From Bryobacteraceae bacterium (GTDB lineage Bacteria > Acidobacteriota > Terriglobia > Bryobacterales > Bryobacteraceae), in assembly GCA_026002875.1 (NCBI GenBank), contig BPGE01000001.1, positions 4,588,001 to 4,652,000 of the forward strand: a stretch of DNA of 64,000 nucleotides, given 5' to 3'. The notes beneath the pieces are model-generated. The model worked only from the letters and a program-made list of their open reading frames with translations, was not told the origin of the DNA and ran no database searches. The position numbers were made by a program, and so were the translations under genes. Each line of letters starts with the position of its first letter. The stretch's first letter is position 1. Positions 1 through 64,000 of this stretch are shown piece by piece.

Positions 1-1744
1 TGAAGCGCGGCTCCCACACCTCCGCGCCGCCGCCCTTCAGGATGTAGGTCAGCCAGGCGCGCGCGCCGCGCAGATTGTCGACATAGAGGTCGCCGTTTTC
101 CCGCAGCGATTCAGCCAGCCGCAACTGCACGCGCGTGCCTGCGGGGCCCTGCACTTTCAGCCGCACCCAGCCCACCATGTTCTGGCCCAGGTCGTAGATG
201 AACACGCCCGGCCGCAGTTCCTTCACCGTCTTCGGCGCCAGCGTCTCGATCACGCGGAGCGGTTCCGCCATCTGGGCGCGAAGCGCGCCTCCCGGCGCTT
301 CCACCAGCTGTGCCGCCTCCCATCTGGAATCGTCGAAGCCCGGCTGCGCCCAGCCCGGCAGCTCCATGCGCGCGTCGTAGACTTCGCCGTCGTATTCGTT
401 GTTGGCGCGGATCGGACCCTCGGTGGTCAGCTTCCAGGTCTCGTCGGTGACGACGATCTCCTTGCGTCCGCCCTCATACTCCAGCTCGATCTGCGCGATC
501 GCTTTCGGGTAGCCGTAGCCGCGCGAAGGAATCGGAACGCGCCGGCGCGGCTGCCAGTAGCGCCCGTTGCCAAGCCACAGCCCTACGGCGTTGCGCCCCG
601 GCTTGAGCATCGCAGTGATGTCGTGCGTGACGTAGAACACGCGCTTCTCGTACTCGGTGAGACCCGGAGAGAGAACGTCGTCGCCCGCCTTCGCGCCGTT
701 CAGGTACAGTTCGCTCAGCCCGAGTCCTGCGACGTACGCCGTGGCTCGCCGCAGCCGCGGCTGCACGTCGAATTCCTTGCGCAGCATGCGCGCCGGCAGC
801 GCCTGCTCTTCACGCAGTCCTACTTCGCCCCAGGGATCCATGCCGTAGGGGCCGAGCGCTTTTGCGGGTTTCCAGCCCTCGTCATCCTTGCGCAACGCCT
901 CCCAGTGGGCGCCGGTGTAAAACATCATCGGCTCGCCGGAAGCGAACTCGATCTTCAACGCTCCCAGCACCCCCGCCTGATCCTCCCGCGTGTTGCGCGC
1001 CACCACCAGCAGCTCATTCTCGCCGGGCTTCAGCCACGGCTCGATGTGCAGCACCATCGGCAGCGTGGGGTTGTTGCCCTTGCCCGCGAACTCGCCATTG
1101 ACCGTGAGCTCGAAACTGTTGTCCGCGCCCAGGACGAAGGTTGCCGTCTTCAGGGGCCGGCCGGCGGGCAACGTGAGCCGCGCGCGGAATCGGCGCGTTT
1201 CCGCAGGCGCCTGTCTGGCCGGGTCGCCTTCGTCGAACCAGATCCACTGCGCTTCCTTCAGCCACTGGAACGGACTATGCGGATCCTTGTAGTACGTCTT
1301 CTCGTCGCGGCCGATCCACTTGCCCTTCCAGTCTTCCGGTTTCAGCAGCCCCATGGACCAGCGCGCGGTTTCACTCCACGAGGAAGGCTGGCCGTCCTGA
1401 TCCCAGACCATCACGCGCCACCACACGGGCTGTCCGGAGACGAGGGGCTTGCCCTGATAGGCGATATGCGTGTTCTGGCTGCTCTCCACCCTGCCGGTGT
1501 CCCAGAGGTCGCCGCGTCCGGACTGCGCCAGCGCAGCCGTGCTGGACACGATGACGCGGTATGCGGTCTGGCGGAGATTCCGGGCGCCTGGCCTGGCTGC
1601 TTCCAGTTTCCAGCTCAGGCGTGGCGCAGTTTCATCGATGCCCAGCGGATCTTTTCGATACTCGGTGCGCAGGCCGGCCGGTTTGAGAGAAGCCGCCTGT
1701 CCGATGGCGGCGCACAGAAGAAGGGCGGGAACGATTCGGGTCAT
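1..1744 (-). CDS. alpha-L-rhamnosidase (GH78), N-terminal part, runs off the window
   Basis: Partial gene: the start is inside the window and the 3' end lies before base 1. An ATG at 1744 is preceded by GAGGAGCG, a good ribosome binding site. The protein opens with a secretion signal (MTRIVPALLLCAAIGQA) and then shows the bacterial rhamnosidase layout. An Ig-like domain carries APRLSWKLEAARPGARNL-type sequence and VWWRVMVWDQDGQPSSWS. A jelly-roll follows with LYLNGAKAGDDVLSPGLTEY, the signature of the rhamnosidase N domain. The visible 581 residues end before the catalytic (alpha/alpha)6 domain. Family knowledge: such enzymes release terminal L-rhamnose from plant polysaccharides and glycosides outside the cytoplasm. 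A secreted GH78 fits the GH2/GH3 genes downstream. The substrate is not visible. Confidence 0.85.
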   Translation of the reverse strand, partial: MTRIVPALLLCAAIGQAASLKPAGLRTEYRKDPLGIDETAPRLSWKLEAARPGARNLRQTAYRVIVSSTAALAQSGRGDLWDTGRVESSQNTHIAYQGKPLVSGQPVWWRVMVWDQDGQPSSWSETARWSMGLLKPEDWKGKWIGRDEKTYYKDPHSPFQWLKEAQWIWFDEGDPARQAPAETRRFRARLTLPAGRPLKTATFVLGADNSFELTVNGEFAGKGNNPTLPMVLHIEPWLKPGENELLVVARNTREDQAGVLGALKIEFASGEPMMFYTGAHWEALRKDDEGWKPAKALGPYGMDPWGEVGLREEQALPARMLRKEFDVQPRLRRATAYVAGLGLSELYLNGAKAGDDVLSPGLTEYEKRVFYVTHDITAMLKPGRNAVGLWLGNGRYWQPRRRVPIPSRGYGYPKAIAQIELEYEGGRKEIVVTDETWKLTTEGPIRANNEYDGEVYDARMELPGWAQPGFDDSRWEAAQLVEAPGGALRAQMAEPLRVIETLAPKTVKELRPGVFIYDLGQNMVGWVRLKVQGPAGTRVQLRLAESLRENGDLYVDNLRGARAWLTYILKGGGAEVWEPRF

Positions 1745-1765
1745 GATACGGCGCTCCTCAATTGG

Positions 1766-1795
1766 AGGCGGCGGCTGCCCATCGCAGCGCCGCCT
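1766..1795. repeat. GC-rich hairpin between tag and the rhamnosidase gene
   Basis: AGGCGGCGGCTGC (1766-1778) pairs with GCAGCGCCGCCT (1784-1795) across a 5-nt loop, with one bulged G. It lies 3' of tag and in the probable 5' leader of the rhamnosidase gene on the minus strand. There is no T-run, so it is not a canonical intrinsic terminator. It may stabilise an mRNA end. Confidence 0.4.
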
Positions 1796-1812
1796 GACGA
1801 CACTGCATCTTA

Positions 1813-2376
1813 TCAACCCCTGCGCAGATCCGCGCGGGCCGCTCCGCGCCGCCAGCAGCCGGGCTCGTGCGCGTCGATGAGGCCCATGGCCTGCATGAAG
1901 GACTCGACTGTGACCGGTCCGACGAAGGTCCAGCCGCGCCGCTTCAGCTCGCGCGCCAGCTCGCGCGGCTCGCGCCCCTCGAAGGACCAGAAAAAACGGT
2001 CGAGCGAGCCCTGCTCGTCCGCCAGTTCGCAGGCGCGCCGCGCGTTATTCAGCACGGAGGCGATCTTGCCGCGGTGGCGGATGATGCCTGGCTCGAGCAT
2101 CACCCGGCTCGCGTCGCGTTCATCCCAGAGCGCCAGCCGGCGGAAATCGAACCCGGCAAACGCCCGGCGGAACGCCTCGCGCTTGCGCAGCACGGTCAGC
2201 CAGCTCAGTCCCGCCTGAAAGCCTTCCAGACAGATCTTTTCGAACAGCCGGATGTCATCGTGCACCGGCACGCCCCATTCCTCGTCGTGGTAAGCGACAT
2301 AGTCGGGAGCGGTTCCGCACCAGGCGCAGCGGGGCCGCCCGTCAGGCCCGGCCAGGATGCGGGGCTTCGTATTCAT
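1813..2376 (-). CDS. tag: DNA-3-methyladenine glycosylase I
   Basis: Base-excision repair enzyme that removes 3-methyladenine from alkylated DNA in the cytoplasm. The 187-residue length matches E. coli Tag. Family blocks are visible in order: RCAWC (16-20), YHDEEWGVP (29-37), EGFQAGLSWLTVLRKRE, GIIRHRGKI and FVGPVTVESFMQAMGL. The four Zn-knot positions known from E. coli Tag are all present: Cys17, His30, His170 and Cys174. The ATG at 2376 starts the family-typical N-terminus. It is divergent from the sigma factor gene, with 65 nt between starts, and has no operon partner. Confidence 0.95.
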   Translation of the reverse strand: MNTKPRILAGPDGRPRCAWCGTAPDYVAYHDEEWGVPVHDDIRLFEKICLEGFQAGLSWLTVLRKREAFRRAFAGFDFRRLALWDERDASRVMLEPGIIRHRGKIASVLNNARRACELADEQGSLDRFFWSFEGREPRELARELKRRGWTFVGPVTVESFMQAMGLIDAHEPGCWRRGAARADLRRG

Positions 2377-2441
2377 GCCGAATTCCAGCTTGCCAGATCC
2401 GCCCCCGCGGGCACGCCCGGAAATCAGGATCCGGACGTCCT

Positions 2442-3044
2442 GTGATAGAACGGATCGGGATGCCGTTTTGCAATGCTCCCTGTCTGGCCGGCGCGCCTGC
2501 TGCCCCCTGCGTTCAGGAAGAGTGCCTGGTGGAGCACGCGCGGCGGGGCGACCGTGAGGCGCGAGAACGGCTTTTCAGCCTGCTGTCGCCCTGGGTTCTG
2601 CACCAGGCGAGGAGGTTCTGCCGGACCGACGGGTCGGCGCAGGATATCGCGCAGGCGGCGCTGGTTTCGGCCCTCGAGCATCTGCCCGATTTGCGCCGCC
2701 CCAGCTGCCTCGGCGCCTGGGTCCGGCGGATCGTGGTCAACACCTGCCGCATGGAAGAACGCAGGCGGGCTGCACGCGCGCAAATCGAGGAGCTGCCCCC
2801 GGACGCGGTCAGTCCGTCCTGCCTGGGGGAAAAGCTTCTGGATGCGCGGCGCCTGCTCTCCCGGGTTGTCCAGTCCGCTCCTTCGTTGCCGCCCCTGCTG
2901 GCGGAGACCTTCCGCCTGCGTGTTCTCGAGGGGCTGACGACAAAGCAGACAGCGGCGCGTCTCGGCGTCAGTCAGGATATCGTCCGGGCGCGGCTTGCCC
3001 GCGCCCGCAGACATCTTCGAAGAAGGAGCGCGAGCGCCGGCTAG
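2442..3044 (+). CDS. ECF-type RNA polymerase sigma-70 factor
   Basis: A 200-residue extracytoplasmic-function sigma factor. Region 2 is recognisable in LSPWVLHQARRFCRTDGSAQ followed by DIAQAALVSALEHL and LGAWVRRIVVNTCR. Region 4 is at the C-terminus: FRLRVLEGLTTKQTAARLGV followed by an HTH recognition helix and an Arg-rich tail (ARARRHLRRR). It would direct RNA polymerase to a small regulon. No anti-sigma gene lies next to it, so its signal is unknown. The GTG at 2442 is one possible start; ATG 2460 (MPFCNAP) is another, and neither has a strong SD. Its last 4 bases overlap the convergent ccmH-like gene. Confidence 0.85.
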   Translation: MIERIGMPFCNAPCLAGAPAAPCVQEECLVEHARRGDREARERLFSLLSPWVLHQARRFCRTDGSAQDIAQAALVSALEHLPDLRRPSCLGAWVRRIVVNTCRMEERRRAARAQIEELPPDAVSPSCLGEKLLDARRLLSRVVQSAPSLPPLLAETFRLRVLEGLTTKQTAARLGVSQDIVRARLARARRHLRRRSASAG

Positions 3045-3448
3045 GACACTGCCCCCGCGCCGCCGGGCGAGCTTTCCGGCTGCGGCTTCACCATGCGGCG
3101 GATGATCCAGACGACCAGCGCCAGCCCCAGAATGGAAGCCACGATGGGGATCGTATACGCCCAGAGACGCAGCTGGCCTTCCGGCTCCATGAGGATCCGC
3201 GTTCCGTATTTCGCTTTGTAGAAATCCAGAATTTCCCGGTCGCTGCGTCCCTCGTTCACCATTCTGGCGATCTCCGCCCTCATTTCGGCCGCCACCTCGC
3301 TGCGGTGCATGGCCACGCTCTCGCTCCAGCAGCAGGGTGCAATCAGTTTCTCCTGCAATGCGCGGATCCTGCCAGAGCCTTGCCCCCAGGCAATGGCCGC
3401 CGCAAGGAGCGCCGCTGCCACCCAGATGAATTTGGCCTTGTTTCGCAT
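3041..3448 (-). CDS. CcmH/NrfF-type cytochrome c biogenesis protein with a CC motif
   Basis: A 135-residue membrane-anchored protein. The start is ATG 3448 because GGAGGG sits 5 nt upstream; the open frame continues to 3619 but that part looks like random coding. A signal or anchor helix (about residues 7-22) is followed by the CcmH three-helix domain: IRALQEKLIAPCCWSESVAM, EMRAEIARMVNEGRSDREIL and FYKAKYGTRIL. A C-terminal membrane segment follows (YTIPIVASILGLALVVWII). Family knowledge: CcmH reduces apocytochrome c cysteines before haem attachment through an LxCxxC motif. Here the dithiol is two adjacent cysteines (APCCW), so the redox chemistry may differ. No other ccm gene is adjacent. 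Confidence 0.8.
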   Translation of the reverse strand: MRNKAKFIWVAAALLAAAIAWGQGSGRIRALQEKLIAPCCWSESVAMHRSEVAAEMRAEIARMVNEGRSDREILDFYKAKYGTRILMEPEGQLRLWAYTIPIVASILGLALVVWIIRRMVKPQPESSPGGAGAVS

Positions 3449-3660
3449 CGAGCCCTCCCCTTTCCAGATCTCTGAGGAATTGCCGGGCGGCCGCCTCGCC
3501 TTCTGGTTCCGCTCGGTTCCTGCCTTCATTGTAAGGGCAACATCCCGATTCCGCGGGCGGCCGCTCGCGGGATGCGCCCGGTCCAATCGGAACCGGAGCG
3601 TGCTTTCAATCAGATACACTCGGTATTTGGGCCGAAACCGGCCGGCCGGAGGATCCTCAT

Positions 3661-4476
3661 TTGCCCGAAATCCTCAGAGACATCCTGGGCAACGCGCCGC
3701 AATTGACCCTGACGGGTGCGCTCGACATCCTTCTTGTGGCGCTGCTTCTGTACCAGGTGCTGCTGCTGATCCGCGGCCGGCGGGCCATGCATGTGCTCGT
3801 GGGCATCGGGATCGTTCTGGCCGCCTACGGCCTGGCGGTCAGCGCCGGCCTTACCGTGCTCCGGACGATCCTTGAGGGATTGGCCCCGTACACGGCCTTC
3901 GCGCTGATCGTGATGTTCCAGGGCGAAATCCGCCGCATGCTGACCCGGATCGGCGAGCGGAAATGGGCCGGATTCGGCGCCCGCGTCGAATCGCGCGAGG
4001 TGGCGGAGGAGATCGTGCTCGCCGTCAGCCATCTGGCTGCGCACCGTATCGGCGCGCTGATTGTGATCGAAGGAGAAGTCGGGCTGCGCACCTTTATTGA
4101 AAGCGGCGTCCCGATCGACGCGCGGGTGACCCGCGACCTGCTGCTGGCCATCTTTCAGCCTGGCGGCCCGCTCCATGACGGCGCCGCCATCGTCACGGGC
4201 GGACGGCTCGCCGCCGCCGCCTGCTTCCTCCCTCTAACGATGAACCCGGAGCTGTCGCGCGTCTTCGGCACCCGTCACCGCGCGGCGATCGGCGTCAGCG
4301 AGGACTCTGACTGCCTCGCCATTGTCGTCAGCGAGGAGCGCGGCACGATTTCGCTGGCCTCGGCCGGAGAGCTGGAAAATGACATCAGTCCGGAACGCCT
4401 GGCCGAGCGGCTGAGCCATCCGGTGAAAGGCGGCCGCAGACGCACGGCGGCGGCGCGGGAGGGCGCCCGGCCATGA
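3661..4476 (+). CDS. cdaA: diadenylate cyclase CdaA (c-di-AMP synthase)
   Basis: Makes the second messenger c-di-AMP from two ATP. The start is TTG 3661, preceded by GGAGGATCC. At the N-terminus are hydrophobic segments typical of CdaA (ALDILLVALLLYQVLLLI, then VLVGIGIVLAAYGLAVSAG), which place it at the inner membrane. The DAC domain follows, with the diagnostic DGAAIV motif (in GGPLHDGAAIVTGGRL) and the RHR motif (GTRHRAAIGVSE). The length of 271 is typical. It overlaps cdaR by 4 nt and lies two genes upstream of glmM. This is the conserved cdaA-cdaR-glmM order, in which CdaR and GlmM are known to modulate cyclase activity. Confidence 0.95.
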   Translation: MPEILRDILGNAPQLTLTGALDILLVALLLYQVLLLIRGRRAMHVLVGIGIVLAAYGLAVSAGLTVLRTILEGLAPYTAFALIVMFQGEIRRMLTRIGERKWAGFGARVESREVAEEIVLAVSHLAAHRIGALIVIEGEVGLRTFIESGVPIDARVTRDLLLAIFQPGGPLHDGAAIVTGGRLAAAACFLPLTMNPELSRVFGTRHRAAIGVSEDSDCLAIVVSEERGTISLASAGELENDISPERLAERLSHPVKGGRRRTAAAREGARP

Positions 4477-5153
4477 AACGCTTCTTCACCCAGCACCTGG
4501 GCCTGAAGCTCTTCTCGCTCGCCGTGGCCTTTGTCCTGTGGCTGTCCATCAGCGGCTCGCGCGAGCTCACCACCGCCGTCACGGTTCCCGTCCAGTACCG
4601 CAACATCCCCACGCACCTCGAGCTGGGGCCGAACCTCGTGGAAGAAGTGCGCTTGATCGTGCGCGGACCTTCGCCGCTGCTGGCGCGCGTCTCTGATTCG
4701 CCGCCCCCCGTCGTGCTCGATCTGGGGCGCGTCCGGCGCGAGGGCGTCACCACCTTTTCCATCCAGCGCACGAATGTGGATCTTCCGGCGGGCGTCATCC
4801 TGGAGCGCGCCATCCCTTCCCAGATTCAGATCCGCACGGAGCGGCGCGAAGTGAAAGAGGTGCCCGTCTGGCCCGTGTTTGAAAACGTGCCGGAAGGCTA
4901 TCAGATCGAGTCGTGGACGGTCACGCCGCCGCGGCTGCCCCTGTCCGGTCCGAAGAGCCGCCTGGACAGGATCGAAACCGTCAGGACCGATCCCATCGAT
5001 CTGCACTCGCAGCCGGGCGGCAACGAAGTGCTGACCACAGCGTTCGCCGGAGACCCGCAGGCCCACTTCGTGGCTTCGCCTCAGGTCAGGGTCCGCTATG
5101 TTCTGAGTCCCATTCCTGCTGCGGACCGCTCCGCGGCAAAGGAGAAACGTTGA
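4473..5153 (+). CDS. cdaR: YbbR-domain protein CdaR, cyclase regulator
   Basis: A 226-residue protein with an N-terminal transmembrane segment (LKLFSLAVAFVLWLSISGSR), after which it would face the periplasm. YbbR-like beta domains follow, seen in the repeated VPVQYRNIP and ELGPNLVEEVRLIVRGPSPL type blocks and in EVPVWPVFENVPEGYQIESW. Family knowledge: CdaR binds and regulates CdaA. Both ends overlap neighbouring genes by 4 nt (ATGA with cdaA, TTGA with glmM), so translation is probably coupled through the operon. Confidence 0.9.
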   Translation: MKRFFTQHLGLKLFSLAVAFVLWLSISGSRELTTAVTVPVQYRNIPTHLELGPNLVEEVRLIVRGPSPLLARVSDSPPPVVLDLGRVRREGVTTFSIQRTNVDLPAGVILERAIPSQIQIRTERREVKEVPVWPVFENVPEGYQIESWTVTPPRLPLSGPKSRLDRIETVRTDPIDLHSQPGGNEVLTTAFAGDPQAHFVASPQVRVRYVLSPIPAADRSAAKEKR

Positions 5154-6472
5154 GCGAAAGACGCCTCTTTGGCACGGATGGAATCCGCGGAGTCGCAGGC
5201 GAGCCGCCTCTGGATGCCCGCACTGTCGCCGCCTTCGGCATGGCGCTGGGCGAGTGGGCGCTGCACCATGGCTCCAGAAGCGTGCTTATCGGGATGGACA
5301 CGCGCGAATCGGGCCCCGATCTGGCAGCGCAGGTTGCCGCTGGACTGCGGAAGGCCGGCGCGGAGCCCCTGCTGGCGGGCATTGTCACCACTCCAGCCGT
5401 GTCCTACCTGACCAGGACAGGCCCGTTTTCGGCTGGAGTCATGATCTCCGCTTCGCACAACCCGTACCACGACAACGGCCTGAAAGTGTTCGCGCATGAC
5501 GGCCTCAAGCTGCCGGATGCCGAGGAACTGCGGATCGAGACACGCATCTTTCAGCTTGTGAACGAAGGGGTGGAAGCCGCGCCTGATTCCTCTACTCCCG
5601 CGGATGCCGGGCTCGCAGCCGCGTACCTTGATTTTCTGGCCTCCGCCGCTCCGCACGGTCTGGCCGGGCTCTCTGTCGTGCTGGATTGCGCCAACGGCGC
5701 CGCGTGCCATCTGGCGCCCGCTCTGTTCCGCCGGCTTGGAGCGGGGGTCGTCGAAACCGCCTGCTCGCCGGATGGCCGCAATATCAACGACGGCTGCGGC
5801 GCGCTTCATGTCGAGCCCCTGCGGCGGCGCGTGCTCGAGGAGAAGGCCGATTTCGGGGCCGCATTCGACGGCGACGCCGACCGCTGCATCCTCGTCAGCC
5901 GTTCTGGCCGGGTTCTCAATGGCGACCACATTCTTCTGCTCGCTGGACGCCGCCTGCGTCCGCGCGCCGTCGTGGCCACGGTGATGTCGAACCTCGGCTT
6001 GGAACGGGCTCTGGCGTCCGAGGGCATCGGTCTGATCCGCACCGCCGTCGGAGACCGCTACGTGCTTGAGGAGATGCTCCGCCAGGATCTCCCGCTCGGC
6101 GGCGAGCAGAGCGGCCATGTGATCTTCCGCGATTTCTCCACCGCCGGAGACGGCATGCTGACCGCACTCCGCGCGGCTTCCATCGCCCGCGCCTGCGGGG
6201 CGACGCTCGACGAACTCGTCGAGGACTTCATCGTCTACCCCCAGCGGCTTGTGAACGTCCGCTTCCGCGAGAAAAAGCCCCTCGATCAGCTCCCTGCCGT
6301 GCAGCACGAAATCCGCGAGACCGAGCACGAGTTCGGCCCCGCCGGCCGCGTCCTCGTGCGTTTCTCCGGAACCGAGCCCCTCGCCCGTGTCATGGTTGAA
6401 GGTCCGGACGCCGAGCGTGTCGAGTTCCGCGCCCGCCGCATCGCCGCCGCCATTGAAGCCGCCCTCTCCTGA
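5150..6472 (+). CDS. glmM: phosphoglucosamine mutase
   Basis: Converts glucosamine-6-phosphate to glucosamine-1-phosphate on the way to UDP-GlcNAc for peptidoglycan and LPS. The start is TTG 5150 (LSERRLFGTDGIRG), with AAAGGAG upstream; an open frame extends further upstream but overlaps cdaR. At 440 residues it is close to E. coli GlmM. Landmarks: the catalytic phosphoserine Ser102 in ISASHNP, the metal-binding loop DGDADR at 240-245, GGEQSGH, and the phosphate loop RFSGTEP near the C-terminus. It is the last gene of the c-di-AMP operon and is followed by a terminator-like palindrome. Confidence 0.96.
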   Translation: MSERRLFGTDGIRGVAGEPPLDARTVAAFGMALGEWALHHGSRSVLIGMDTRESGPDLAAQVAAGLRKAGAEPLLAGIVTTPAVSYLTRTGPFSAGVMISASHNPYHDNGLKVFAHDGLKLPDAEELRIETRIFQLVNEGVEAAPDSSTPADAGLAAAYLDFLASAAPHGLAGLSVVLDCANGAACHLAPALFRRLGAGVVETACSPDGRNINDGCGALHVEPLRRRVLEEKADFGAAFDGDADRCILVSRSGRVLNGDHILLLAGRRLRPRAVVATVMSNLGLERALASEGIGLIRTAVGDRYVLEEMLRQDLPLGGEQSGHVIFRDFSTAGDGMLTALRAASIARACGATLDELVEDFIVYPQRLVNVRFREKKPLDQLPAVQHEIRETEHEFGPAGRVLVRFSGTEPLARVMVEGPDAERVEFRARRIAAAIEAALS

Positions 6473-6476
6473 CAAG

Positions 6477-6507
6477 AAAAGGGGACAGGAACACAATTCC
6501 CCTTTTT
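6477..6507. repeat. 30-bp palindromic repeat, copy 1, terminator-like
   Basis: AAAAGGGGACAGGAACACAA followed by TTCCCCTTTTT. A 9-bp stem (AAAAGGGGA/TCCCCTTTT) encloses a 12-nt loop and ends in a T-run. It lies between the convergent ends of glmM and the aminotransferase gene, so it could terminate from both sides. The same 30 bases recur exactly at 62635-62664. A dispersed identical palindrome suggests a REP-like mobile repeat rather than two independent terminators. Confidence 0.75.
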
Positions 6508-6539
6508 CGACCACTGGGGGCGGCGTTTCCGCAGCCGCC

Positions 6540-7841
6540 TCAATAGTTCTTCTGCCGCTCGTGCCGCGCCCGCTGCGCCCTGCCCATCGCCTTCACCCCC
6601 GCAAGCGCCGGGTCCGCCGCCGCCAGCTTCTCGAGTTGCGTGGCCACCTTCTCCATCGCTCGCGCAATGTCCCGCACGTCTTCCTCGTCCCCGATGAAGC
6701 AGAACTGGAACAGCCACACTGCTTCTTCGTACGCCGCACGCTCCGCCACCGGACAGCGGCAGTCCGAATAATCCTTCTGCAGCTGCGCGCAGTTCTCCGG
6801 CGTCGCGTAGAACAGATCGCTGCGGTACACAGCCTCGTAGAAGCGGCCGTCGCACGGCACGCCTTCCGCCTCCACCGCCGCCACGAACAGATCCCGGTGC
6901 GGAGCGGGCCGGCCGGGTTCGGGACGGTACTGCAGGACGTAGCAGTACATCGTGGGCGACGTCATTTGCGGCTGCGCAGGCAGCACGCGGAGGCCCGGCA
7001 GACCCGAGATCAGAGTTTCGAACAGCGCCGCATGCCGCGCCCGCCGCTCGCGCAGTTCCGGCAGCCGCTCCAGCTGCCCGAACAGCATCGCCACCTGCAG
7101 GTCCGTCATGCGGTAATTCAGCCCCAGCAGCCGCTGGCCATACTGGTCTGTCAACGAAGCGCGCCCGCAGTTGATCACCGTCTGCAGCGCTTCGTAGTAC
7201 TCGAGCGAATTGGTCGTCAGCAGCCCGCCCTCTCCTGACGTCATCAGCTTGCTCTCCTGCAGCGAGAACGACCCGATATCGCCGATGGCGCCCGCGCCCC
7301 TGCCCTTCCACGCGCCCCCGTGCGCATGCGCGCAGTCCTCGATCACTTTCAGCCCGCGCTCCCTGGCAAGCTCCATCAGCGCATCCATGTCCGTGAAGCG
7401 CATGGCCAGGTGCACCGGGATCACCGCCTTCGTGCGCGGAGTGATGCAGGCTCGCACGCTCTCCACGTCCATGCAGTACGTGTCCGGATCCACGTCGGCG
7501 AACACGGGCACGCCGCCCATCGCCAGCACCGCCGTCGCCGTGCCGTCCCAGGTGTAGGCGGGCACGATCACTTCGTCTCCGAACCGCACGCCTGCCGCCA
7601 TCAGCGCCGCCGTCAGCGACACGGTTCCGTTCGCCACCGGCAGAGCGTACCGAACGCCGTGCATTTCGGCAAACCGTGCGCACAACTCCTGCGCCAGCGG
7701 CGTCGGGTATGGAAACCCGCCCCAGCGGCGGCTCCGCACCGTGCGCAGGATCCGTTCAAGATCCGCCTCGTCATACTGCGGCCACGGCGCGAACGGCTTG
7801 CGCCGCACAGGCTCGCCGCCGAGAATCGCCAGAGTGCTCAC
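6540..7841 (-). CDS. DegT/DnrJ/EryC1/StrS family PLP aminotransferase
   Basis: A 433-residue sugar aminotransferase-like enzyme. Fold-type I landmarks are visible: ALPVANGTVSLTAALMAAGV (substrate/PLP loop, near 66-85), VIVPAYTWDGTATAVLAMGG, IEDCAHAHGG (PLP ring Asp, about 168-177) and the Schiff-base lysine Lys198 in FSLQESKLMTSGEGG, followed by LGLNYRMTDLQ. Family members transaminate keto-sugar nucleotides for LPS or antibiotics, or act as dehydratases; some Solibacter-type paralogues sit in sugar catabolic regions. The substrate is not visible. The gene is divergent from the GH2 gene, with 122 nt between starts, so a shared control region is possible. Confidence 0.85.
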   Translation of the reverse strand: MSTLAILGGEPVRRKPFAPWPQYDEADLERILRTVRSRRWGGFPYPTPLAQELCARFAEMHGVRYALPVANGTVSLTAALMAAGVRFGDEVIVPAYTWDGTATAVLAMGGVPVFADVDPDTYCMDVESVRACITPRTKAVIPVHLAMRFTDMDALMELARERGLKVIEDCAHAHGGAWKGRGAGAIGDIGSFSLQESKLMTSGEGGLLTTNSLEYYEALQTVINCGRASLTDQYGQRLLGLNYRMTDLQVAMLFGQLERLPELRERRARHAALFETLISGLPGLRVLPAQPQMTSPTMYCYVLQYRPEPGRPAPHRDLFVAAVEAEGVPCDGRFYEAVYRSDLFYATPENCAQLQKDYSDCRCPVAERAAYEEAVWLFQFCFIGDEEDVRDIARAMEKVATQLEKLAAADPALAGVKAMGRAQRARHERQKNY

Positions 7842-7860
7842 GGAAGCTCCTTCTGAATTT

Positions 7861-7901
7861 TGAAAACGGATTTCAGTTTTTTGTTCAGCATACGCTATAG
7901 T
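7861..7901 (+). promoter_or_regulatory. possible operator and -10 element upstream of the GH2 gene
   Basis: TGAAAACGGATTTCA (7861-7875) is an imperfect palindrome with one mismatched pair and a single central base, similar in style to LacI-family operators. It is nested in a larger CTGAA...TTCAG inverted repeat (7853-7876). TATAGT at 7896-7901 is a plausible -10 for the plus strand; no convincing -35 is seen. The LacI regulator encoded at 13237-14235 is a candidate ligand. Confidence 0.35.
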
Positions 7902-7963
7902 GTTCAGGAAGGCAAACCAACCCGCCCACGCCGGCGCGCCGCCGGCCGCGATCTGGAGAAATC

Positions 7964-10900
7964 ATGCGAAATCTCGTCCTCGTCCCTGTCGCCCTCTGCG
8001 CCGCTTCCGCCGCGCAGTGGAGCGTGCGCGTGGAGGAACCCACCGGGCTGTACCGCCGCACGGCGGAAGTCGCAGCGCTGCCGCTCGGGCGCTTCGCTCC
8101 GCATACGTCCGGCTTCGCCGTGATCGATCCGCAGGGCAAGGAAGTCCCCCATCAGGTCTCCGCGGGCGAGCTGCTCTTCCCCGTTTCGGTCATGCCCGGC
8201 GAGTTGCCCGAATACACCGTGACCTGCTGCAGAACGGAGGCGCCGCGGTTCGCGAGTCCCATCGTCGCGCGCCGGCTCGGTCTGCACCGGCTTGAATTCG
8301 GCAACGATCAGTTCCGCGCCGTGATCGATACGCGCGCCGGCTCGATCGTGGAAGCCTACACTCTGCGCGCCGGGGAAAACCGCCGCCTGAATCTCGTCGA
8401 GCTGACGCCCGAGGACAGGAAATCGCTGCAGGGAGACATCCATGAAGACACTCCGGAAGCAGCCCGCGTGATCCCGCCCCCGGTGCCGGGCGTGGATGGC
8501 CCCAACACGGGCTGGACTTCGCTGGGGGGCTCGGGCGGATTCACGAATGCCGAAATTCTCGAATCCGGTCCTCTGCGCGGGCGCCTGCGCCTCACCCGGC
8601 AGGGCGAGTCGTGGGAAATCGTCTGGAACGCTGGAGCGGCCTGGTTCCGCTGGAAGGCGGCCAAAGGCTTCCGGTTCGCCGCCGTGTCTGCGGCTCCGTA
8701 TGTTCCTTTCGACCGCTGCGCCGATGGCAGCGAGTACCGCTGGCCCACCGGTCCGGGCGGCGGCGAGCCGCCCTTCAGCAACGTCGGCCCGCGCAACTGG
8801 AAAAAGCTGCCCGGCGGGCACATGGCCTACTATCAGCGGGCGGAAGATTACGGTGCGCTCGGCATCGTGGCGCTCGACCCGGATCTGGAATGGCGCGGCG
8901 CCTGTTCCCGCAGATTTGTTGCCGAGAAAGCGGCGGGATCAACGGAAATCGCCGTGACATTTCCCGCGTGGAAAGGCGGGGAAACCATTCTCGAAGCGCG
9001 CCGTGAATTCCGCGTCCTGACGCAACCCGCGCTCGTCTCCGTTTCGCCCATGAAGGACGCTGTGCCGGCGGCCAGGGAGCCCGCATCCGTCGAACCGGCC
9101 GCGGAACTGCGCGCGAGCCCCGCCACGCCATTCGCGCCCGTCATTCTGCCCCTCGATGGCGAGTGGGAGCTCATGTGGGCGGAGAAAGGCCAGGGTCCGC
9201 CGCGCGAGGGCTGGCGCCGCGTGCGCGTGCCCGGAACCGCCCACGTGCAGTGGCTCGAATCCTCGCAGATCTTCACGCGCGCCGCGGAATGGATCAGCTC
9301 GAAGGAGTGGTGGTACCGCCGGCAGTTTGAAACGCCGCGCGCATTCGACGGAAAGCGCGTCTTTCTGCAGTTCGACGCCACCGATTACTACGCCGATGTC
9401 TACGTCAATGGTGCATGGATCGCGCGCCATGAAGGCTACATCGACCCCTGGGAGGCCGAAATTCCCCCGCATGCGCTCCGCGATGGGCGCAATGAACTCC
9501 TTGTGCGCGTCTGGACGCCAGTGCACTACTACTGGAAGCACCGTCCGTACACCGTGAAAGGTTCCTACGGCGCCGTGGATCAGAAGCCGGACGACATCAC
9601 GGCTCTGGGCATCACCCGCTCCGTGCGGCTGCGCGCGTACGAAGAAGCCCGCATCACGGACATCGCTGTGGACACGCGGCTCACGGATGACGGAGCTTTA
9701 GTCGAAGTGGAGCTCGGCGCGGAATCCGCCGGACCGGGATTGCAATGGGAGCTGACGCTCTCTCCGGCCAACTTCCAGGGACCCGCGCCCATTCAGGTCC
9801 GCATTCCCTGGTCGACCCGCGCCGCCATCCCCGTGAAGGAGCCTCGCCTGTGGTGGACGTGGGACACGGGCACGCCCCACCTGTACCGGCTCGATGTCCG
9901 CCTCCTTGATGAAAGCGGCCGCGCCATCGACGGCCGCAGCCTCCGCATCGGCATCCGGGAAATCGAAAAAATCGGCTGGCATTTTTATCTGAACCGGAAA
10001 AAACTCTTCATCCGCGGAACGAATTATTACTACCACCTGTTCATGTCCGAAATGGACCGCCGCAAGTACGAGCGCGACATGGAGCTGATGCTCGGCATGA
10101 ACGTCAATATGATCCGGGTCCACTGCCACTTCTCCAACCCGGAGTTTTACGACCTCGCGGACGAGCGCGGCGTTCTGATCTGGCAGGACTTTCTCGAAGC
10201 CTGGTACCCGCACGACCGCGGTTTCTCCCTGCATGCCTCCCGGCTGTACGGCAACCACATCCGCTATGTCCGCAACCGCCCGAGCATCGCCCTCTGGGCG
10301 GCCAGCGACGAGGAGGACTTCGAGAATTACCGCGATCTCACAAAGCATCTTGCCGCGCAACCGTTCTTCCTTGATCCGCAGCGCAGGCCCGTCGTGCGCT
10401 CCACTGGCCGTTTCGGCGACAGCCACGTCTACTACGGCTGGTACGGCGGCAGCATCTGGCAGTACGCTTCGCTCGAAGAAGACTTTGTCTCCGAACTCGG
10501 CGCCACAGCGCTGCCGAACTACGAAACACTGAAAACCTTTATGGACGGCAGGTGGCCCTTCACGCAGTACCGCGACGAGTGGGAATGGCGCCGCCTGCAG
10601 GTCCCCGAAGCCCTGCGCGCGTGGGGTGATCCTGCAGGGACAACGATGGAGGAGTTCATTCCGCGCACGCAGGCGTACGTTTCCCGCCTCTTCCAGCTCG
10701 CCATTGAGCGCATGCGCCGCCGCAAAGCGGACGGCGCGGGCGGCATCCTCCACTTCCACGCCATCGACATCTGGCCTTCCGTGACGATGGCCGCGATCGA
10801 CTTCGAGCGCCGCCCTACAAAGGTCTACGACACAGTGCGCCGCAGCTTCGCGCCCGTAGCGGCGCTGTTCGAATACGACCGCGACCGCTGGCTCGCGGGC

Positions 10901-11173
10901 GAAACGTTCCGCTGCACGCTGTGGGCGGCGAACGATCTCTGGAAAGCGCTTCCCGGATTGAGCGTGAACTGGAAAATCGCCGGCCCCGGCGGCCGGACCG
11001 CGGCGGAAGGCGCCTTTTCTGTCTCTCTGGGAGAAGACGACGTGAAACGCGCGGGCGTGATTGAATGGCGTCCCTCTGCCCCTGGGCCGCACAGGCTGAT
11101 CGCCTGGATCTCCAGTCCGGACGGGCGTCAAATCTCGGAAAACATTTACGAATTCGAGGTGGTCGCGCAGTGA
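7964..11173 (+). CDS. secreted glycoside hydrolase family 2 enzyme with an extra N-terminal beta domain
   Basis: A 1069-residue exported enzyme; GGAGAAATC precedes ATG 7964 and MRNLVLVPVALCAASA is the signal peptide. Residues about 20-370 form an unusual beta-rich region: FAVIDPQGKEVPHQVSAGEL resembles the RIFT-barrel start of PcRGLX/DUF4861-type proteins, then LHRLEFGNDQFRAVIDTRAG. From about 390 the GH2 modules follow: sugar-binding jelly roll (PLDGEWELMW, VFLQFDATDYYADVYVNG), Ig-like domain, then a TIM barrel (LFIRGTNYYYHLF, MIRVHCHFSNPEFYDLADE). The expected acid/base glutamate is probably E783 in LWAASDEED and the nucleophile E844 in VSELGATALPN. This TIM barrel is most like exo-glucosaminidase or mannosidase GH2 members. 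It overlaps the next gene by 4 nt (GTGA). Confidence 0.8.
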   Translation: MRNLVLVPVALCAASAAQWSVRVEEPTGLYRRTAEVAALPLGRFAPHTSGFAVIDPQGKEVPHQVSAGELLFPVSVMPGELPEYTVTCCRTEAPRFASPIVARRLGLHRLEFGNDQFRAVIDTRAGSIVEAYTLRAGENRRLNLVELTPEDRKSLQGDIHEDTPEAARVIPPPVPGVDGPNTGWTSLGGSGGFTNAEILESGPLRGRLRLTRQGESWEIVWNAGAAWFRWKAAKGFRFAAVSAAPYVPFDRCADGSEYRWPTGPGGGEPPFSNVGPRNWKKLPGGHMAYYQRAEDYGALGIVALDPDLEWRGACSRRFVAEKAAGSTEIAVTFPAWKGGETILEARREFRVLTQPALVSVSPMKDAVPAAREPASVEPAAELRASPATPFAPVILPLDGEWELMWAEKGQGPPREGWRRVRVPGTAHVQWLESSQIFTRAAEWISSKEWWYRRQFETPRAFDGKRVFLQFDATDYYADVYVNGAWIARHEGYIDPWEAEIPPHALRDGRNELLVRVWTPVHYYWKHRPYTVKGSYGAVDQKPDDITALGITRSVRLRAYEEARITDIAVDTRLTDDGALVEVELGAESAGPGLQWELTLSPANFQGPAPIQVRIPWSTRAAIPVKEPRLWWTWDTGTPHLYRLDVRLLDESGRAIDGRSLRIGIREIEKIGWHFYLNRKKLFIRGTNYYYHLFMSEMDRRKYERDMELMLGMNVNMIRVHCHFSNPEFYDLADERGVLIWQDFLEAWYPHDRGFSLHASRLYGNHIRYVRNRPSIALWAASDEEDFENYRDLTKHLAAQPFFLDPQRRPVVRSTGRFGDSHVYYGWYGGSIWQYASLEEDFVSELGATALPNYETLKTFMDGRWPFTQYRDEWEWRRLQVPEALRAWGDPAGTTMEEFIPRTQAYVSRLFQLAIERMRRRKADGAGGILHFHAIDIWPSVTMAAIDFERRPTKVYDTVRRSFAPVAALFEYDRDRWLAGETFRCTLWAANDLWKALPGLSVNWKIAGPGGRTAAEGAFSVSLGEDDVKRAGVIEWRPSAPGPHRLIAWISSPDGRQISENIYEFEVVAQ

Positions 11174-13230
11174 AATCCCTCTATTTTCTGCTGGCGCTTG
11201 CGCCCGCGCTTCCGGCTCAGCCCCTGCGTGTGGGAACGTTTCATGCTGAGATCCGCACGGAGTTCTCCACGGGGCACGGACTTCCGTCCAGCGATGTCCA
11301 GCGCGTCTGGATCGGAGCAGACGGAGGTATTCACGCTCTGACAGCTGCTGGCGCGGCCCGCTTTGACGGCGCCCGCTGGGTTCCTTCGAGCGCCGTGCCA
11401 CCCCCGTCCCGCACGGTCTCCGGTCCCGGAGGCATGATGGCCGAGGCCCGTCCCGGCGGCCTGTTTGTGAAACAGCGCGGAAAGAACTGGGAAAGGCTCT
11501 TCCCTTCTGACGGCGCCCGCAGCTGGGCCGTCGACGACGTGCGCGGCGTTGCCTTCGATGCGCGCGGGCGTCTCTGGTTCTGCTCCCCCCAGGGCGCGGG
11601 CGTCCGCGAGAGCGGCCGCTGGACTCTGTATACAGGCGCCGAAGGGCTGCCATATGACGACTTCACCTCGATCGCCGCCGGCGGCGACGGTTCCGTGTGG
11701 TTCGGCACGCGCATCGGCGCGATCCGCTTTGACGGACAGCACTGGGCCTACAGGCAGGGCCGCCGCTGGCTTCCGCATGACGAAGTGCGCTCCATTGCCG
11801 TGGAGCAGGATGGCACGGCCTGGATCGCCACTGCTGGCGGCATTTCCCGCATCGCGCGCAAGCCGATGACGCTGGCCGAAAAAGCGCGCTTCTTCGAAGA
11901 GGAGATCGACCGCCGCCACCGGCGCACCCCTTATGAGTTCGTCCACCCCGTGCACGTCGCTGCGCCTGGCGACGCCTCCCGGTGGACGCAGACCGACAGC
12001 GACAACGACGGACTGTGGACCTCCATGTACGGAGCGGGCGAATGCTTTGCTTACGCAGCGACAGGCGACGAAGACGCCCGCCGCCGCGCGCGGAAAGCCT
12101 TCGAGGCGCTCCGCTTCCTGTCGCTGGTGACTCAGGGCGGCTCGCACCCCGCGCCGAAGGGGTTCGTCGCCCGTTCCATCCTGCCCGTCTCCGGTCCCGA
12201 TCCCAACCTGCGCGATTCTCCTGACCGCGACCGGAAACGCCAGCAGACAGACCGGCTCTGGAAAATCATCACGCCCCGCTGGCCCGTCAGCGCCGACGGC
12301 AAATGGTATTGGAAAACGGACACGAGCTCCGACGAACTGGACGGGCATTTCTTCTTCTACGCAGCCTATTTCGACCACGTCGCCCGCACGGCGGAAGAAA
12401 AGCGCGAGGTTCGCGAACACGTCGCCGCCATCGCGGATCATCTGCTCGTTCACAACTACGCTCTGGTCGATCACGACGGAAGGCCCACCCGCTGGGCCGT
12501 TTTCGGACCCGACGAGCTGAATCACAACCGCGACTGGTGGCAGGAGCGGGGCCTCAACTCGCTCAGCATCCTCTCGTATCTGCGCACGGCCCATCACATC
12601 ACCGGCGATCCCCGGTATGACCGCGCCGCCCGCGCCCTCGTGGAGCGCCACGGCTACGGAATGAACGCCATGATCGTCAAGTCCCACCAGGGGCCAGGCG
12701 GCGGCAATCAGAGCGACGACGAGATGATTTTCATGAATTATTACAACCTTATCCGCTACGAAACAGACCCCGATTTACGGATGAAGTATCTGCTCGGCTT
12801 CCGCCATCATTTCGAGAACGAAGTGCCCGAACGGAATCCCCTGTTCAACTTCCTCTACGCAGCTGTCGCCCGCGGGCAGAAGTTCGAGGACACGTTCGGC
12901 CCGGTCGATCTCAGTCCTCCGCCGGGCTGGCTGGAGGATGCCGCCGACACTCTCGTCCGCATCCCTCTGGACCGCTTCGACTGGGCGCACCGCAACAGCC
13001 ACCGCAAGGACATCTTGCTGCTGCCGCGTTTCATGCGCGAGAACCGGCAGGACCTGTACGGCCGCCGCGTCGATGGCAAGGTCTTGCCCGCCGACGAGCG
13101 CTACTTCGCCCATTGGAACCACGATCCCTGGCGCCTGGACACTGGCGGCGCGGGTACGGAGCTGGCGGAGGGCGCCGTGTTCCTGCTGCCCTATTACCTG
13201 GGCCTTTACCACGGCTTTCTGAAAGACTGA
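11170..13230 (+). CDS. secreted protein: propeller repeats plus helical toroid, function unknown
   Basis: A 686-residue protein starting at GTG 11170, which overlaps the GH2 stop codon, so translation is coupled. It has a signal peptide (VKSLYFLLALAPALPAQ). Residues about 25-235 carry at least three two-component-regulator-propeller type repeats: GLPSSDVQRVWIGADGGIHA, GLPYDDFTSIAAGGDGSVWF and DEVRSIAVEQDGTAWIATAG. From about 240 the sequence is helical and rich in aromatic and acidic residues: TQTDSDNDGLWTSMYGAGE, KTDTSSDELDGHFFFYAAYF and GPDELNHNRDWWQERGLNSL. This is the style of (alpha/alpha)6 toroid hydrolases or lyases. No family was firmly recognised and no kinase or DNA-binding domain is present. 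Pairing with the GH2 gene suggests work on the same polysaccharide. Confidence 0.7.
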   Translation: MKSLYFLLALAPALPAQPLRVGTFHAEIRTEFSTGHGLPSSDVQRVWIGADGGIHALTAAGAARFDGARWVPSSAVPPPSRTVSGPGGMMAEARPGGLFVKQRGKNWERLFPSDGARSWAVDDVRGVAFDARGRLWFCSPQGAGVRESGRWTLYTGAEGLPYDDFTSIAAGGDGSVWFGTRIGAIRFDGQHWAYRQGRRWLPHDEVRSIAVEQDGTAWIATAGGISRIARKPMTLAEKARFFEEEIDRRHRRTPYEFVHPVHVAAPGDASRWTQTDSDNDGLWTSMYGAGECFAYAATGDEDARRRARKAFEALRFLSLVTQGGSHPAPKGFVARSILPVSGPDPNLRDSPDRDRKRQQTDRLWKIITPRWPVSADGKWYWKTDTSSDELDGHFFFYAAYFDHVARTAEEKREVREHVAAIADHLLVHNYALVDHDGRPTRWAVFGPDELNHNRDWWQERGLNSLSILSYLRTAHHITGDPRYDRAARALVERHGYGMNAMIVKSHQGPGGGNQSDDEMIFMNYYNLIRYETDPDLRMKYLLGFRHHFENEVPERNPLFNFLYAAVARGQKFEDTFGPVDLSPPPGWLEDAADTLVRIPLDRFDWAHRNSHRKDILLLPRFMRENRQDLYGRRVDGKVLPADERYFAHWNHDPWRLDTGGAGTELAEGAVFLLPYYLGLYHGFLKD

Positions 13231-13236
13231 CCCTGC

Positions 13237-14235
13237 TCAACGCTTGGTCTTCGCCGTAGACGCGCGCAACACCACTTCCGGCTCGATGACGATCTCCTGC
13301 CCGGAGACGTTCGGCATCTCCTTATCGGGAATCAGCGCGGCGAACGCCAGCCGTCCGATCTCGTCCCGGGGAATGTGAACCGTCGTCAGCGGCGGCTCGC
13401 AGAATTCCGCCAGACGGATATTGTCGAAGCCCGTCACGGAAACATCCTCCGGCACGCGCAGCCCCTTCTCCCGCAGAGCCCGGAGCACGCCCACCGCCAT
13501 GATGTCGTTCACGCAGATGAACGCCGTTGGCGCGAACCCGCCGGCCAGAATCCGCAACGCCGCCATCCTTCCGCCTTCGAATCCATCCCGGTCCGCCTCC
13601 GTGCGCCACTCCACCGCGGGAGCGAATTTCTTCACGCTCGCCAGAAAGGCCGTTTCGCGCTCGCTCGTCGGTCCCAGCGTCGAGTGGTGGCCCACGAACG
13701 CGAACCGGCAATGCCCGAGATCATGCAGATATTCCACCAGCCGCTCGATGCCGCGCCGGTAATTCACGCGGATGTTGGTCATCCGCTCCTGCGGTTTGCC
13801 CACGTCGTAGAACACGCACGGCGTTTTGGAAGCCTGCAGTTCCTTCATCAGGGCGGGATCCATCTCCGACACCACCACCGCCAGCCCCGCCACGCGGCGC
13901 CCGATCATCAGCCGCACGCTCCGCACCAGACGTTCCGGATCGTAGTCCGTGTGCGCCACCACGACTTCGTAGCCGTGCTGCCGCGCCTGCGCCTCCAGCG
14001 ACCGGAACACGTCGAAGAAGAATGGATTCTCCAGATTCGACGCGATCATGCCGATCGTGTTGCTGCGCCCCCCGGCCAGGGTTCGCGCGTGCAGATTGGG
14101 CTGATAATTCAGCTCGGCGATGGCCTTCAGCACTTTTGCCCGCGTCGCCGGGCGCACGATGTCTAGATTGTTCAGAACACGGGAAACCGTTGCAGTGGAA
14201 ACGCCCGCGCGTTTGGCAACTTCCTCAAGACTCAT
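13237..14235 (-). CDS. LacI family transcriptional regulator
   Basis: A 332-residue repressor-type protein. The HTH is at the very N-terminus (MSLEEVAKRAGVSTATVSRV), followed by the hinge region (YQPNLHARTLAGGRSNTIGM) and a periplasmic-binding-protein-like sensor domain. That domain contains VGHHSTLGPTSERETAFLAS, FICVNDIMAVGVLRALREKG and VSVTGFDNIRLAEFCEPPLT, all canonical for the family. It should respond to a sugar or sugar derivative. It is convergent with the enzyme pair at 7964-13230 and divergent from the amidohydrolase at 14292, so it may control both. The effector is unknown. Confidence 0.93.
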   Translation of the reverse strand: MSLEEVAKRAGVSTATVSRVLNNLDIVRPATRAKVLKAIAELNYQPNLHARTLAGGRSNTIGMIASNLENPFFFDVFRSLEAQARQHGYEVVVAHTDYDPERLVRSVRLMIGRRVAGLAVVVSEMDPALMKELQASKTPCVFYDVGKPQERMTNIRVNYRRGIERLVEYLHDLGHCRFAFVGHHSTLGPTSERETAFLASVKKFAPAVEWRTEADRDGFEGGRMAALRILAGGFAPTAFICVNDIMAVGVLRALREKGLRVPEDVSVTGFDNIRLAEFCEPPLTTVHIPRDEIGRLAFAALIPDKEMPNVSGQEIVIEPEVVLRASTAKTKR

Positions 14236-14245
14236 GGCTGTTGAG

Positions 14246-14273
14246 ATCTTACATCTTACTTCGCGGTTTGCAA
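14246..14273 (-). promoter_or_regulatory. candidate promoter of the LacI gene
   Basis: On the minus strand, TTGCAA (14273-14268), a 16-nt spacer and TAAGAT (14251-14246). Transcription would begin about 4 nt before the ATG, and no SD is present, so the message may be nearly leaderless. Confidence 0.4.
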
Positions 14274-14291
14274 GGGCAGGAGAGGGTTAGC

Positions 14292-15188
14292 ATGAGAAGC
14301 GTGCGCAGGCGCGAATTTCTCGCCGCTCTCCTGGCGCCCGCCGCCCCCGCGGCCTTCGCCATCGACTCCCACGTCCACTTCTACGACCCCGCCCGCCCGC
14401 AGGGCGTCCCCTGGCCGCCCGCCGAGGACCGCCTTCTGTACCGCACGGTGATGCCCGCGGAACTGCGGGACCTCGCCCGCCCCTGCGGTGTCGCCGGCGT
14501 CATCGTCATCGAGGCCAGCCCGTGGCTCGAGGACAATCAGTGGCTGCTCGACCTCGCCGCCCGCGAGCCCTTCATCCTCGCCGTCGTCGGACGCCTCGAC
14601 CCTGCTGATTCGGACTTTCCCGGCCATCTGCGCCGCTTCGCCGCCAATCCGCTCTTCCGCGGCATCCGCCTCGGCCACGCGGCGCTGTCGTCTCCGCGTA
14701 TTCCCTCCGCGCTGCGGCTCCTCGATCGGCTGGGTCTTTCCCTGGACCTGCTCGGCGGCACGGACATGCTCGACCACGCCGAGTACCTCGCCCGCCAGTT
14801 CCCGCGGCTGCGGATCATCATCGATCACATGCCTTTCGACGAGCCTTTGCCGCGCGAACTCCGCCTCCGCCTGCGCGCACGCCGCAACCTGTATTGCAAG
14901 ATCTCCCACCTCCCGCGACGCCGCGGCGATGAACCCATCCTCGACCCAGCCTTCTACAAGCCGCTGCTGGATCCGCTCATCGACACCTTCGGCGAAACGC
15001 GCGTCGTGTTCGGCAGCAACTGGCCCGTCTCAGACCGCGTGGCGCCGTACGGCGCGGCTTTCGAAATTCTTGTCCCGTATTTCCGCAACCTCGGCGATGC
15101 CGCGTCTGGGCGCTTCTTCTACAGGAACGCGGAAAGCTTCTACCGCCCGCCGCGGCGAGCGCAGCCGTCTGTTTCCATCACGGCGTGA
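14292..15188 (+). CDS. amidohydrolase, TIM-barrel lactonase type (COG3618-like)
   Basis: A 298-residue protein; ATG 14292 has GGAGAGGG upstream. The N-terminus RSVRRREFLAALLAPAAP looks like a Tat-type signal, so it may be exported folded. Metal-site signatures of the Amidohydro_2 family are present: AIDSHVHFYDP near the N-terminus, RGIRLGH, IIIDHMPFDEP and RVVFGSNWPVSD. Relatives include L-fuconolactonase and other sugar lactone hydrolases. Placement beside a LacI regulator and glycosidases suggests a sugar-acid lactone substrate; this is inference. Its last 11 bases overlap the convergent GH3 gene. Confidence 0.82.
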   Translation: MRSVRRREFLAALLAPAAPAAFAIDSHVHFYDPARPQGVPWPPAEDRLLYRTVMPAELRDLARPCGVAGVIVIEASPWLEDNQWLLDLAAREPFILAVVGRLDPADSDFPGHLRRFAANPLFRGIRLGHAALSSPRIPSALRLLDRLGLSLDLLGGTDMLDHAEYLARQFPRLRIIIDHMPFDEPLPRELRLRLRARRNLYCKISHLPRRRGDEPILDPAFYKPLLDPLIDTFGETRVVFGSNWPVSDRVAPYGAAFEILVPYFRNLGDAASGRFFYRNAESFYRPPRRAQPSVSITA

Positions 15189-17478
15189 CAGTCAGCGTCA
15201 CGCTCTTCAGGTCCTGCGAGTTCGGTCCAACCATGACCGTGAACGTGCCCGGCTCCACCACGCGCCGCATCTGCTCGTTGATCAGCGACAGCTCCGCGGG
15301 CGTGATGCGGAAACGCACTGTCTTCGATTCGCCGGCTTTCAGGTGAATGCGCTGGAACCCCTTCAGCTCCTTGATCGGCCGCGTCACGCTGCTCACATCG
15401 TCGCGGATGTAAAGCTGCACCACTTCATCGCCATCCCGCGGCCCCGTGTTGCGCACTTCGACTTCCACTTCCGTCTCTCCCGCGGGCGCGATCGTGGCGC
15501 GGCTCAGCTTCGGCGCGGAATACTCGAACCGCGTGTAGCTCAGGCCCCAGCCGAACGGAAACAGCGGCTCCTTCGAGGAGAACAGATAGCCCCGCCTCCC
15601 GCTCGGCCGCTGATAGTAATAGATCGGCAGCTGCCCTACGTTGCGGGCGACCGTCACAGGCAGCCGGGCGGCGGGATTGTAGTCCCCGAACAGCACGTCC
15701 GCCACGGCGCGTCCCGTCTCCTGCCCCAGATACCAGCCGTTGAGGATCGCGGGCACATTCTGCGCGATCCACTCGATCGCGTAGGGGCGCCCGCCCAGCA
15801 GCACGACCACCACCGGCTTGCCCAGCGCCATGATCTTCTGCGCGAGTTCGTTCTGCCGGCCCACCAGCTCGATCGTGTCCATGTCGCCCAGATGCGTCGG
15901 AGCCCAGGCTTCGCGCGACACCTCTTCATTGCCTCCCAGCACCAGCACTACCGCGTCCGCGCCCCGCGCCGTCTCGACGGCCTGCGCCAGGCGTTTCGCA
16001 TCCTCCGCCGGATCGGGCAGCTTCACTTCGTCCTTGTACCAGCTCCCTCCCGGCTCCGTAATCCGGCAGCCTTCCGCATGCACGACTTTCACGCGCGAAC
16101 CCACCTTCTCGCGGATGCCATCGAGCACCGTGATGAAGTAGCCCGGATCATCGCTGTAGCCGCCCAGCAGCACCTTGTCCGCGTTGGGCCCGATCACGGC
16201 CAGCGTCCTCAGCTTCGCCGCGTCCAGCGGCAGCGTGTTCCGTTCGTTCTTCAGCAGGATGATCGACTCGCGCGCCGCCCGCAGCGCCAGCGCGCGGTGT
16301 TCCGGGCTGTTCGTCACTTGCTCTGCCAGCGCCGGGTCCGTGTAGGGATCATCAAACAGCCCTGCCAGAAACTTCGCCCGCAGAATGCGCGCCACCGTCC
16401 TGTCGAGCGTCTCCATGCTGATCCTGCCGGCGCGGACCAGATCGGCCAGCCGCGCGTAGACGTCGATGTCCGGCAGCTCCGTGTCGACGCCCGCCTGCAT
16501 CGCCCTCACCGCCGCCTCGTCCTTGTCCGCAGCCACCTTGTGCAACGACACCAGCTGCGCAATGGCCTCGTAGTCGCTCACCGTAAAGCCCTGGAACCCC
16601 CACTCCTGCCGCAGCACGCGCTCCAGCAGCCACTCGTTGGCATGCGACGGCAGTCCGTCGATCTCGTTGTAGGAAGGCATCACGCTCATCGCCTTGCCCA
16701 CCCGGATTCCGATTTCGAACGGATACAGAAACTCGGACCGCAGCACGCGCTCGCTGATGCTCGCCGGTCCCGCGTTCGTGCCCGCCTCGGGCTGCCCGTG
16801 CGCGGCGTAATGCTTCAGCGTCGCAAAAATCCGGTCCTTCGCCAGCGCCGGCCCCTGTCCTTGAAAGCCGCGGATGCACGCCAGTCCGATCTGCGCCGTC
16901 AGATACGGATCCTCGCCGTACGTCTCCTCAACGCGCCCCCACCTCGGGTCGCGCGCCAGATCGAGCACCGGCGTCAGCGCCTGACGCGCCCCGCGCGCCC
17001 TCACCTCCCGCGCCACCGCCGTGAACACTTCTTCCACCAGCGCCGGGTTCCACGTGCTGGCCAGCGCGATCGCCTGCGGGAAGTGCGTGCCTTTCGGCGC
17101 CGCGTGCCCGTGCAGGCATTCCTCGTGAAACATGACCGGAATGCCCAGCCGCGTGTTCGTCATCACCCACTTCTGAATGGCGTTCGTGAATTCCGCCATC
17201 TCCCGCGGGCCTTTCTTCTCGCTCGGCCGCGTGATCTGTCCCATTCCGTGCCGCAGCACGGCCGCAGCCTTTTCCGGCGCGAAATTCCCCTTCTCATCCG
17301 TGATCAGCGCCTTCTTCTGCCACAGCGCCTGCGTCTGCGCCACCTTCTCTTCCAGCGTCATGCGCGAGAGCAGGTCTGCCACCCTCTGTTCGACGCTCAG
17401 CTGCGCATTCCTGTAAGGCGGAACCGGCTCCTGGGCGTACACAGGAACCAAGGCCAGCACGATCCAGTGAAACCGCAT
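15178..17478 (-). CDS. beta-glucosidase, glycoside hydrolase family 3
   Basis: A 766-residue secreted enzyme (signal MRFHWIVLALVPVYAQ). It has the GH3 N-terminal TIM barrel (MTLEEKVAQTQAL, DLARDPRWGRVEETYGEDPY, LKHYAAHGQPEAG) with the nucleophile Asp302 in FTVSDYEAI. The alpha/beta sandwich domain follows (LRTLAVIGPNADKVLLGGYS, DAVVLVLGGNEEVSREAW). A fibronectin type III-like C-terminal domain is marked by LFPFGWGLSYTRFEYSAP. It hydrolyses terminal beta-linked glucose or xylose from oligosaccharides; the exact substrate is not visible. It is divergent from folD with a gap of 48 nt. Confidence 0.93.
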   Translation of the reverse strand: MRFHWIVLALVPVYAQEPVPPYRNAQLSVEQRVADLLSRMTLEEKVAQTQALWQKKALITDEKGNFAPEKAAAVLRHGMGQITRPSEKKGPREMAEFTNAIQKWVMTNTRLGIPVMFHEECLHGHAAPKGTHFPQAIALASTWNPALVEEVFTAVAREVRARGARQALTPVLDLARDPRWGRVEETYGEDPYLTAQIGLACIRGFQGQGPALAKDRIFATLKHYAAHGQPEAGTNAGPASISERVLRSEFLYPFEIGIRVGKAMSVMPSYNEIDGLPSHANEWLLERVLRQEWGFQGFTVSDYEAIAQLVSLHKVAADKDEAAVRAMQAGVDTELPDIDVYARLADLVRAGRISMETLDRTVARILRAKFLAGLFDDPYTDPALAEQVTNSPEHRALALRAARESIILLKNERNTLPLDAAKLRTLAVIGPNADKVLLGGYSDDPGYFITVLDGIREKVGSRVKVVHAEGCRITEPGGSWYKDEVKLPDPAEDAKRLAQAVETARGADAVVLVLGGNEEVSREAWAPTHLGDMDTIELVGRQNELAQKIMALGKPVVVVLLGGRPYAIEWIAQNVPAILNGWYLGQETGRAVADVLFGDYNPAARLPVTVARNVGQLPIYYYQRPSGRRGYLFSSKEPLFPFGWGLSYTRFEYSAPKLSRATIAPAGETEVEVEVRNTGPRDGDEVVQLYIRDDVSSVTRPIKELKGFQRIHLKAGESKTVRFRITPAELSLINEQMRRVVEPGTFTVMVGPNSQDLKSVTLTVTP

Positions 17479-17526
17479 GCAAATATCTTATTGCCATCCC
17501 GCGCCCTCTGCTATCGTGAATACGTC

Positions 17527-18441
17527 ATGGCCCGCATTCTCGACGGAAAGGCCGTTCAGCAGCAGATCCTCGATGAACTGAAGCCCCGAATCGCCGCTCT
17601 TGCCGCCTGCCGCCGTCCGCCGGGGCTCGTCGCCATCCTCGTCGGCGAAAACCCGGCCAGCCAGCTCTACGTCTCGAGCAAAGTGAAGACCTGCCGCGAA
17701 CTCGGCATGCACAGCGAGGAGCTGCGCCTGCCGGACTCGATCACTACGGAAGAACTGCTCGGCCACATCGAACACTTCAACCAGCGTGTCGACATCGACG
17801 GCATCCTCGTCCAGATGCCTCTGCCGAAGCACGTGGACTCGCGCGCCGTGCTCCTCGCCATCCGCCCCGAGAAAGACGTCGACGGCTTCCACCCGTTCAA
17901 CGTCGGCCAGCTCGTCGCCAACGCGCCCGCTCCGCGCGCCTGTACGCCGGCGGGAGTCATGGAGCTGCTCAGGCGCTCGGAAATCCCCATCGTCGGCGCG
18001 GAAGCCGTCATCGTCGGCCGTTCCGACATCGTGGGCAAGCCGATGGCCTTCATGCTTCTTCACGCCCACGCCACCGTCACCATCTGCCACTCGAAAACGC
18101 GCGATCTGCCCGCAGTCTGCCGCCGCGCCGACATCCTCATCGCCGCCATGGGCAAGCCCGCTTTCATTACCGCGGAATTCATCCGTCCCGGCGCCGTGGT
18201 CGTCGACGTCGGCATCAATCGCATCACGGACCGCGCCGAAGCGGAACGCATCGCCCGCGGCGCGCCCGCCAAGCTCGCTGCGTTCGAAAAAAACGGCAGC
18301 GTTCTCGTCGGCGACGTCCACCCCGGCGACGTGGCCGCCCTGGCCGAAGCCTACACTCCCGTCCCCGGCGGAGTCGGTCCGCTCACTATCGCCATGCTGA
18401 TGGCGAATACGGTCGAGTGCGCCGAGCGCCGCCTCCTCTGA
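17527..18441 (+). CDS. folD: bifunctional methylene-THF dehydrogenase/cyclohydrolase
   Basis: Interconverts methylene-, methenyl- and 10-formyl-tetrahydrofolate with NADP. The length of 304 is slightly longer than usual (about 285-300). Motifs are in family order: YVSSKVKTCRELGM (contains the cyclohydrolase lysine), GILVQMPLPKH, PEKDVDGFHPFNVG, VIVGRSDIVGKPMAFMLL (NADP loop), ADILIAAMGKPAFI and TPVPGGVGPLTIAMLM. The start at ATG 17527 gives MARILDGKAV, the expected N-terminus, though no SD is seen. A possible -10 (TATCGT 17512-17517) lies just upstream. coaE follows after 4 nt. Confidence 0.96.
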   Translation: MARILDGKAVQQQILDELKPRIAALAACRRPPGLVAILVGENPASQLYVSSKVKTCRELGMHSEELRLPDSITTEELLGHIEHFNQRVDIDGILVQMPLPKHVDSRAVLLAIRPEKDVDGFHPFNVGQLVANAPAPRACTPAGVMELLRRSEIPIVGAEAVIVGRSDIVGKPMAFMLLHAHATVTICHSKTRDLPAVCRRADILIAAMGKPAFITAEFIRPGAVVVDVGINRITDRAEAERIARGAPAKLAAFEKNGSVLVGDVHPGDVAALAEAYTPVPGGVGPLTIAMLMANTVECAERRLL

Positions 18442-18445
18442 AGCC

Positions 18446-19051
18446 ATGCTGCGCGTCGGCCTCACGGGCGGTCTCGCCTCCGGCAAAAGCTTCGTCGGCG
18501 AAGCGCTCGCCTCGCTCGGCTGCCATCTGCTCAAGGCCGACGAGCTCGGCCACCAGCTGCTCCAGCCCGGAACTCAGGTCTACGAAAAAGTGGTCGAGGC
18601 CTTCGGCCCCGGCATCCTCGACTCCGAAGGCCGCATCGTCCGCCGCGCCCTGGCCGCTCTCGTCTTCGAGAACCCTGAAAAACTCGCGCTGTTGAATTCC
18701 CTCGTCCATCCGGCCGTCATTGAAGAAGAGGAGCGCTGGATGCAGCGGATCGCGGCGTCCGATCCGCATGGCATCGCCATTGTCGAGGCCGCTATATTGA
18801 TAGAGACTGGAAGCTACAAGCGGTTCGACAAAATTATCCTCGCCGTCTGCTCCGACGAGCAGCAGATTGCGCGGGCAATGAAGCGTGATGGGCTCACGCG
18901 CGAGGAGGCGCTGGCTCGCCTCCAGCGCCAGATGCCCCTTGATGAAAAGCGCAAATTCGCCGACTTCATCATCGATACGTCCGGCGAAAAGGAAAAAACC
19001 CTTGCGCAGGTCAGGCGCCTGCACGAAGATCTGCGGAGACTGGCTTCATGA
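18446..19051 (+). CDS. coaE: dephospho-CoA kinase
   Basis: Last step of coenzyme A synthesis: phosphorylates the 3'-OH of dephospho-CoA with ATP. The 201-residue length is normal. The P-loop is GLTGGLASGKS (about 6-16), followed by ADELGHQLL with the conserved Asp, LVHPAVIEEEERWM and AAILIETGSYKRFDKIILAV. It follows folD after 4 nt and overlaps the next gene by 4 nt, so folD-coaE-htrA-DUF1080 read as one operon. Confidence 0.95.
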   Translation: MLRVGLTGGLASGKSFVGEALASLGCHLLKADELGHQLLQPGTQVYEKVVEAFGPGILDSEGRIVRRALAALVFENPEKLALLNSLVHPAVIEEEERWMQRIAASDPHGIAIVEAAILIETGSYKRFDKIILAVCSDEQQIARAMKRDGLTREEALARLQRQMPLDEKRKFADFIIDTSGEKEKTLAQVRRLHEDLRRLAS

Positions 19052-20193
19052 AACCGAGAATCCTTCTTCTGGCCGCCCTCTTCCTCGGCGGCTTCTTCCT
19101 CGGCATGGCGGTGCTGAAGCGCGGCGGTGCGCCCGCCCGCTTCATCAGCAATGCGTCGGCCCCCCTCTGGTCCGGCCCGTCCGTGGCGCAGGGCGCGGGC
19201 CTCGGCCAGGACGAGCTCAACAACATCGACATCTACAAGCGAGCCCACGAGGCCACCGTCAACATTACTTCCACCGTCTACCGCCAGAACTGGTTCCTCG
19301 AAATCTACCCTTCCCGCGAATCCGGCTCCGGCTTCTTCATTGACAACCAGGGCCGCATCCTCACGAACAACCACGTCGTCAGCGGCCGCGCGCCCGAAAT
19401 CATGGTCACGCTCTTCGACGGCCGCAAATACCGCGCCAGCGTGCTCTACCGCGACCCGGCCAACGACCTCGCCCTGCTGAAAATCGAGCCCCGCGGCCAG
19501 CTCAAGTTCCTTCCCCTCGGCGACAGCGACGCGCTGCAGGTCGGCCAGAAGGTTCTCGCCATCGGCAACCCCTTCGGCCTCCAGGGAACTCTCACGACAG
19601 GCATCGTCTCCTCCCTCGGCCGCGACATCGCCGACGAGTCCGGCCGCGAACTGCAGGGCATGATTCAGACCGACGCCGCCATCAACCCCGGCAACTCCGG
19701 CGGTCCGCTCCTCGACTCCAGCGGCAACGTCATCGGCATCAACACGGCCATCTACGGCCCCGGCGCCAACATCGGCATCGGCTTCGCCATGCCCATCAAC
19801 CGCGCCAAAACGATGATCGAGGACTATCAGGCCAACCGCCGCTACGGCCGTCCGCGCCTCGGCGTCGATGTCATCTACGTCCGCGGCGATCTTGCCGAAG
19901 AACTCGGCCTGCCCGCCGAAGGCGGCCTGCTGATCCAGAATGTCGCCCCGGGCTCCGCGGCGGAAGCCGCCGGCCTGCGCGGGGCGCGCCGCGCCGTCGT
20001 CATCGCCAACTACCAGATCGGCATCGGCGGCGACCTCATCATGGCCATCGACGGCAAGCCAGTCGACCGCCTCGACGCGCTCTCCCGCGCCCTCGCCCGC
20101 AAGCGTCCCGGTGATAAAGTGGAACTCACGCTCTTCCGCAACGGCAAGCGCGTGAACGTCACCGTCACTCTCGGGGAGGCGCCTACGCTATGA
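19048..20193 (+). CDS. HtrA/DegP-type serine protease with one PDZ domain
   Basis: A 381-residue envelope protease anchored by an N-terminal hydrophobic segment (LLLAALFLGGFFLGMAVL). The trypsin-like catalytic triad is visible: His109 (LTNNHVVSG), Asp140 (PANDLALLKI) and Ser217 (NPGNSGGPLL). A single PDZ domain follows (LLIQNVAPGSAAEAAGLRGA, GDLIMAIDGKPVDRLDALS). The one-PDZ layout resembles DegS or MucD-like quality-control proteases. It probably degrades or senses misfolded periplasmic proteins. It overlaps coaE and the DUF1080 gene by 4 nt each. Confidence 0.92.
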   Translation: MKPRILLLAALFLGGFFLGMAVLKRGGAPARFISNASAPLWSGPSVAQGAGLGQDELNNIDIYKRAHEATVNITSTVYRQNWFLEIYPSRESGSGFFIDNQGRILTNNHVVSGRAPEIMVTLFDGRKYRASVLYRDPANDLALLKIEPRGQLKFLPLGDSDALQVGQKVLAIGNPFGLQGTLTTGIVSSLGRDIADESGRELQGMIQTDAAINPGNSGGPLLDSSGNVIGINTAIYGPGANIGIGFAMPINRAKTMIEDYQANRRYGRPRLGVDVIYVRGDLAEELGLPAEGGLLIQNVAPGSAAEAAGLRGARRAVVIANYQIGIGGDLIMAIDGKPVDRLDALSRALARKRPGDKVELTLFRNGKRVNVTVTLGEAPTL

Positions 20194-20819
20194 TCCGCAC
20201 GATGCTTCCGCTTCTTCTGGCCGCGGCCCTGCTGCCGGCGCAGGATGGCTTCCGCCCACTGTTCAACGGCAAAGATCTCTCCGGCTGGAAACACGTCGGT
20301 CCCGGCAGCTTCGTCGTCGAAGACGGCATGATGAAAACCGTCGGCGGCATGGGCCTGCTCTATTACGAGAAGGAAAAGTTCGGCAACTGCATTGTGCGCG
20401 TCGTTTACAAAACCGCCTCGGACCACGCCAACTCGGGCGTCGTCATCCGCCTGCCCGAGCCGCCGCCCGATCCCTGGTACGGCGTCCACAACGGCTACGA
20501 AGTGCAGATCGACGCCGGCGGCGACGAGTGGCACTCCACCGGCGCCATCTACTCCATTTCCAAAGTCACTTCGCGCCAGCAGAAGCCGAAAGGCGAATGG
20601 AACACGATGGAGATCGAGCTGCGCGGTCCGGTCACCCGCATCACGCTCAATGGCGTGCTCGTCAATGAATACCGCGAAGGCGCCCCCGTCCCGCCGCGCA
20701 AAATGTGGTACGAACCGGTCCGCGGCCCCCGTCCCGACTCCGGCTATATCGGCCTCCAGAACCACGACCCCAATTCCACGGTCTATTTCCGCGAGATCTC
20801 GGTCAAGCCGCTTCCCTGA
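20190..20819 (+). CDS. secreted DUF1080 (3-keto-disaccharide hydrolase-like) protein
   Basis: A 209-residue exported protein with signal MIRTMLPLLLAAALLPAQ. The DUF1080 concanavalin-like fold is marked by FRPLFNGKDLSGWKHVGPGS, NSGVVIRLPEPP, YEVQID, KGEWNTMEIELRGP and GYIGLQNHDPNSTVYFREI. Some members hydrolyse 3-keto-glycosides; many have no assigned role. Such genes are abundant in Planctomycetota and Solibacter-like acidobacteria. It is the last gene of the folD operon. Confidence 0.85.
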   Translation: MIRTMLPLLLAAALLPAQDGFRPLFNGKDLSGWKHVGPGSFVVEDGMMKTVGGMGLLYYEKEKFGNCIVRVVYKTASDHANSGVVIRLPEPPPDPWYGVHNGYEVQIDAGGDEWHSTGAIYSISKVTSRQQKPKGEWNTMEIELRGPVTRITLNGVLVNEYREGAPVPPRKMWYEPVRGPRPDSGYIGLQNHDPNSTVYFREISVKPLP

Positions 20820-20845
20820 CGCGGACTGCGCGCCGCATCACCGCA

Positions 20846-21484
20846 GTGCCTGAATCGCAACGCCCCCGCGACAGTCAGAAAACCCGCCGGGCCATCCTCG
20901 ACGCCGCCGCCCGGCTGCTGGCCCGCGACGGGTTTCAGCGTTTCGGCATCTCCGCTGTCGCCCGGGAAGCCGGCGTGGACAAGGTTCTCATCTACCGCTA
21001 TTTCGGCGGCGCCGAGGAACTCCTCCGCGCTCTCGCTTCGGAAGGCGGTCTCTTCCCCGCTCTGGATCAGCTCCTGCCTGCCGCTCTGTCAGGCTCGCCC
21101 CGGGCGCTGGCCCGCCATGCGCTCCTCGAGTACGCCCGCTGGCTCCGCCGCCATCCTTACGCGCTGGCTCTGTTCCGTTGGGAGCTCCTCGAATCCAATC
21201 ACCTCACGGCCGCCCTCGCCGCATGCCGCGAGGACTTCGCCCGCTCCCTGCTCGCCCGTCTTCCCGTCGATCCCTCGATCGACCTGCCCGCGTTGGCCGC
21301 CATTCTCGCCGCCGGCGTCACTCTCCTCGCCCTGCGGACCGGTTCCAGCAGCACGTTCTGCGATGTTCCTCTGGCGAGCGATGCCGACTGGCGCCGCATC
21401 GAAGACGCCCTGACGCTGCTCGTCGACTCGGTCTTGCCGGATCAGCTGGAATCCGCGGGCAGCCACGCCGCAGCGCAGAAGTAG
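20846..21484 (+). CDS. TetR family transcriptional regulator
   Basis: A 212-residue regulator from GTG 20846 (VPESQRPRDSQKTRRAILDA); further upstream the frame overlaps the DUF1080 gene and loses family features. The HTH is in FGISAVAREAGVDKVLIYRY, followed by FGGAEELLRAL. The C-terminal domain is helical and ligand-binding, with no recognisable effector site. The gene starts 26 nt after the DUF1080 gene and may be co-transcribed. Its target is unknown. Confidence 0.85.
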   Translation: MPESQRPRDSQKTRRAILDAAARLLARDGFQRFGISAVAREAGVDKVLIYRYFGGAEELLRALASEGGLFPALDQLLPAALSGSPRALARHALLEYARWLRRHPYALALFRWELLESNHLTAALAACREDFARSLLARLPVDPSIDLPALAAILAAGVTLLALRTGSSSTFCDVPLASDADWRRIEDALTLLVDSVLPDQLESAGSHAAAQK

Positions 21485-21505
21485 CCCCGCCGTCCGGACG
21501 CTGCA

Positions 21506-22333
21506 TTACTGCCCGCCCGTGCGGTAGCTGGCAGTCAGTTCATCGCCGGGCTGCGGCGTCGACACGCTGAGAAACGTCACCGTATTGCCGCTCAGCACAT
21601 AATCCACGTTCCGCTTCTGCAGAATGCCGTTGCGGTACAGGTGCAGGCTTGCCGCCGGCGACGGCGCCTGCGCGAGCAGAAACACCTGATTCACCCCGTT
21701 CACCGCTCCCTGCGGCGTTTCCATGTCCACAAAACCGATCGACGCCGCTGAGCCGCACGCGCCCACCGTGCCGTTGGCCCGCACGCAATCGTTCGGCCCG
21801 CCGCTCACTGCCGCCAGCTCGCCCATCGCGTCGATGAACGCGATGCGGCCCGGCGCGTAGGCCACGCTCTTCACCGGCCGCGCCGCCAGCGCCTCCGTCA
21901 GTCCCATCACGTCCGCGATCTGCACCACGCTTGGCGGCGGCGTCACGTTCGACCCCGGCGGCGACGGAATCCGGATGTCGGCCACGCGCACCGGCACGGC
22001 GCTCGGCGGCACGGCCCACAACTCCGTGAACTGCGTCCTGCCGTCGGCATTGAATTTCACGATGTAATACGCCGTTTCCCGGGCGTTGGTCGTCGGCACC
22101 AGCCGCACGCGCAACAGGCCCGCCGTGATTTGCACCGTCACCTGATTCGTCGGGATGTTGGATGCATCGGCCGCCGTGAAAGACCGCCAGCTGATCGTCG
22201 CCGACCCCGTGAACGGCGTCCCGTCAGCCTTGTACAACATGTCCTGAATCTGCGTCAGCGGCGGCGCTGCCATTGCCGCCCAACTCCATAACCACGCCGC
22301 CAACACCCGCCCTGCACGCTGCGCCGGTCGCAT
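21506..22333 (-). CDS. secreted protein of unknown function with a tail-fibre-like C-terminal motif
   Basis: 275 residues from ATG 22333, chosen because GGAGG lies 11 nt upstream and the product then begins with a signal peptide (AGRVLAAWLWSWAAMAAPPL). The N-terminal part (LYKADGTPFTGSATISWRSF) looks like a beta domain that describes an optional value. The C-terminal block, NGVNQVFLLAQAPSPAASLH then LYRNGILQKRNVDYVLSGNT, recalls a short beta module seen in phage tail and surface fibres. No enzyme motif was found. It stands alone, convergent with the TetR gene. Confidence 0.6.
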   Translation of the reverse strand: MRPAQRAGRVLAAWLWSWAAMAAPPLTQIQDMLYKADGTPFTGSATISWRSFTAADASNIPTNQVTVQITAGLLRVRLVPTTNARETAYYIVKFNADGRTQFTELWAVPPSAVPVRVADIRIPSPPGSNVTPPPSVVQIADVMGLTEALAARPVKSVAYAPGRIAFIDAMGELAAVSGGPNDCVRANGTVGACGSAASIGFVDMETPQGAVNGVNQVFLLAQAPSPAASLHLYRNGILQKRNVDYVLSGNTVTFLSVSTPQPGDELTASYRTGGQ

Positions 22334-22540
22334 CTGCTCGCCCACCTCCATGGTTCTCGCCGGACGATCTCCAGCCGGCGATACCATAACGCGCTCGCGG
22401 TCGGCGCAGTCCGCCTTTTTCTTCTCTATTTCCGGCCAAATGACTGCAAAATTGCCACTTGCCGGACACGGAATTTTTTGCGAACTGCTGTGACCGGCCT
22501 CCCGCGCGGGCGCAAATCCGCCCCTCCCTTCGCCTTGCGC

Positions 22541-22563
22541 GGCGCCGCCCGCCCGGCGGCGCC
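22541..22563 (-). terminator. GC hairpin after the propionate operon
   Basis: GGCGCCGCC (22541-22549) pairs perfectly with GGCGGCGCC (22555-22563) over a 5-nt loop, starting 24 bases beyond the CoA-transferase stop in the direction of transcription. There is no T-run, so it may be a factor-dependent end or an mRNA-stabilising structure. Confidence 0.4.
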
Positions 22564-22586
22564 CCGCGCCAGCTCTTCCGGGCGTT

Positions 22587-24089
22587 CTACCGGTATTCTT
22601 CCCAGTTGATGTTCCGCATGTCCCCGTGCCGCAGGAACGCCCGGTGCATCGACAGCCCCAGCGACAGCGACAGCGGCTCGTGCCCTTCCTTCACCATCCG
22701 CAGATAGTCCCGCAGCTGCTCCCGGTAGTCTGGATGCGCGCACGTCTCGATGATCAGCCGCGCCCTCTCGTGCGGATCGCGCCCGCGCAGGTCGGCCACT
22801 CCATACTCGGTCGCCACCACCTGCACGGAGTGCTCGGAGTGATCCATGTGCGAGCACAGCGGCACGATCGTCGAGATCTTCCCGCCCTTCGCCGTCGACG
22901 GACACGAGAAGATCGACAGGTACGCGTTGCGCGTGAAGTCGCCCGAGCCCCCGATGCCGTTCATCATCGTCTTGCCCATCACGTGCGTCGAGTTCACGTT
23001 CCCGCCCAGGTCCACCTCGATCGCCGTGTTCATGCTGATGATGCCGAGCCGCCGCACGATCTCCGGGTGGTTCGTGATCTCCTGCGGCCGCATCAGAATC
23101 CTGTGGCGGAAAAAGTCCAGGTTCGACGTCACCTTCCGCATCGCCTCCGGCGACAGCGTCAGCGAACATGTCGAAGCGAACCGGCAGCGCCCGCTCTCCA
23201 GCAGCGGGATCACCGAGTCCTGCAACACCTCCGTGTACATCACGAAGTCCGGCACCTCAGGGTGCCGCCCCAGCGCGCCCAGCACCGCGTTGGCGATGTT
23301 GCCCACGCCGGACTGCAGGGGCAGGAATGTCTTTGGAATCCTCCCGGCGCGCATCTCGCCCACCAGAAAATCCGCCACGTTCTGCCCGATCTTCTCCGTC
23401 ACCTCTGTCGGCGGCTCGAACGGCGAACTCTCGTCTTCCAGGTCCGTCAGCACCACTCCCGCGATCTTGGCCGGATCCACCACGCAGATCGGCGAGCCGA
23501 TCCGGTCTGCCGGGTCGTAGATCGGAATCTCCTGCCGCGTCGGCGGGTCCGCAGGCTCGAAGATGTCGTGCATGCCCAGCAGCGCTGGCGGATGCTTCGC
23601 GTTCAGCTCGATCAGCACTTTCTCCGCCAGCCGCAGGTACGTGTTCGTGGCGCCCACAGACGTTGACAGCACGACACCCCCGCCCGGCGTCAGGTCAGCC
23701 GCTTCCACCACCGCGAAATGAATCGGCCCCAGATATCCGTACCGTACGAACTGCGGCAGCAGCGACAGGTGCATGTCCACAAACCGCACCTGCCCCGTGT
23801 TGATCTGCTTGCGCAGCGTCGCGTTCGACATGTACGGCGTGCGGAAACTGATCGCCTCGGCCTCCGCCAGAGCCCCGTCCAGGCTCGGCCCCGTCGACGC
23901 GCCCGTCAGCACGCCCACCTTGAACGGCCGCCCCGCGGCGTGTTCGCGCTTCGCTTTTTCCGCCAGCGCCCGCGGAATCGCCTTCGCCGCGCCTGCCGGC
24001 GTGAATCCGCTGAATCCGATCGTCGCGCCATGCGGAATCATCTCCGCGGCTTCTTCCGCGGTGAGGATGGGAAAGGGAAAAGAGGGCAT
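22587..24089 (-). CDS. acetyl-CoA hydrolase/transferase family CoA-transferase (succinate type)
   Basis: 500 residues, family length. It moves CoA between acyl-CoA and carboxylates. Visible blocks: ATIGFSGFTPAGAAKAIPRA, VLTGASTGPSLDGALAEAEA, LQSGVGNIANAVLGALGRHP and VMYTEVLQDSVIPLLESG. Glu287 matches the catalytic glutamate of AarC-type enzymes. Also seen: NSTHVMGKTMMNGIGGSGDF and GVADLRGRDPHERARLII near the C-terminus. As the last gene of the methylmalonyl-CoA operon, the likely reaction is propionyl-CoA + succinate to propionate + succinyl-CoA, which would close the cycle without ATP. Acetate or other acids cannot be excluded. GGAG precedes the ATG by 10 nt and lies inside the meaB 3' end. 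Confidence 0.9.
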   Translation of the reverse strand: MPSFPFPILTAEEAAEMIPHGATIGFSGFTPAGAAKAIPRALAEKAKREHAAGRPFKVGVLTGASTGPSLDGALAEAEAISFRTPYMSNATLRKQINTGQVRFVDMHLSLLPQFVRYGYLGPIHFAVVEAADLTPGGGVVLSTSVGATNTYLRLAEKVLIELNAKHPPALLGMHDIFEPADPPTRQEIPIYDPADRIGSPICVVDPAKIAGVVLTDLEDESSPFEPPTEVTEKIGQNVADFLVGEMRAGRIPKTFLPLQSGVGNIANAVLGALGRHPEVPDFVMYTEVLQDSVIPLLESGRCRFASTCSLTLSPEAMRKVTSNLDFFRHRILMRPQEITNHPEIVRRLGIISMNTAIEVDLGGNVNSTHVMGKTMMNGIGGSGDFTRNAYLSIFSCPSTAKGGKISTIVPLCSHMDHSEHSVQVVATEYGVADLRGRDPHERARLIIETCAHPDYREQLRDYLRMVKEGHEPLSLSLGLSMHRAFLRHGDMRNINWEEYR

Positions 24090-24095
24090 GGAAGA

Positions 24096-25133
24096 TTACT
24101 CCTTCGATGAACCGAAAAGACTCAGCAGCTGCCGCGCCGCCGCAAAACTGCTGATGTGGCCGCGCCGGACTTCTTCGCGCAGCACCGGCAGCCGCGCCGC
24201 CACCCGCGGATCGCGCTCGAACATCTCCATCAGGCCGTCGTGCACCAGCTCCTGCATCCAGTCCAGCGCCTGCTGCCGCCGCCGCTCGAGAAAATAGCCG
24301 TTCGCTTTCGTCAGCGCGCGGTGCTCCAGCACCAGCTCCCACAGAGCCCGGATGTTCTCCCCGGTCAGCGCCGAACACGTCAGCGCACGAGGCGTCCATC
24401 CGCCCGGCGCCGGCGGAAACAGATGCAGCGCCGCCGCATACTCCGCCCGCGCCTGCTCCGCCCGCGGCCGGTTGTCTCCGTCGGCCTTGTTGATGGCGAT
24501 CGCGTCCACCATCTCCATGATGCCCCTCTTGATCCCCTGCAGTTCGTCCCCCGCTCCCGGCACCAGCACCAGCAGGAAAAAGTCCGTCATCGACCGCACG
24601 GCCGTCTCCGACTGCCCCACCCCCACCGTCTCCACCAGAATGTTGCGGAAACCCGCCGCCTCGCACAGCAGCATCGTCTCGCGCGTCCGCCGCGCCACGC
24701 CCCCCAGATGCCCGCGCGACGGCGAAGGCCGGATGAACGCCATCGGATGCTGCGACAGCCGCTCCATCCGCGTCTTGTCGCCAAGGATCGAGCCGCCCGA
24801 CAGCGGGCTCGACGGATCCACCGACAGCACCGCCGTCTTCTCGTCCCGCTCTTCCACCAGATGCATGCCCAGCGCGTCGATCAGCGTCGACTTGCCCGCC
24901 CCGGGCACGCCCGTGATCCCCACCCGCCGCGAGTTGCCCGTCCGCGGCAGCACCGCCTCCAGGATCTCCTGCGCCAGGTCCATGTCCGCCGCCAGCTCGG
25001 ACTCGATCACCGTGATCGCCCGCGCCAGCATCACCCGGTCGCCTGCCAGAATCCCGTCGATGTAGGCCTGCGGCGGAAGGCGCCTCCGCCGAGGCGCCGT
25101 CGCCGGTCCAGACTGCGAGACGATGTGATCCAT
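24096..25133 (-). CDS. meaB: methylmalonyl-CoA mutase-associated GTPase MeaB
   Basis: G-protein chaperone that loads and protects the B12 cofactor of methylmalonyl-CoA mutase. The P-loop is GITGVPGAGKSTLIDALG, followed by VLSVDPSSPLSGGSILGDKT and RMERLSQHPMAFIRPSPSRG (MeaB signature), VETVGVGQSE and INKADGDN (the NKxD base-recognition motif). 345 residues from ATG 25133; an in-frame TTG at 25163 would add 10. It lies between the mutase large subunit and the CoA-transferase, as expected for its job. Confidence 0.94.
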   Translation of the reverse strand: MDHIVSQSGPATAPRRRRLPPQAYIDGILAGDRVMLARAITVIESELAADMDLAQEILEAVLPRTGNSRRVGITGVPGAGKSTLIDALGMHLVEERDEKTAVLSVDPSSPLSGGSILGDKTRMERLSQHPMAFIRPSPSRGHLGGVARRTRETMLLCEAAGFRNILVETVGVGQSETAVRSMTDFFLLVLVPGAGDELQGIKRGIMEMVDAIAINKADGDNRPRAEQARAEYAAALHLFPPAPGGWTPRALTCSALTGENIRALWELVLEHRALTKANGYFLERRRQQALDWMQELVHDGLMEMFERDPRVAARLPVLREEVRRGHISSFAAARQLLSLFGSSKE

Positions 25134-25197
25134 TCCGGGGGCGGCCCCGTTCCTGTCAGTCAAAGAAAAGTCTGTCAGATCCCTGGCGGCGCGGGCT

Positions 25198-27321
25198 TCA
25201 CGCCGCCAGCGCCGCCAGCACCTTCTGCGCGCACACCGGGATCACCGTGCCCGGCCCGAACACATCAATCGCTCCGGCCTTGCGCAGCTCATCGTAGTCC
25301 TGCGGCGGAATCACGCCGCCCACGAAGACCACGATGTCCTCCCGGCCCAGCTTCCTCAGCTCTTCGATCAGCTCCGGCACCAGCGTCTTGTGCCCGCCGG
25401 CCAGCGACGACACGCCTACCGCGTGCACATCGTTCTCCACCGCCATCCGCGCCACTTCCTTCGGCGTCGCGAACAGCGGCCCGACGTCCACGTCGAACCC
25501 GATATCGGCGAATGCCGTCGCCACCACCTTCGCCCCGCGGTCGTGCCCGTCCTGCCCCATCTTGGCGATCAGGATGCGCGGCCTCCGCCCTTCCGCACGC
25601 GCGAAGTCTTCCACCATCTGCTTCGCCTTCTGGAACTCCGGATCCGACAGCGCCTCGGTCGAATACACCCCGGAAATCGTCCGGCTGACCGGTTGGTACC
25701 GCCCGTACACTTTCTCGAGCGCGTACGAGATCTCGCCCAGCGTCGCGCGCGCCCGCGCCGCCTGCACGCTGAGATCGAGCAGGTTGCCCTCGCCCGTCTC
25801 CGCGCACCGCGTCAGCGCCTCCAGCGCCTGCCGCACCGCCGTCTCATCGCGCCGCGCCTTCACCTCCCGGATCCGCCGGATCTGTTTCTCGCGCACCGCG
25901 CGGTTGTCCACCTCGAGCACCTGGATCGGTTCGTCCTGCTCGTAGCGGTAGCGGTTGACGCCCACGATCACTTCCTTGCCGGAGTCGATCCGCGCCTGCC
26001 GCCGCGCCGCGGCTTCTTCAATGCGCATCTTCGGCAGCCCGGTCTCGATCGCCTTCGCCATGCCGCCCAGCGCTTCCACCTCCTGGATCAGCGCCCACGC
26101 CTTGTGCATCAGCTCGTGCGTCAGGCTCTCGACATAGTAGCTGCCGCCCCACGGATCCACAACGCGGCAGATGCCCGTCTCTTCCTGCAGATAGATCTGC
26201 GTGTTGCGCGCGATCCGCGCGCTGAAGTCCGTCGGCAGCGCCAGCGCCTCGTCCAGCGCGTTCGTGTGGAGCGACTGCGTATGACCCATCGCCGCCGCCA
26301 TCGCCTCGATGCAGGTGCGGATCACGTTGTTGAACACGTCCTGCGCCGTCAGCGACCACCCGGAAGTCTGCGAGTGCGTGCGCAGCGCCATCGACTTCGG
26401 GTTCTTCGGCTGGAACTGCTTCACGATCTTCGCCCACAGCACGCGCGCCGCGCGCATCTTGGCGATCTCCATGAAGTGGTTCATCCCGACAGCCCAGAAG
26501 AACGACAGCCGCGGCGCGAAATCGTCGATCGACAGCCCCGCCTGGATGCCCGTCCGCAGATATTCGAGCCCGTCAGCCAGCGTGTAGGCCAGCTCCAGGT
26601 CCGCTGTCGCTCCCGCCTCCTGCATGTGGTAGCCGGAGATCGAAATGCAGTTGAATTTCGGCATCTTCTCCGCGCAGTAGCGGAAGATGTCGCCGATGAT
26701 CTTCATCGACGGTCCCGGCGGATAGATGTACGTGTTGCGGACCATGAACTCCTTGAGAATGTCGTTCTGGATCGTGCCGCTCAGCTTCTCCGGGCCCACG
26801 CCCTGCTCTTCAGCCGCCACGATGTAGAACGCCATCACCGGCAGCACCGCGCCGTTCATCGTCATCGACACCGACATCTCGTCCAGCGGAATCTGGTCGA
26901 AGAGGATCTTCATGTCCTCCACCGTGTCGATCGCCACGCCCGCCTTGCCCACGTCGCCCGTCACGCGCTCGTGGTCGGAGTCGTAGCCGCGGTGCGTCGC
27001 CAGGTCGAACGCCACCGAAAGGCCCTTCTGTCCGGCCGCCAGATTGCGCCGGTAGAACGCATTCGACTCTTCCGCTGTCGAGAAGCCCGCGTACTGCCGG
27101 ATCGTCCACGGCCGCAGCACGTACATGGTCGAGTACGGCCCGCGCAGATACGGCGGCAGGCCCGCGGCGTAATCGAGATGCTCCAGCCGCTCAAGATCCG
27201 CGGCCGTGTAGCACGCCTTCACCGGGATCTGCTCGTTCGTCATCCAGCCTGCCGCTGCCGGGCACTCCATCGCGCCCGCGCTCTCCGGCATCCAGTCCAT
27301 CTTCGAGAAATCCGGACGCAT
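25198..27321 (-). CDS. mutB: methylmalonyl-CoA mutase, large (catalytic, B12-binding) subunit
   Basis: Interconverts succinyl-CoA and (R)-methylmalonyl-CoA with adenosylcobalamin. 707 residues from ATG 27321 (GGAGGATTGAAAGAG upstream); the frame is open for 15 more codons but they lack family sequence. TIM barrel features include [40 protein letters not shown] and [22 protein letters not shown]-terminal Rossmann domain carries the base-off B12 motif GQDGHDRG with the axial His593, then [20 protein letters not shown]. The small-subunit gene is 5 nt upstream. Confidence 0.97.
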
Positions 27322-27326
27322 CTCTT

Positions 27327-28691
27327 TCAATCCTCCTTCCCGTCGATCCCCAGCTTCTGCTGCCACTCGGCCAGAGTCTCCACCAGGTTCGACAGGATGT
27401 GCACGAAGCCCGCCACCCCGGCTTCCCGCAGCGCTTCAATCTGTTCCTTCGGATTTCCGGCCACGATCACCGGAACCTTCGCCTGCGGGCACACCTCGCG
27501 GGCGAAGTCGAGATACTCGGGATCCGACGAGCACAGCACGATCAGATCCGCGCCCCCGGGAATCGCACCGCCCTCCATCTCCGCTTCTTCAATGGCGAAC
27601 CCCGCGCAGCCGAAGAAATTCAGGCAGAACTGCGCCCGCGCCATCTTCATCTTCAGATCGCCGCGCTTCAGCAGCAGCACCTTCGGCGTCTTTCCCGTGC
27701 GCCGCGCATGGCGCTCCGTGCGCAGCCGGATCTTCTCGATCGGCCGCGCCAGCCGCCACTCGGCGCCTTCGAGCGACCCCGCCTGTTCCAGCCGCTTCTC
27801 CGTCAGGTCCGGGTAGTTGTTCACCCCCACCATCACGCGCCGCCGCGAGGCGAACTCCTTCTCTTTCGCCTCGCGCGCCGCGGCGACCGAAGAATCAATG
27901 AACGCGCGCGCCTGCGCAAAGCCGCCCATCGACTCCACCTGCTGGAACAGCTTCCACGCTTCCGCCGCCAGGCTCGCCGTCAGGCTCTCGATGAACCACG
28001 ACCCGCCCGCCGGATCGGCCACCTTGTCCAGGTGCGCTTCTTCCTTCAGGATCAGCTGCACATTGCGCGCCAGCCGCGCCGGATAGCCGGCCGCCTGCAC
28101 GCGCAGCGTGTCCGCGCCGCCCAGCACCGCCGACAGCGCTTCCGTCGTCGACCGCAGCAGGTTCGTCCACGGATCGTAGATGCTCTTGTTCGACAGCGCC
28201 GTCACCGCGTGAAGGCGCGTCTCCGGGCTCTTTCCGTAGGCCTCCGCCACGCGCGCGTACAGCAGCCGCGCGGCCCGCAGCTTGGCGATCTCCATGAAGT
28301 ACGTCGAGCCGACGCCGAACGCCAGCCCTTCCACCGCCTGCCCCGCCGCAAGCCGGTCGGAGGCTTCGGCCAGCGTGAACGCCAGCTCCTGCACGGCCGT
28401 CGCGCCGCGTTCATGGTAGGCCGCCCCGTTCACCACGCCCTCCGGCAGCGGCCCTTCCGCCATCTCCCACGGGCGCGCCACGCAGTGCCGGTACTGCACC
28501 GGCGGCAGATCCTCGCGCCGGTAGTAGGGCCGCACCGCAACGCCCTCCGGCGTCTTCCAGATCAGCTTCTTCTCATAATCGGCGCCTTTCAGATCGGCGC
28601 GGATCGCTTCTTCCCACGCCTCCTTGGGCACGGGCGGAAAATCTTCCAGCAGCCGCAGCTCCTGCTCGTGGCATGAATTGGCTTCAGGCAT
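27327..28691 (-). CDS. mutA: methylmalonyl-CoA mutase, small subunit (short form)
   Basis: A 454-residue partner subunit, related to the large chain but without catalytic B12 ligands. The start region [20 protein letters not shown], then [20 protein letters not shown], is typical of small subunits. The barrel is abbreviated: [40 protein letters not shown], then [20 protein letters not shown]. The C-terminal Rossmann region has [18 protein letters not shown] in place of the B12 loop, with no DxHxxG. It is clearly shorter than Propionibacterium MutA (about 640). It overlaps the epimerase gene by 8 nt. Confidence 0.9.
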
Positions 28692-29133
28692 GGCTTTCCG
28701 TCTCCTGCACGACCTCGATCAGATACGAGAAATCCTTCGGGTGCACGAAGAAGATCATCGTGCCCCGCGAGCCCGGACCCGGCTCCTGCGTCAGGTTGAA
28801 GCCCTTTTCCTTCATGAACGCGTACGCTGCGTGGATGTCCTTCACGCGGAACGCCAGATGCGCGAAGCCGCCGCGCCCGCCGTTCTTCTCGATCTGTTTC
28901 GCTACCGGCGACTCCGGCGACAGCGGCTCCAGCAGCTGGATCAGGTTCGGCCCTTCGCCGATCCTCAGCAGCACCTCCCGCACCATGTGCTTTCCGTGCA
29001 CCTCCTCGCGGTGCAGCTCCGTGAAGCCCAGCGCCTTGTACTTCTCCACCTGGGCGTCAAGCTGCCCCTGCGGCACGGCGATGGCCACATGGTCGACAAA
29101 TTCGAATCCCGCGCTCTTCAGCTCTTCAAACAT
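28684..29133 (-). CDS. mce: methylmalonyl-CoA epimerase
   Basis: Converts (S)- to (R)-methylmalonyl-CoA, linking carboxyl transfer to the mutase. 149 residues from ATG 29133, with CAGGAG 8 nt upstream; longer forms of the frame are rejected because they add non-family sequence. Vicinal-oxygen-chelate fold: EFVDHVAIAVPQG with metal ligand His15, VREVLLRIGEGPNLIQLLEP, GGFAHLAFRVKDI with a second His, and DFSYLIEVVQE with the C-terminal Glu ligand. It sits between the biotin carrier and mutA. Confidence 0.94.
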   Translation of the reverse strand: MFEELKSAGFEFVDHVAIAVPQGQLDAQVEKYKALGFTELHREEVHGKHMVREVLLRIGEGPNLIQLLEPLSPESPVAKQIEKNGGRGGFAHLAFRVKDIHAAYAFMKEKGFNLTQEPGPGSRGTMIFFVHPKDFSYLIEVVQETESHA

Positions 29134-29152
29134 CGGAAAAGCTCCTGCCTGT

Positions 29153-29542
29153 TTACTCGAATTCCACCAGGACGGCGCCCGACTGCACGGAATCGCCGGC
29201 GTTGACATTCACCTTCGCCACCTTGCCCGCCATCGGCGCCGTGATGTTGGTCTCCATCTTCATCGCTTCCAGCACCAGCAGCGTGTCGCCGGGCTGGATC
29301 TGCTGCCCGGGCTGCGCCAGCACCTTCACCACGATGCCATTGATCGGGCTGCGGCACACCTTGTCCTCGTCCACGGGCTCGCCGCCAGCGGGCGCCGCCG
29401 CCGGCGCCGGCGCCGCAGGCACGCGCGCCGCGCCCGGCTGGATCATGTAGCTCGGCGGCAGGACCGGCTTGGGCGGTTCCGGCTCGGACGCTTCCACGTC
29501 CACTTCGTATGTCTTTCCATCGATCGTAATCTTCAGTTTCAC
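29153..29542 (-). CDS. biotin carboxyl carrier protein (1.3S-like)
   Basis: A 129-residue carrier that shuttles the carboxyl group on biotin. The start is GTG 29542 with AGGAG 8 nt upstream. The N-terminus (MKLKITIDGKTYEVDVEASE) leads to an Ala/Pro-rich flexible linker (about 37-53) and a biotinyl domain, CRSPINGIVVKVLAQPG, with the biotin acceptor Lys95 in LEAMKMETNI. Lys95 is 34 residues from the C-terminus, the usual spacing. Size and layout match the 1.3S subunit of transcarboxylase and the gamma/beta carriers of decarboxylases. Confidence 0.95.
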   Translation of the reverse strand: MKLKITIDGKTYEVDVEASEPEPPKPVLPPSYMIQPGAARVPAAPAPAAAPAGGEPVDEDKVCRSPINGIVVKVLAQPGQQIQPGDTLLVLEAMKMETNITAPMAGKVAKVNVNAGDSVQSGAVLVEFE

Positions 29543-29560
29543 GGAAAAATCTCCTGTCCT

Positions 29561-29902
29561 TTAACGAACCCGGTGCTGATGATGCTGCGGCGAAATCCGG
29601 TGCGACGCCTGGATCGACACGCGCCCCTGCTGCGCCCACGTCGGCGAGCTCACCAGGCGGATGGCGCGGATGTGCGGCCGCTTGCCGAGATAGGCTGCAA
29701 TCGCGGCCGAAATCGCCGCCAGCGTCTCTTCCGAAATCGCCTCTTCCACGGGCTTCGGCTCCTCGGCCGGAACCTCCACCGCGTGCGAAGGCGCGGCTGC
29801 CGCCGCCGCTTCCAGCTCCGCCAGCTTCGCGGCCAGCGCCGCCAGATGCTCGCGCAGCGCCGCCACCTCCTGGCTCAGACTCTGCAAAGTCACCTGCGAC
29901 AT
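29561..29902 (-). CDS. small coiled-coil protein in the carboxyltransferase operon
   Basis: A 113-residue protein that is clearly translated: AGGAGG lies 6 nt before ATG 29902. Residues 1-37 are a heptad-rich helix (LSQEVAALREHLAALAAKLA), followed by a short acidic Pro-rich linker. A second helix and basic segment follow (AISAAIAAYLGKRPHIRAIR, then WAQQGRVSIQASHRI). No enzyme domain was recognised. Its position between the carboxyltransferase and the carrier resembles the small subunits (delta/epsilon) of methylmalonyl-CoA decarboxylases. A scaffold joining carrier to carboxyltransferase is inferred, not shown. Confidence 0.7.
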   Translation of the reverse strand: MSQVTLQSLSQEVAALREHLAALAAKLAELEAAAAAAPSHAVEVPAEEPKPVEEAISEETLAAISAAIAAYLGKRPHIRAIRLVSSPTWAQQGRVSIQASHRISPQHHQHRVR

Positions 29903-29915
29903 CGCAGTCCTCCTC

Positions 29916-31469
29916 TCACAGCGGAATCAGACCGTGCTTCTTTCCAGGCCGCAGCTCGCGCTTCGTGTGCAGATACTCGAGCGACTGCGCGATGTACTTC
30001 CGCGTCTCCGCCGGCTCGATGATGTCGTCCACCAGCCGCCGGCCCGCGGCCACATACGGATTGGCGAACACTTCGCGGTATTTCTCGATCATCTCCTGCC
30101 GCTTTTTCGCCTGGTCCTCGGCCTCCGCGATCTCCTTCTTGAACACGATCTCCGCCGCGCCTTCCGCGCCCATCACCGCGATCTCCGCCGTCGGCCACGC
30201 ATAGACGCGGTCCGCGCCCAGGTCTTTCGCGCACATCGCCAGATACGCGCCTCCATAGGCCTTGCGCAGCACCACCGTGATCTTGGGCACCGTCGCCGCC
30301 GAGTAGGCGAACAGCATCTTCGCCCCGTGCCGGATGATGCCGTTGTGCTCCTGCGCCACGCCCGGCAGGAAGCCCGGCACGTCCACCAGCGTCACCAGCG
30401 GAATGTTGAACGCGTTGCAGAACCGCACAAACCGCGCGCCCTTCGAGCTCGCGTCGATGTCCAGCACGCCCGCCTGCACGCTCGGCTGGTTCGCAATCAC
30501 GCCCACCGTCCGGCCGTAAATCCGCGCGAACCCGATCACGAGGTTCGGCGCATGGCCCGCCTGCACTTCCAGGAAATCGGCGTTGTCCACGATGCGGAAG
30601 ATCACCTCCCGCACGTCGTAGCCCTTCTTGCCGTCCACCGGAACGATCTCGTTCAGCTCGGGATCCGGATCGCAGTGGTAGTTGCCCGGCACCTCCGGCG
30701 GATCTTCCAGATTGTTCGACGGCAGGAACGACAGCAGCTTCTGGCAGATCAGAATCGCCTGCTGGTCGTCCTCCGCGATGAAGTGAATCACGCCGGACCG
30801 CACCATGTGCGCGTCCGGCCCGCCCAGCTCGTCCATCGTCACGTTCTCGCCCGTCACCTGCTTGATCACGTTCGGCCCGGTGATGAACATGTGCGCCTTG
30901 CGCGTCTGGATGATGAAGTCCGTCAGCGCCGGCGAGTAGGCCGCGCCGCCCGCGCAGGGCCCGCAGATCAGCGAAATCTGCGGCACCGCGCCGCTCAGCA
31001 TCACGTTCGTGTAGAACACGCGCCCGTAGCCGGACAGCGAGTCGATGCCCTCCTGCACGCGCGCCCCGCCCGAGTCGTTGATGAAGATGAACGGCGAGCC
31101 CGTCTTCAGCGACTGCAGCATCGCGTCAGCCACCTTGTTCGAGTGCAGCTCGCCCGCCGATCCGCCCAGCACCGTGAAGTCCTGGCTCGCCACATGGACC
31201 AGCCGCCCGCCGATCGCCGCCGAGCCCGTCACCACGCCGTCGGCCGGCGCGTCCTTGCCCGCCATGCCGAACATCGTGGCGCGGTGCTGGGCAAAACAGC
31301 CCATTTCCATGAACGAGCCCGGATCCACCAGCGCTTCAATCCTCTCCCGGGCTGTCAGCTTGCCCGAGGCGCGGTGCTTTTCCAGCTTGTCCGCGCCTCC
31401 GCCGTTGTAAATGTGCTGGCGCTTCTTGCGGAGCTCCGCAATGCGCTGTTCCATGGATTTGATCGACAT
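29916..31469 (-). CDS. methylmalonyl-CoA/propionyl-CoA carboxyltransferase (12S/PccB/MmdA type)
   Basis: 517 residues, family length. It transfers a carboxyl group between an acyl-CoA and biotin. N-terminal crotonase-fold half: LTARERIEALVDPGSFMEMG, SQDFTVLGGSAGELHSNKVA, FINDSGGARVQEGIDSLSGY and ICGPCAGGAAYSPALTDFII. C-terminal half: QPSVQAGVLDIDASSKGARF, VDVPGFLPGVAQEHNGIIRH and RKAYGGAYLAMCAKDLGADR. The GGAAYSPAL and GGAYLAM oxyanion-hole glycines are present. No biotin carboxylase gene lies nearby, so ATP-driven propionyl-CoA carboxylase is less likely than transcarboxylase or decarboxylase use. Confidence 0.94.
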   Translation of the reverse strand: MSIKSMEQRIAELRKKRQHIYNGGGADKLEKHRASGKLTARERIEALVDPGSFMEMGCFAQHRATMFGMAGKDAPADGVVTGSAAIGGRLVHVASQDFTVLGGSAGELHSNKVADAMLQSLKTGSPFIFINDSGGARVQEGIDSLSGYGRVFYTNVMLSGAVPQISLICGPCAGGAAYSPALTDFIIQTRKAHMFITGPNVIKQVTGENVTMDELGGPDAHMVRSGVIHFIAEDDQQAILICQKLLSFLPSNNLEDPPEVPGNYHCDPDPELNEIVPVDGKKGYDVREVIFRIVDNADFLEVQAGHAPNLVIGFARIYGRTVGVIANQPSVQAGVLDIDASSKGARFVRFCNAFNIPLVTLVDVPGFLPGVAQEHNGIIRHGAKMLFAYSAATVPKITVVLRKAYGGAYLAMCAKDLGADRVYAWPTAEIAVMGAEGAAEIVFKKEIAEAEDQAKKRQEMIEKYREVFANPYVAAGRRLVDDIIEPAETRKYIAQSLEYLHTKRELRPGKKHGLIPL

Positions 31470-31554
31470 ATAAGAGACCTATGACTCCGAATTTCCAGAT
31501 TCACAAACGTTGCTGATCCCTCCCCTCGCTTTCGCTCCGGAAGGAAAATTCCAA

Positions 31555-33063
31555 TCAGGGCGCGGGGGCCACCGTCACCTTGTGCGTCTTTTCGCCGATC
31601 GTGACGTCGTACACCACCCTGGTCATCACCGGACCTTTGCCATCGCCTGCGGGCGCACCCGCCGCTGCAGCCGGCGCCGCCGCCGGGTCCTTGCCCAGGT
31701 TCTTCGGCCCTTCATGCCGCGTCGAGAAAAACTTCGGCGCCACCTGCGGGAACATCGCGTACGTCAGCACGTCTTCGTCGGTGCCGTTGCACCCTTTGCA
31801 GGCGATCGCCGCCGAGCGCAGTTCCTCCCACTCCGGCTTCAGCAGGTCCGCCGGGCGGCAGGTGATGGCCTGCTTCTTCGCCTGAGCGGCGGCGAGTTGG
31901 ATGATCTCCGGATCGCGCTGCCCGATCGTCGTCCCGTAGTAGCCCAGCATCAGATCGGCGAACTCGCCCGTCAGCACCTTGTAGCGGCCCATCATCACGT
32001 TGAACACCGCCTGCGTGCCCACGATCTGGCTGGTGGGCGTCACCAGCGGCGGATAGCCCGCGTCCTTGCGCACGCGGGGCACTTCCTCCAGCACCTCCTG
32101 GATGCGGTGCGCCGCGCCCTGCTGCCGCAGCTGGCTCTCCATGTTCGAGATCATCCCGCCCGGGATCTGCGACTCGAAGATCTCCGTGTCCACGCCCGTG
32201 ATGTTGGACAGGAACTCCTGATACCGCGGCCGGATCCTGTCGAAATGGCGCTTGATGTTCAGCAGCCGCTTCTTGTCGAGCGACGTCGAGTACGGAGTGC
32301 CCTCCAGCATCTCCACCAGGCTCTCCGTCGGGTTGTGCCCCGGACCCAGCGACAGCGAGCTGATCGACGTGTCCACGCAGTCCGCCCCCGCCTCGATCGC
32401 CTTCATCAGCGAGACCATCGTCACGCCCGTCGTGGCATGCACGTGGACGTGCACCCGCACTTCCTCTCCGCAGGCGTCCTTGATCGCCCGCACCAGCTCG
32501 TACGCCGGCGCCGGCTTCAGCAGCGCCGCCATGTCCTTGATGCACAGCGAATCGCAGCCCAGGTCCAGCAGCTGCTCGGCCAGCTCCACATACCCGGTGA
32601 TCGTGTGCAGCGGGCTGATCGTATAGCAGATCGTCCCCTGCGCGTGCTTGCCCGTCCGCTTCACCGCCTGGATCGCCCGCCGCAGGTTGCGGATGTCGTT
32701 CAGCGCGTCGAACACGCGGAAGACGTCCATCCCGTTCTCCGCCGCCTTCTCCACGAACCGGTCCACCACCGTGTCCTCATAGTGCCGGTAGCCCAGCAGG
32801 TTCTGCCCCCGCAGCAGCATCTGCAGCCGCGAGTTCGGCAGCGCCTTGCGGAACGCCCGCAGCCTCTCCCACGGGTCTTCATTCAGGAACCGGATGCAGG
32901 CGTCGAACGTCGCTCCGCCCCAGCATTCCACGCTCCAGTAGCCGGCTTTGTCGATGTCCTCGCAGGCGGGCAGCATGTCCTCCAGCGCCATGCGCGTGGC
33001 CATCAGCGACTGGTGCCCGTCCCGCAGGACGAGTTCGGTGACGTCGATATGACGAGTATTCAT
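31555..33063 (-). CDS. 5S-type carboxyltransferase (pyruvate/oxaloacetate)
   Basis: 502 residues from ATG 33063, with AAAGGGA upstream; the frame stays open to 33171 but that part covers the promoter. A DRE-TIM metallolyase barrel carries the pyruvate carboxyltransferase active site: the Asp15 motif LVLRDGHQS, the probable carbamylated Lys176 in LCIKDMAALL, and metal ligands His207 and His209 in VHVHVHATTG. The Lys-to-His spacing equals that of Propionibacterium 5S. The C-terminus ends in an Ala/Pro-rich linker and a short beta tail (VMTRVVYDVTIGEKTHKVTV) without a biotin lysine, so it depends on the separate carrier. It is the first gene of the operon. Confidence 0.92.
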   Translation of the reverse strand: MNTRHIDVTELVLRDGHQSLMATRMALEDMLPACEDIDKAGYWSVECWGGATFDACIRFLNEDPWERLRAFRKALPNSRLQMLLRGQNLLGYRHYEDTVVDRFVEKAAENGMDVFRVFDALNDIRNLRRAIQAVKRTGKHAQGTICYTISPLHTITGYVELAEQLLDLGCDSLCIKDMAALLKPAPAYELVRAIKDACGEEVRVHVHVHATTGVTMVSLMKAIEAGADCVDTSISSLSLGPGHNPTESLVEMLEGTPYSTSLDKKRLLNIKRHFDRIRPRYQEFLSNITGVDTEIFESQIPGGMISNMESQLRQQGAAHRIQEVLEEVPRVRKDAGYPPLVTPTSQIVGTQAVFNVMMGRYKVLTGEFADLMLGYYGTTIGQRDPEIIQLAAAQAKKQAITCRPADLLKPEWEELRSAAIACKGCNGTDEDVLTYAMFPQVAPKFFSTRHEGPKNLGKDPAAAPAAAAGAPAGDGKGPVMTRVVYDVTIGEKTHKVTVAPAP

Positions 33064-33133
33064 GAGTCCCTTTGTGACCTCAGATGCGGCGCCCAGCCCT
33101 TCGGATGAATCATCGGCAGCGCCATCGCTTTCT

Positions 33134-33163
33134 AGAATATCAGACCAAGATATCCTGTTGCAA
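33134..33163 (-). promoter_or_regulatory. promoter of the propionate operon
   Basis: On the minus strand, TTGCAA (33163-33158), an 18-nt spacer and TATTCT (33139-33134). This places transcription start near 33127, about 64 nt before the 5S-type gene. Confidence 0.55.
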
Positions 33164-33223
33164 AACGCCACACAGCCGCTTCTCGCCCTTTCGATTGATC
33201 ATACCCAACTTCCTGTTACAAAA
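33153..33223. repeat. direct repeats at the propionate operon promoter
   Basis: TCCTGTTGCAAAA (33153-33165) and TCCTGTTACAAAA (33211-33223) match at 12 of 13 bases and are 58 bp apart. The inner copy overlaps the -35 element, as expected for an operator pair. No matching regulator is known. Confidence 0.45.
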
Positions 33224-33484
33224 AGGCTAATTCGCCGTCCGCAAATCCCCGCCCGCCGCGCAATCCCCGCCTGTCACAGCCTGGTGACATGGAGGGCCCG
33301 GCGCTGGCTCTCCGCATTTTCCCCCGCGCTTGCGCCAACGGCGGGGCCTGCGTCGGGGATGGGCGGGGAAAGATGAATTCCGTTTCAAACACAATAGGCT
33401 CTTTTTGTTTGGTGAATCTCTTCCCGGTTGGCGCCCCGCCCCGCGCGTCTGCTGAAATGGAAGGAGCGGAGATCGTTCCCCACC

Positions 33485-34201
33485 GTGTCCACCCTCTACC
33501 TGATCCGCCACGGCCAGGCCGGCCTGCGCGATGACTACGACCGCCTCTCGCCTCTCGGCCGGGAGCAGGCCCGCGCCCTCGCCCGCTGGCTGCTGGCGGA
33601 GGGCATCGCCTTCGACCGCATCCTCAGCGGCGGGCTCCGCCGCCAGAAGGAAACCGCCGCCATCGTGGCGGAAGCCCTCGCCGCGGCCGGCGCGCCCGTG
33701 GCGCCGGTCGAGGAAGACCCCCGCTGGAGCGAGTTCGATCTCGATCAGGTCTACGCCGGCATCGCCCCTCAGATCGCCGCCGAAGATCCGGCCTTCCGCG
33801 CGCAGTACGAAGAACTGCTCGTCCGCATGCGCTCGGGCGAAGACGGCATCCACCGCCAGTGGACCCCCGCCGACACGATGGTTGTGCGCGCCTGGATCGA
33901 GAACCGCTACCCGTTCGAAGGCGAATCCTGGTCCGCGTTTCTGGATCGCGTCCACGCGGCGCTGGCCGATGTTCTCCGTTCACCCGCCCGCCGCACGGCC
34001 GTTTTCACCTCTGCCACGCCCGTGGCCATCACCGTCGCTTCGCTCTTCGGCAGCCGCACGCCCATGCACATCATGCGGCTGGCCGGCGCAGCCGTCAACA
34101 CGAACCTCACCATCCTCGACCTGCGCAACGGCGATCCCGCGCTGGCCTGCTTCAACGCCTTCCCGCATCTCGCCGAGCCCCGCCTGCGCACGTTCCGATG
34201 A
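33485..34201 (+). CDS. histidine phosphatase family protein (phosphoglycerate mutase-like)
   Basis: 238 residues from GTG 33485 (VSTLYLIRHGQAG). The catalytic RHG motif is at residues 8-10, followed by LSPLGREQARALARWLL and RILSGGLRRQKETAAIVAEA (second Arg). The second catalytic His is replaced or shifted: the usual VSHG-like block reads FTSATPVAITVASLFG. The substrate could be a phosphorylated metabolite or protein; it is not defined by sequence. Its stop overlaps the next start (ATGA). Confidence 0.85.
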   Translation: MSTLYLIRHGQAGLRDDYDRLSPLGREQARALARWLLAEGIAFDRILSGGLRRQKETAAIVAEALAAAGAPVAPVEEDPRWSEFDLDQVYAGIAPQIAAEDPAFRAQYEELLVRMRSGEDGIHRQWTPADTMVVRAWIENRYPFEGESWSAFLDRVHAALADVLRSPARRTAVFTSATPVAITVASLFGSRTPMHIMRLAGAAVNTNLTILDLRNGDPALACFNAFPHLAEPRLRTFR

Positions 34202-35067
34202 CCCCGCCCGTCCTGATCCTCGGCTGCGGCTATACCGGCAGCCGCGCCGCGGCGCGCCTCGCCGCCCGCGGCATCCGCGTCCTCGCCGCCGGCCGCCGCG
34301 CGGATCTCATCCCGCCGCACCCGTTCATCGAGCCGGTCCTTCTCGATGCCGCCTCCCGCACCGGTCTCGAATCGCTCCTCCCTCGCTTCCCGAACGGCTG
34401 CCATCTGCTCCACTCCCTGCCCGTGCTCGATGACGGCCGCGAGATCACTCCGCTGATTCTCTCCGTGCTCGGGCCGGCCCTCCGGCGCGTCGTCTATCTC
34501 TCGACCACCGCTGTTTACGGCGCGCAGCCCGAGATTGACGAACACACCCCTGCCGAGCCGCAGACGCCCGAAGCCCGCCTGCGCCTCGCCGCCGAGCAGG
34601 CCGTTCTTTCCGGCCCCTGGTCCGCCATCGTGCTGAGGCCCGCCGCCATCTACGGCCCCGGCCGCGGCGTGCATGTCTCCATCCCTGCCGGCCGCTTCCG
34701 CATGGCCGGCGCAGGAGAGTCCTGGGTCTCGCGCATCCACGTCGACGATCTCGCCGCGCTCGCGGAAGCGGCCTTGTTCAGCGAGATCCGCGGCGCCTGG
34801 CCCGTGGCCGATCTCGAGCCCTCCCGTCAGCGCGACATCGCCGCGTTCGTCTGTTCCCTGCTCGGCTGCCCGATGCCGCCCGAGGCCCCTCCCGAATCTC
34901 TCCATCGCACGCTCCGCGCCAACCGCCGCGTCGACGGCCGCGCCGTCTTCCGCGCCCATGGCCTCGCCCTGCAGTTCCCTTCTTTCCGCGAAGGCATCCC
35001 CGCCTGCCTCGCCGCCGAAGGCCGCCTCCCCTTGCCGCCGCGCTCCGCGCTACAATCCGAAACTTGA
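34198..35067 (+). CDS. NAD(P)-binding SDR/epimerase-like protein (YeeZ type)
   Basis: 289 residues. Dinucleotide-binding loop PVLILGCGYTGSRAAARLAA at residues 4-23, then VVYLSTTAVYGAQPEIDEHT, where S/T and Tyr occupy the extended-SDR catalytic region, IVLRPAAIYGPGRGVHV and SRIHVDDLAALAEAA. It resembles YeeZ-like proteins of unknown substrate. It overlaps the histidine phosphatase gene and rluB by 4 nt each, forming a three-gene unit. Confidence 0.82.
   Translation: MTPPVLILGCGYTGSRAAARLAARGIRVLAAGRRADLIPPHPFIEPVLLDAASRTGLESLLPRFPNGCHLLHSLPVLDDGREITPLILSVLGPALRRVVYLSTTAVYGAQPEIDEHTPAEPQTPEARLRLAAEQAVLSGPWSAIVLRPAAIYGPGRGVHVSIPAGRFRMAGAGESWVSRIHVDDLAALAEAALFSEIRGAWPVADLEPSRQRDIAAFVCSLLGCPMPPEAPPESLHRTLRANRRVDGRAVFRAHGLALQFPSFREGIPACLAAEGRLPLPPRSALQSET
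35051..35056 (+). promoter_or_regulatory. -10 box TACAAT upstream of rluB
   Basis: TACAAT ends 7 nt before the TTG start of rluB, which would yield a nearly leaderless transcript. It lies inside the SDR gene, so read-through expression is also possible. Confidence 0.35.
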
Positions 35068-35891
35068 AGCGCCGCGCCAAGGCCGCCGCCGCACAGCAGG
35101 CTCCCCGGAAGCGGGTTCTCAAGACCCTCGACCGCGCCCTCTCCCGGCTCGGCTTCTGCTCCCGCACCGAAGCCGAAGGCTGGATCCGCTCCGGCCGCGT
35201 CCGCGTCAACGGCCGCCCGCAGACCGACCCCGAAACCTGGGTCGAGCTCGGCCGCGACCGCATCACCGTCGACGGCAAGCCCCTTTTTGAAGGCCGCAAA
35301 CGCTACCTGCTCCTCTACAAGCCCAAAGGCTACCTCACCACCTGGCGCGACCCGCAGGGCCGCCCCACCGTCTACGACCTGCTCGGAAACACGCGCGAAT
35401 GGATCTTCCCCGTCGGCCGCCTCGACCTCGACACCTCCGGCCTGCTGCTGATGACCAACGACAGCGAGTTCGCCGAACTCGTCGCCAACCCCGAGTTCCA
35501 CGTCCCCAAGACCTATCTCGTGAAAACCTCCACCGTGCTCGACGACCAGCAGCTGTCCGCCCTCCGTCACGGCGTGGAACTGAAAGACGGTCCCACACGT
35601 CCCGCCGAGGTCGTGCGCCTGCGCGACAGCGGCGGACGCACGTTTCTCGAAATCACGATCACCGAAGGCCGCAACCGCCAGGTCCGCCGCATGATTGAAG
35701 CCGTCGGCAGCCAGGTGCTGAAGCTTGTCCGCACCGCCATCGGCCCCGTCCGCATCGGGCGTCTCGAAATCGGCAAATGGCGCGAGCTCACCGCCGCCGA
35801 AGTCGGCGCCCTGATCCACTGCGCCCGCCGCGGCGCCAAACGCGCCGCCAAAGCCGCCTCACGCCGCCGCGAGCCGCCCCAGCCGGTCTGA
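35064..35891 (+). CDS. rluB: 23S rRNA pseudouridine synthase, RluB/RsuA family
   Basis: 275 residues from TTG 35064. The Lys/Arg-rich N-terminus is followed by an S4 RNA-binding domain (LDRALSRLGFCSRTEAEGWI, SGRVRVNG). The catalytic domain has VGRLDLDTSGLLLMTNDSEF, where the Asp of GRLDLDTSG is the catalytic residue. ITEGRNRQVRRMIEAVGSQV and LVRTAIGPVRIGRLEIGKWR are also diagnostic. It modifies ribosomal RNA. RluB or RluE/F specificity is not certain. Its 3' end overlaps the convergent O-antigen ligase-like gene by 33 nt. Confidence 0.92.
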   Translation: MKRRAKAAAAQQAPRKRVLKTLDRALSRLGFCSRTEAEGWIRSGRVRVNGRPQTDPETWVELGRDRITVDGKPLFEGRKRYLLLYKPKGYLTTWRDPQGRPTVYDLLGNTREWIFPVGRLDLDTSGLLLMTNDSEFAELVANPEFHVPKTYLVKTSTVLDDQQLSALRHGVELKDGPTRPAEVVRLRDSGGRTFLEITITEGRNRQVRRMIEAVGSQVLKLVRTAIGPVRIGRLEIGKWRELTAAEVGALIHCARRGAKRAAKAASRRREPPQPV

Positions 35892-37070
35892 CACCGCCGT
35901 CCAGCCCAGCGTCATCGCCAGCACTTCGCTGTCGCCCAGGTTGTATTCGAACAGCCCCGTCACCAGCACTGCCAGCAGCACCGCTGCCGCGCCGTGATGC
36001 ACCCAGCGCTGCTCCGCCGCGCACGTCCGCGCGCGCCTCCACGCCAGCATCATCTGCCAGACAAAGAACAGCACCGCCGCCAGCGCCGCCGGCACGCCGC
36101 GCTCCGCCGCCCAGTGCAGGTAAATGTTGTGCAGGTGCGCGTAGTAACCGGGCGGAGGCTCGGGCGGCAGGTCCGCCGGAATGTGCGCGCGGAAATGCGC
36201 GCCCACGCGCTCCGGCCCCACTCCGAACCACGGATGCTTCCGGATCATCTCCACCCCCGTGCGCCATGTGTAGATCCGGTGCAGGTTCGAATCGGTCACG
36301 CCATGCGGCTTCACGATCGACAGCGCCCGCTGCCGCACCTCCGCGGGCCCGGCCAGCACAATCAACGCCGCCGCCACGGGCAGCGCCGCCGCCGCCCGCC
36401 GCCTCCACTGCCACAGCAGATACAGCCCCCCGGCGAACGCCCCGATCCACACCCCCCGCGTCATCGCCAGCACCAGCGCCGCGGCCATCACCGCAAGGCA
36501 CGCCCACGCGAGCCGCCGCCGGCGCCCGCGCTCCGGCGCCCACAGCGCCAGTGCGCCGCCCGCCATCAGCGCGATCATCATCTGCCCGCTGAACGTCATC
36601 CAGTGGCTGTTGAACCCCGTGATGCGCGCTCCGATGTACGACACATAGAAATCCGCGCCCGCCTGCTGCGCCGCCATGTACTTCGCCACGAACTGCCCGC
36701 AGCCCCACAGCGCCGACGCCGCGCCTCCAGCCAGCCACCCCCACGCCAGCCAGCGCGCATGCTGCAGCCCGCTCACCGTCGACAGCACCGCGAACACGGC
36801 CAGCCATGCGTAGAACTTCCTCACCTGCGGCCAGCCCGCCCCAGGCGCATCGCTCAGCGCCAGCGCAGCCAGCGTCCACAGGAAGAACACCGCCAGCAGC
36901 GGCCAGCCCTGCGGCAGCCGCCACCGCACGCGCGCGATCAGCATGCACGCCAGCGCCGCGCCCAGCAGAATCTGCGATGCCGCAATCGAAACCGCCGCCG
37001 CCGCCGCCGCGCCCGCGGCGCACTTCAGGGCGCCGTCCTGCCAGAACTCGCGGTCTCCGAAAGCGGCCAT
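35859..37070 (-). CDS. O-antigen ligase/polymerase-like membrane protein (Wzy_C)
   Basis: 403 residues from ATG 37070, chosen because it precedes the first membrane helix; GTG 37088 is an alternative. About ten hydrophobic segments are visible, e.g. WPLLAVFFLWTLAALALS, ALMAGGALALW and HHGAAAVLLAVLVTGLFEYN. The Wzy_C domain is marked by YTWRTGVEMIRKHPWFGVGP and HNIYLHWAAERGVPAALAAV. Family members polymerise or ligate surface glycans at the periplasmic side of the inner membrane. The N-terminal helix contains an Ala run encoded by (CCG)6. The substrate is unknown. Confidence 0.85.
   Translation of the reverse strand: MAAFGDREFWQDGALKCAAGAAAAAAVSIAASQILLGAALACMLIARVRWRLPQGWPLLAVFFLWTLAALALSDAPGAGWPQVRKFYAWLAVFAVLSTVSGLQHARWLAWGWLAGGAASALWGCGQFVAKYMAAQQAGADFYVSYIGARITGFNSHWMTFSGQMMIALMAGGALALWAPERGRRRRLAWACLAVMAAALVLAMTRGVWIGAFAGGLYLLWQWRRRAAAALPVAAALIVLAGPAEVRQRALSIVKPHGVTDSNLHRIYTWRTGVEMIRKHPWFGVGPERVGAHFRAHIPADLPPEPPPGYYAHLHNIYLHWAAERGVPAALAAVLFFVWQMMLAWRRARTCAAEQRWVHHGAAAVLLAVLVTGLFEYNLGDSEVLAMTLGWTAVSDRLGRLAAA
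36992..37009. repeat. (CCG)6 trinucleotide repeat
   Basis: Six perfect CCG units, which encode an alanine run in the first membrane helix of the O-antigen ligase-like protein. Length changes by whole codons would keep the frame. Confidence 0.6.
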
Positions 37071-37110
37071 CTCCGGGGAGTATGCCACAATACGGACAGA
37101 GGGCCGCAAC

Positions 37111-37590
37111 GTGGAGATCCTGCTCCTCCGCCATGGCATCGCCGCCGATGCGCGTCCAGGCCAGCCCGACGCCGATCGCGCCCTCACCGGCGAGGGCAAA
37201 CAGAAACTGCGCGCCTTGTTGCGCCGCCTCCGCAAGGCAGGCGTCCGCCCCGCGCTGATTCTTTCCAGCCCTTACCTGCGCGCCCGCCAGACCGCTGAAA
37301 TCGCCCGCGAAATCCTCGCCCCCGATGCCATCATCGTTCCCGCCCGCGCCCTCACGCCCGGCGCCTCCCCTCAGGAGGCGTGGGACGAAATCCGGCTCTA
37401 CTCCAATCAGCCCTCCGTCCTCTGCGCCTCGCACGAGCCGCTCTGCAGCCAGCTTGCCGCCTTCCTCCTCGGCGCGCCGGAGCTCCACGTCGACTTCAAG
37501 AAGGGCGCGCTCATGCGCATCGACGTCGAAAGCCTCCCGCCCCGCCCGCGCGGCACGCTCAGGTGGCTGGTGAGCCCAAGGCTCGCCTGA
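37111..37590 (+). CDS. sixA: SixA-like histidine phosphatase
   Basis: 159 residues from GTG 37111 (VEILLLRHGIAADARPG); a longer frame upstream is antisense to the O-antigen ligase. The catalytic RHG is at residues 7-9, then DRALTGEGKQKLRALLRRLR, LILSSPYLRARQTAEI and CASHEPLCSQLAAFLLG, which holds the second His. E. coli SixA dephosphorylates His-phosphorylated carrier proteins. The 3' end overlaps cca by 32 nt on the opposite strand. Confidence 0.88.
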   Translation: MEILLLRHGIAADARPGQPDADRALTGEGKQKLRALLRRLRKAGVRPALILSSPYLRARQTAEIAREILAPDAIIVPARALTPGASPQEAWDEIRLYSNQPSVLCASHEPLCSQLAAFLLGAPELHVDFKKGALMRIDVESLPPRPRGTLRWLVSPRLA

Positions 37591-38884
37591 CGAACTCTTC
37601 CGCCTGCTCCCGCGTTGCGATCCGCCCCGCCAGCTGCTCTTCCTCGAGCGCCTTCAGCACCCGCGAAAATTCCGGTCCCGGCGCATACCCCATCCCGAGC
37701 AGATCGCGCCCGCGCAGCAGCGGCGCCGGATGCAGCGCCTCCGGCGGCAGCGATTCCAGCCGCTGCTTCACCTCCTCGTAGATCGCCATCGGCCTGCGGC
37801 TGGCCGCCAGGTCGATCCGGTACAGCTCCAGCAGCGTCTCAAACCCCGGCTGCCGCACAAACCGCTTGAAGGTCGCCTCCGACATCTTCTCTGCGTCCTT
37901 GAACCGCATGTGCTGCGCCACCAGCCACACGACGCGCTCCGTCAGCTCCTTCGGATACCGCAGCCGCTCCAGAATCCGACGCGCCAGCTCCGCCCCCGCT
38001 TTCTCGTGACCGCTGAACCGGATGCGGTCTTCAAACGTCTGCGTCAGAGGCTTGCCCGCATCGTGCAGCAGGCAGCCCCACGCCAGATCCAGCGGCGCCT
38101 GCCGCAGATGGCCCAGCATCAGCAGCGTGTGCGTCCAGACATCGCCCTCCGGATGATAGTCCGGCGGCTGCTCCACGCCCTTCATCCGCGCTGCTTCCGG
38201 CAGAATCTCCGCAAGCAGCCGCGTTTCATCCAGCAGCTCGAAGCCCCGCTTCGGATCCGCGCCCGTGAGAATCCGCGTCAGTTCATCGCGGATCCGCTCG
38301 GCTGAGATGCGCCCGATCGCCGGCGCCAGCTCCCGGATCGCTTCCAGCGTGCGCGGCTCGATCCCGAAGCCGAGCTCCGCGGCAAACCGCACCGCACGCA
38401 GCATCCGCAGGTGGTCTTCCGCGAAACGCTCGCGCGGCTCGCCGATCGCCCGGATCAGCCGCGCCTCCAGATCCGCGCGCCCGCCCACGTGATCGATGAC
38501 TTCGCCGGTGAAGGGATCCTCCAGCAGCGCGTTGATCGTGAAGTCGCGCCGCCGCAGGTCCGCGCGCACGTCTTTCTCGAAACGCACCTTGTCCGGGTGC
38601 CGCCCGTCCCGGTAGCTCGACTCGCTCCGGTAGGTGGCCACCTGCACCTCCGCGCCATCGCGCCTCACCAGGACCACCCCGAAATGCGCGCCCACCTGCA
38701 GCGCCTCGGGGAACAGCCGCCGCAGCTCGCACGGCGTCGCATCGGTGGTCAGATCGCGGTCGTGCACCGGGCGCCCCAGCAGCCGGTCCCGCACGCAGCC
38801 GCCCACCAGATACGCCTCATGGCCCGCTTCGCGGAGCTTCGCCGCCACCTCGCGAGCCAGTTGCGCTCCCCGATCGTCGTCCAT
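37559..38884 (-). CDS. cca: CCA tRNA nucleotidyltransferase with HD domain
   Basis: Adds or repairs the CCA end of tRNA. 441 residues from ATG 38884. Class II signature YLVGGCVRDRLLGRPVHDRD, where GG..RD and the metal-binding DRD are intact, followed by DFTINALLEDPFTGEVIDHV and EDHLRMLRAVRFAAELGFGI. A C-terminal HD phosphohydrolase domain has WTHTLLMLGHLRQAP and LLHDAGKPLTQTF. The start has no SD, but TACGAT lies 6 nt upstream. The frame is open much further upstream, but that part is antisense to other genes. Confidence 0.93.
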   Translation of the reverse strand: MDDDRGAQLAREVAAKLREAGHEAYLVGGCVRDRLLGRPVHDRDLTTDATPCELRRLFPEALQVGAHFGVVLVRRDGAEVQVATYRSESSYRDGRHPDKVRFEKDVRADLRRRDFTINALLEDPFTGEVIDHVGGRADLEARLIRAIGEPRERFAEDHLRMLRAVRFAAELGFGIEPRTLEAIRELAPAIGRISAERIRDELTRILTGADPKRGFELLDETRLLAEILPEAARMKGVEQPPDYHPEGDVWTHTLLMLGHLRQAPLDLAWGCLLHDAGKPLTQTFEDRIRFSGHEKAGAELARRILERLRYPKELTERVVWLVAQHMRFKDAEKMSEATFKRFVRQPGFETLLELYRIDLAASRRPMAIYEEVKQRLESLPPEALHPAPLLRGRDLLGMGYAPGPEFSRVLKALEEEQLAGRIATREQAEEFVRRALGSPAT

Positions 38885-38890
38885 GTCTTG

Positions 38891-38896
38891 ATCGTA
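38891..38896 (-). promoter_or_regulatory. -10 box TACGAT before cca
   Basis: On the minus strand TACGAT ends 6 nt before the ATG, with no SD between. A leaderless transcript is suggested; no strong -35 is seen. Confidence 0.35.
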
Positions 38897-39089
38897 GGAG
38901 AAAAGGGCCCGCCGCCAGATGCGCCTCAAAAGAACGCCGGCCACCGTAATCCCCGGGCGGGCCTGGGCCGTCTGGGAGGAAGATGGGGCCCGCTGGAGAT
39001 TGAGGAGCTGTCCCGGGCGGAACGGCGCCGGGCGCGGGGAAAGGGCTTCTCCCAGTACTTCCATCCGGCTCGATCGGGCAATTGCCTTG

Positions 39090-39118
39090 TTGGCAAGGTG
39101 CGATTGCCGGTGTAGATT
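39090..39118 (+). promoter_or_regulatory. promoter of the DUF1549-DUF1501 pair
   Basis: TTGGCA (39090-39095), 17-nt spacer, TAGATT (39113-39118): near-consensus sigma-70 elements. The predicted start near 39125 lies downstream of an ATG at 39119 and supports ATG 39143 as the true start codon. The -35 overlaps a small inverted repeat (CCTTGTTGGCAAGG). Confidence 0.65.
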
Positions 39119-39142
39119 ATGAAAGAACGGGGAGGGCTGAGG

Positions 39143-41062
39143 ATGCGTTTGCTCAAATCCTTCGTTATCTCGGGCTGTCTTGCAGCCTTGGGGTGGGGGG
39201 TGGCTGCGGCCCAGGAAGCGGCGCCGGAAGATGTGGCGGGTTCCGGCCAGAACTGCACCTGGATCGCCGCGCCCGAGGAAGTGCAGCAGCGCGGCCACCG
39301 TGCGCGGCGCGAGGCTTACGAGAGAGTCCTCGAGTTTGCCAAAGCGCGGCCCCATGCCCGCGCCGCCGCATCGGTTTCCGCCTCCGAACTCCCGCGGCGC
39401 AACTTCATCGACGACGAGATCTTCTCGCGCCTGGAAGCCGAAGGCGTGCCCGCCGCGCCGCTGTCTTCCGACGAAGAATTCCTCCGCCGCGTCTCGCTCG
39501 ACCTCACTGGCCGCATCCCCTCGGCGGACGAGATCCGCTCCTTCCTCGCTGATCCGGATCCGGAGAAGCGGGACAAGGTGATCGATCGTCTGCTCTCCAG
39601 CGACGCGTTTCTCGACAAATGGGCGCTCTGGCTCGGCGACATCCTCCAGAACGCCGCCTTCGCCCAGAATCGCAGCCAGCAGATCAACGGCCGCAACGCC
39701 CTCTACAAATGGATCCGCAACGCTCTGATCGAAGACAAAAGCTGGCGCGACATCGCCGTCGAGATGCTCACCGTCAACGGCAACAATTACGACGCCGCTA
39801 CGGCGGGAACCAACTTCATCATCCGCGGCTTCGCGCCCATGGGCCCCGCTCAGGACACTTACGATCTGCTGCTGGTGAAAACGGCCTCGACCTTCCTCGG
39901 CATGGGGCACTACGACTGCCTGCTCTGCCACAACGGCAAGTATCACCTCGACACGCTCTCAGCCTGGGGCGCCAAAGTCACGCGCACCGAGGCGCAGCAG
40001 ATGGCCGCGCATTTCTCGCGAATCACCATGACCGGGCGCCGCGTCGCCGAGACGGATTACTATTACAACTCCTTCGATGTCGGCGAGCGGGCCGCGGGCT
40101 TTTACGTCCTCAATACCAATGCAGGCAACCGCCCCAACCGCGCGCCGGCGATGATCGGCACGCAGCTGGTGACGAACCTCGCCCCCGTCTACCGCGACGG
40201 CACGCCCGCCTCCGGCAACTGGCGCGAGTCCTTCGTGCGCTCGATGATCGCCGACCCCATGTTCGCCCGCAATTACGCCAACCGGCTGTGGAAGGAGATG
40301 TTCGGGCTCGCTCTCGCCGAGCCTGTCGACGGTCTCGACCCTGACCGCCTCGACCCGCGCCAGCAGCCGCCCGAGGGCTGGAGCTACCAGGCTTCGCATC
40401 CCTGGCTCCTCGAGAGGCTTGCCGAATACGCCCGCGCCACCGATTTCCATCTCCGCGACATCCTGCGCCTGATGGCGCAGAGCACCGCCTATCAGTTGAG
40501 CTCGCGCTACAGCGGGGAATGGGACATGACCAAAGCCTCGCTGTTCGCACGCCGCATCCCGCGCCGCCTTCACGCCGAAGAGATCCACGACGCCATCGTC
40601 AAGGCCACGCAGCTGCCCCAGCCCTACACGGTCCAGGGTTTCGACGAGCCCTTCCTCTGGGCCGCCCGGTTGCCTGACACGAGCGAACCGCGCAGCAACG
40701 GAACCGCGCAGGCGTTCCTCAACGCCTTCAACCGCGGCAACCGGGATACGCTCCAGCGCAACCAGGACGGCTCCATCCTCATGTGGCTTACCCTGATGAA
40801 CTCGACGTTCACCACCAACCGCACCCGCGCCACGGGCAATGCCGCCTCGCCCTATCTGGCCGGTCTTCTCCAGCGCGCCTCCAACGAACAGATCGTCGAG
40901 GATATGTTTTTGACTTTCCTGTCCCGCCGGCCCACGGAATATGAGCGCGGCGTGGCCCTGAAGGCGCTCTCCCGCGCCACGACTGCGGCGGCCAGAGCCA
41001 CGGCTGTCGAGGACCTGGCCTGGGCGCTCATCAACAAGATCGATTTCCTGTTCAGCTACTGA
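39143..41062 (+). CDS. secreted DUF1549/DUF1553 protein with a CxxCH motif
   Basis: 639 residues from ATG 39143, with GGGGAGG upstream. Signal peptide LLKSFVISGCLAALGWGVAA. N-terminal DUF1549: FLRRVSLDLTGRIPSADEIR and FLDKWALWLGDIL. A haem-type motif CLLCH lies at residues 259-263. C-terminal DUF1553: FVRSMIADPMFARNYANRLW, LAEYARATDFHLRDILRLMA and SRYSGEWDMTKASLFARRIP followed by RRLHAEEIHDAI. Such proteins are abundant in Planctomycetota and Solibacter relatives. They usually occur with DUF1501 partners, as here, 15 nt downstream. The molecular function is not established; a c-type cytochrome role is possible from the motif. Confidence 0.85.
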   Translation: MRLLKSFVISGCLAALGWGVAAAQEAAPEDVAGSGQNCTWIAAPEEVQQRGHRARREAYERVLEFAKARPHARAAASVSASELPRRNFIDDEIFSRLEAEGVPAAPLSSDEEFLRRVSLDLTGRIPSADEIRSFLADPDPEKRDKVIDRLLSSDAFLDKWALWLGDILQNAAFAQNRSQQINGRNALYKWIRNALIEDKSWRDIAVEMLTVNGNNYDAATAGTNFIIRGFAPMGPAQDTYDLLLVKTASTFLGMGHYDCLLCHNGKYHLDTLSAWGAKVTRTEAQQMAAHFSRITMTGRRVAETDYYYNSFDVGERAAGFYVLNTNAGNRPNRAPAMIGTQLVTNLAPVYRDGTPASGNWRESFVRSMIADPMFARNYANRLWKEMFGLALAEPVDGLDPDRLDPRQQPPEGWSYQASHPWLLERLAEYARATDFHLRDILRLMAQSTAYQLSSRYSGEWDMTKASLFARRIPRRLHAEEIHDAIVKATQLPQPYTVQGFDEPFLWAARLPDTSEPRSNGTAQAFLNAFNRGNRDTLQRNQDGSILMWLTLMNSTFTTNRTRATGNAASPYLAGLLQRASNEQIVEDMFLTFLSRRPTEYERGVALKALSRATTAAARATAVEDLAWALINKIDFLFSY

Positions 41063-41077
41063 GGGGAGGCCCGAGCG

Positions 41078-42430
41078 ATGAAACCGCAGACGCCCTTCGT
41101 TCCCTTCTGGCGCCGTCCGGCTCTGGACCGGCGCGTGTTCTTCCGCCACCTCGGCTCGGCCGTAGCCGGCAGCTTCTTCCTCCCCGGCCGCAGTCTCGAA
41201 ACGGTCGCCCGCGCCAACGCCGACGTCAAGGGCACGGCCCGCTGGGTCATCTTCGTCAACATGGCTGGCGCGCCCAGCCACGTCGACACCTTCGACCTGA
41301 AGGAAGGCCCGTGGACCCTGCGCGAGATGGAGCCCACCTCCTACAACGGCATCCGCTGGCCCCGCGGGCTCCTCCCCAAACTGGCCGAGCACATGGACTC
41401 CATCGCCCTGCTGCGCAGCGTGCGCACGCATGCCGTCGTGCACGGCCTCATGCAGACGTGGATCCAGATCGGCCGCAACCCGCTTTCGGGGCTTTCCAAA
41501 ATCGCCCCCCACATCGGCAGCGTCGTCGCGCGCGAACTCGGCAACCCCAAAGCCGTCCTGCCCCCGTTCATCTCCCTCAACTCCGGCGGCGGGCCCAACC
41601 GCGGCTATCTCGAGCCGTGGACCGAACCCTTCTACATCACGCCCGGCGGCCGCGGGCTGCCGAACTCAACATCCCCTCTCGGCGCCGCAGGTTTCGACCG
41701 CCGCTATGGCCTCCTGCTCGAACTCGACGCCGAAACGCGCGCCATGGAAGAAATCGGTCCCGTCGTCGGAGAGTACGAACAGTTCAACCTCACCGCCCGC
41801 ACGCTGATGTACAACGACGACGTCACCCGCGTCTTCACGTTCTCCAGCGATGAAACCGCCCGCTACGGCAACACCGCCATCGGCCGCGCCTGCCTCGCCG
41901 CGCGCAATCTCGTCCGCACGGACATGGGCGCCCGCTTCATTCAGATCAATCAGGGCGGCTGGGACAACCATTCAGGCATCTACACGGGCGCCCTCAATCC
42001 GGCCAACGCCAACAGCCTCGCCCGGCAGTTCGATCTGGCCCTCGGCGAGCTGATCTCGGATCTCAAGGCCAGCGGCCACCTCGACCGCACCCTGATCGTC
42101 TGCATGGGCGAGTTCGGCCGCACCGTCGGTCCGCTCAACAGCCAGAACGGCCGCGATCACTTCCAGCAGCAGGCCGTGCTCATGGCCGGCGGCGGCGTCA
42201 AAGGCGGCACGGTCATCGGCAGGACCAATGACACGGGCGCCTTCACCATCGACCCCGGCTGGTCTCAGAAGCGCGACATCCGCCCCGAAGACATCGAAGC
42301 CACCCTCTACTCCGCCCTCGGCATCGACTACACGAAGGTCTATCACGACGATCCGCTGGGCCGCGGCTTCTATCTGGTGCCCGCGAATCAGTCGGAAGAA
42401 TACGCCCCCGTCCACGAACTGTGGGGCTGA
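41078..42430 (+). CDS. DUF1501 protein (alkaline-phosphatase-fold, exported)
   Basis: 450 residues. The N-terminus (LDRRVFFRHLGSAVAGSFFL) resembles a Tat signal. DUF1501 core: WVIFVNMAGAPSHVDTFDLK, SIALLRSVRTHAVVHGLMQT, FIQINQGGWDNHSGIYTGAL, TLIVCMGEFGRTVGPLNSQN and GRDHFQQQAVLMAGGGVKGG. The Asp/His residues at these blocks match metal sites of the sulfatase/phosphatase superfamily, but no substrate is known. It partners the DUF1549 protein in one operon. Confidence 0.87.
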   Translation: MKPQTPFVPFWRRPALDRRVFFRHLGSAVAGSFFLPGRSLETVARANADVKGTARWVIFVNMAGAPSHVDTFDLKEGPWTLREMEPTSYNGIRWPRGLLPKLAEHMDSIALLRSVRTHAVVHGLMQTWIQIGRNPLSGLSKIAPHIGSVVARELGNPKAVLPPFISLNSGGGPNRGYLEPWTEPFYITPGGRGLPNSTSPLGAAGFDRRYGLLLELDAETRAMEEIGPVVGEYEQFNLTARTLMYNDDVTRVFTFSSDETARYGNTAIGRACLAARNLVRTDMGARFIQINQGGWDNHSGIYTGALNPANANSLARQFDLALGELISDLKASGHLDRTLIVCMGEFGRTVGPLNSQNGRDHFQQQAVLMAGGGVKGGTVIGRTNDTGAFTIDPGWSQKRDIRPEDIEATLYSALGIDYTKVYHDDPLGRGFYLVPANQSEEYAPVHELWG

Positions 42431-42464
42431 TCCGTTCAGGCGCCGCCGGCTGAAGGCGATGGCG

Positions 42465-42541
42465 TGGTGGGCGGTGCAGGGTTCGAACCTGCGGCCTCGT
42501 GCTTGTAAGGCACGCGCTCTGACCAGCTGAGCTAACCGCCC
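42465..42541 (-). tRNA. tRNA-Val (anticodon UAC)
   Basis: The complete cloverleaf can be drawn on the minus strand. The acceptor GGGCGGT pairs with ACCGCCC; D-arm GCTC/GAGC; anticodon stem CGTGC/GCACG with loop CTTACAA (anticodon TAC); T-arm GCAGG-TTCGAAC-CCTGC. The discriminator is A and CCA is encoded. 77 nt including CCA. Confidence 0.95.
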
Positions 42542-42571
42542 TCAGCTTTGAGTGTACCCCGCCCGCCGCAA

Positions 42572-43597
42572 TCAGTTGCCCACAAACCGCGAGTACAGGC
42601 TCCGCGCCACGCCGGGGTCCTGCGTGCCTTTGATGATGGCCCGCCCGTCGGGAAAAATCGTCATCTCGTGCGGCGGAATCACGAAGCGCAGCGCGAATCC
42701 GTTATGCCGCACCTCTCCCAGCGGCGCCAGCCGCCGCGCCAGCTCTTCCAGATCCACCGGCCGCTTCCGGTCGTGGATCTGCACCGCGTTCCGCCCGCAC
42801 AGGCTCACCGGGACCCGGGCTGCGCCATGAAGAAAGCGGCACGTCCGCTGTCCGCAGGCGGGGCATTGCGGGTCGCGCTCCGGCATCTCCACCTGCCGCA
42901 CCGTTCCCGCCCACGCATCGAACATCGTGATCTTCCGCTCCGGCTCGCGCCCGCACAGGATCTGCAGAGCCAGCGAAACCTGCCACGACGCCACCAGCGA
43001 CGTGATCGTGTTCAGCACGCCCGCCGTCTCGCACGTCGGCTGCGGTCCCTGCGGCGGCTCCGGAAAGACGCACTCGAAACAGGCGCCGCTTCCGGGCGTC
43101 ACCGGCATCGCCACCCCGTACGATCCCACCGCGCCTCCGTACACCCACGGCACGCCATGCTCCACGCAGTAATCATTCAGAAGGAACCGCGTCTCGAAGT
43201 TGTCCGTGCCATCCAGCACCACGGCCGCGCCTTCCAGCAATTCACCGATGTTGTCCGGCGTCAGATCGGCAACGTGGGCTTCCACCTGCGTCCCGCTGTT
43301 GATGCGCCCGAGCGCGCGCGCCGCCGCCGCCGCTTTCGGCAGGGCGTCCCGCGCGTCGCTCTCCTCGTACAGCCACTGCCGCTGCAGGTTGCTCCACTCG
43401 ACAAAATCACGGTCGATCAGGATCAGCCTTCCCACGCCCGCACGCGCCAGAGCCCCCGCGTGGAACGACCCCAGCGCGCCGCAGCCCACCACCGCCGCAG
43501 TCGCCTCTCCCAGGCGCCGCTGGCCCTCTTCGCCGATCCCCGCAAACAGAATCTGGCGGCTGTACCGCTCGCGCCACGCGTCGTTCATCCCAGTCAT
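42572..43597 (-). CDS. ThiF/MoeB-type adenylyltransferase (E1-like)
   Basis: 341 residues. ATP-binding loop AAVVGCGALGSFHAGALARA, LILIDRDFVEWSNLQRQWLY (Asp and Arg of the adenylation site), VVLDGTDNFETRFLLNDYCV and Zn-site cysteines in CPACGQRTC. CETAGVLNT supplies a conserved-position cysteine. Family members adenylate the C-terminal glycine of ubiquitin-like sulfur carriers for molybdopterin or thiamine. The C-terminal 80 residues (VSLCGRNAVQIHDRKRPVDL) look like an extra ThiS/MoaD-contacting domain. It is divergent from the Omp85 gene; no sulfur-carrier gene lies beside it. Confidence 0.88.
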   Translation of the reverse strand: MTGMNDAWRERYSRQILFAGIGEEGQRRLGEATAAVVGCGALGSFHAGALARAGVGRLILIDRDFVEWSNLQRQWLYEESDARDALPKAAAAARALGRINSGTQVEAHVADLTPDNIGELLEGAAVVLDGTDNFETRFLLNDYCVEHGVPWVYGGAVGSYGVAMPVTPGSGACFECVFPEPPQGPQPTCETAGVLNTITSLVASWQVSLALQILCGREPERKITMFDAWAGTVRQVEMPERDPQCPACGQRTCRFLHGAARVPVSLCGRNAVQIHDRKRPVDLEELARRLAPLGEVRHNGFALRFVIPPHEMTIFPDGRAIIKGTQDPGVARSLYSRFVGN

Positions 43598-43636
43598 GAT
43601 GGTAGCAGCAGGTTCGGCGCGCCGCGTCCCGCACGG

Positions 43637-43642
43637 TAAGAT
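43637..43642 (+). promoter_or_regulatory. -10 box TAAGAT before the Omp85 gene
   Basis: TAAGAT ends 8 nt before GTG 43651; no SD is present, so a nearly leaderless mRNA is suggested. Confidence 0.35.
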
Positions 43643-43650
43643 GACAGACA

Positions 43651-46575
43651 GTGAAAAGGCTTCTGGCAGCCTTTGCGCTGGTTGTGTGTTTTGCCGGGCT
43701 TCTGCCCGGCCAGATCGCGCCCAGTCCGCTCTACGGAAAACGGATCTCGGACATTTTGTTCGAGCCGGTCCGCCAGCCGCTCACCCGCGACCAGCTGGGA
43801 CTCGCGCTCCAGATCCGCCCCGGCGATGTTCTCGAGGAAACGGCTCTCTCGCAGGCCATCGGCCGCCTCTGGGCGACGGGACGGTTCTCCGACATCGTCG
43901 TCCGTGCGGAGGAAGGCAACGGCGGCGTCGCGCTCACTTTTCAGACAAAACCCGCCTTCTTCGTCAGCCTCGTCGATGTCGATCCCGTCCCCGAGCCGCC
44001 CAACGTCGCCCAGCTCGCCAACAGCACCCGCCTCAGCCTCGGCGATCCGTTCGACGAAGACATGCTGCCGGAGGCGGCGGAAAACCTGAAAGACATGCTG
44101 CGCACCAACGGCTACTACGGCGCCCGCGTGACTTATGAAACCGTCCTGCGGGAGGAGACCGGGGAAGCGGACGTCCGCTTCCGGATCGAGCCGGGGAAAA
44201 GGGCGCGCTTCGCCCGGCCTGTCTTCGAGGGAACCCTGCTCAAATCGGAAAAATCCCTCATCCGCCGCACCGGCTGGCAGCGTTGGTTCGGACTGCGCGG
44301 CTGGCAGGAGCTCACCTCGGCCCGGCTTCAGCGGGGCCTGGAGCGCATGCAGGATGTCTACCGCAAGGACGGCTACCTCCGCTCGTCCGTGCGGCTGCTG
44401 GATCTGCCTTTCGATTCCGCGAAGCTGACCGCCTCCCCCCGCATCGCCGTCGATCCCGGCCCCCGCGTCCTCGTGCGCATGGAAGGCGCGCGCGTCGGCG
44501 GCGGCGAGCTTCGGCGTCTGATCCCCATCTACCAGGAGCGCACCGTCGATCGCGAGCTCCTTCTGGAAGGCCAGCGCAATCTCGAAGAGCGCTTCCGCAG
44601 CCGCGGCTACTTCGACGCCCGCGTCTCTTTCCAGATGCCCGATCCCGCCCCCTCCGGCGAGCAGGTCATCGTCTACCGCGTCAACCGCGGCCCCCGCTAC
44701 CGCCTCGCCGCCGTGCTGTTCAACGGCAACCGCTATTTCTCCGACGAAACTCTGCGCGAGCGGCTCTCCATCATCCCGGCGCGCTTCCCCCGCTACCGCA
44801 ACGGCCGCTTCAGCCCCGAAATGCTCGATGCCGACCGCGCCGCGCTCGAGGCTCTCTATGTCTCGAACGGCTTCCGCGACGTCTCCATCCGCACCCGCAT
44901 CGAACACAACTGGCGCAACAGGGCCAGCGACATCGCCGCGCGTTTCGAGATTGCCGAAGGGCCCCAATACCTGATTGAACGCGTCGATCTCAGCGGCGTC
45001 GATCTCCGGTTCTACGACACCATCTCCTCCCTGCTTGCAAGCGCTCCAGGCCAGCCTTTCTCGGCCGCCAACGTGGCCGCCGACCGCGACGCCGTGCTCG
45101 GCTGGTATTTCAACCACGGCTATCCGGAGGCCTCGTTCGACGCCAGCGTGGCCCCGGCAGAGGCGCCGCACCGCATGATCGTGCGCTACCAGGTGCGCGA
45201 AGGCCGCCGCAACTTCGTCCGCGACGTGCTCGTGCGCGGCCTCGAGTCGACGCGCCCCGATCTGGTTCGGAACCGCGTCGTCGTGCGTCCCGGAGATCCT
45301 CTTTCGCAGAGCGACATGGTCGAGACCCAGCGGCGGCTGTACGACCTCGGCATCTTCGCCAAGGTCGACGTCGCGGTGCAGAACCCCGACGGACGCGAGA
45401 GAAACAAATTCGTCCTGCTGCAGCTGGAAGAAGCGCGGAAATATTCGCTCACGCTGGGCTTCGGGGCCGAAATGGGCCGCATCGGCACCGGCAACAACTT
45501 CGACGCGCCCGCGGGCGCGGCGGGCTTCGCCCCGCGCGGACTGCTGGGCATCACGCGCTCCAACATCTTCGGCCTCGCCCACACGGCCAGCGCGCTCGTG
45601 CGCGTTTCCAACATCCAGCAGCGCCTCCTGCTCAACTACATCGCCCCGCAGTTCTTCGGCAACGAGAACCTGAACCTCTCCTTCAGCTCCCTGCTCGACC
45701 AGAGCAAGGACATCCGCACCTTCACCTCGCGCCGCAACGAAAGCGCCATCCAGATCGGCCAGCGCCTCTCCCGCGACATCACGCTGCAATACCGCGTCAT
45801 CTCCCGCTTCGTTTTCATCGACGAAGAGACGCTGAAGATCGATCCCAATCTGATTCCGGTCTTCTCCCAGCCCGTCAAAACCATCACCCTCTCGGCCTCG
45901 CTCATCCAGGACCGCCGCGACGATCCCATCAACTCGCACCGCGGCGTCGCCAACACGCTCGACTTCGGCTACGCCCCCAGCTTCAGCCGCTCGAGCACCA
46001 ATTACACGCGCCTTGTGGCCCGCAACTCCACCTATCATCCCTTCCGCCGCGAAATCATCTTCGCCCGCGCCACCAGTTTCGGCTGGCTGTACAACCTCTC
46101 GGACCGGCCCGTTCCGCTGCCCGAGAACTTCTACGCCGGCGGCGCCTCCACCCACCGCGGCTTCCCCGACAACCAGGCCGGCCCCCGCGACCTCGTCACC
46201 GGCTTCCCCATCGGCGGAAAGGCCTTCCTCTTTTTCCAGCATGAGCTGCGTTTTCCGTTAATCGGCGACAACGTCGGCGCCGTCTTATTCCATGACATGG
46301 GCAACGTGTACTCGTCCCTCGACAGGATTTCGTTCCGCCTGGCGCAGCGGGACCGGCAGGACTTCGATTACATGGTGCAGGCCGCCGGGCTCGGCTTCCG
46401 CGTCAAGACGCCTGTGGGCCCGTTGCGTGTCGACTTCGCTTTCGCCGGCAACAGCCCGCGCTTCGTCGGGTTCGAAGGCACCCGCGACGAACTGCTCCGC
46501 GGACAGGGCCGGTTCAACGTCCCGCAACGGGTCAGCCAATTCCAGTGGCACTTCTCGATCGGACAGACTTTCTGA
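43651..46575 (+). CDS. Omp85 family outer-membrane assembly protein (BamA/TamA-like)
   Basis: 974 residues with signal MKRLLAAFALVVCFAGLLPG. Several POTRA domains follow (e.g. LQIRPGDVLEETALSQAIGR, YRLAAVLFNGNRYFSDETLR, VRPGDPLSQSDMVETQRRLY), then a 16-strand barrel region. The conserved lid-loop motif RGF occurs in GGASTHRGFPDNQAG. The chain ends in an aromatic beta-signal (FQWHFSIGQTF). It sits in the outer membrane and inserts or exports other outer-membrane proteins. Linkage to tamB suggests the TamA role, but the long POTRA array leaves a BamA-type role open. The next gene overlaps by 1 nt (TGATG). Confidence 0.9.
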   Translation: MKRLLAAFALVVCFAGLLPGQIAPSPLYGKRISDILFEPVRQPLTRDQLGLALQIRPGDVLEETALSQAIGRLWATGRFSDIVVRAEEGNGGVALTFQTKPAFFVSLVDVDPVPEPPNVAQLANSTRLSLGDPFDEDMLPEAAENLKDMLRTNGYYGARVTYETVLREETGEADVRFRIEPGKRARFARPVFEGTLLKSEKSLIRRTGWQRWFGLRGWQELTSARLQRGLERMQDVYRKDGYLRSSVRLLDLPFDSAKLTASPRIAVDPGPRVLVRMEGARVGGGELRRLIPIYQERTVDRELLLEGQRNLEERFRSRGYFDARVSFQMPDPAPSGEQVIVYRVNRGPRYRLAAVLFNGNRYFSDETLRERLSIIPARFPRYRNGRFSPEMLDADRAALEALYVSNGFRDVSIRTRIEHNWRNRASDIAARFEIAEGPQYLIERVDLSGVDLRFYDTISSLLASAPGQPFSAANVAADRDAVLGWYFNHGYPEASFDASVAPAEAPHRMIVRYQVREGRRNFVRDVLVRGLESTRPDLVRNRVVVRPGDPLSQSDMVETQRRLYDLGIFAKVDVAVQNPDGRERNKFVLLQLEEARKYSLTLGFGAEMGRIGTGNNFDAPAGAAGFAPRGLLGITRSNIFGLAHTASALVRVSNIQQRLLLNYIAPQFFGNENLNLSFSSLLDQSKDIRTFTSRRNESAIQIGQRLSRDITLQYRVISRFVFIDEETLKIDPNLIPVFSQPVKTITLSASLIQDRRDDPINSHRGVANTLDFGYAPSFSRSSTNYTRLVARNSTYHPFRREIIFARATSFGWLYNLSDRPVPLPENFYAGGASTHRGFPDNQAGPRDLVTGFPIGGKAFLFFQHELRFPLIGDNVGAVLFHDMGNVYSSLDRISFRLAQRDRQDFDYMVQAAGLGFRVKTPVGPLRVDFAFAGNSPRFVGFEGTRDELLRGQGRFNVPQRVSQFQWHFSIGQTF

Positions 46576-47249
46576 TGGTTCGCGCGCTTGCCATTCTGCT
46601 CTTGGCTGTCCAGACGCTTCCGGCGCCGGGTTCGGAGGTTCTCGACCGAGTCGCCGTCGCTGCCGGCCAGCAGGCTGTGACCATGGTGGAAATCCTCCGC
46701 CATCTCCGCTTCCGCGCCATTCTGTCCGGCGTGTCCGTCGAAGACACCGAACAGAACCGCCGCCAGGCGGCTGAGCAGCTTCTCGATCTGCTGATCGTCC
46801 GCCGCGAACTCGAACTCAGCCGGTACAGCCCCCCGGCCATGGCGGAAGCCGACACGGCGATCGAGGCGTTTCTGGCCGAAATGAAGTGGAGCCGCGAGCG
46901 GCTCGCCGCGGAGCTCCTCCGCGCAGGCTTCACCGAAGAAGAGTTCCGCCGCGAGATGCAGGCGCGGCTCACCGTGACCCGCTTCATCGACTACCGCTTC
47001 GCCCCGGGCGTGCAGGTGACGGACGAGGAAGTGCAGGCCTACTACGACACGGAATTCCTGCCTGCGTTGCGCGAGGCCAGCCCCGGCGCCGCCGTGCCCG
47101 GACTGGCTGCCGTGCGCCCCGTGATCGAACGGATCCTGACAACCCGCAAGGTCAACGCCGCCATGGAAGACTGGTTGAAACAGATGCGGCAGAACCTCCG
47201 CATCCGCTATTTCGAGGAGGCGTTCCGCCCTGTTGGAGGCCCCCGATGA
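46575..47249 (+). CDS. SurA-like periplasmic chaperone without PPIase domain
   Basis: 224 residues from ATG 46575. A signal peptide (VRALAILLLAVQTLPAP) is followed by a SurA N-terminal-like helical domain: VLDRVAVAAGQQAVTMVEIL, RRQAAEQLLDLLIVRRELEL, FTEEEFRREMQARLTVTRFI and YRFAPGVQVTDEEVQAYYDT. No parvulin rotamase domain is present, so it is a chaperone-type fragment of the family by design rather than truncation. It lies between the Omp85 and TamB genes and probably escorts outer-membrane precursors. Confidence 0.82.
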   Translation: MVRALAILLLAVQTLPAPGSEVLDRVAVAAGQQAVTMVEILRHLRFRAILSGVSVEDTEQNRRQAAEQLLDLLIVRRELELSRYSPPAMAEADTAIEAFLAEMKWSRERLAAELLRAGFTEEEFRREMQARLTVTRFIDYRFAPGVQVTDEEVQAYYDTEFLPALREASPGAAVPGLAAVRPVIERILTTRKVNAAMEDWLKQMRQNLRIRYFEEAFRPVGGPR

Positions 47250-50200
47250 GGCGGCGATGGTTGTGGCTCGGCGCCGCCGCTACGGCAGCGCTGCTGGCGG
47301 CCGCCGCCCTGTTGTTGCAATCGCGCTGGATGCGCGAGCAGCTCCGCGTGCGCGCCATCGAAGCGATCCGGGACGCCACCGGCAGCCGCGCGTCGCTCGA
47401 ACGGCTCGAGATCGACTGGCTCACTCTCACCGTCAGGCTCGACGGCCTCGCGCTCGACGGGCAGCCGCGCGAGGGCGAGGAGCCGCTCTTCCGGGCCCGC
47501 CGCATTGCCGCCCGCCTTTCCCTGCATCCTCTCTCTTCGAGGCGGGTTGCCTTGCGGGAGGTGCGCCTCGATGCGCCGCGCGTCCACGTGTACCACCGCG
47601 CGGATGGTTCGACCAACCTGCCGGAACCGCCAGGCCCCCGCCGCCAGCAGACTCCCGTCGACGATCTCGTCCGCCTCCGCATCGGACTGCTGGAGTTGCA
47701 ACGCGCGCACTTCGAACTCAACGACAGGCGCGTCGATTTCGACCTGCGCCTGGAAGGCTTCGACCTCGGTCTCGCCTACGACTTCCGCCAGCCCCGCTAC
47801 CGCCTGCAATTGGGCGCCGACCGCGTCTCTCTGCCAGGCAATCTCCAGCCGTCGCTGCTGCTGGAAGGGTGGCTCCACAAGGACGGCGTCGAGATCACCC
47901 GCGCCCGCGCCCGTCTGGGAGACAGCAAGATCGAGTGGACGGCGAAACTCGAAGACTTCGCCCATCCGCGTCTCGAAGCCGGCTACCGCGCCTCCCTGCT
48001 TCTGCGCGACATCGAGCTCAGCCCCGTGCGTCAGGGCTTCGCCGTTTCCACAGGCACGGTCCGCATCGAACCCGGCCAGCCCCCGCGCCTTGACGGCGAT
48101 CTGCGCGCCGAGCAGCTTGCGCTCTCCGGGCCGGGTTTCCGCGTTCGCCGCCTCGATGCCAGGGGCCGCTTCTCGCTCACGCCGGACGCGCTGCGCATCG
48201 AACCGCTCGACATCAGCAGTCCCTATCTCAACTGGAGCGGAAGCCTCCAGCTCAGGGACTGGCGCGACCTCCACATCCAGGGAAGGATGCGCGAGGCCAG
48301 CCTCCGGCGCCTTCAGGCCGTGTTTGCGGAGCCGCTCGCCGACCTGGACGCGCGGCTGTCCGGCTCCGTCTCGGCGCGCGCCCGGCTGTCTCCCGATGGC
48401 CCGGCAGGCATGGAGCTGAGCGCGGAGATCGACGTGGCGGCGGCGGAAGATTCGCTGCCCGTCGAGGGCCGAGTGCCCTTCATCTGGCGCCAGAACTGCG
48501 CCTGCGTCGAGTTCGGCGAGGCGTCGCTCGCCACGCGGTCCATCCGCGCATCGTTCCGCGGCACTCTCGGGCAGTCGCTGGAAGCAGGCGTCTACGCCAG
48601 CAGCCTGGCCGAAGTTCCGCCTCTTCTCGCCGCGCTCGGCGCCGGTGAAGTCCCCGCCCTGCCCGTGACGCTCGATCAGGGCGCCCTCAACGGAACGGCC
48701 CGCCTCGACGGTCCCCTCGACGATCTGCGCATCAGCGGCTCGCTCTCCGCCACCCGCGCCGTGTACGAAGACATCCCCCTCGAGCGCGTCCAGGCCCGCT
48801 TCGCCCTCAGCAGCCGCCGCCTGCAGATCGAGCCCTTCACTCTGCGGCAGAGCGCCGGACAGCTGAGCGGCTCGCTCGCGCTCGGGCTGAAGGACTGGCG
48901 CCCGGATCCGGACGGTCCTCTTCGGGCGGCGCTCGAAATCAACAGGGCCGATCTCCCGCAGCTGCTGCGGCTGGCGCGGCTGCCTGCCGGAATCCGCGGC
49001 GTTGCGGCCGGCGCCATCGAACTGAACGGAACCCTCGGCCGCCCGCATGGCTCGCTCCGCCTGTCGGTGGAGAACGCCGCCTGGGGCGAAGAGACCCTCG
49101 GACTCATCACCGCCGAGGCGGCGCTCGACCCCTCGGGCGCTTTCCGCCTCTCGGCGGCCCGCAACGGCGCCCGGTTGCAGGCGGACGGTGCATGGGAGCA
49201 TGACCCGGAGGATCCTTTCACCGGCTCGATCCGCGCCAGAGCCGCCCTCACGGGACTGCGCACGCTCGATTTCGCGGCCTTCCGCGCCCTCGCCCTGCCC
49301 GTGGACGCCATTGTGGAGGCCCGCGGCTCGATCAGCCTCCGCCTGGACGGCGGCCGGCCAGGCCTTTCCTCCCTCGACGGCGCGCTGACAGCCGCGGCGC
49401 TGCGCCTCGGCGGCGTTGAATTCGAACCGCTCCAGGTCGAGGCCGAAACGCGGTCCGGCACGCTCGCCCTCCGTGCCCGGCTCAACGCGAAGCCCGCACC
49501 CCTGGAGGCTTCCGCTTCCGTTCGGCTCGGCAGAGACTGGCCGGCTGAGTTCCGGCTGAAATGGCCTTCGCTCTCCGTCGGATTCCTGCACAGATTGCTG
49601 AAGGAAGCCGGCCAGGTTTCCGAAGAGCCGCTTCCCCTGTCGGGCGTATTCGACCTTGACATCAGCGGCAAAGTCGAACTGGCGGGCTTCCGCGCCCTTG
49701 CCGGACGCATCACGATCCCCAGGCTCGAGCTCCGTCCAGCCCCTGAAGAGGCCAGGCCCGAGGTTCCGCTGCCGCAGGAGCTGTTCCTGCGCAACTCGGG
49801 CCCGCTCATCTTCGATTTCGATGACAAAGCCGTGCGCGTCCGGCAGGCGCAGTTCACGGCGCTCGAAACCGACCTCGCCCTGAGCGGCGCATACGAATTC
49901 GCTTCACCCGCGCCCTGGAATCTGGAAGCGCGGGGCACGGCGAACCTGGCCGTGCTCGGGTCGTTCTACCCGGGCCTGACCGCCAGCGGCGCAGGCCGCC
50001 TGCGCGCCGTCCTCCGCGGCGAAGCCGCCGAGCCCCAGGTGAGCGGCCAGATGGAAATCGTCAAGGCATCCTTCTATCTGCGCGATCTTCCCATCGGTCT
50101 CGACGACGTCAACGGAACCATCTTTTTCGACCGCAACCGCGCCAACATCCAGAAACTCACCGGCGTCTCCGGCGGCGGCACGGCGTCGCTGTCCGGCTTC

Positions 50201-51214
50201 GTGGGGTTGGCCCGCGGCGACCTGACCTTCCGCCTGCAGGCTCAGCTCGCGAACGTCCGCCTCCGTTACCCCGAAGGCGTCAGCAACACCATCGACGCGG
50301 ACCTCGCCCTCACCGGCTCGTCCGCAGCCAGCGTCCTGTCCGGTCTCGTCACCGTCAAGCGCTCCGGCTTCATCGTCACCGGGGATGCGGGAAGCCTCCT
50401 CGGCGGCGCCGGCGGTCCGCTTCCTGCCGCCGCTCAGAACGAATTCCTCCGCAATCTCCAGTTCGACGTCCGCCTCCGCACAGCCCCCAACGCGATCTTC
50501 TCCGTCTCTTACACCAGCGACCTCCAGCTCGAAGGCGACCTCCGCCTCCGCGGCAGCCCCGCCAAGCCCATCCTGCTCGGCTCCATCTACGCCAGCCAAG
50601 GCGAGGTCAATTTCTTCGGCAACCGTTACAACATCTCCCGCGGCGAAATCCTCTTCTACAACACCGCCGCCGTCGCCCCCCAGATCGATCTCGATCTCGA
50701 GACCCGCGTCCGCGGCATCACCGTCTACATCAACGTCAGCGGTCCCCTGTCCCGCCTCAACATCACCTACCGCTCCGAGCCGCCCCTGCAATCGTCCGAG
50801 ATCCTCGCCCTGCTCACTGTCGGCCGCACCCCCGCCGCCACCTCCGGCTCCATGGTGGCCACGGACCGCATCCGCAGCCAGACCGTCATGGAAAACTCCG
50901 CCGGTTCCAACACCCTCCTCGGCACCGCCCTCAGCGCCGGCCTCAACACCCGCACCGAGCGCTTCTTCGGCGCCTCCCGCCTCCGGATCGATCCCAGCAA
51001 CGTCGGCGTCGACGCTCTGCCTCAGGCGCGCCTCAGCATCGAGCAGTCCATCTCGCGCGACGTCACCCTCACCTTCATCACCAACCTCAACCGCTCCCAG
51101 CAGCAGGTCGTCCGCCTTGAGTGGGACCTCTCGCGCCAGTGGTCCGTCATCGCCATCAAAGACGAAAACGGCGCCTTCGCCGTCGACTTCCTCTTCCGCA
51201 AACGGTTCCGCTAG
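47246..51214 (+). CDS. tamB: TamB/DUF490 family translocation and assembly protein
   Basis: 1322 residues from ATG 47246 (GGAGG upstream, 4-nt overlap with the SurA-like gene). An N-terminal membrane anchor (WLWLGAAATAALLAAAALLL) and the AsmA-like start (RLSLHPLSSRRVALREVRLD) lead into a long beta-helical groove typical of lipid-transfer and TAM proteins. The C-terminal DUF490 region has LRGSPAKPILLGSIYASQGE, VNFFGNRYNISRGEILFYNT and SEPPLQSSEILALLTVGRTP. It spans the periplasm and works with the Omp85 partner encoded upstream. Confidence 0.93.
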   Translation: MRRRWLWLGAAATAALLAAAALLLQSRWMREQLRVRAIEAIRDATGSRASLERLEIDWLTLTVRLDGLALDGQPREGEEPLFRARRIAARLSLHPLSSRRVALREVRLDAPRVHVYHRADGSTNLPEPPGPRRQQTPVDDLVRLRIGLLELQRAHFELNDRRVDFDLRLEGFDLGLAYDFRQPRYRLQLGADRVSLPGNLQPSLLLEGWLHKDGVEITRARARLGDSKIEWTAKLEDFAHPRLEAGYRASLLLRDIELSPVRQGFAVSTGTVRIEPGQPPRLDGDLRAEQLALSGPGFRVRRLDARGRFSLTPDALRIEPLDISSPYLNWSGSLQLRDWRDLHIQGRMREASLRRLQAVFAEPLADLDARLSGSVSARARLSPDGPAGMELSAEIDVAAAEDSLPVEGRVPFIWRQNCACVEFGEASLATRSIRASFRGTLGQSLEAGVYASSLAEVPPLLAALGAGEVPALPVTLDQGALNGTARLDGPLDDLRISGSLSATRAVYEDIPLERVQARFALSSRRLQIEPFTLRQSAGQLSGSLALGLKDWRPDPDGPLRAALEINRADLPQLLRLARLPAGIRGVAAGAIELNGTLGRPHGSLRLSVENAAWGEETLGLITAEAALDPSGAFRLSAARNGARLQADGAWEHDPEDPFTGSIRARAALTGLRTLDFAAFRALALPVDAIVEARGSISLRLDGGRPGLSSLDGALTAAALRLGGVEFEPLQVEAETRSGTLALRARLNAKPAPLEASASVRLGRDWPAEFRLKWPSLSVGFLHRLLKEAGQVSEEPLPLSGVFDLDISGKVELAGFRALAGRITIPRLELRPAPEEARPEVPLPQELFLRNSGPLIFDFDDKAVRVRQAQFTALETDLALSGAYEFASPAPWNLEARGTANLAVLGSFYPGLTASGAGRLRAVLRGEAAEPQVSGQMEIVKASFYLRDLPIGLDDVNGTIFFDRNRANIQKLTGVSGGGTASLSGFVGLARGDLTFRLQAQLANVRLRYPEGVSNTIDADLALTGSSAASVLSGLVTVKRSGFIVTGDAGSLLGGAGGPLPAAAQNEFLRNLQFDVRLRTAPNAIFSVSYTSDLQLEGDLRLRGSPAKPILLGSIYASQGEVNFFGNRYNISRGEILFYNTAAVAPQIDLDLETRVRGITVYINVSGPLSRLNITYRSEPPLQSSEILALLTVGRTPAATSGSMVATDRIRSQTVMENSAGSNTLLGTALSAGLNTRTERFFGASRLRIDPSNVGVDALPQARLSIEQSISRDVTLTFITNLNRSQQQVVRLEWDLSRQWSVIAIKDENGAFAVDFLFRKRFR

Positions 51215-51216
51215 CC

Positions 51217-51510
51217 ATGCGTCTCCGCGCCAGCCAGAACAAGCTCAAGATCGAGCACTCCATCATCGGCGGCCTCCGCCCCGTGCTCGAGCGCCTCGCC
51301 GGGCACGAAGACATCCGCGCCATCATCCCCGGCGTCATCCGCCCCGTGCGCGACGCCAAAGGGCTCGTCCGCATCCGCGTCACCGTTCCCGTCCAGAACG
51401 GCTGGAAAGCCATCGCTCTCGCTTCCGGCGCCCGCCAGGAGCTCTTCATCAGCACCGCGCTCTCCCAGCAGGAGCTTGAGAAGCGGATCGAGGCCGCGTT
51501 GCGGGATTAA
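51217..51510 (+). CDS. DUF2103 family protein
   Basis: 97 residues: LKIEHSIIGGLRPVLERLAG, IRAIIPGVIRPVRDAKGLVR and VTVPVQNGWKAIALASGARQ. Matches the style of the small DUF2103 proteins annotated as predicted metal-binding; no metal cluster is obvious here. It follows tamB after 2 nt, so it is likely in that operon. Its stop overlaps ubiE by 4 nt on the opposite strand. Confidence 0.75.
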   Translation: MRLRASQNKLKIEHSIIGGLRPVLERLAGHEDIRAIIPGVIRPVRDAKGLVRIRVTVPVQNGWKAIALASGARQELFISTALSQQELEKRIEAALRD

Positions 51511-52256
51511 CCCGACAGCCCCGTGTGCAGCGCCACGATTCCGAACGTCATCCGCCGGAACCGCACCCGTGTGAACCCCGCCGCCTCCATCTCCGCCGCC
51601 AGCAGCTCCGCCCCGGGAAACTTCTTCACCGAATCCGGCAGGTAGGTGTACGCGCTGCGGTCGCCTGAAATCCAGCCGCCCAGCGCCGGCAGCAGCGTCT
51701 CCGAATAGAACCGGTACAGCGCGCGGAACACCGGATTCGGAGGCGTGGAAAACTCCAGAATCGCCAGCATCCCGCCCGGCTTGATCACCCGCCGCAGCTC
51801 CTTCAGCGCCGCGCGGTAGTTGGCGAAATTCCGGAACCCGAACGCCGTCGTCACCAGATCCAGGCTGTCGTCCGGAAACGGCAGCTCCAGCCCGTCGCAC
51901 TCGATCCACTCGATCTGCGAGCCGCGTCCGCGCTGCTTCCGCTGCGCCTCTTCCAGCATTGGACGGCAGAAGTCCCCGCCCAGCAGCAGTGCGTCCCCGC
52001 CGGCGCGCCGCTCCAGCGCCAGTGTCAGATCCCCCGTGCCGCAGCACAGGTCCAGCACGCGCGCCCCCGGCCGCCGCAGAAACGGCTCCACCTCCAGCGC
52101 CGTGCGGTAGCGCCAGTAGCGGTCCGTCTGGAACGACAGCAGGTGGTTCAGCAGATCGTAGCGCCGCGCCACGCGCCCGAACATGCGGCGCACATAGGCG
52201 GCGGCCTCCTGCTCGTTGGCGGCCCCAGGCGGCGTGGTCCCTTTCACCAGGCTCAC
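51507..52256 (-). CDS. ubiE: UbiE/MenG quinone C-methyltransferase
   Basis: 249 residues. SAM-dependent C-methylation of demethylmenaquinone or the ubiquinone precursor. Motif I VLDLCCGTGDLTLALE, then QIEWIECDGLELPFPDDSLD, TTAFGFRNFANYRAALKELR and RVIKPGGMLAILEFSTPPNP. The frame starts with MSLVKGTTPP and the typical FGRVARRYDLLNHLLSF. It overlaps aroB by 4 nt. For an acidobacterium, menaquinone is the probable product. Confidence 0.94.
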   Translation of the reverse strand: MSLVKGTTPPGAANEQEAAAYVRRMFGRVARRYDLLNHLLSFQTDRYWRYRTALEVEPFLRRPGARVLDLCCGTGDLTLALERRAGGDALLLGGDFCRPMLEEAQRKQRGRGSQIEWIECDGLELPFPDDSLDLVTTAFGFRNFANYRAALKELRRVIKPGGMLAILEFSTPPNPVFRALYRFYSETLLPALGGWISGDRSAYTYLPDSVKKFPGAELLAAEMEAAGFTRVRFRRMTFGIVALHTGLSG

Positions 52257-53326
52257 TCCAGTATGGATGCCACGGCCTCGCGCACCAGTTCATCGGGGAC
52301 ATCCGGCGTGATCTCCGTCGCCCCGATTCCCGCCGCCAGCACCCAGTGCACCGCCCCCTGAATCGCCTTCTTGTCCTTCCGCAGCCGCGCCAGAATGCCG
52401 TCCACCGTCAGTCCCCCGGCCGATGGAAACGGCCCGTAGGCGCGCACCACGGCGCTCATCTCCCCGCACAGCTCCGCCGGAATCCGCCCCGCCAGCTGCG
52501 ACAGCCGCAGCGCCGCCAGCATCCCCAGCCCCACCGCCTCGCCGTGCAGGTAGCGGCTGTAGCCCGTCTCCGCTTCAATCGCGTGGCCCACCGTATGGCC
52601 GAAGTTCAGGATGCGCCGCAGCCCGCTCTCCTTTTCATCGAGCGACACGACCTCGCACTTGATCCGCACGCTCTCCGCCACCATCTCCTCCACCGCGCCC
52701 GCTTCGCGCTCCAGCACCGCCTCGCGCCGCGACTGCATCAGCCGGAACAGCGGCTCGCTGCGGATGATGCCGTGCTTGATCACTTCGAACAGCCCCGCGC
52801 GGTACTCCCGCTCCGGCAGCGTCGCCAGCACGTCGGGATCGGTGATCACCGCCAGCGGCTGATGAAACGCGCCCACCAGGTTCTTGCCCGCCGCCAGGTT
52901 CACGCCCGTCTTGCCTCCCACGCCGGCGTCCACCTGCGCCAGCAGCGTCGTCGGCGCCTGAATCACGGGCACGCCGCGCATGAACACCGCCGCCAGAAAC
53001 CCGCCCACGTCGTTCACGATGCCGCCGCCGAAGGCGATGACGAGGCTTGAGCGGTCCCCGCCCGCTTCCGCCATCTGTTCGGCCATCGCCTCCACCTGCG
53101 CCATGCGCTTGTTCTCTTCTCCGCCGGGGAAAACCAGCCTGCGCCAGCGCCGTCCTTCCAGCGCCCGCTCCACCGCGGCGCCGTGCATCCTCCACACGGA
53201 CTCTTCCGTCACCACGAACAGCACGCCCCGCCGCGGCGGCACGAACTCGCCCAGCCGCGCGAGCGCGCCGCGCTCGGCCACCACCGGATATTCGACAGCG
53301 CCGGTGTTCACCGTGAACGTCGGCAT
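52253..53326 (-). CDS. aroB: 3-dehydroquinate synthase
   Basis: Second step of the shikimate pathway (DAHP to 3-dehydroquinate, NAD and Zn/Co dependent). 357 residues from ATG 53326 (MPTFTVNTGAVEYPV); an in-frame start at 53371 was rejected because it overlaps nadB. Motifs: FGGGIVNDVGGFLAAVFMRG, PTTLLAQVDAGVGGKTGVNL, LFEVIKHGIIRS, LNFGHTVGHAIEAETGYSRY and LHGEAVGLGM, which provide the Glu/His metal ligands. No SD, but TACAAC sits 7 nt before the ATG. Confidence 0.95.
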   Translation of the reverse strand: MPTFTVNTGAVEYPVVAERGALARLGEFVPPRRGVLFVVTEESVWRMHGAAVERALEGRRWRRLVFPGGEENKRMAQVEAMAEQMAEAGGDRSSLVIAFGGGIVNDVGGFLAAVFMRGVPVIQAPTTLLAQVDAGVGGKTGVNLAAGKNLVGAFHQPLAVITDPDVLATLPEREYRAGLFEVIKHGIIRSEPLFRLMQSRREAVLEREAGAVEEMVAESVRIKCEVVSLDEKESGLRRILNFGHTVGHAIEAETGYSRYLHGEAVGLGMLAALRLSQLAGRIPAELCGEMSAVVRAYGPFPSAGGLTVDGILARLRKDKKAIQGAVHWVLAAGIGATEITPDVPDELVREAVASILE

Positions 53327-53333
53327 ATCTTCG

Positions 53334-53339
53334 GTTGTA
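53334..53339 (-). promoter_or_regulatory. -10 box TACAAC before aroB
   Basis: On the minus strand TACAAC ends 7 nt before ATG 53326. It overlaps the nadB start codon region on the other strand, so the two genes cannot have separate full promoters here. Confidence 0.35.
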
Positions 53340-54918
53340 CCATGTGGATATCGAACCGCTGGCTGAAACAATACGCACGGATTTTCTCGTCATCGGGGCG
53401 GGCGTCGCCGGCATGCGCGCGGCCATTGAACTCGCCGGCGCCGGCGATGTTCTCGTCGTCGCCAAGGACAGCCTCGAAGAGTCCAGCTCGGAATACGCCC
53501 AGGGCGGCATCGCCGTCGCCCTCAGCGACGAAGACGACGTCTCCCTCCACGAGGCCGATACTCTCGCCGCAGGCGACGGACTCTGCGAGCCCGCCGCCGT
53601 GCGCGTGCTCGTCAGCGAGGGGCCGCCGCGCATCGAAGAGCTGATCCAGTGGGGAGCGGAGTTCGACCGCGACGGGTCGAAGCTCCTGTTCGCCCGCGAA
53701 GGAGCCCACTCCCGCAGCCGCGTGCTGCATTCGCACGGCGATTCCACCGGCCGCGAGATCGCCCGCACCCTCTACCGCCGCGCCGCGTCGCTTCCCGGCG
53801 TGCGCTTCGAAGGCTTCACTGCCGTCGTCGACCTCCTCCTCGACGAAGGCCGCGTCGCCGGAGCGCTCATTCTCGACGCCCGGCGCGGACGCCTGCTCGC
53901 CGTGCTCGCCCGCGCCACCCTGCTCGCCACCGGCGGCCTCGGCCGCGTCTACTCCGACACCACCAACCCCGACGTCGCCACCGGCGACGGTGTCGCCATG
54001 GCCTGGCGCGCCGGCGCCGTCATCAGCGACATCGAGTTCGTCCAGTTCCACCCCACCGCCCTGCACGTCGAAGGCGCCCCCCGCTTCCTTCTCTCGGAAG
54101 CGCTCCGGGGCGAAGGCGCCATTCTGCTCAACAGCGCCGGCGAGCGCTTCATGCCCCGCTACCACCCGATGGCGGAGCTCGCCCCCCGCGATGTCGTCTC
54201 CCGCGCCATCGTCTCCGAAATGCGCCGCGAAAACGCGCCTCACGTGTGGCTCGACATCAGCGGCCGCGGCCCGGATTTCGTCCGGAAGCGCTTCCCCCGC
54301 ATCCACTCCACCTGCCTCGCTTTCGGCTTCGATCTCGACCGCCAGCCCGCGCCCGTCTGCCCGGCTGCGCACTACGCCATGGGCGGCGTGTGGACGGATC
54401 TCGACGGCCGCACCACGCTCGAAGGCCTCTGGTCCGCCGGCGAAGCCGCCTGCACCGGCGTCCACGGCGCCAACCGCCTCGCGTCGAATTCCCTGCTCGA
54501 AGGCGTCGTCTTCGGCGCCCGCGCCGGCCGTTCCATGCGCGAAACGGCTCTGCCCGCCCCCGTGCGCTTCTCGCCGCCTCAGCCGCTCAGCGTCCCCGGA
54601 CTGACCCTCGGCGAACTGCGAAGCATGGCCATGCACTCAGCCGGCATCGTCCGTTCCGGCGAAACTCTGGCGGGACTGTTGCAGCGCCTCGAAAACACCC
54701 CTTCCGAATCGGTTCCCGCCCTCGATCGCGACCCCCTCGAGCGCGCCAACACGCGCACCGTCCTCGAACTGATCGCCCGCTGCGCCCTCGCCCGTCAGGA
54801 AAGCCGCGGCGCCCACTACCGCACCGATTTCCCTGAAAAGTCCCCCGCCTTCTGCGCCCACTCCCGCCTCTCGAGCGGCATGGCGGAAGTCGCCTTCCTG
54901 CCCGTCGCGGCGGACTGA
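53335..54918 (+). CDS. nadB: L-aspartate oxidase
   Basis: Oxidises L-aspartate to iminoaspartate for NAD synthesis, with FAD. 527 residues from TTG 53335; GTG 53344 is an equally possible start and neither has an SD. FAD loop TDFLVIGAGVAGMRAAIELA, SSEYAQGGIAVAL, RVLHSHGDSTGREIARTL, TLLATGGLGRVYSDTTNPDV, EFVQFHPTALHVEGAPRFLL and CPAAHYAMGGVWTDLDGRTT. The C-terminal helical region is short. The start lies only 8 nt from that of the divergent aroB. No nadA/nadC neighbour. Confidence 0.93.
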   Translation: MYHVDIEPLAETIRTDFLVIGAGVAGMRAAIELAGAGDVLVVAKDSLEESSSEYAQGGIAVALSDEDDVSLHEADTLAAGDGLCEPAAVRVLVSEGPPRIEELIQWGAEFDRDGSKLLFAREGAHSRSRVLHSHGDSTGREIARTLYRRAASLPGVRFEGFTAVVDLLLDEGRVAGALILDARRGRLLAVLARATLLATGGLGRVYSDTTNPDVATGDGVAMAWRAGAVISDIEFVQFHPTALHVEGAPRFLLSEALRGEGAILLNSAGERFMPRYHPMAELAPRDVVSRAIVSEMRRENAPHVWLDISGRGPDFVRKRFPRIHSTCLAFGFDLDRQPAPVCPAAHYAMGGVWTDLDGRTTLEGLWSAGEAACTGVHGANRLASNSLLEGVVFGARAGRSMRETALPAPVRFSPPQPLSVPGLTLGELRSMAMHSAGIVRSGETLAGLLQRLENTPSESVPALDRDPLERANTRTVLELIARCALARQESRGAHYRTDFPEKSPAFCAHSRLSSGMAEVAFLPVAAD

Positions 54919-54924
54919 CCCGCT

Positions 54925-55776
54925 TCAGTTGTTGTTATTGCTGTTGCTCGTCGCTTCCTCTGCCGCAAGCATCATCGGCTGCTCCGGCACCAGCACACGC
55001 CGCGCCCCCACATACGCGCGGCGCCAGTACGGATCCGAAAACAGCGGACTCACGCGCACGGTCTTGCGCCGGTTGGGCGCGTGGATGAACGAATCATCGC
55101 CCACGTACATCCCCACGTGCCATCCCCGGCGCGTCCGGAAGAACACCAGGTCGCCCGGCTCCAGCTCCCACTTCTCCACCCGCAGGCCATATTGGAACTG
55201 CTGCGGCGCCGTCGGCGGCAGAGCGATCGAGAAGTTCGTCTCGAACAGATACTTCATCAGGCCGCTGCAGTCGAAGCCCGTCTCCGGCCGCGTTCCCCCC
55301 AGCCGGTACCGGATGCCGATCTGCTGGTACGCCGTCGCCAGCAGCCAAGTCTCGCACACGCGGCAGTTGCCCGGCAGCGGCGGCGGAGGCGGCACTTCCC
55401 GCCAGACGGTCGGAAGGGCCGCAACCGCCTCGGGCGGCCAGTTCTGGATCACATACGGCTCGAACTGCGGCTCTTTCGGCTGCGCCGCCCGCCTGCGCGC
55501 CGACGCCCCCGATTTCCTCGCCGCTGCCGGCCTCTTCGCGGCCGTCCGGGCTCCGCGGGCGCTCTGCCCGGCGCTGACGGCGGCCTTCCCGGCGGAAGCC
55601 GTGCTGCCCGCGCGTGCGGCGGCCTTCGCAGAGCCCGCGCCGGACTTCCGCGTCTGGGCCGCCGTCTTCGCCGGCCGCTTCTTCGCCGCATCGGAGACAC
55701 GGCTCGCGGCCCACGCCTTCGTCGCGGCGCTTCCGGCGGTCAGGAGCAGGAGGAGGAGCAGAACCTGAACTCGCAA
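54925..55776 (-). CDS. NlpC/P60 cell-wall peptidase with a long Lys/Ala linker
   Basis: 283 residues from TTG 55776, with GAGG 5 nt upstream. Signal peptide VQVLLLLLLLTAGSAATKAW. Residues about 26-100 are a low-complexity Ala/Lys/Arg/Ser region, probably disordered and cationic. The NlpC/P60 domain follows: YQQIGIRYRLGGTRPETGFD with catalytic Cys170 in FDCSGL, His220 in RRGWHVGMYVG and His232 in SFIHAP. It cleaves peptide bonds in peptidoglycan stems. The C-terminus ends in SNSNNNN, encoded by a GTT/ATT-type triplet run at 54926-54948. Confidence 0.88.
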   Translation of the reverse strand: MRVQVLLLLLLLTAGSAATKAWAASRVSDAAKKRPAKTAAQTRKSGAGSAKAAARAGSTASAGKAAVSAGQSARGARTAAKRPAAARKSGASARRRAAQPKEPQFEPYVIQNWPPEAVAALPTVWREVPPPPPLPGNCRVCETWLLATAYQQIGIRYRLGGTRPETGFDCSGLMKYLFETNFSIALPPTAPQQFQYGLRVEKWELEPGDLVFFRTRRGWHVGMYVGDDSFIHAPNRRKTVRVSPLFSDPYWRRAYVGARRVLVPEQPMMLAAEEATSNSNNNN

Positions 55777-55861
55777 AACAGCCTCAACCGGAGCGTTTTG
55801 ACCGAAACTCTCACAGTATATACCAGAAGAACCCAGCCCCCGCCACTGCTACCATGAAAGT

Positions 55862-56996
55862 ATGACCCTGGAAGACCTCAGCCAGGCGTACGCTGAGCTC
55901 CGCCGGCAATCGGAGTCCGTGCGGAGCTATCTTTGACACCCCCGCAAAGAAAAAGCGCCTGGAAGAAATCGAACAGCTCATCGCCGCCCCTGACTTCTGG
56001 TCCAACCAGGAAGCCACCCAGAAGGTCATGCAGGAGCGCAAAAAGCTCGAATCCGCCATCGAGCAGGACCGCCAGCTCGCCTCTCTCATCAGCGACATCG
56101 ACACCCTGATCGAACTCGGCAACGAGGGCGAGGACGTCGCCGCCGACCTCGAGCGCGAAATCGGGCGCCTCCGCCAGCTCACCGAACATCTCGAGACCGA
56201 GATGCTGCTGTCCGGCGAGAACGACCACCGCAGCGCCATCATGACCATCCACCCCGGCGCCGGCGGCACCGAAAGCCAGGACTGGGCGGAGATGCTCCTC
56301 CGCATGTACCTCCGTTGGGCGGAGCGGAACAACTTCGAAGCCATCGTCACTGACCGCCAGGAGGGCGAAGGCGCGGGCATCAAGTCCGCCACCATCGAGA
56401 TCAACGGCGAAAACGCCTACGGTCTGCTCCAGAGCGAAATCGGCGTCCACCGCCTCGTGCGCATCTCTCCCTTTGACGCCAACGCCCGCCGCCACACCTC
56501 CTTCGCCAGCGTCTTCGTCATCCCGCAGATCGACGACGATATCGAAATCGAAATCCGCCCGGAGGACCTCCGAGTCGACGTCTTCCGCGCCTCCGGCGCC
56601 GGCGGCCAGCACGTCAACCGCACGGAAAGCGCCGTCCGCTTCACGCACATCCCCACCGGCATCGTCGTCACCTGTCAGAACGAGCGCTCCCAGCACAAGA
56701 ACCGCGCCTCCGCCCTCAAGCAGCTCAAGGCGCGCCTCTACGAGTACGAAATGGAGAAGCGCCGCGCCGAGGAGCGCCGCCTCGAGGAATCAAAAGCCGA
56801 CATCAACTTCGGCTCGCAGATCCGATCCTACGTCCTCGCTCCCTACCGCCTCGTCAAGGACCTTCGCACCCGGCTCGCCATCGGCGATGTCGACCGCGTC
56901 CTTGACGGCGATATCGACGATCTCATCCACGCCTATCTCGTGTGGAAGAAAACCGGCAAGACCTTCGGCGACGGCCGCGACGACGACTCCGAATGA
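55862..56996 (+). CDS. prfB: peptide chain release factor 2, with programmed +1 frameshift
   Basis: Class I release factor for UGA/UAA. The coding sequence is joined: 55862-55933, then 55935-56996, giving 377 residues. Translation starts at ATG 55862 (MTLEDLSQAYAELRRQSESV, RSYL) and reaches an in-frame TGA at 55934. Slippage at CTT-TGA-C restores the frame to DTPAKKKRLEEIEQL. Downstream are the codon-recognition SPF motif in VRISPFDANA and the catalytic GGQ in GAGGQHVNRTESAVRFTH. Annotating only from ATG 56028 would lose the N-terminal domain. Its stop overlaps the next start (ATGA). Confidence 0.95.
55924..55937 (+). promoter_or_regulatory. RF2 autoregulatory frameshift site
   Basis: GAGCTATCTTTGAC: TAT CTT TGA C is the same slippage core as in E. 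coli prfB, with SD-like GGAG just upstream (55923-55926). When RF2 is scarce, ribosomes pause at TGA and shift +1. Confidence 0.92.
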
Positions 56997-57904
56997 TCCA
57001 TCCGCAACTCGATCAGGCAGCCGCTCTCATCCGCGCCGGCCGCCTGGTCGCGTTTCCCACAGAAACCGTCTACGGCCTCGGCGCCAACGCCCTCGACGAG
57101 GCGGCCGTACGCCGCATCTTCGAAGTCAAGGGCCGCCCGCCCTCAAGCCCCGTCATCGTCCATGTCGCCTCCATCGACATGGCGCGGAACCTCGCCCTCG
57201 AGTGGCCCGATGCGGCCCGGAAGCTCGCGGAGCGGTTCTGGCCAGGCCCCCTCACGCTCGTCGTTCCCAAGCGGCCGTCGATCCCCCCCATCGTCTCCGC
57301 CGGCCTGCCCACGGTCGGCCTGCGCATGCCCGCCCATCCGCTCGCTCTCGCGTTGATTGAAGCCAGCGGCTGCCCCATCGCCGCCCCCAGCGCCAACCGC
57401 TTCACTGAACTCTCCCCCACCACGTCGGAACACGTCCGCAAATCGCTCGGCGATGCTGTCGACCTCGTGCTCGATGGCGGCTCGACGCCCGTCGGCATCG
57501 AGTCCACCGTCGTCTCGCTGGCCGCGGATCCTCCGCTGCTGCTGCGCCCCGGCATGATCACCCGCGCGGAGCTCGAGTCCGTCATCGGTCCCGTGGCCCT
57601 GCGCATGGCGGCTGGCGTGGATGAAGCCCACCCTGCGCCCGGCATGCACCCGCGCCATTACAGTCCGCGCACCCCACTCCTGCTGGTCCGCCACGGCGAG
57701 CTGCCCTCCGAAGGCCGCGGCGTCTATCTCCGCCACGGCGAATCGATGCCCGCTTCGCCCCGCGACTACGCCGCCGCCCTCTACGCCACCCTCCACCGCT
57801 GCGACGAGCAGGGCTATGATTGGATCGCTGTGGAGGAGCCGCCGGACGAGCCCGCCTGGGACGCCATCCGCGACCGCCTCCGCCGCGCCGCCTCACGCCC
57901 ATGA
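56993..57904 (+). CDS. tsaC: L-threonylcarbamoyladenylate synthase (Sua5/YwlC type)
   Basis: Makes threonylcarbamoyl-AMP for the t6A tRNA modification. 303 residues from ATG 56993. YrdC/SUA5 core: RLVAFPTETVYGLGANALDE, IFEVKGRPPSSPVIVHV, FWPGPLTLVVPKR, VGLRMPAHPLALALIEAS and PIAAPSANRFTELSPTTSEH. A further C-terminal Sua5 domain begins near 200 (GMHPRHYSPRTPLLLVRHGE). The extended form is typical of Sua5 rather than short TsaC. Overlaps prfB and the kinase gene by 4 nt each. Confidence 0.94.
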   Translation: MIHPQLDQAAALIRAGRLVAFPTETVYGLGANALDEAAVRRIFEVKGRPPSSPVIVHVASIDMARNLALEWPDAARKLAERFWPGPLTLVVPKRPSIPPIVSAGLPTVGLRMPAHPLALALIEASGCPIAAPSANRFTELSPTTSEHVRKSLGDAVDLVLDGGSTPVGIESTVVSLAADPPLLLRPGMITRAELESVIGPVALRMAAGVDEAHPAPGMHPRHYSPRTPLLLVRHGELPSEGRGVYLRHGESMPASPRDYAAALYATLHRCDEQGYDWIAVEEPPDEPAWDAIRDRLRRAASRP

Positions 57905-59628
57905 GCCCCGCCGCCCAGCCGTTACTGGCCAACTGGATCGGCTACACCGCCGGCGCGCTCGTCTTCGGCATCTTCCTCGTCCTCGTCGTCAAGGATCTTG
58001 CCGGACGCGGCTTGCGCGCCTCCTGGCGCACCGTCGCCGCCGCTTCCATGGCGTTTCTCTGGAACGCCGGCGCCCTGGCCAGCCTCTTCGTCGATTCCTA
58101 CCTGCTCCGCCTCTTCACCACCGCCGCCCTCAGCCTTCTGCCCGCCCTCCTGCTCGACCTTCTCGTCGAGGGCGGAACAAAACGGCTCGTCGCCGCCGCC
58201 TACGCCGTCAGCGCCCTCTCCGTCCTGATGCATGCGCTCGAACCCCTCGCGCCAGGCTTTCCGCTCCACCACCGCACGCTGCAATGGACCGCCATCGGGT
58301 TCGCGCCTCTCACGATCGCCGCCCTCGTCCACCTGCGCCGTCAGCGCACGCCCGCCCGACGCGCCGGCGCCGCCATGGCGCTGCTCCTCTTCGCCCTCTC
58401 CTTCACCCACCTCCACTCGCAGGACGCGCCGCACGCCTGGCCTGTCGAGCTGCTCGTCCACCACGCCGGCGTTCCCCTCGCCCTCTGGGTGTTGATGCAG
58501 GACTACCGCTTCCTGCTGCTCGACGCCTTTCTGCGCTTCCTTGCCAACATCCTCCTCGCCGCCGGCTTCGCCTGGCTGGGGGCGCTGGCCGCCGCCGCCA
58601 TCGGCTGGTTCGATTACCGTTCGCTGCCCCCGGCGCGCGTCGTGCTGCTCGGCATCGCCGTCACTGCTGCGCTCGTCCTCTTCTCCGCCCTCAGAAATGC
58701 CGTGCAACAACTGTTGACGCGGCTGGTATTCCGCCGCGGCGACGCCGAAGCGCTGCTGGAGCGCATCCGCCGCATGCCCGTGAAGGGGGAAGCGGAATTC
58801 ACCGGCCAGGCAGCCGCCGAAATCGCCGCGTTTTTCCAGGCGGAACGCCAGCCCGCCGCCCCGCCCGGCGCGCCCCTCCTGCCCTTCGGTCTCGGACGCC
58901 GCGCCGGCGGCCGCCCCTACCTCAGCGAAGACCTCGCCCTCCTGGCCCGCCTCGAAGCCCTCGTCAACGAGCGGCTCGAACACTTCCGCGAACAGCACCT
59001 GCGCGAACTCGTCTCGCAGGCCGAACTCCGCGCCCTCCAGGCCCGCATCCATCCCCATTTCCTCTTCAACGCCCTCAACGCCCTCTACGGCTCCATCCCC
59101 CGTGAAGCGCGCGCCGCGCGCCGCGCCGTCCTCCACCTGGCCGAGATCTTCCGCTACCTGCTCAAGGGCGAAGGCGGTCTCATCCCGCTCGAGAAAGAAC
59201 TCGAAATCGTCGAAGCCTATCTCGAAATCGAATCGCTCCGGCTCGGCGAGCGCCTCCGCTGGACGATCGATGCGAGCCCGGAGGCCCGTGCGGCGCTCAT
59301 CCCCGTGCTCAGCCTTCAGCCTCTGGTTGAAAACGCCGTCCGCCACGGCGTGGCGCCGTTCGATCGCACGGGCGAAGTGCGCATCTCCGCCCGGGCTGCA
59401 GGGGACCATTGCGAAATCACGGTCACCGACACAGGCCCCGGATTCACCGGGGATGAAAGCGTGCAAGGCATCGGCCTCGAAAACGTCCGCCGCCGCCTTG
59501 CTCTTCACTACGGTGAACCCCGCCTCTCCGTCCGCCGCGAACAAGGACTCACGGTCGTGTCCTTCTCCGTGCCTGCGCCCGTTCCCTCGGCTCAGGCGGC
59601 CTCTTCATCTGCAGAAATCGAGCCATGA
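57901..59628 (+). CDS. LytS-type sensor histidine kinase
   Basis: 575 residues from ATG 57901. The first 290 residues hold about seven hydrophobic segments (e.g. IGYTAGALVFGIFLVLVVKD, LLANILLAAGFAWLGALAAA), a membrane sensor without a recognised ligand domain. The kinase part has the His_kinase box ALQARIHPHFLFNALNALYG, the phosphoacceptor His being in HPHFLFN, then VLSLQPLVENAVRHGVAPFD (N box) and ITVTDTGPGFTGDESVQGIG (G box). It should phosphorylate the LytTR regulator encoded next, overlapped by 4 nt. Signal unknown. Confidence 0.9.
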   Translation: MSPAAQPLLANWIGYTAGALVFGIFLVLVVKDLAGRGLRASWRTVAAASMAFLWNAGALASLFVDSYLLRLFTTAALSLLPALLLDLLVEGGTKRLVAAAYAVSALSVLMHALEPLAPGFPLHHRTLQWTAIGFAPLTIAALVHLRRQRTPARRAGAAMALLLFALSFTHLHSQDAPHAWPVELLVHHAGVPLALWVLMQDYRFLLLDAFLRFLANILLAAGFAWLGALAAAAIGWFDYRSLPPARVVLLGIAVTAALVLFSALRNAVQQLLTRLVFRRGDAEALLERIRRMPVKGEAEFTGQAAAEIAAFFQAERQPAAPPGAPLLPFGLGRRAGGRPYLSEDLALLARLEALVNERLEHFREQHLRELVSQAELRALQARIHPHFLFNALNALYGSIPREARAARRAVLHLAEIFRYLLKGEGGLIPLEKELEIVEAYLEIESLRLGERLRWTIDASPEARAALIPVLSLQPLVENAVRHGVAPFDRTGEVRISARAAGDHCEITVTDTGPGFTGDESVQGIGLENVRRRLALHYGEPRLSVRREQGLTVVSFSVPAPVPSAQAASSSAEIEP

Positions 59629-60344
59629 GAGTTCTCATCTCCGACGACGAGCCCATCGCCCGGCAGGTGCTCCGCGAACTGCTCGAGGAATGCCCCGGCG
59701 TCGAAGTTGCGGGAGAAGCCGCCAGCGGCGCGGAGACGCTGCGGCAGGTCGAGCGGCTCGATCCCGATGTCGTCCTGCTCGATATCCATATGCCGCAGAG
59801 CGACGGTCTCGCCGTCGCGCGCCGCCTGCGCCCTCTGCCCCTCCCGCTCGTCATTTACGTCACCGCCTACGAGCAGCACGCTCTCGCGGCTTTCGAGGCT
59901 GGCGCCGTGGACTACCTCCTGAAACCCGTCCGCCTTGAACGGCTCCGCGCCGCGCTCGACAAGGCCCGCCGCCAATTGGAAGGCCTCCGTGCCGCCCGCG
60001 CCTCCGCCCCAGCCGCTCCGCAGCGCATCGCCGCCCGCTCCGGAGGCGAAATCCACCTCATCGACACCCGCGACATCATCGCCTTCCGCGCCGCCGAGGG
60101 CGGAGTCGAAATCATGGCCACCTCCGGCCGCTTCCACGCGCCCCACTCTCTGAAAGAAATCGAAGAGCGCTTCCCGCCCCCGCAGTTCCGCCGCATCCAC
60201 CGCGCCTTCCTCATCAACACGGCCCACCTGCGGTCCATCGCGCCGCTGTCTTCCCGCCGCTATCTGCTGCGCCTGACGGGAGGGCTCGAAGCCGTCGTCA
60301 GCAAGCGCATGGCCGGCGTCATCCGCGAGGCGACGGAGTGGTGA
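59625..60344 (+). CDS. LytTR-family response regulator
   Basis: 239 residues. Receiver domain: acidic pocket ISDDEP (5-10), phosphoacceptor Asp53 in DVVLLDIHMP, then VIYVTAYEQHALAAFEAGAV and DYLLKPV. The LytTR DNA-binding domain starts near 135 (IAARSGGEIHLIDTRDIIAF, FRRIHRAFLINTAHLRSIAP). LytTR regulators bind short direct repeats. Target genes are not evident; the neighbouring nucleotidyltransferase and sugar transferase genes are possible. The 3' end overlaps the convergent nucleotidyltransferase by 26 nt. Confidence 0.94.
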   Translation: MRVLISDDEPIARQVLRELLEECPGVEVAGEAASGAETLRQVERLDPDVVLLDIHMPQSDGLAVARRLRPLPLPLVIYVTAYEQHALAAFEAGAVDYLLKPVRLERLRAALDKARRQLEGLRAARASAPAAPQRIAARSGGEIHLIDTRDIIAFRAAEGGVEIMATSGRFHAPHSLKEIEERFPPPQFRRIHRAFLINTAHLRSIAPLSSRRYLLRLTGGLEAVVSKRMAGVIREATEW

Positions 60345-61047
60345 GCTCGAGCGCCGCCGCCACGTCCTCCGGCCGTCCCACGTCGCGCCATGCATGCCGG
60401 AGCGGCTGCGCCAGCACCCGCCGGCCGTCCTTCAGCAGCTCCTTCAGCGCGTCCGTCAGCTCGTACTCCCCGCGCGGCGACCGGCCGATCCGCTTCAGCG
60501 CCTCGAACACCGCCGGTCGGAAGGCGAAGATCCCCGCGCTGTTCCACCTCGTCCGGCTCGTCCCGTAAGGCGGCTTTTCGATGATCTCCGTCACCACGCC
60601 GTCCTTCTCATACACGGCTGCGCCCTGCCACGGATCGTCCACTTCTTTCACCGCAATCACGGCCGCAGCCTCTGCGTCTCCCTGCAGCCTCTGCCACACC
60701 GCCCGGATGTCGTCAGGGGAGGCGAGAATATCGCCGAACATCAGCAGGAACGGCGCCTCGCCCGTGAACGGTTCCGCCAGCCGCGCGGCCGACCCCGTCC
60801 CGTCCACCGGATCCTGCAGCGCGAAGTGGACGCTCCCGTCGCCCGAAAACCGCGCGTAGAACAGCTCGTGCCGGTAGCCCACCACCAGCAGAAACCGCCC
60901 GAAGCCCGCCGCCTTCAGACTGTCCAGAACATGCCCGATCAGCGGCTTCCCGTGCAGCGGCAGCAGCGGCTTCGGCAGGTCCTGCGTGACCTCTTTCAGG
61001 CGGGTTCCTCTGCCTGCGGCCAGAATCACCGCGGCTGCTTTTGACAT
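60319..61047 (-). CDS. sugar-1-phosphate nucleotidyltransferase (RmlA/GlmU-type)
   Basis: 242 residues from ATG 61047. GT-A nucleotide-binding signature AVILAAGRGTRLKEVTQDLP with KPLLPLHGKPLIGHVLDSLK, VHFALQDPVDGTGSAARLAE, FLLMFGDILASPDDI and IIEKPPYGTSRTRWNSAGIF. It links NTP to a sugar-1-phosphate; sugar and base are not visible. The frame continues upstream antisense to the MFS gene and was not used. It may feed surface-glycan synthesis with the sugar transferase at the window end. Confidence 0.88.
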   Translation of the reverse strand: MSKAAAVILAAGRGTRLKEVTQDLPKPLLPLHGKPLIGHVLDSLKAAGFGRFLLVVGYRHELFYARFSGDGSVHFALQDPVDGTGSAARLAEPFTGEAPFLLMFGDILASPDDIRAVWQRLQGDAEAAAVIAVKEVDDPWQGAAVYEKDGVVTEIIEKPPYGTSRTRWNSAGIFAFRPAVFEALKRIGRSPRGEYELTDALKELLKDGRRVLAQPLRHAWRDVGRPEDVAAALELTTPSPRG

Positions 61048-61052
61048 TTCAG

Positions 61053-61058
61053 TATAAT
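61053..61058 (+). promoter_or_regulatory. -10 box TATAAT before the MFS gene
   Basis: A perfect TATAAT ends 7 nt before GTG 61066, and no SD lies between them, so the transcript should start at or next to the start codon. The same bases read TATACT on the minus strand, towards the nucleotidyltransferase gene. TTGACA at 61041 is only 6 nt away and cannot serve as its -35. Confidence 0.5.
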
Positions 61059-61065
61059 CGGGTTC

Positions 61066-62331
61066 GTGCATCCGCAACCAACGAAGACCCGCTGGTGGAT
61101 CCTCGGTCTCCTGTTCCTCATTACGATGAACAACTACCTCGACCGCATCATCCTGGGCATCCTCAGCCCGGTGATCATCGAGGATCTCCACTTCACCAAG
61201 CTTGAGTATGGCTACGTCAACGCGGCGTTTCAAGCCGCCTACGCCGGCGGCTTCCTCCTGATGGGCTGGTGGATCGACCGCGTCGGCACCCGCAAAGGCT
61301 ACGCCGGCGCCATCACTCTCTGGAGCGTCGCCGCCGGATTGCACGCCCTCAGCACCAGCTGGCTTCAGCTCGGCTTCTGGCGCGCCCTGCTCGGTCTCGG
61401 CGAAAGCGGCAACTTCCCGGCTGCCATCAAGGCAGTCACCGAATGGTTCCCCAAGCGCGACCGCGCCTTCGCCACCGGCATCTTCAACGCCAGCACCAAC
61501 GTCGCCGTCATGGTCGGTCCGCCCCTCTTCGTCTGGATGAACTCCCACCTCGGCTGGCGCACCTGCTTCCTCATCACCGCCGCCAGCGGCTCCATCTGCC
61601 TCGCCCTCTGGTGGTTCTTCTACCGCCAGCCCCGCCAGCACCGCTGGGTCAACGAAGCCGAGCTCGCCATCATCGAAAGCGATCCGGAAGAGAAAACCGA
61701 GGCGCGCGTCTCCTGGGCGCAGGCGCTGCGGATCCGCCAGACCTACGGCTTCGCCCTCGCCAAATTCTTCTCCGATCCTGTCTGGTGGTTCTACCTTGTC
61801 TGGCTGACGCTCTATTTCAAGGAAGCCCGCGGCCTGAGCCTCGAGCAGATCGGCTGGGCGCTGCCGGTCATCTACCTCATGGCCGACTTCGGCAGCGTCT
61901 TCGGCGGCTGGTTCAGCGGCTTTCTCATCCGCCGCGGCTGGCCCAACGGCAAAGCCCGCAAGCTCGTCATGGGCGTCTTCGCCCTGTGCATGCCCATCGC
62001 CGCCACCTCCGTCATCATGCCGAAAACCTGGATGGCCATCGCGCTCATTTCTCTGGCCACTGCCGCCCATCAGGGCTGGTCCGCCAACCTCTACACCACG
62101 GTCTCCGACGTCTTTCCGAAATCCGCCGTCGCCTCCGTCACCGGACTCGGCGGCTTCCTTGGCGGCGTCGGCGGCATCATCTTCACCGCCCTCGTCCCCG
62201 GCTTCGTCATCCAGCACTTCGGCTACGCTCCGGTCTTTGTCATCATGGGCAGCTTCCACCTGATCGGCTGGATGTGCGTCCACATCTTCCTTGGCGACAT
62301 GCGGAAGCTCGCCGATGAAGCCGTCCGCTAG
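61066..62331 (+). CDS. MFS transporter, anion:cation symporter (hexuronate ExuT-like)
   Basis: 421 residues, about 12 membrane helices. Start GTG 61066. WWILGLLFLITMNNYLDRII is the typical ACS-family N-terminus. Loop 2-3 signature GWWIDRVGTRKGYAGAIT, LGLGESGNFPAAIKAVTEWF, PKRDRAFATGIFNASTNVAV and the C-terminal half TTVSDVFPKSAVASVTGLGG. ExuT-like transporters import hexuronates or other sugar acids. With nearby glycosidases this may be glycan-derived, but the substrate is inferred. Confidence 0.9.
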   Translation: MHPQPTKTRWWILGLLFLITMNNYLDRIILGILSPVIIEDLHFTKLEYGYVNAAFQAAYAGGFLLMGWWIDRVGTRKGYAGAITLWSVAAGLHALSTSWLQLGFWRALLGLGESGNFPAAIKAVTEWFPKRDRAFATGIFNASTNVAVMVGPPLFVWMNSHLGWRTCFLITAASGSICLALWWFFYRQPRQHRWVNEAELAIIESDPEEKTEARVSWAQALRIRQTYGFALAKFFSDPVWWFYLVWLTLYFKEARGLSLEQIGWALPVIYLMADFGSVFGGWFSGFLIRRGWPNGKARKLVMGVFALCMPIAATSVIMPKTWMAIALISLATAAHQGWSANLYTTVSDVFPKSAVASVTGLGGFLGGVGGIIFTALVPGFVIQHFGYAPVFVIMGSFHLIGWMCVHIFLGDMRKLADEAVR

Positions 62332-62389
62332 GCCTGCACGCCGGTCACCTCGGCCGCCCTACGTGCATCAGAATGGAAGAAGACACGCT

Positions 62390-62593
62390 ATGCCGATGTA
62401 CGAATACCGCTGCGAGGAGTGCGGCGCCAAGTATGAACAGCTCCGCCGCATGAGCGAAGCGGATACGAACCTGGAATGCCCCGCCTGCGGAAGCCTCAAC
62501 GTGCGGCGCGAAGTCTCCGCCTGCGCCATCGGCGGCTCGGCGTCCAGTTCGAATTCCGGCGGCGGCTGCGTCCCGCGCGGCGGCTTCTCCTGA
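62390..62593 (+). CDS. FmdB-type zinc ribbon protein
   Basis: 67 residues from ATG 62390. Zn ribbon cysteines: YRCEECGAKYE (Cys8, Cys11) and LECPACGSLNV (Cys30, Cys33). A Ser/Gly-rich tail follows (GGSASSSNSGGGC). Small FmdB proteins are putative regulators of unknown target. The palindromic repeat lies 39 nt downstream. Confidence 0.85.
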   Translation: MPMYEYRCEECGAKYEQLRRMSEADTNLECPACGSLNVRREVSACAIGGSASSSNSGGGCVPRGGFS

Positions 62594-62632
62594 GCCCGCT
62601 GACCTGAGGCCGCCCGTGTGGCGGCCCGCGCC

Positions 62633-62664
62633 AAAAAAGGGGACAGGAACACAATTCCCCTTTT
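62633..62664. repeat. 30-bp palindromic repeat, copy 2
   Basis: Bases 62635-62664 are identical to 6477-6506. The left arm here has two extra A. It lies just downstream of the FmdB gene. See copy 1 for the stem and loop. Confidence 0.75.
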
Positions 62665-62919
62665 CTCCTGCGGCTTGGCCCGCGCCATCCCTGCGCGGCC
62701 GTTGAGGCGCCTGTTGCCCGGGCGCGGCCCGGGCGATTGTTGCGGCCCTCGCTCCTCTGCTGCGCCAGCGTCCCCGTCTCCGATCACGAGCCCGGCGCCC
62801 GCCTTCCCCCGCTGCACAGAAAAATCGCTCCCTCCGCCAGGCCCGTCACAAACAATGTTTTCAATAGAATCAACAAGTTAGCCCCTCCGTGTTTGCAGCC
62901 CCGTGCCATACTCTCTCAT

Positions 62920-62952
62920 GGGGGGATACGAATCTCTGGCCAGAGTCCCCCC
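62920..62952. repeat. nested inverted repeat
   Basis: GGGGGGA (62920-62926) pairs with TCCCCCC (62946-62952); inside lies a perfect 12-bp palindrome CTCTGGCCAGAG (62934-62945) that abuts the right arm. No downstream T-run. Function unknown. Confidence 0.55.
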
Positions 62953-63167
62953 GCTTCGAACCGGACTGCCTAGTAGGGCGGCTGCTTCGGCGGCTTTCTC
63001 CATTCCAGGCAGCCTCGTCGCTTCGGCGGCAGGATAGCGGATGTCCCAAGGTAAGACCTGATGAGCCTGAACAAATACGGTCCATTCGGTGCCGCGCCTC
63101 GACGGAGGGCGGTCACGCGGCCGGGCTGCGCATCGGCGCCTTCCGGTTGACTCAAGGCGGCTCCGCA

Positions 63168-63198
63168 GGGGCCGGCGTTTCGAATGACGCCCGGCCCC
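63168..63198 (-). terminator. hairpin beyond the sugar transferase stop
   Basis: GGGGCCGGCGT (63168-63178) pairs with ACGCCCGGCCCC (63187-63198) with one bulge and an 8-nt loop. It starts about 100 nt past the sugar transferase stop in that gene's direction. No T-run, so it is terminator-like at best. Confidence 0.4.
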
Positions 63199-63300
63199 GC
63201 GTCCGTCAACAGATCGGCCGCTGCCGCATCCGAACCGGCAGTGCGCCCCGCCACCACGCGGCTTTTCCGGCCGCAGCCCCGGTGTGTCTGCAGTGCGCCC

Positions 63301-64000
63301 TTAGTGCGCGCCCCGCCCGAAAACCACGTGCGGAATCGTCCTCAGCAGAATCTCCGCGTCCAGCAGCAGGCTCCAGCGGTCGATGTACTCGAGATCCAGC
63401 CTCATCCATTCGTCGAAATCCACTTCGTCGCGGCCGGCAAGCGTCCACAGACAGGTCAGTCCCGGGCGCATGCGGAGCCGCCGCCGCTGCCATCGCTCGT
63501 ACTTCTCCACTTCCTCCGGTACCGGCGGCCGCGGCCCCACCAGCGACATCTCGCCCTTCAGCACGTTCCACAGCTGCGGCAGCTCGTCCAGCGAGAACTT
63601 CCGCAGCCACCGGCCCAGCGGCGTGACGCGCGGGTCGTTAGGGATCTTGAAGGCCGTCTTCTTCACGTTCAGGTGCGCCACTTCCGCCTTGCGCGCCTCG
63701 GCGTCCGCCACCATCGTGCGGAACTTGTAGAGCGTGAACCGCCGCCCGTTCAGCCCGCACCTCTCCTGCCGGAACAGCGCCGGCCCCGGGCTCGTCAGCC
63801 GGATCAGCGCCGCAATCAGCAGCATTGCGGGCAACAGCACGATCAGCGCCGTGGCTGAAAGCGCGATGTCCAGCGCCCTTTTCACCAGCAGCCGGAACTC
63901 GTCATGCGGCGCGCCGGAAAACGTCAGCAGCGGCTCGCCCGCCAGATACTCCAGGTCTACGCGGCTGTGCAGGTGCGGCAGAAAGCCGACGTGGAACCGC
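63301..64000 (-). CDS. bacterial sugar transferase (WcaJ/polyprenyl glycosylphosphotransferase), 5' end beyond window
   Basis: The 3' end is at 63301 and the frame is open to 64000, so the N-terminus is not seen. Visible order: a segment with FHVGFLPHLHSRVDLEYLAG, a membrane helix (LSATALIVLLPAMLLIAALI), then the catalytic core FRQERCGLNGRRFTLYKFRT, LDELPQLWNVLKGEMSLVGP with RPP, and GLTCLWTLAGRDEVDFDEWM. This is the PF02397 core that loads the first sugar phosphate onto undecaprenyl phosphate to start exopolysaccharide synthesis. GTG 63885 is internal, not a start. Confidence 0.92.
   Translation of the reverse strand, partial: RFHVGFLPHLHSRVDLEYLAGEPLLTFSGAPHDEFRLLVKRALDIALSATALIVLLPAMLLIAALIRLTSPGPALFRQERCGLNGRRFTLYKFRTMVADAEARKAEVAHLNVKKTAFKIPNDPRVTPLGRWLRKFSLDELPQLWNVLKGEMSLVGPRPPVPEEVEKYERWQRRRLRMRPGLTCLWTLAGRDEVDFDEWMRLDLEYIDRWSLLLDAEILLRTIPHVVFGRGAH

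Follow-up and report, generated by a model that had tools for sequence, protein, structure and literature searches.

The closest described systems to the protein reported here are toroid enzymes of the (alpha/alpha)6 class and propeller-bearing sensors. The former include the GH76 alpha-1,6-mannanases BT2949 (structure 4v1s) and BT_3782 (4mu9), and GH88 and GH105 enzymes (1vd5 and 4xuv). GH76 enzymes act through a catalytic Asp-Asp dyad, and D136/D137 variants are named among the fold-comparison matches. The 4mu9 entry (BT_3782) carries the title 'putative glycosylhydrolase' only. The latter are the Bacteroides hybrid two-component sensors BT4663 and BT3049, whose solved sensor domains span about 740 residues.

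In this study, we describe a gene that joins a propeller to a toroid, located in a 64,000-nucleotide stretch of a Bryobacteraceae genome (hereafter, the window). Judged from sequence and predicted structure, it represents a real, widely conserved, enzyme-like family that is unclassified relative to Pfam, NCBIfam and PDB sequences. No description of this protein appeared among the literature titles and abstract openings searched.

Domain architecture and distribution of the family

The gene (P0001) extends over 11170..13230 on the + strand, from a GTG start at 11170 to a stop codon at 13228-13230, exactly where the first-pass annotation had placed it, and encodes 686 residues. Residues 1-16 (11170..11217) resemble a signal peptide by eye, with pLDDT below 50 at residues 1-4 and 7-12; from this start, the protein is probably exported. 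A beta-propeller follows at residues about 18-231 (11221..11862), supported by a Reg_prop match (PF07494, E 1.3e-7), by DSSP and by fold matches. Visual inspection of the DSSP string of the AF2 model gives about five blades, and the first propeller strand (24-32) perhaps closes the last blade. Residues 232-686 (11863..13227) make up the toroid domain, which was delimited from AF2 models and fold comparison; in the predicted model, six helical hairpins are arranged in a ring, matching the (alpha/alpha)6 fold class. The whole-protein model is confident except for the first residues (pLDDT 94.1, pTM 0.92), and residues 232-686 were modelled equally well alone (pLDDT 94.6, pTM 0.94). The earlier reading of the protein as a propeller joined to a putative (alpha/alpha)6 domain is borne out by the Reg_prop match and these models. 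Its further statement that a kinase or output domain is absent agrees with the Pfam search of the reading frame, which found neither.

The toroid had no significant match in Pfam, NCBIfam or PDB sequences. Only Reg_prop exceeded the Pfam cut-off in the window protein, and PDB sequence matches with E <1 were solely propellers of Bacteroides two-component sensors. A toroid profile returned no match among PDB sequences at E up to 10, and tblastn with the toroid returned none among plasmid records. PF03663 (GH76), PF07470 (GH88/GH105) and PF07221 (N-acylglucosamine 2-epimerase, AGE) gave no match on the window protein at E up to 1. Among 69 aligned members, Reg_prop was found in 60; PF03663 was absent from the first 25 of their 33 Pfam families, and GH127 (PF07944; weak match, E 0.14, in one member) was the sole toroid family recognised in those 25. 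NCBIfam gave no match near a cut-off for the window protein; PorZ alone appeared, over the propeller (124-247), with 17.3 bits where the cut-off is 260. Across the 69 members, PorZ matched 54 (best E 3.6e-9) and 'F510_1955 glycosylhydrolase' 21 (best E 4.1e-7), in counts that pool the domains. The first-pass annotation had staked its reading on the C-terminal half having no confident match to a described GH or PL family; the profile search for toroid glycosidase and lyase families in Pfam, NCBIfam and PDB sequences yielded none.

Relatives of the window protein were encoded by 268 of 275 pattern-matching stretches of genome contigs, and the best 80 of the 268 were kept as loci. The titles of these 80 name Acidobacteria, Planctomycetota, Hydrogenedentota, Verrucomicrobiota, KSB1, Marinimicrobia and others, and relatives in records titled as other phyla share 50-62% identity. 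When 101 relatives were searched, 67 matched, many through the propeller alone; by reading of the table, 16 matched at E 5.9e-178 or better over most of the toroid or more. The window's genome holds one toroid. Within the phylum, 396 genomes were compared with the toroid profile; 42 gave a match at E up to 1 and, by our own count, 35 at E up to 0.001. One record titled Arcobacter (L031, DYJN01000005.1) encodes a protein 86% identical to that of the window, with the gene placed as in a contig of the window's genus (G003:C33); it is probably mislabelled.

Conservation was assessed in an alignment of 69 sequences including the window's (55 close and 14 diverged members). The other 68 share 34-91% identity with the window toroid, and the alignment marks the reading frame as a conserved gene rather than a chance frame. 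The stretch ahead of the toroid is 231 residues long in the window and ranges from 102 to 386 residues among members (102-183 in 12 of the 14 diverged members, 312 and 319 in the other two); this variable length shows gain or loss of blades. A tree of the 69 toroids clustered by phylum. On its well-supported branches, Hydrogenedentota and Planctomycetota each require at least three changes, and 27 rows fall outside any group; such changes may reflect transfer, paralogy or binning error.

More remote forms of the toroid also occur. Seven whole proteins consist of the toroid only (L141-L144 and L147-L149) and were joined to the family by hhalign at 99.9%. In L151 (823-3117, - strand), an M23 peptidase domain is fused to the toroid, in a protein whose N-terminal segments look hydrophobic by eye. 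In L145 (883-3522, - strand), an Asp-box propeller is inserted into the toroid before the last helix; in its surroundings (context L186), genes starting like DegT and like the BNR_2-like group were seen by eye. Together with a further remote toroid protein, L150, these form the 10 remote rows compared below, for which a fragment (L137) and a gene broken across two frames (L146) were left out and duplicates merged (L138 with L151, L139 with L148, L140 with L149). The Pfam and NCBIfam scan covered eight remote proteins.

Neighbouring genes and the divergent promoter

The gene lies directly downstream of a GH2-type glycosidase gene (7964..11173, + strand; Pfam), whose TGA stop codon (11171-11173) is overlapped by the GTG start in a shared GTGA, and the overlap noted in the first reading is confirmed. 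Ahead of its GH2 domains, the GH2 protein carries some 390 N-terminal residues (7964-9150), in which the only match was a weak one to DUF4861 (E 0.056). Pfam also identified a divergent DegT/DnrJ/EryC1 aminotransferase gene (6540..7841, - strand) and a convergent LacI-family regulator gene (13237..14235, - strand).

The same GH2 type occurs upstream in seven of the 80 loci (L031-L036 and L045), directly adjoining in six, and a LacI gene is present in six of the seven. In L045, one paralogue lies between GH2 and the gene and another before GH2; in L034, one lies before GH2. L045 presents three family members (short, mid and full) around one GH2 gene (936-10055). Within the window's genus, four of five genomes hold a full-length GH2 ortholog (76-100% identity over 1067-1069 residues). 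The fifth, G002, is a single contig with GH2 paralogues at 30% identity or less only and no orthologous copy elsewhere in the genome. There, the promoter repeat and the toroid gene lie about 550 bases apart, with a decayed GH2 remnant (L005, 3545-4140, - strand) between them. The remnant has 29.5% identity to the last 125 GH2 residues (E 1.7e-5 when only this interval was searched). The propeller-toroid gene of G002 is intact at 79% identity and the promoter repeat is kept; hence, the two genes are separable. The two proteins may be made together, as proposed in the first reading. The gene is paired with GH2 in the window and its close relatives, but not in G002.

An inverted repeat, TGAAA-N5-TTTCA (TGAAAACGGATTTCA), was located by promoter comparison in the divergent DegT/GH2 promoter (7861..7875, no strand assigned). 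It is a possible LacI operator and may instead be a promoter element. The form TGAA-N6-TTTCA is exact in seven of the nine promoters compared, four of the nine being from the window's genus; the exceptions are L032 and L045. The window contains a third match, at 4474-4488. The stricter TGAAA-N5-TTTCA occurs at three places in the genome, the other two inside listed reading frames.

The neighbourhood comparison proposed in the first reading gave a divided result: acidobacterial copies lie with GH2 and LacI, and surroundings further afield are mixed. DegT was present in 12 of the 80 loci. A BNR_2-like group occurred in eight of them, with Pfam confirmation for two, and genes for BNR_2, ThuA or a sulfatase lie close by in some relatives. 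Neighbour genes were called by a crude ORF caller of our own with uncertain starts, and 11 near-duplicate or short loci were removed by hand before the Pfam tallies. Of the near genes, 111 of 212 were scanned, with GH2 in four, DegT in four and BNR_2 in three; in the 148 of 234 far genes scanned, all three were absent from the first 25 of 196 families. Proximity to DegT and BNR_2 is a weak guide to substrate, because 41 relatives hold 5-24 DegT and 1-35 BNR_2 matches each.

Conserved residues and proposed function

Three acidic motifs, all on the + strand, sit at helix starts in the AF2 model: DNDG (residues 278-281, 12001..12012; helix 280-298), DTSSDE (384-389, 12319..12336; helix 387-404) and SDDE (515-518, 12712..12723; helix 514-530). 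D278, N279, R335, D384, S386, D388, E389, D516, E518 and Y675 are invariant in all 69 aligned members, as are R252, Y287, S387, H393, T440, W442 and R612. R335 belongs to a GxxAR motif (12172..12174), T440 and W442 to a TRW motif (440-442, 12487..12495), and G668 and Y675 bound a segment of the last helix (13171..13194) with both ends invariant. In the 10 remote rows, R335, S386, G668 and Y675 are kept in all, and W283, T284 and D388 in nine, L145 having H at the position of D388. In the toroid-only rows, D278, D516 and E518 are absent and position 389 is Q, leaving D388 as the sole shared carboxylate of those proposed.

The first-pass annotation had picked two acidic-aromatic motifs as resembling an active site. 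DGLWTSMYGAGE (residues 280-291) belongs to the invariant set: it adjoins D278/N279 and contains G281, T284 and Y287, each invariant in 69/69. NRDWWQERGLN (453-463) has no column conserved at 90% of the 69 and is partly kept, mainly in close members (R460 in 55/55 close and 2/14 diverged members; N463 in 60/69). Besides the first motif, the most conserved sites in the alignment take in DTSSDE, R335, D516/E518 and Y675, and the invariant polar residues fit an enzyme.

In fold comparison with VIA-align, which ranks only the families in its list, the top structural match was GH76 4v1s (Z 17.6, 4.3 A, 308 aligned, 8% identity). AGE/cellobiose epimerases, GH105, GH9 and others scored near 15-16, and terpene cyclases 14.5, on a scale where helical folds often reach about 13-14 through arrangement alone. 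In Foldseek, 1vd5 (GH88/GH105) ranked third (E 1e-3). The predicted fold therefore resembles GH76, AGE and GH105/88 enzymes; none stands out, GH76 coming first by a small margin.

We consider it an even bet that the protein is an exported enzyme acting on carbohydrates, with glycoside hydrolase as the likeliest class, and that its family is undescribed in the libraries tested. The Z range of 15-17.6 to several carbohydrate enzyme kinds (GH76, AGE/cellobiose epimerases, GH105 and GH9) supports this reading, as do the invariant residues at helix starts, the signal-like N-terminus, the GH2 and LacI genes beside acidobacterial copies and the BNR_2, ThuA or sulfatase genes near some relatives. Counting against it are the mixed neighbourhoods further afield, the small-profile comparison below, the absence from the toroid-only rows of every proposed carboxylate but D388, and the use of toroid folds by epimerases, lyases and terpene cyclases as well. 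None of the relatives came with a described activity, ligand or structure, and we infer catalysis and substrate class from the fold and the conserved carboxylates, on which a hydrolase is the best single guess. The propeller would flank or cap the toroid, and the active site would lie on the toroid face built by the N-terminal ends of the inner helices. In the proposed acid/base hydrolysis, D388 (or its neighbours D384/E389) would face D516/E518 or D278/D280 across the cleft, and the invariant R252, R335, K382 and R612 would hold a glycan, probably a charged one.

The first reading had left lyase and hydrolase classes side by side, and the unmatched toroid with its polar invariants agrees with an uncharacterised enzyme of such a kind. 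A polysaccharide lyase or sugar epimerase/isomerase of the same fold, with Arg/His neutralising a uronate carboxylate and Tyr/His as the base, is unlikely, although it is the strongest of the rivals. R335, R252, R612, H393, Y287 and Y675 could supply these roles, and the gap to the top match is no more than about 2.5 for a toroid epimerase (3vw5, Z 15.6) and a lyase (5no8, Z 15.2). Lyase and epimerase mechanisms usually need fewer than six carboxylates. The family has six that are invariant (D278, D384, D388, E389, D516 and E518), which counts against this rival, yet the remote rows keep mainly D388.

Somewhat less probable still is an enzyme whose target is the envelope of the cell itself, for example peptidoglycan, instead of polysaccharides taken as food. 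The M23 fusion of L151 and the mixed neighbourhoods sampled would suit it; however, the fusion is a single case among the 10 remote rows, and GH2 and LacI accompany the acidobacterial copies. That the protein is a non-catalytic glycan-binding or sensory protein, pairing a hybrid-sensor propeller with a dead-enzyme toroid, is improbable. Its propeller does have its best PDB sequence matches among those of sensors, BT3049 and BT4663 included. Against this, residues of catalytic type are invariant in 69/69, even where toroid identity falls to 34%, and Pfam found no signalling output domain.

R199 of the propeller (11764..11766, + strand), between strands 192-195 and 208-211, is kept in 53 of 55 close and all 14 diverged members. 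We tentatively suggest, as a somewhat doubtful extension, a superfamily of carbohydrate-active enzymes absent from the libraries tested. Judged by record titles, it would span five phyla or more; its toroids would be joined to an N-terminal Reg_prop propeller or, in L145, to an Asp-box propeller inserted ahead of the last helix, and R199 would contribute to the active site.

Comparison with known toroid enzymes and sensors

Despite strong conservation of the toroid (50-62% identity under other-phylum titles), nothing in the Pfam, NCBIfam and PDB sequences searched covers it, which makes it a promising candidate for a new family of enzymes. Where genes of this kind carry any annotation, it probably follows the propeller and names them two-component regulators. 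A domain name would mend such annotation and would give a concrete target for finding a new glycan-active enzyme.

The Bacteroides sensors BT4663 and BT3049 have Reg_prop propeller repeats in common with the window protein, which differs in having one propeller of about 210 residues, no kinase and a toroid. The GH88/GH105 enzymes are alike in fold (Z 15.2 for 4xuv) but lack a PF07470 match to the window toroid and reached 0.5% in hhalign with the family profile. AGE reached 0.9% and an unrelated sulfatase 0.9%, in a comparison made insensitive by GH76, GH88 and AGE profiles of 3, 6 and 2 sequences. It is weak evidence, because AGE was also missed by GH76 (0.9%) and GH88 (0.6%) in the controls, in which GH76-GH88 gave 69.6%. 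The GH76 mannanases share the fold over the whole domain (Z 16.7 for 4mu9), but differ from the window toroid in sequence, with 8-9% identity, no PF03663 match and 1.3% in the same small-profile comparison (181 columns, E 0.039). D388-E389 is a candidate counterpart of the GH76 Asp-Asp dyad.
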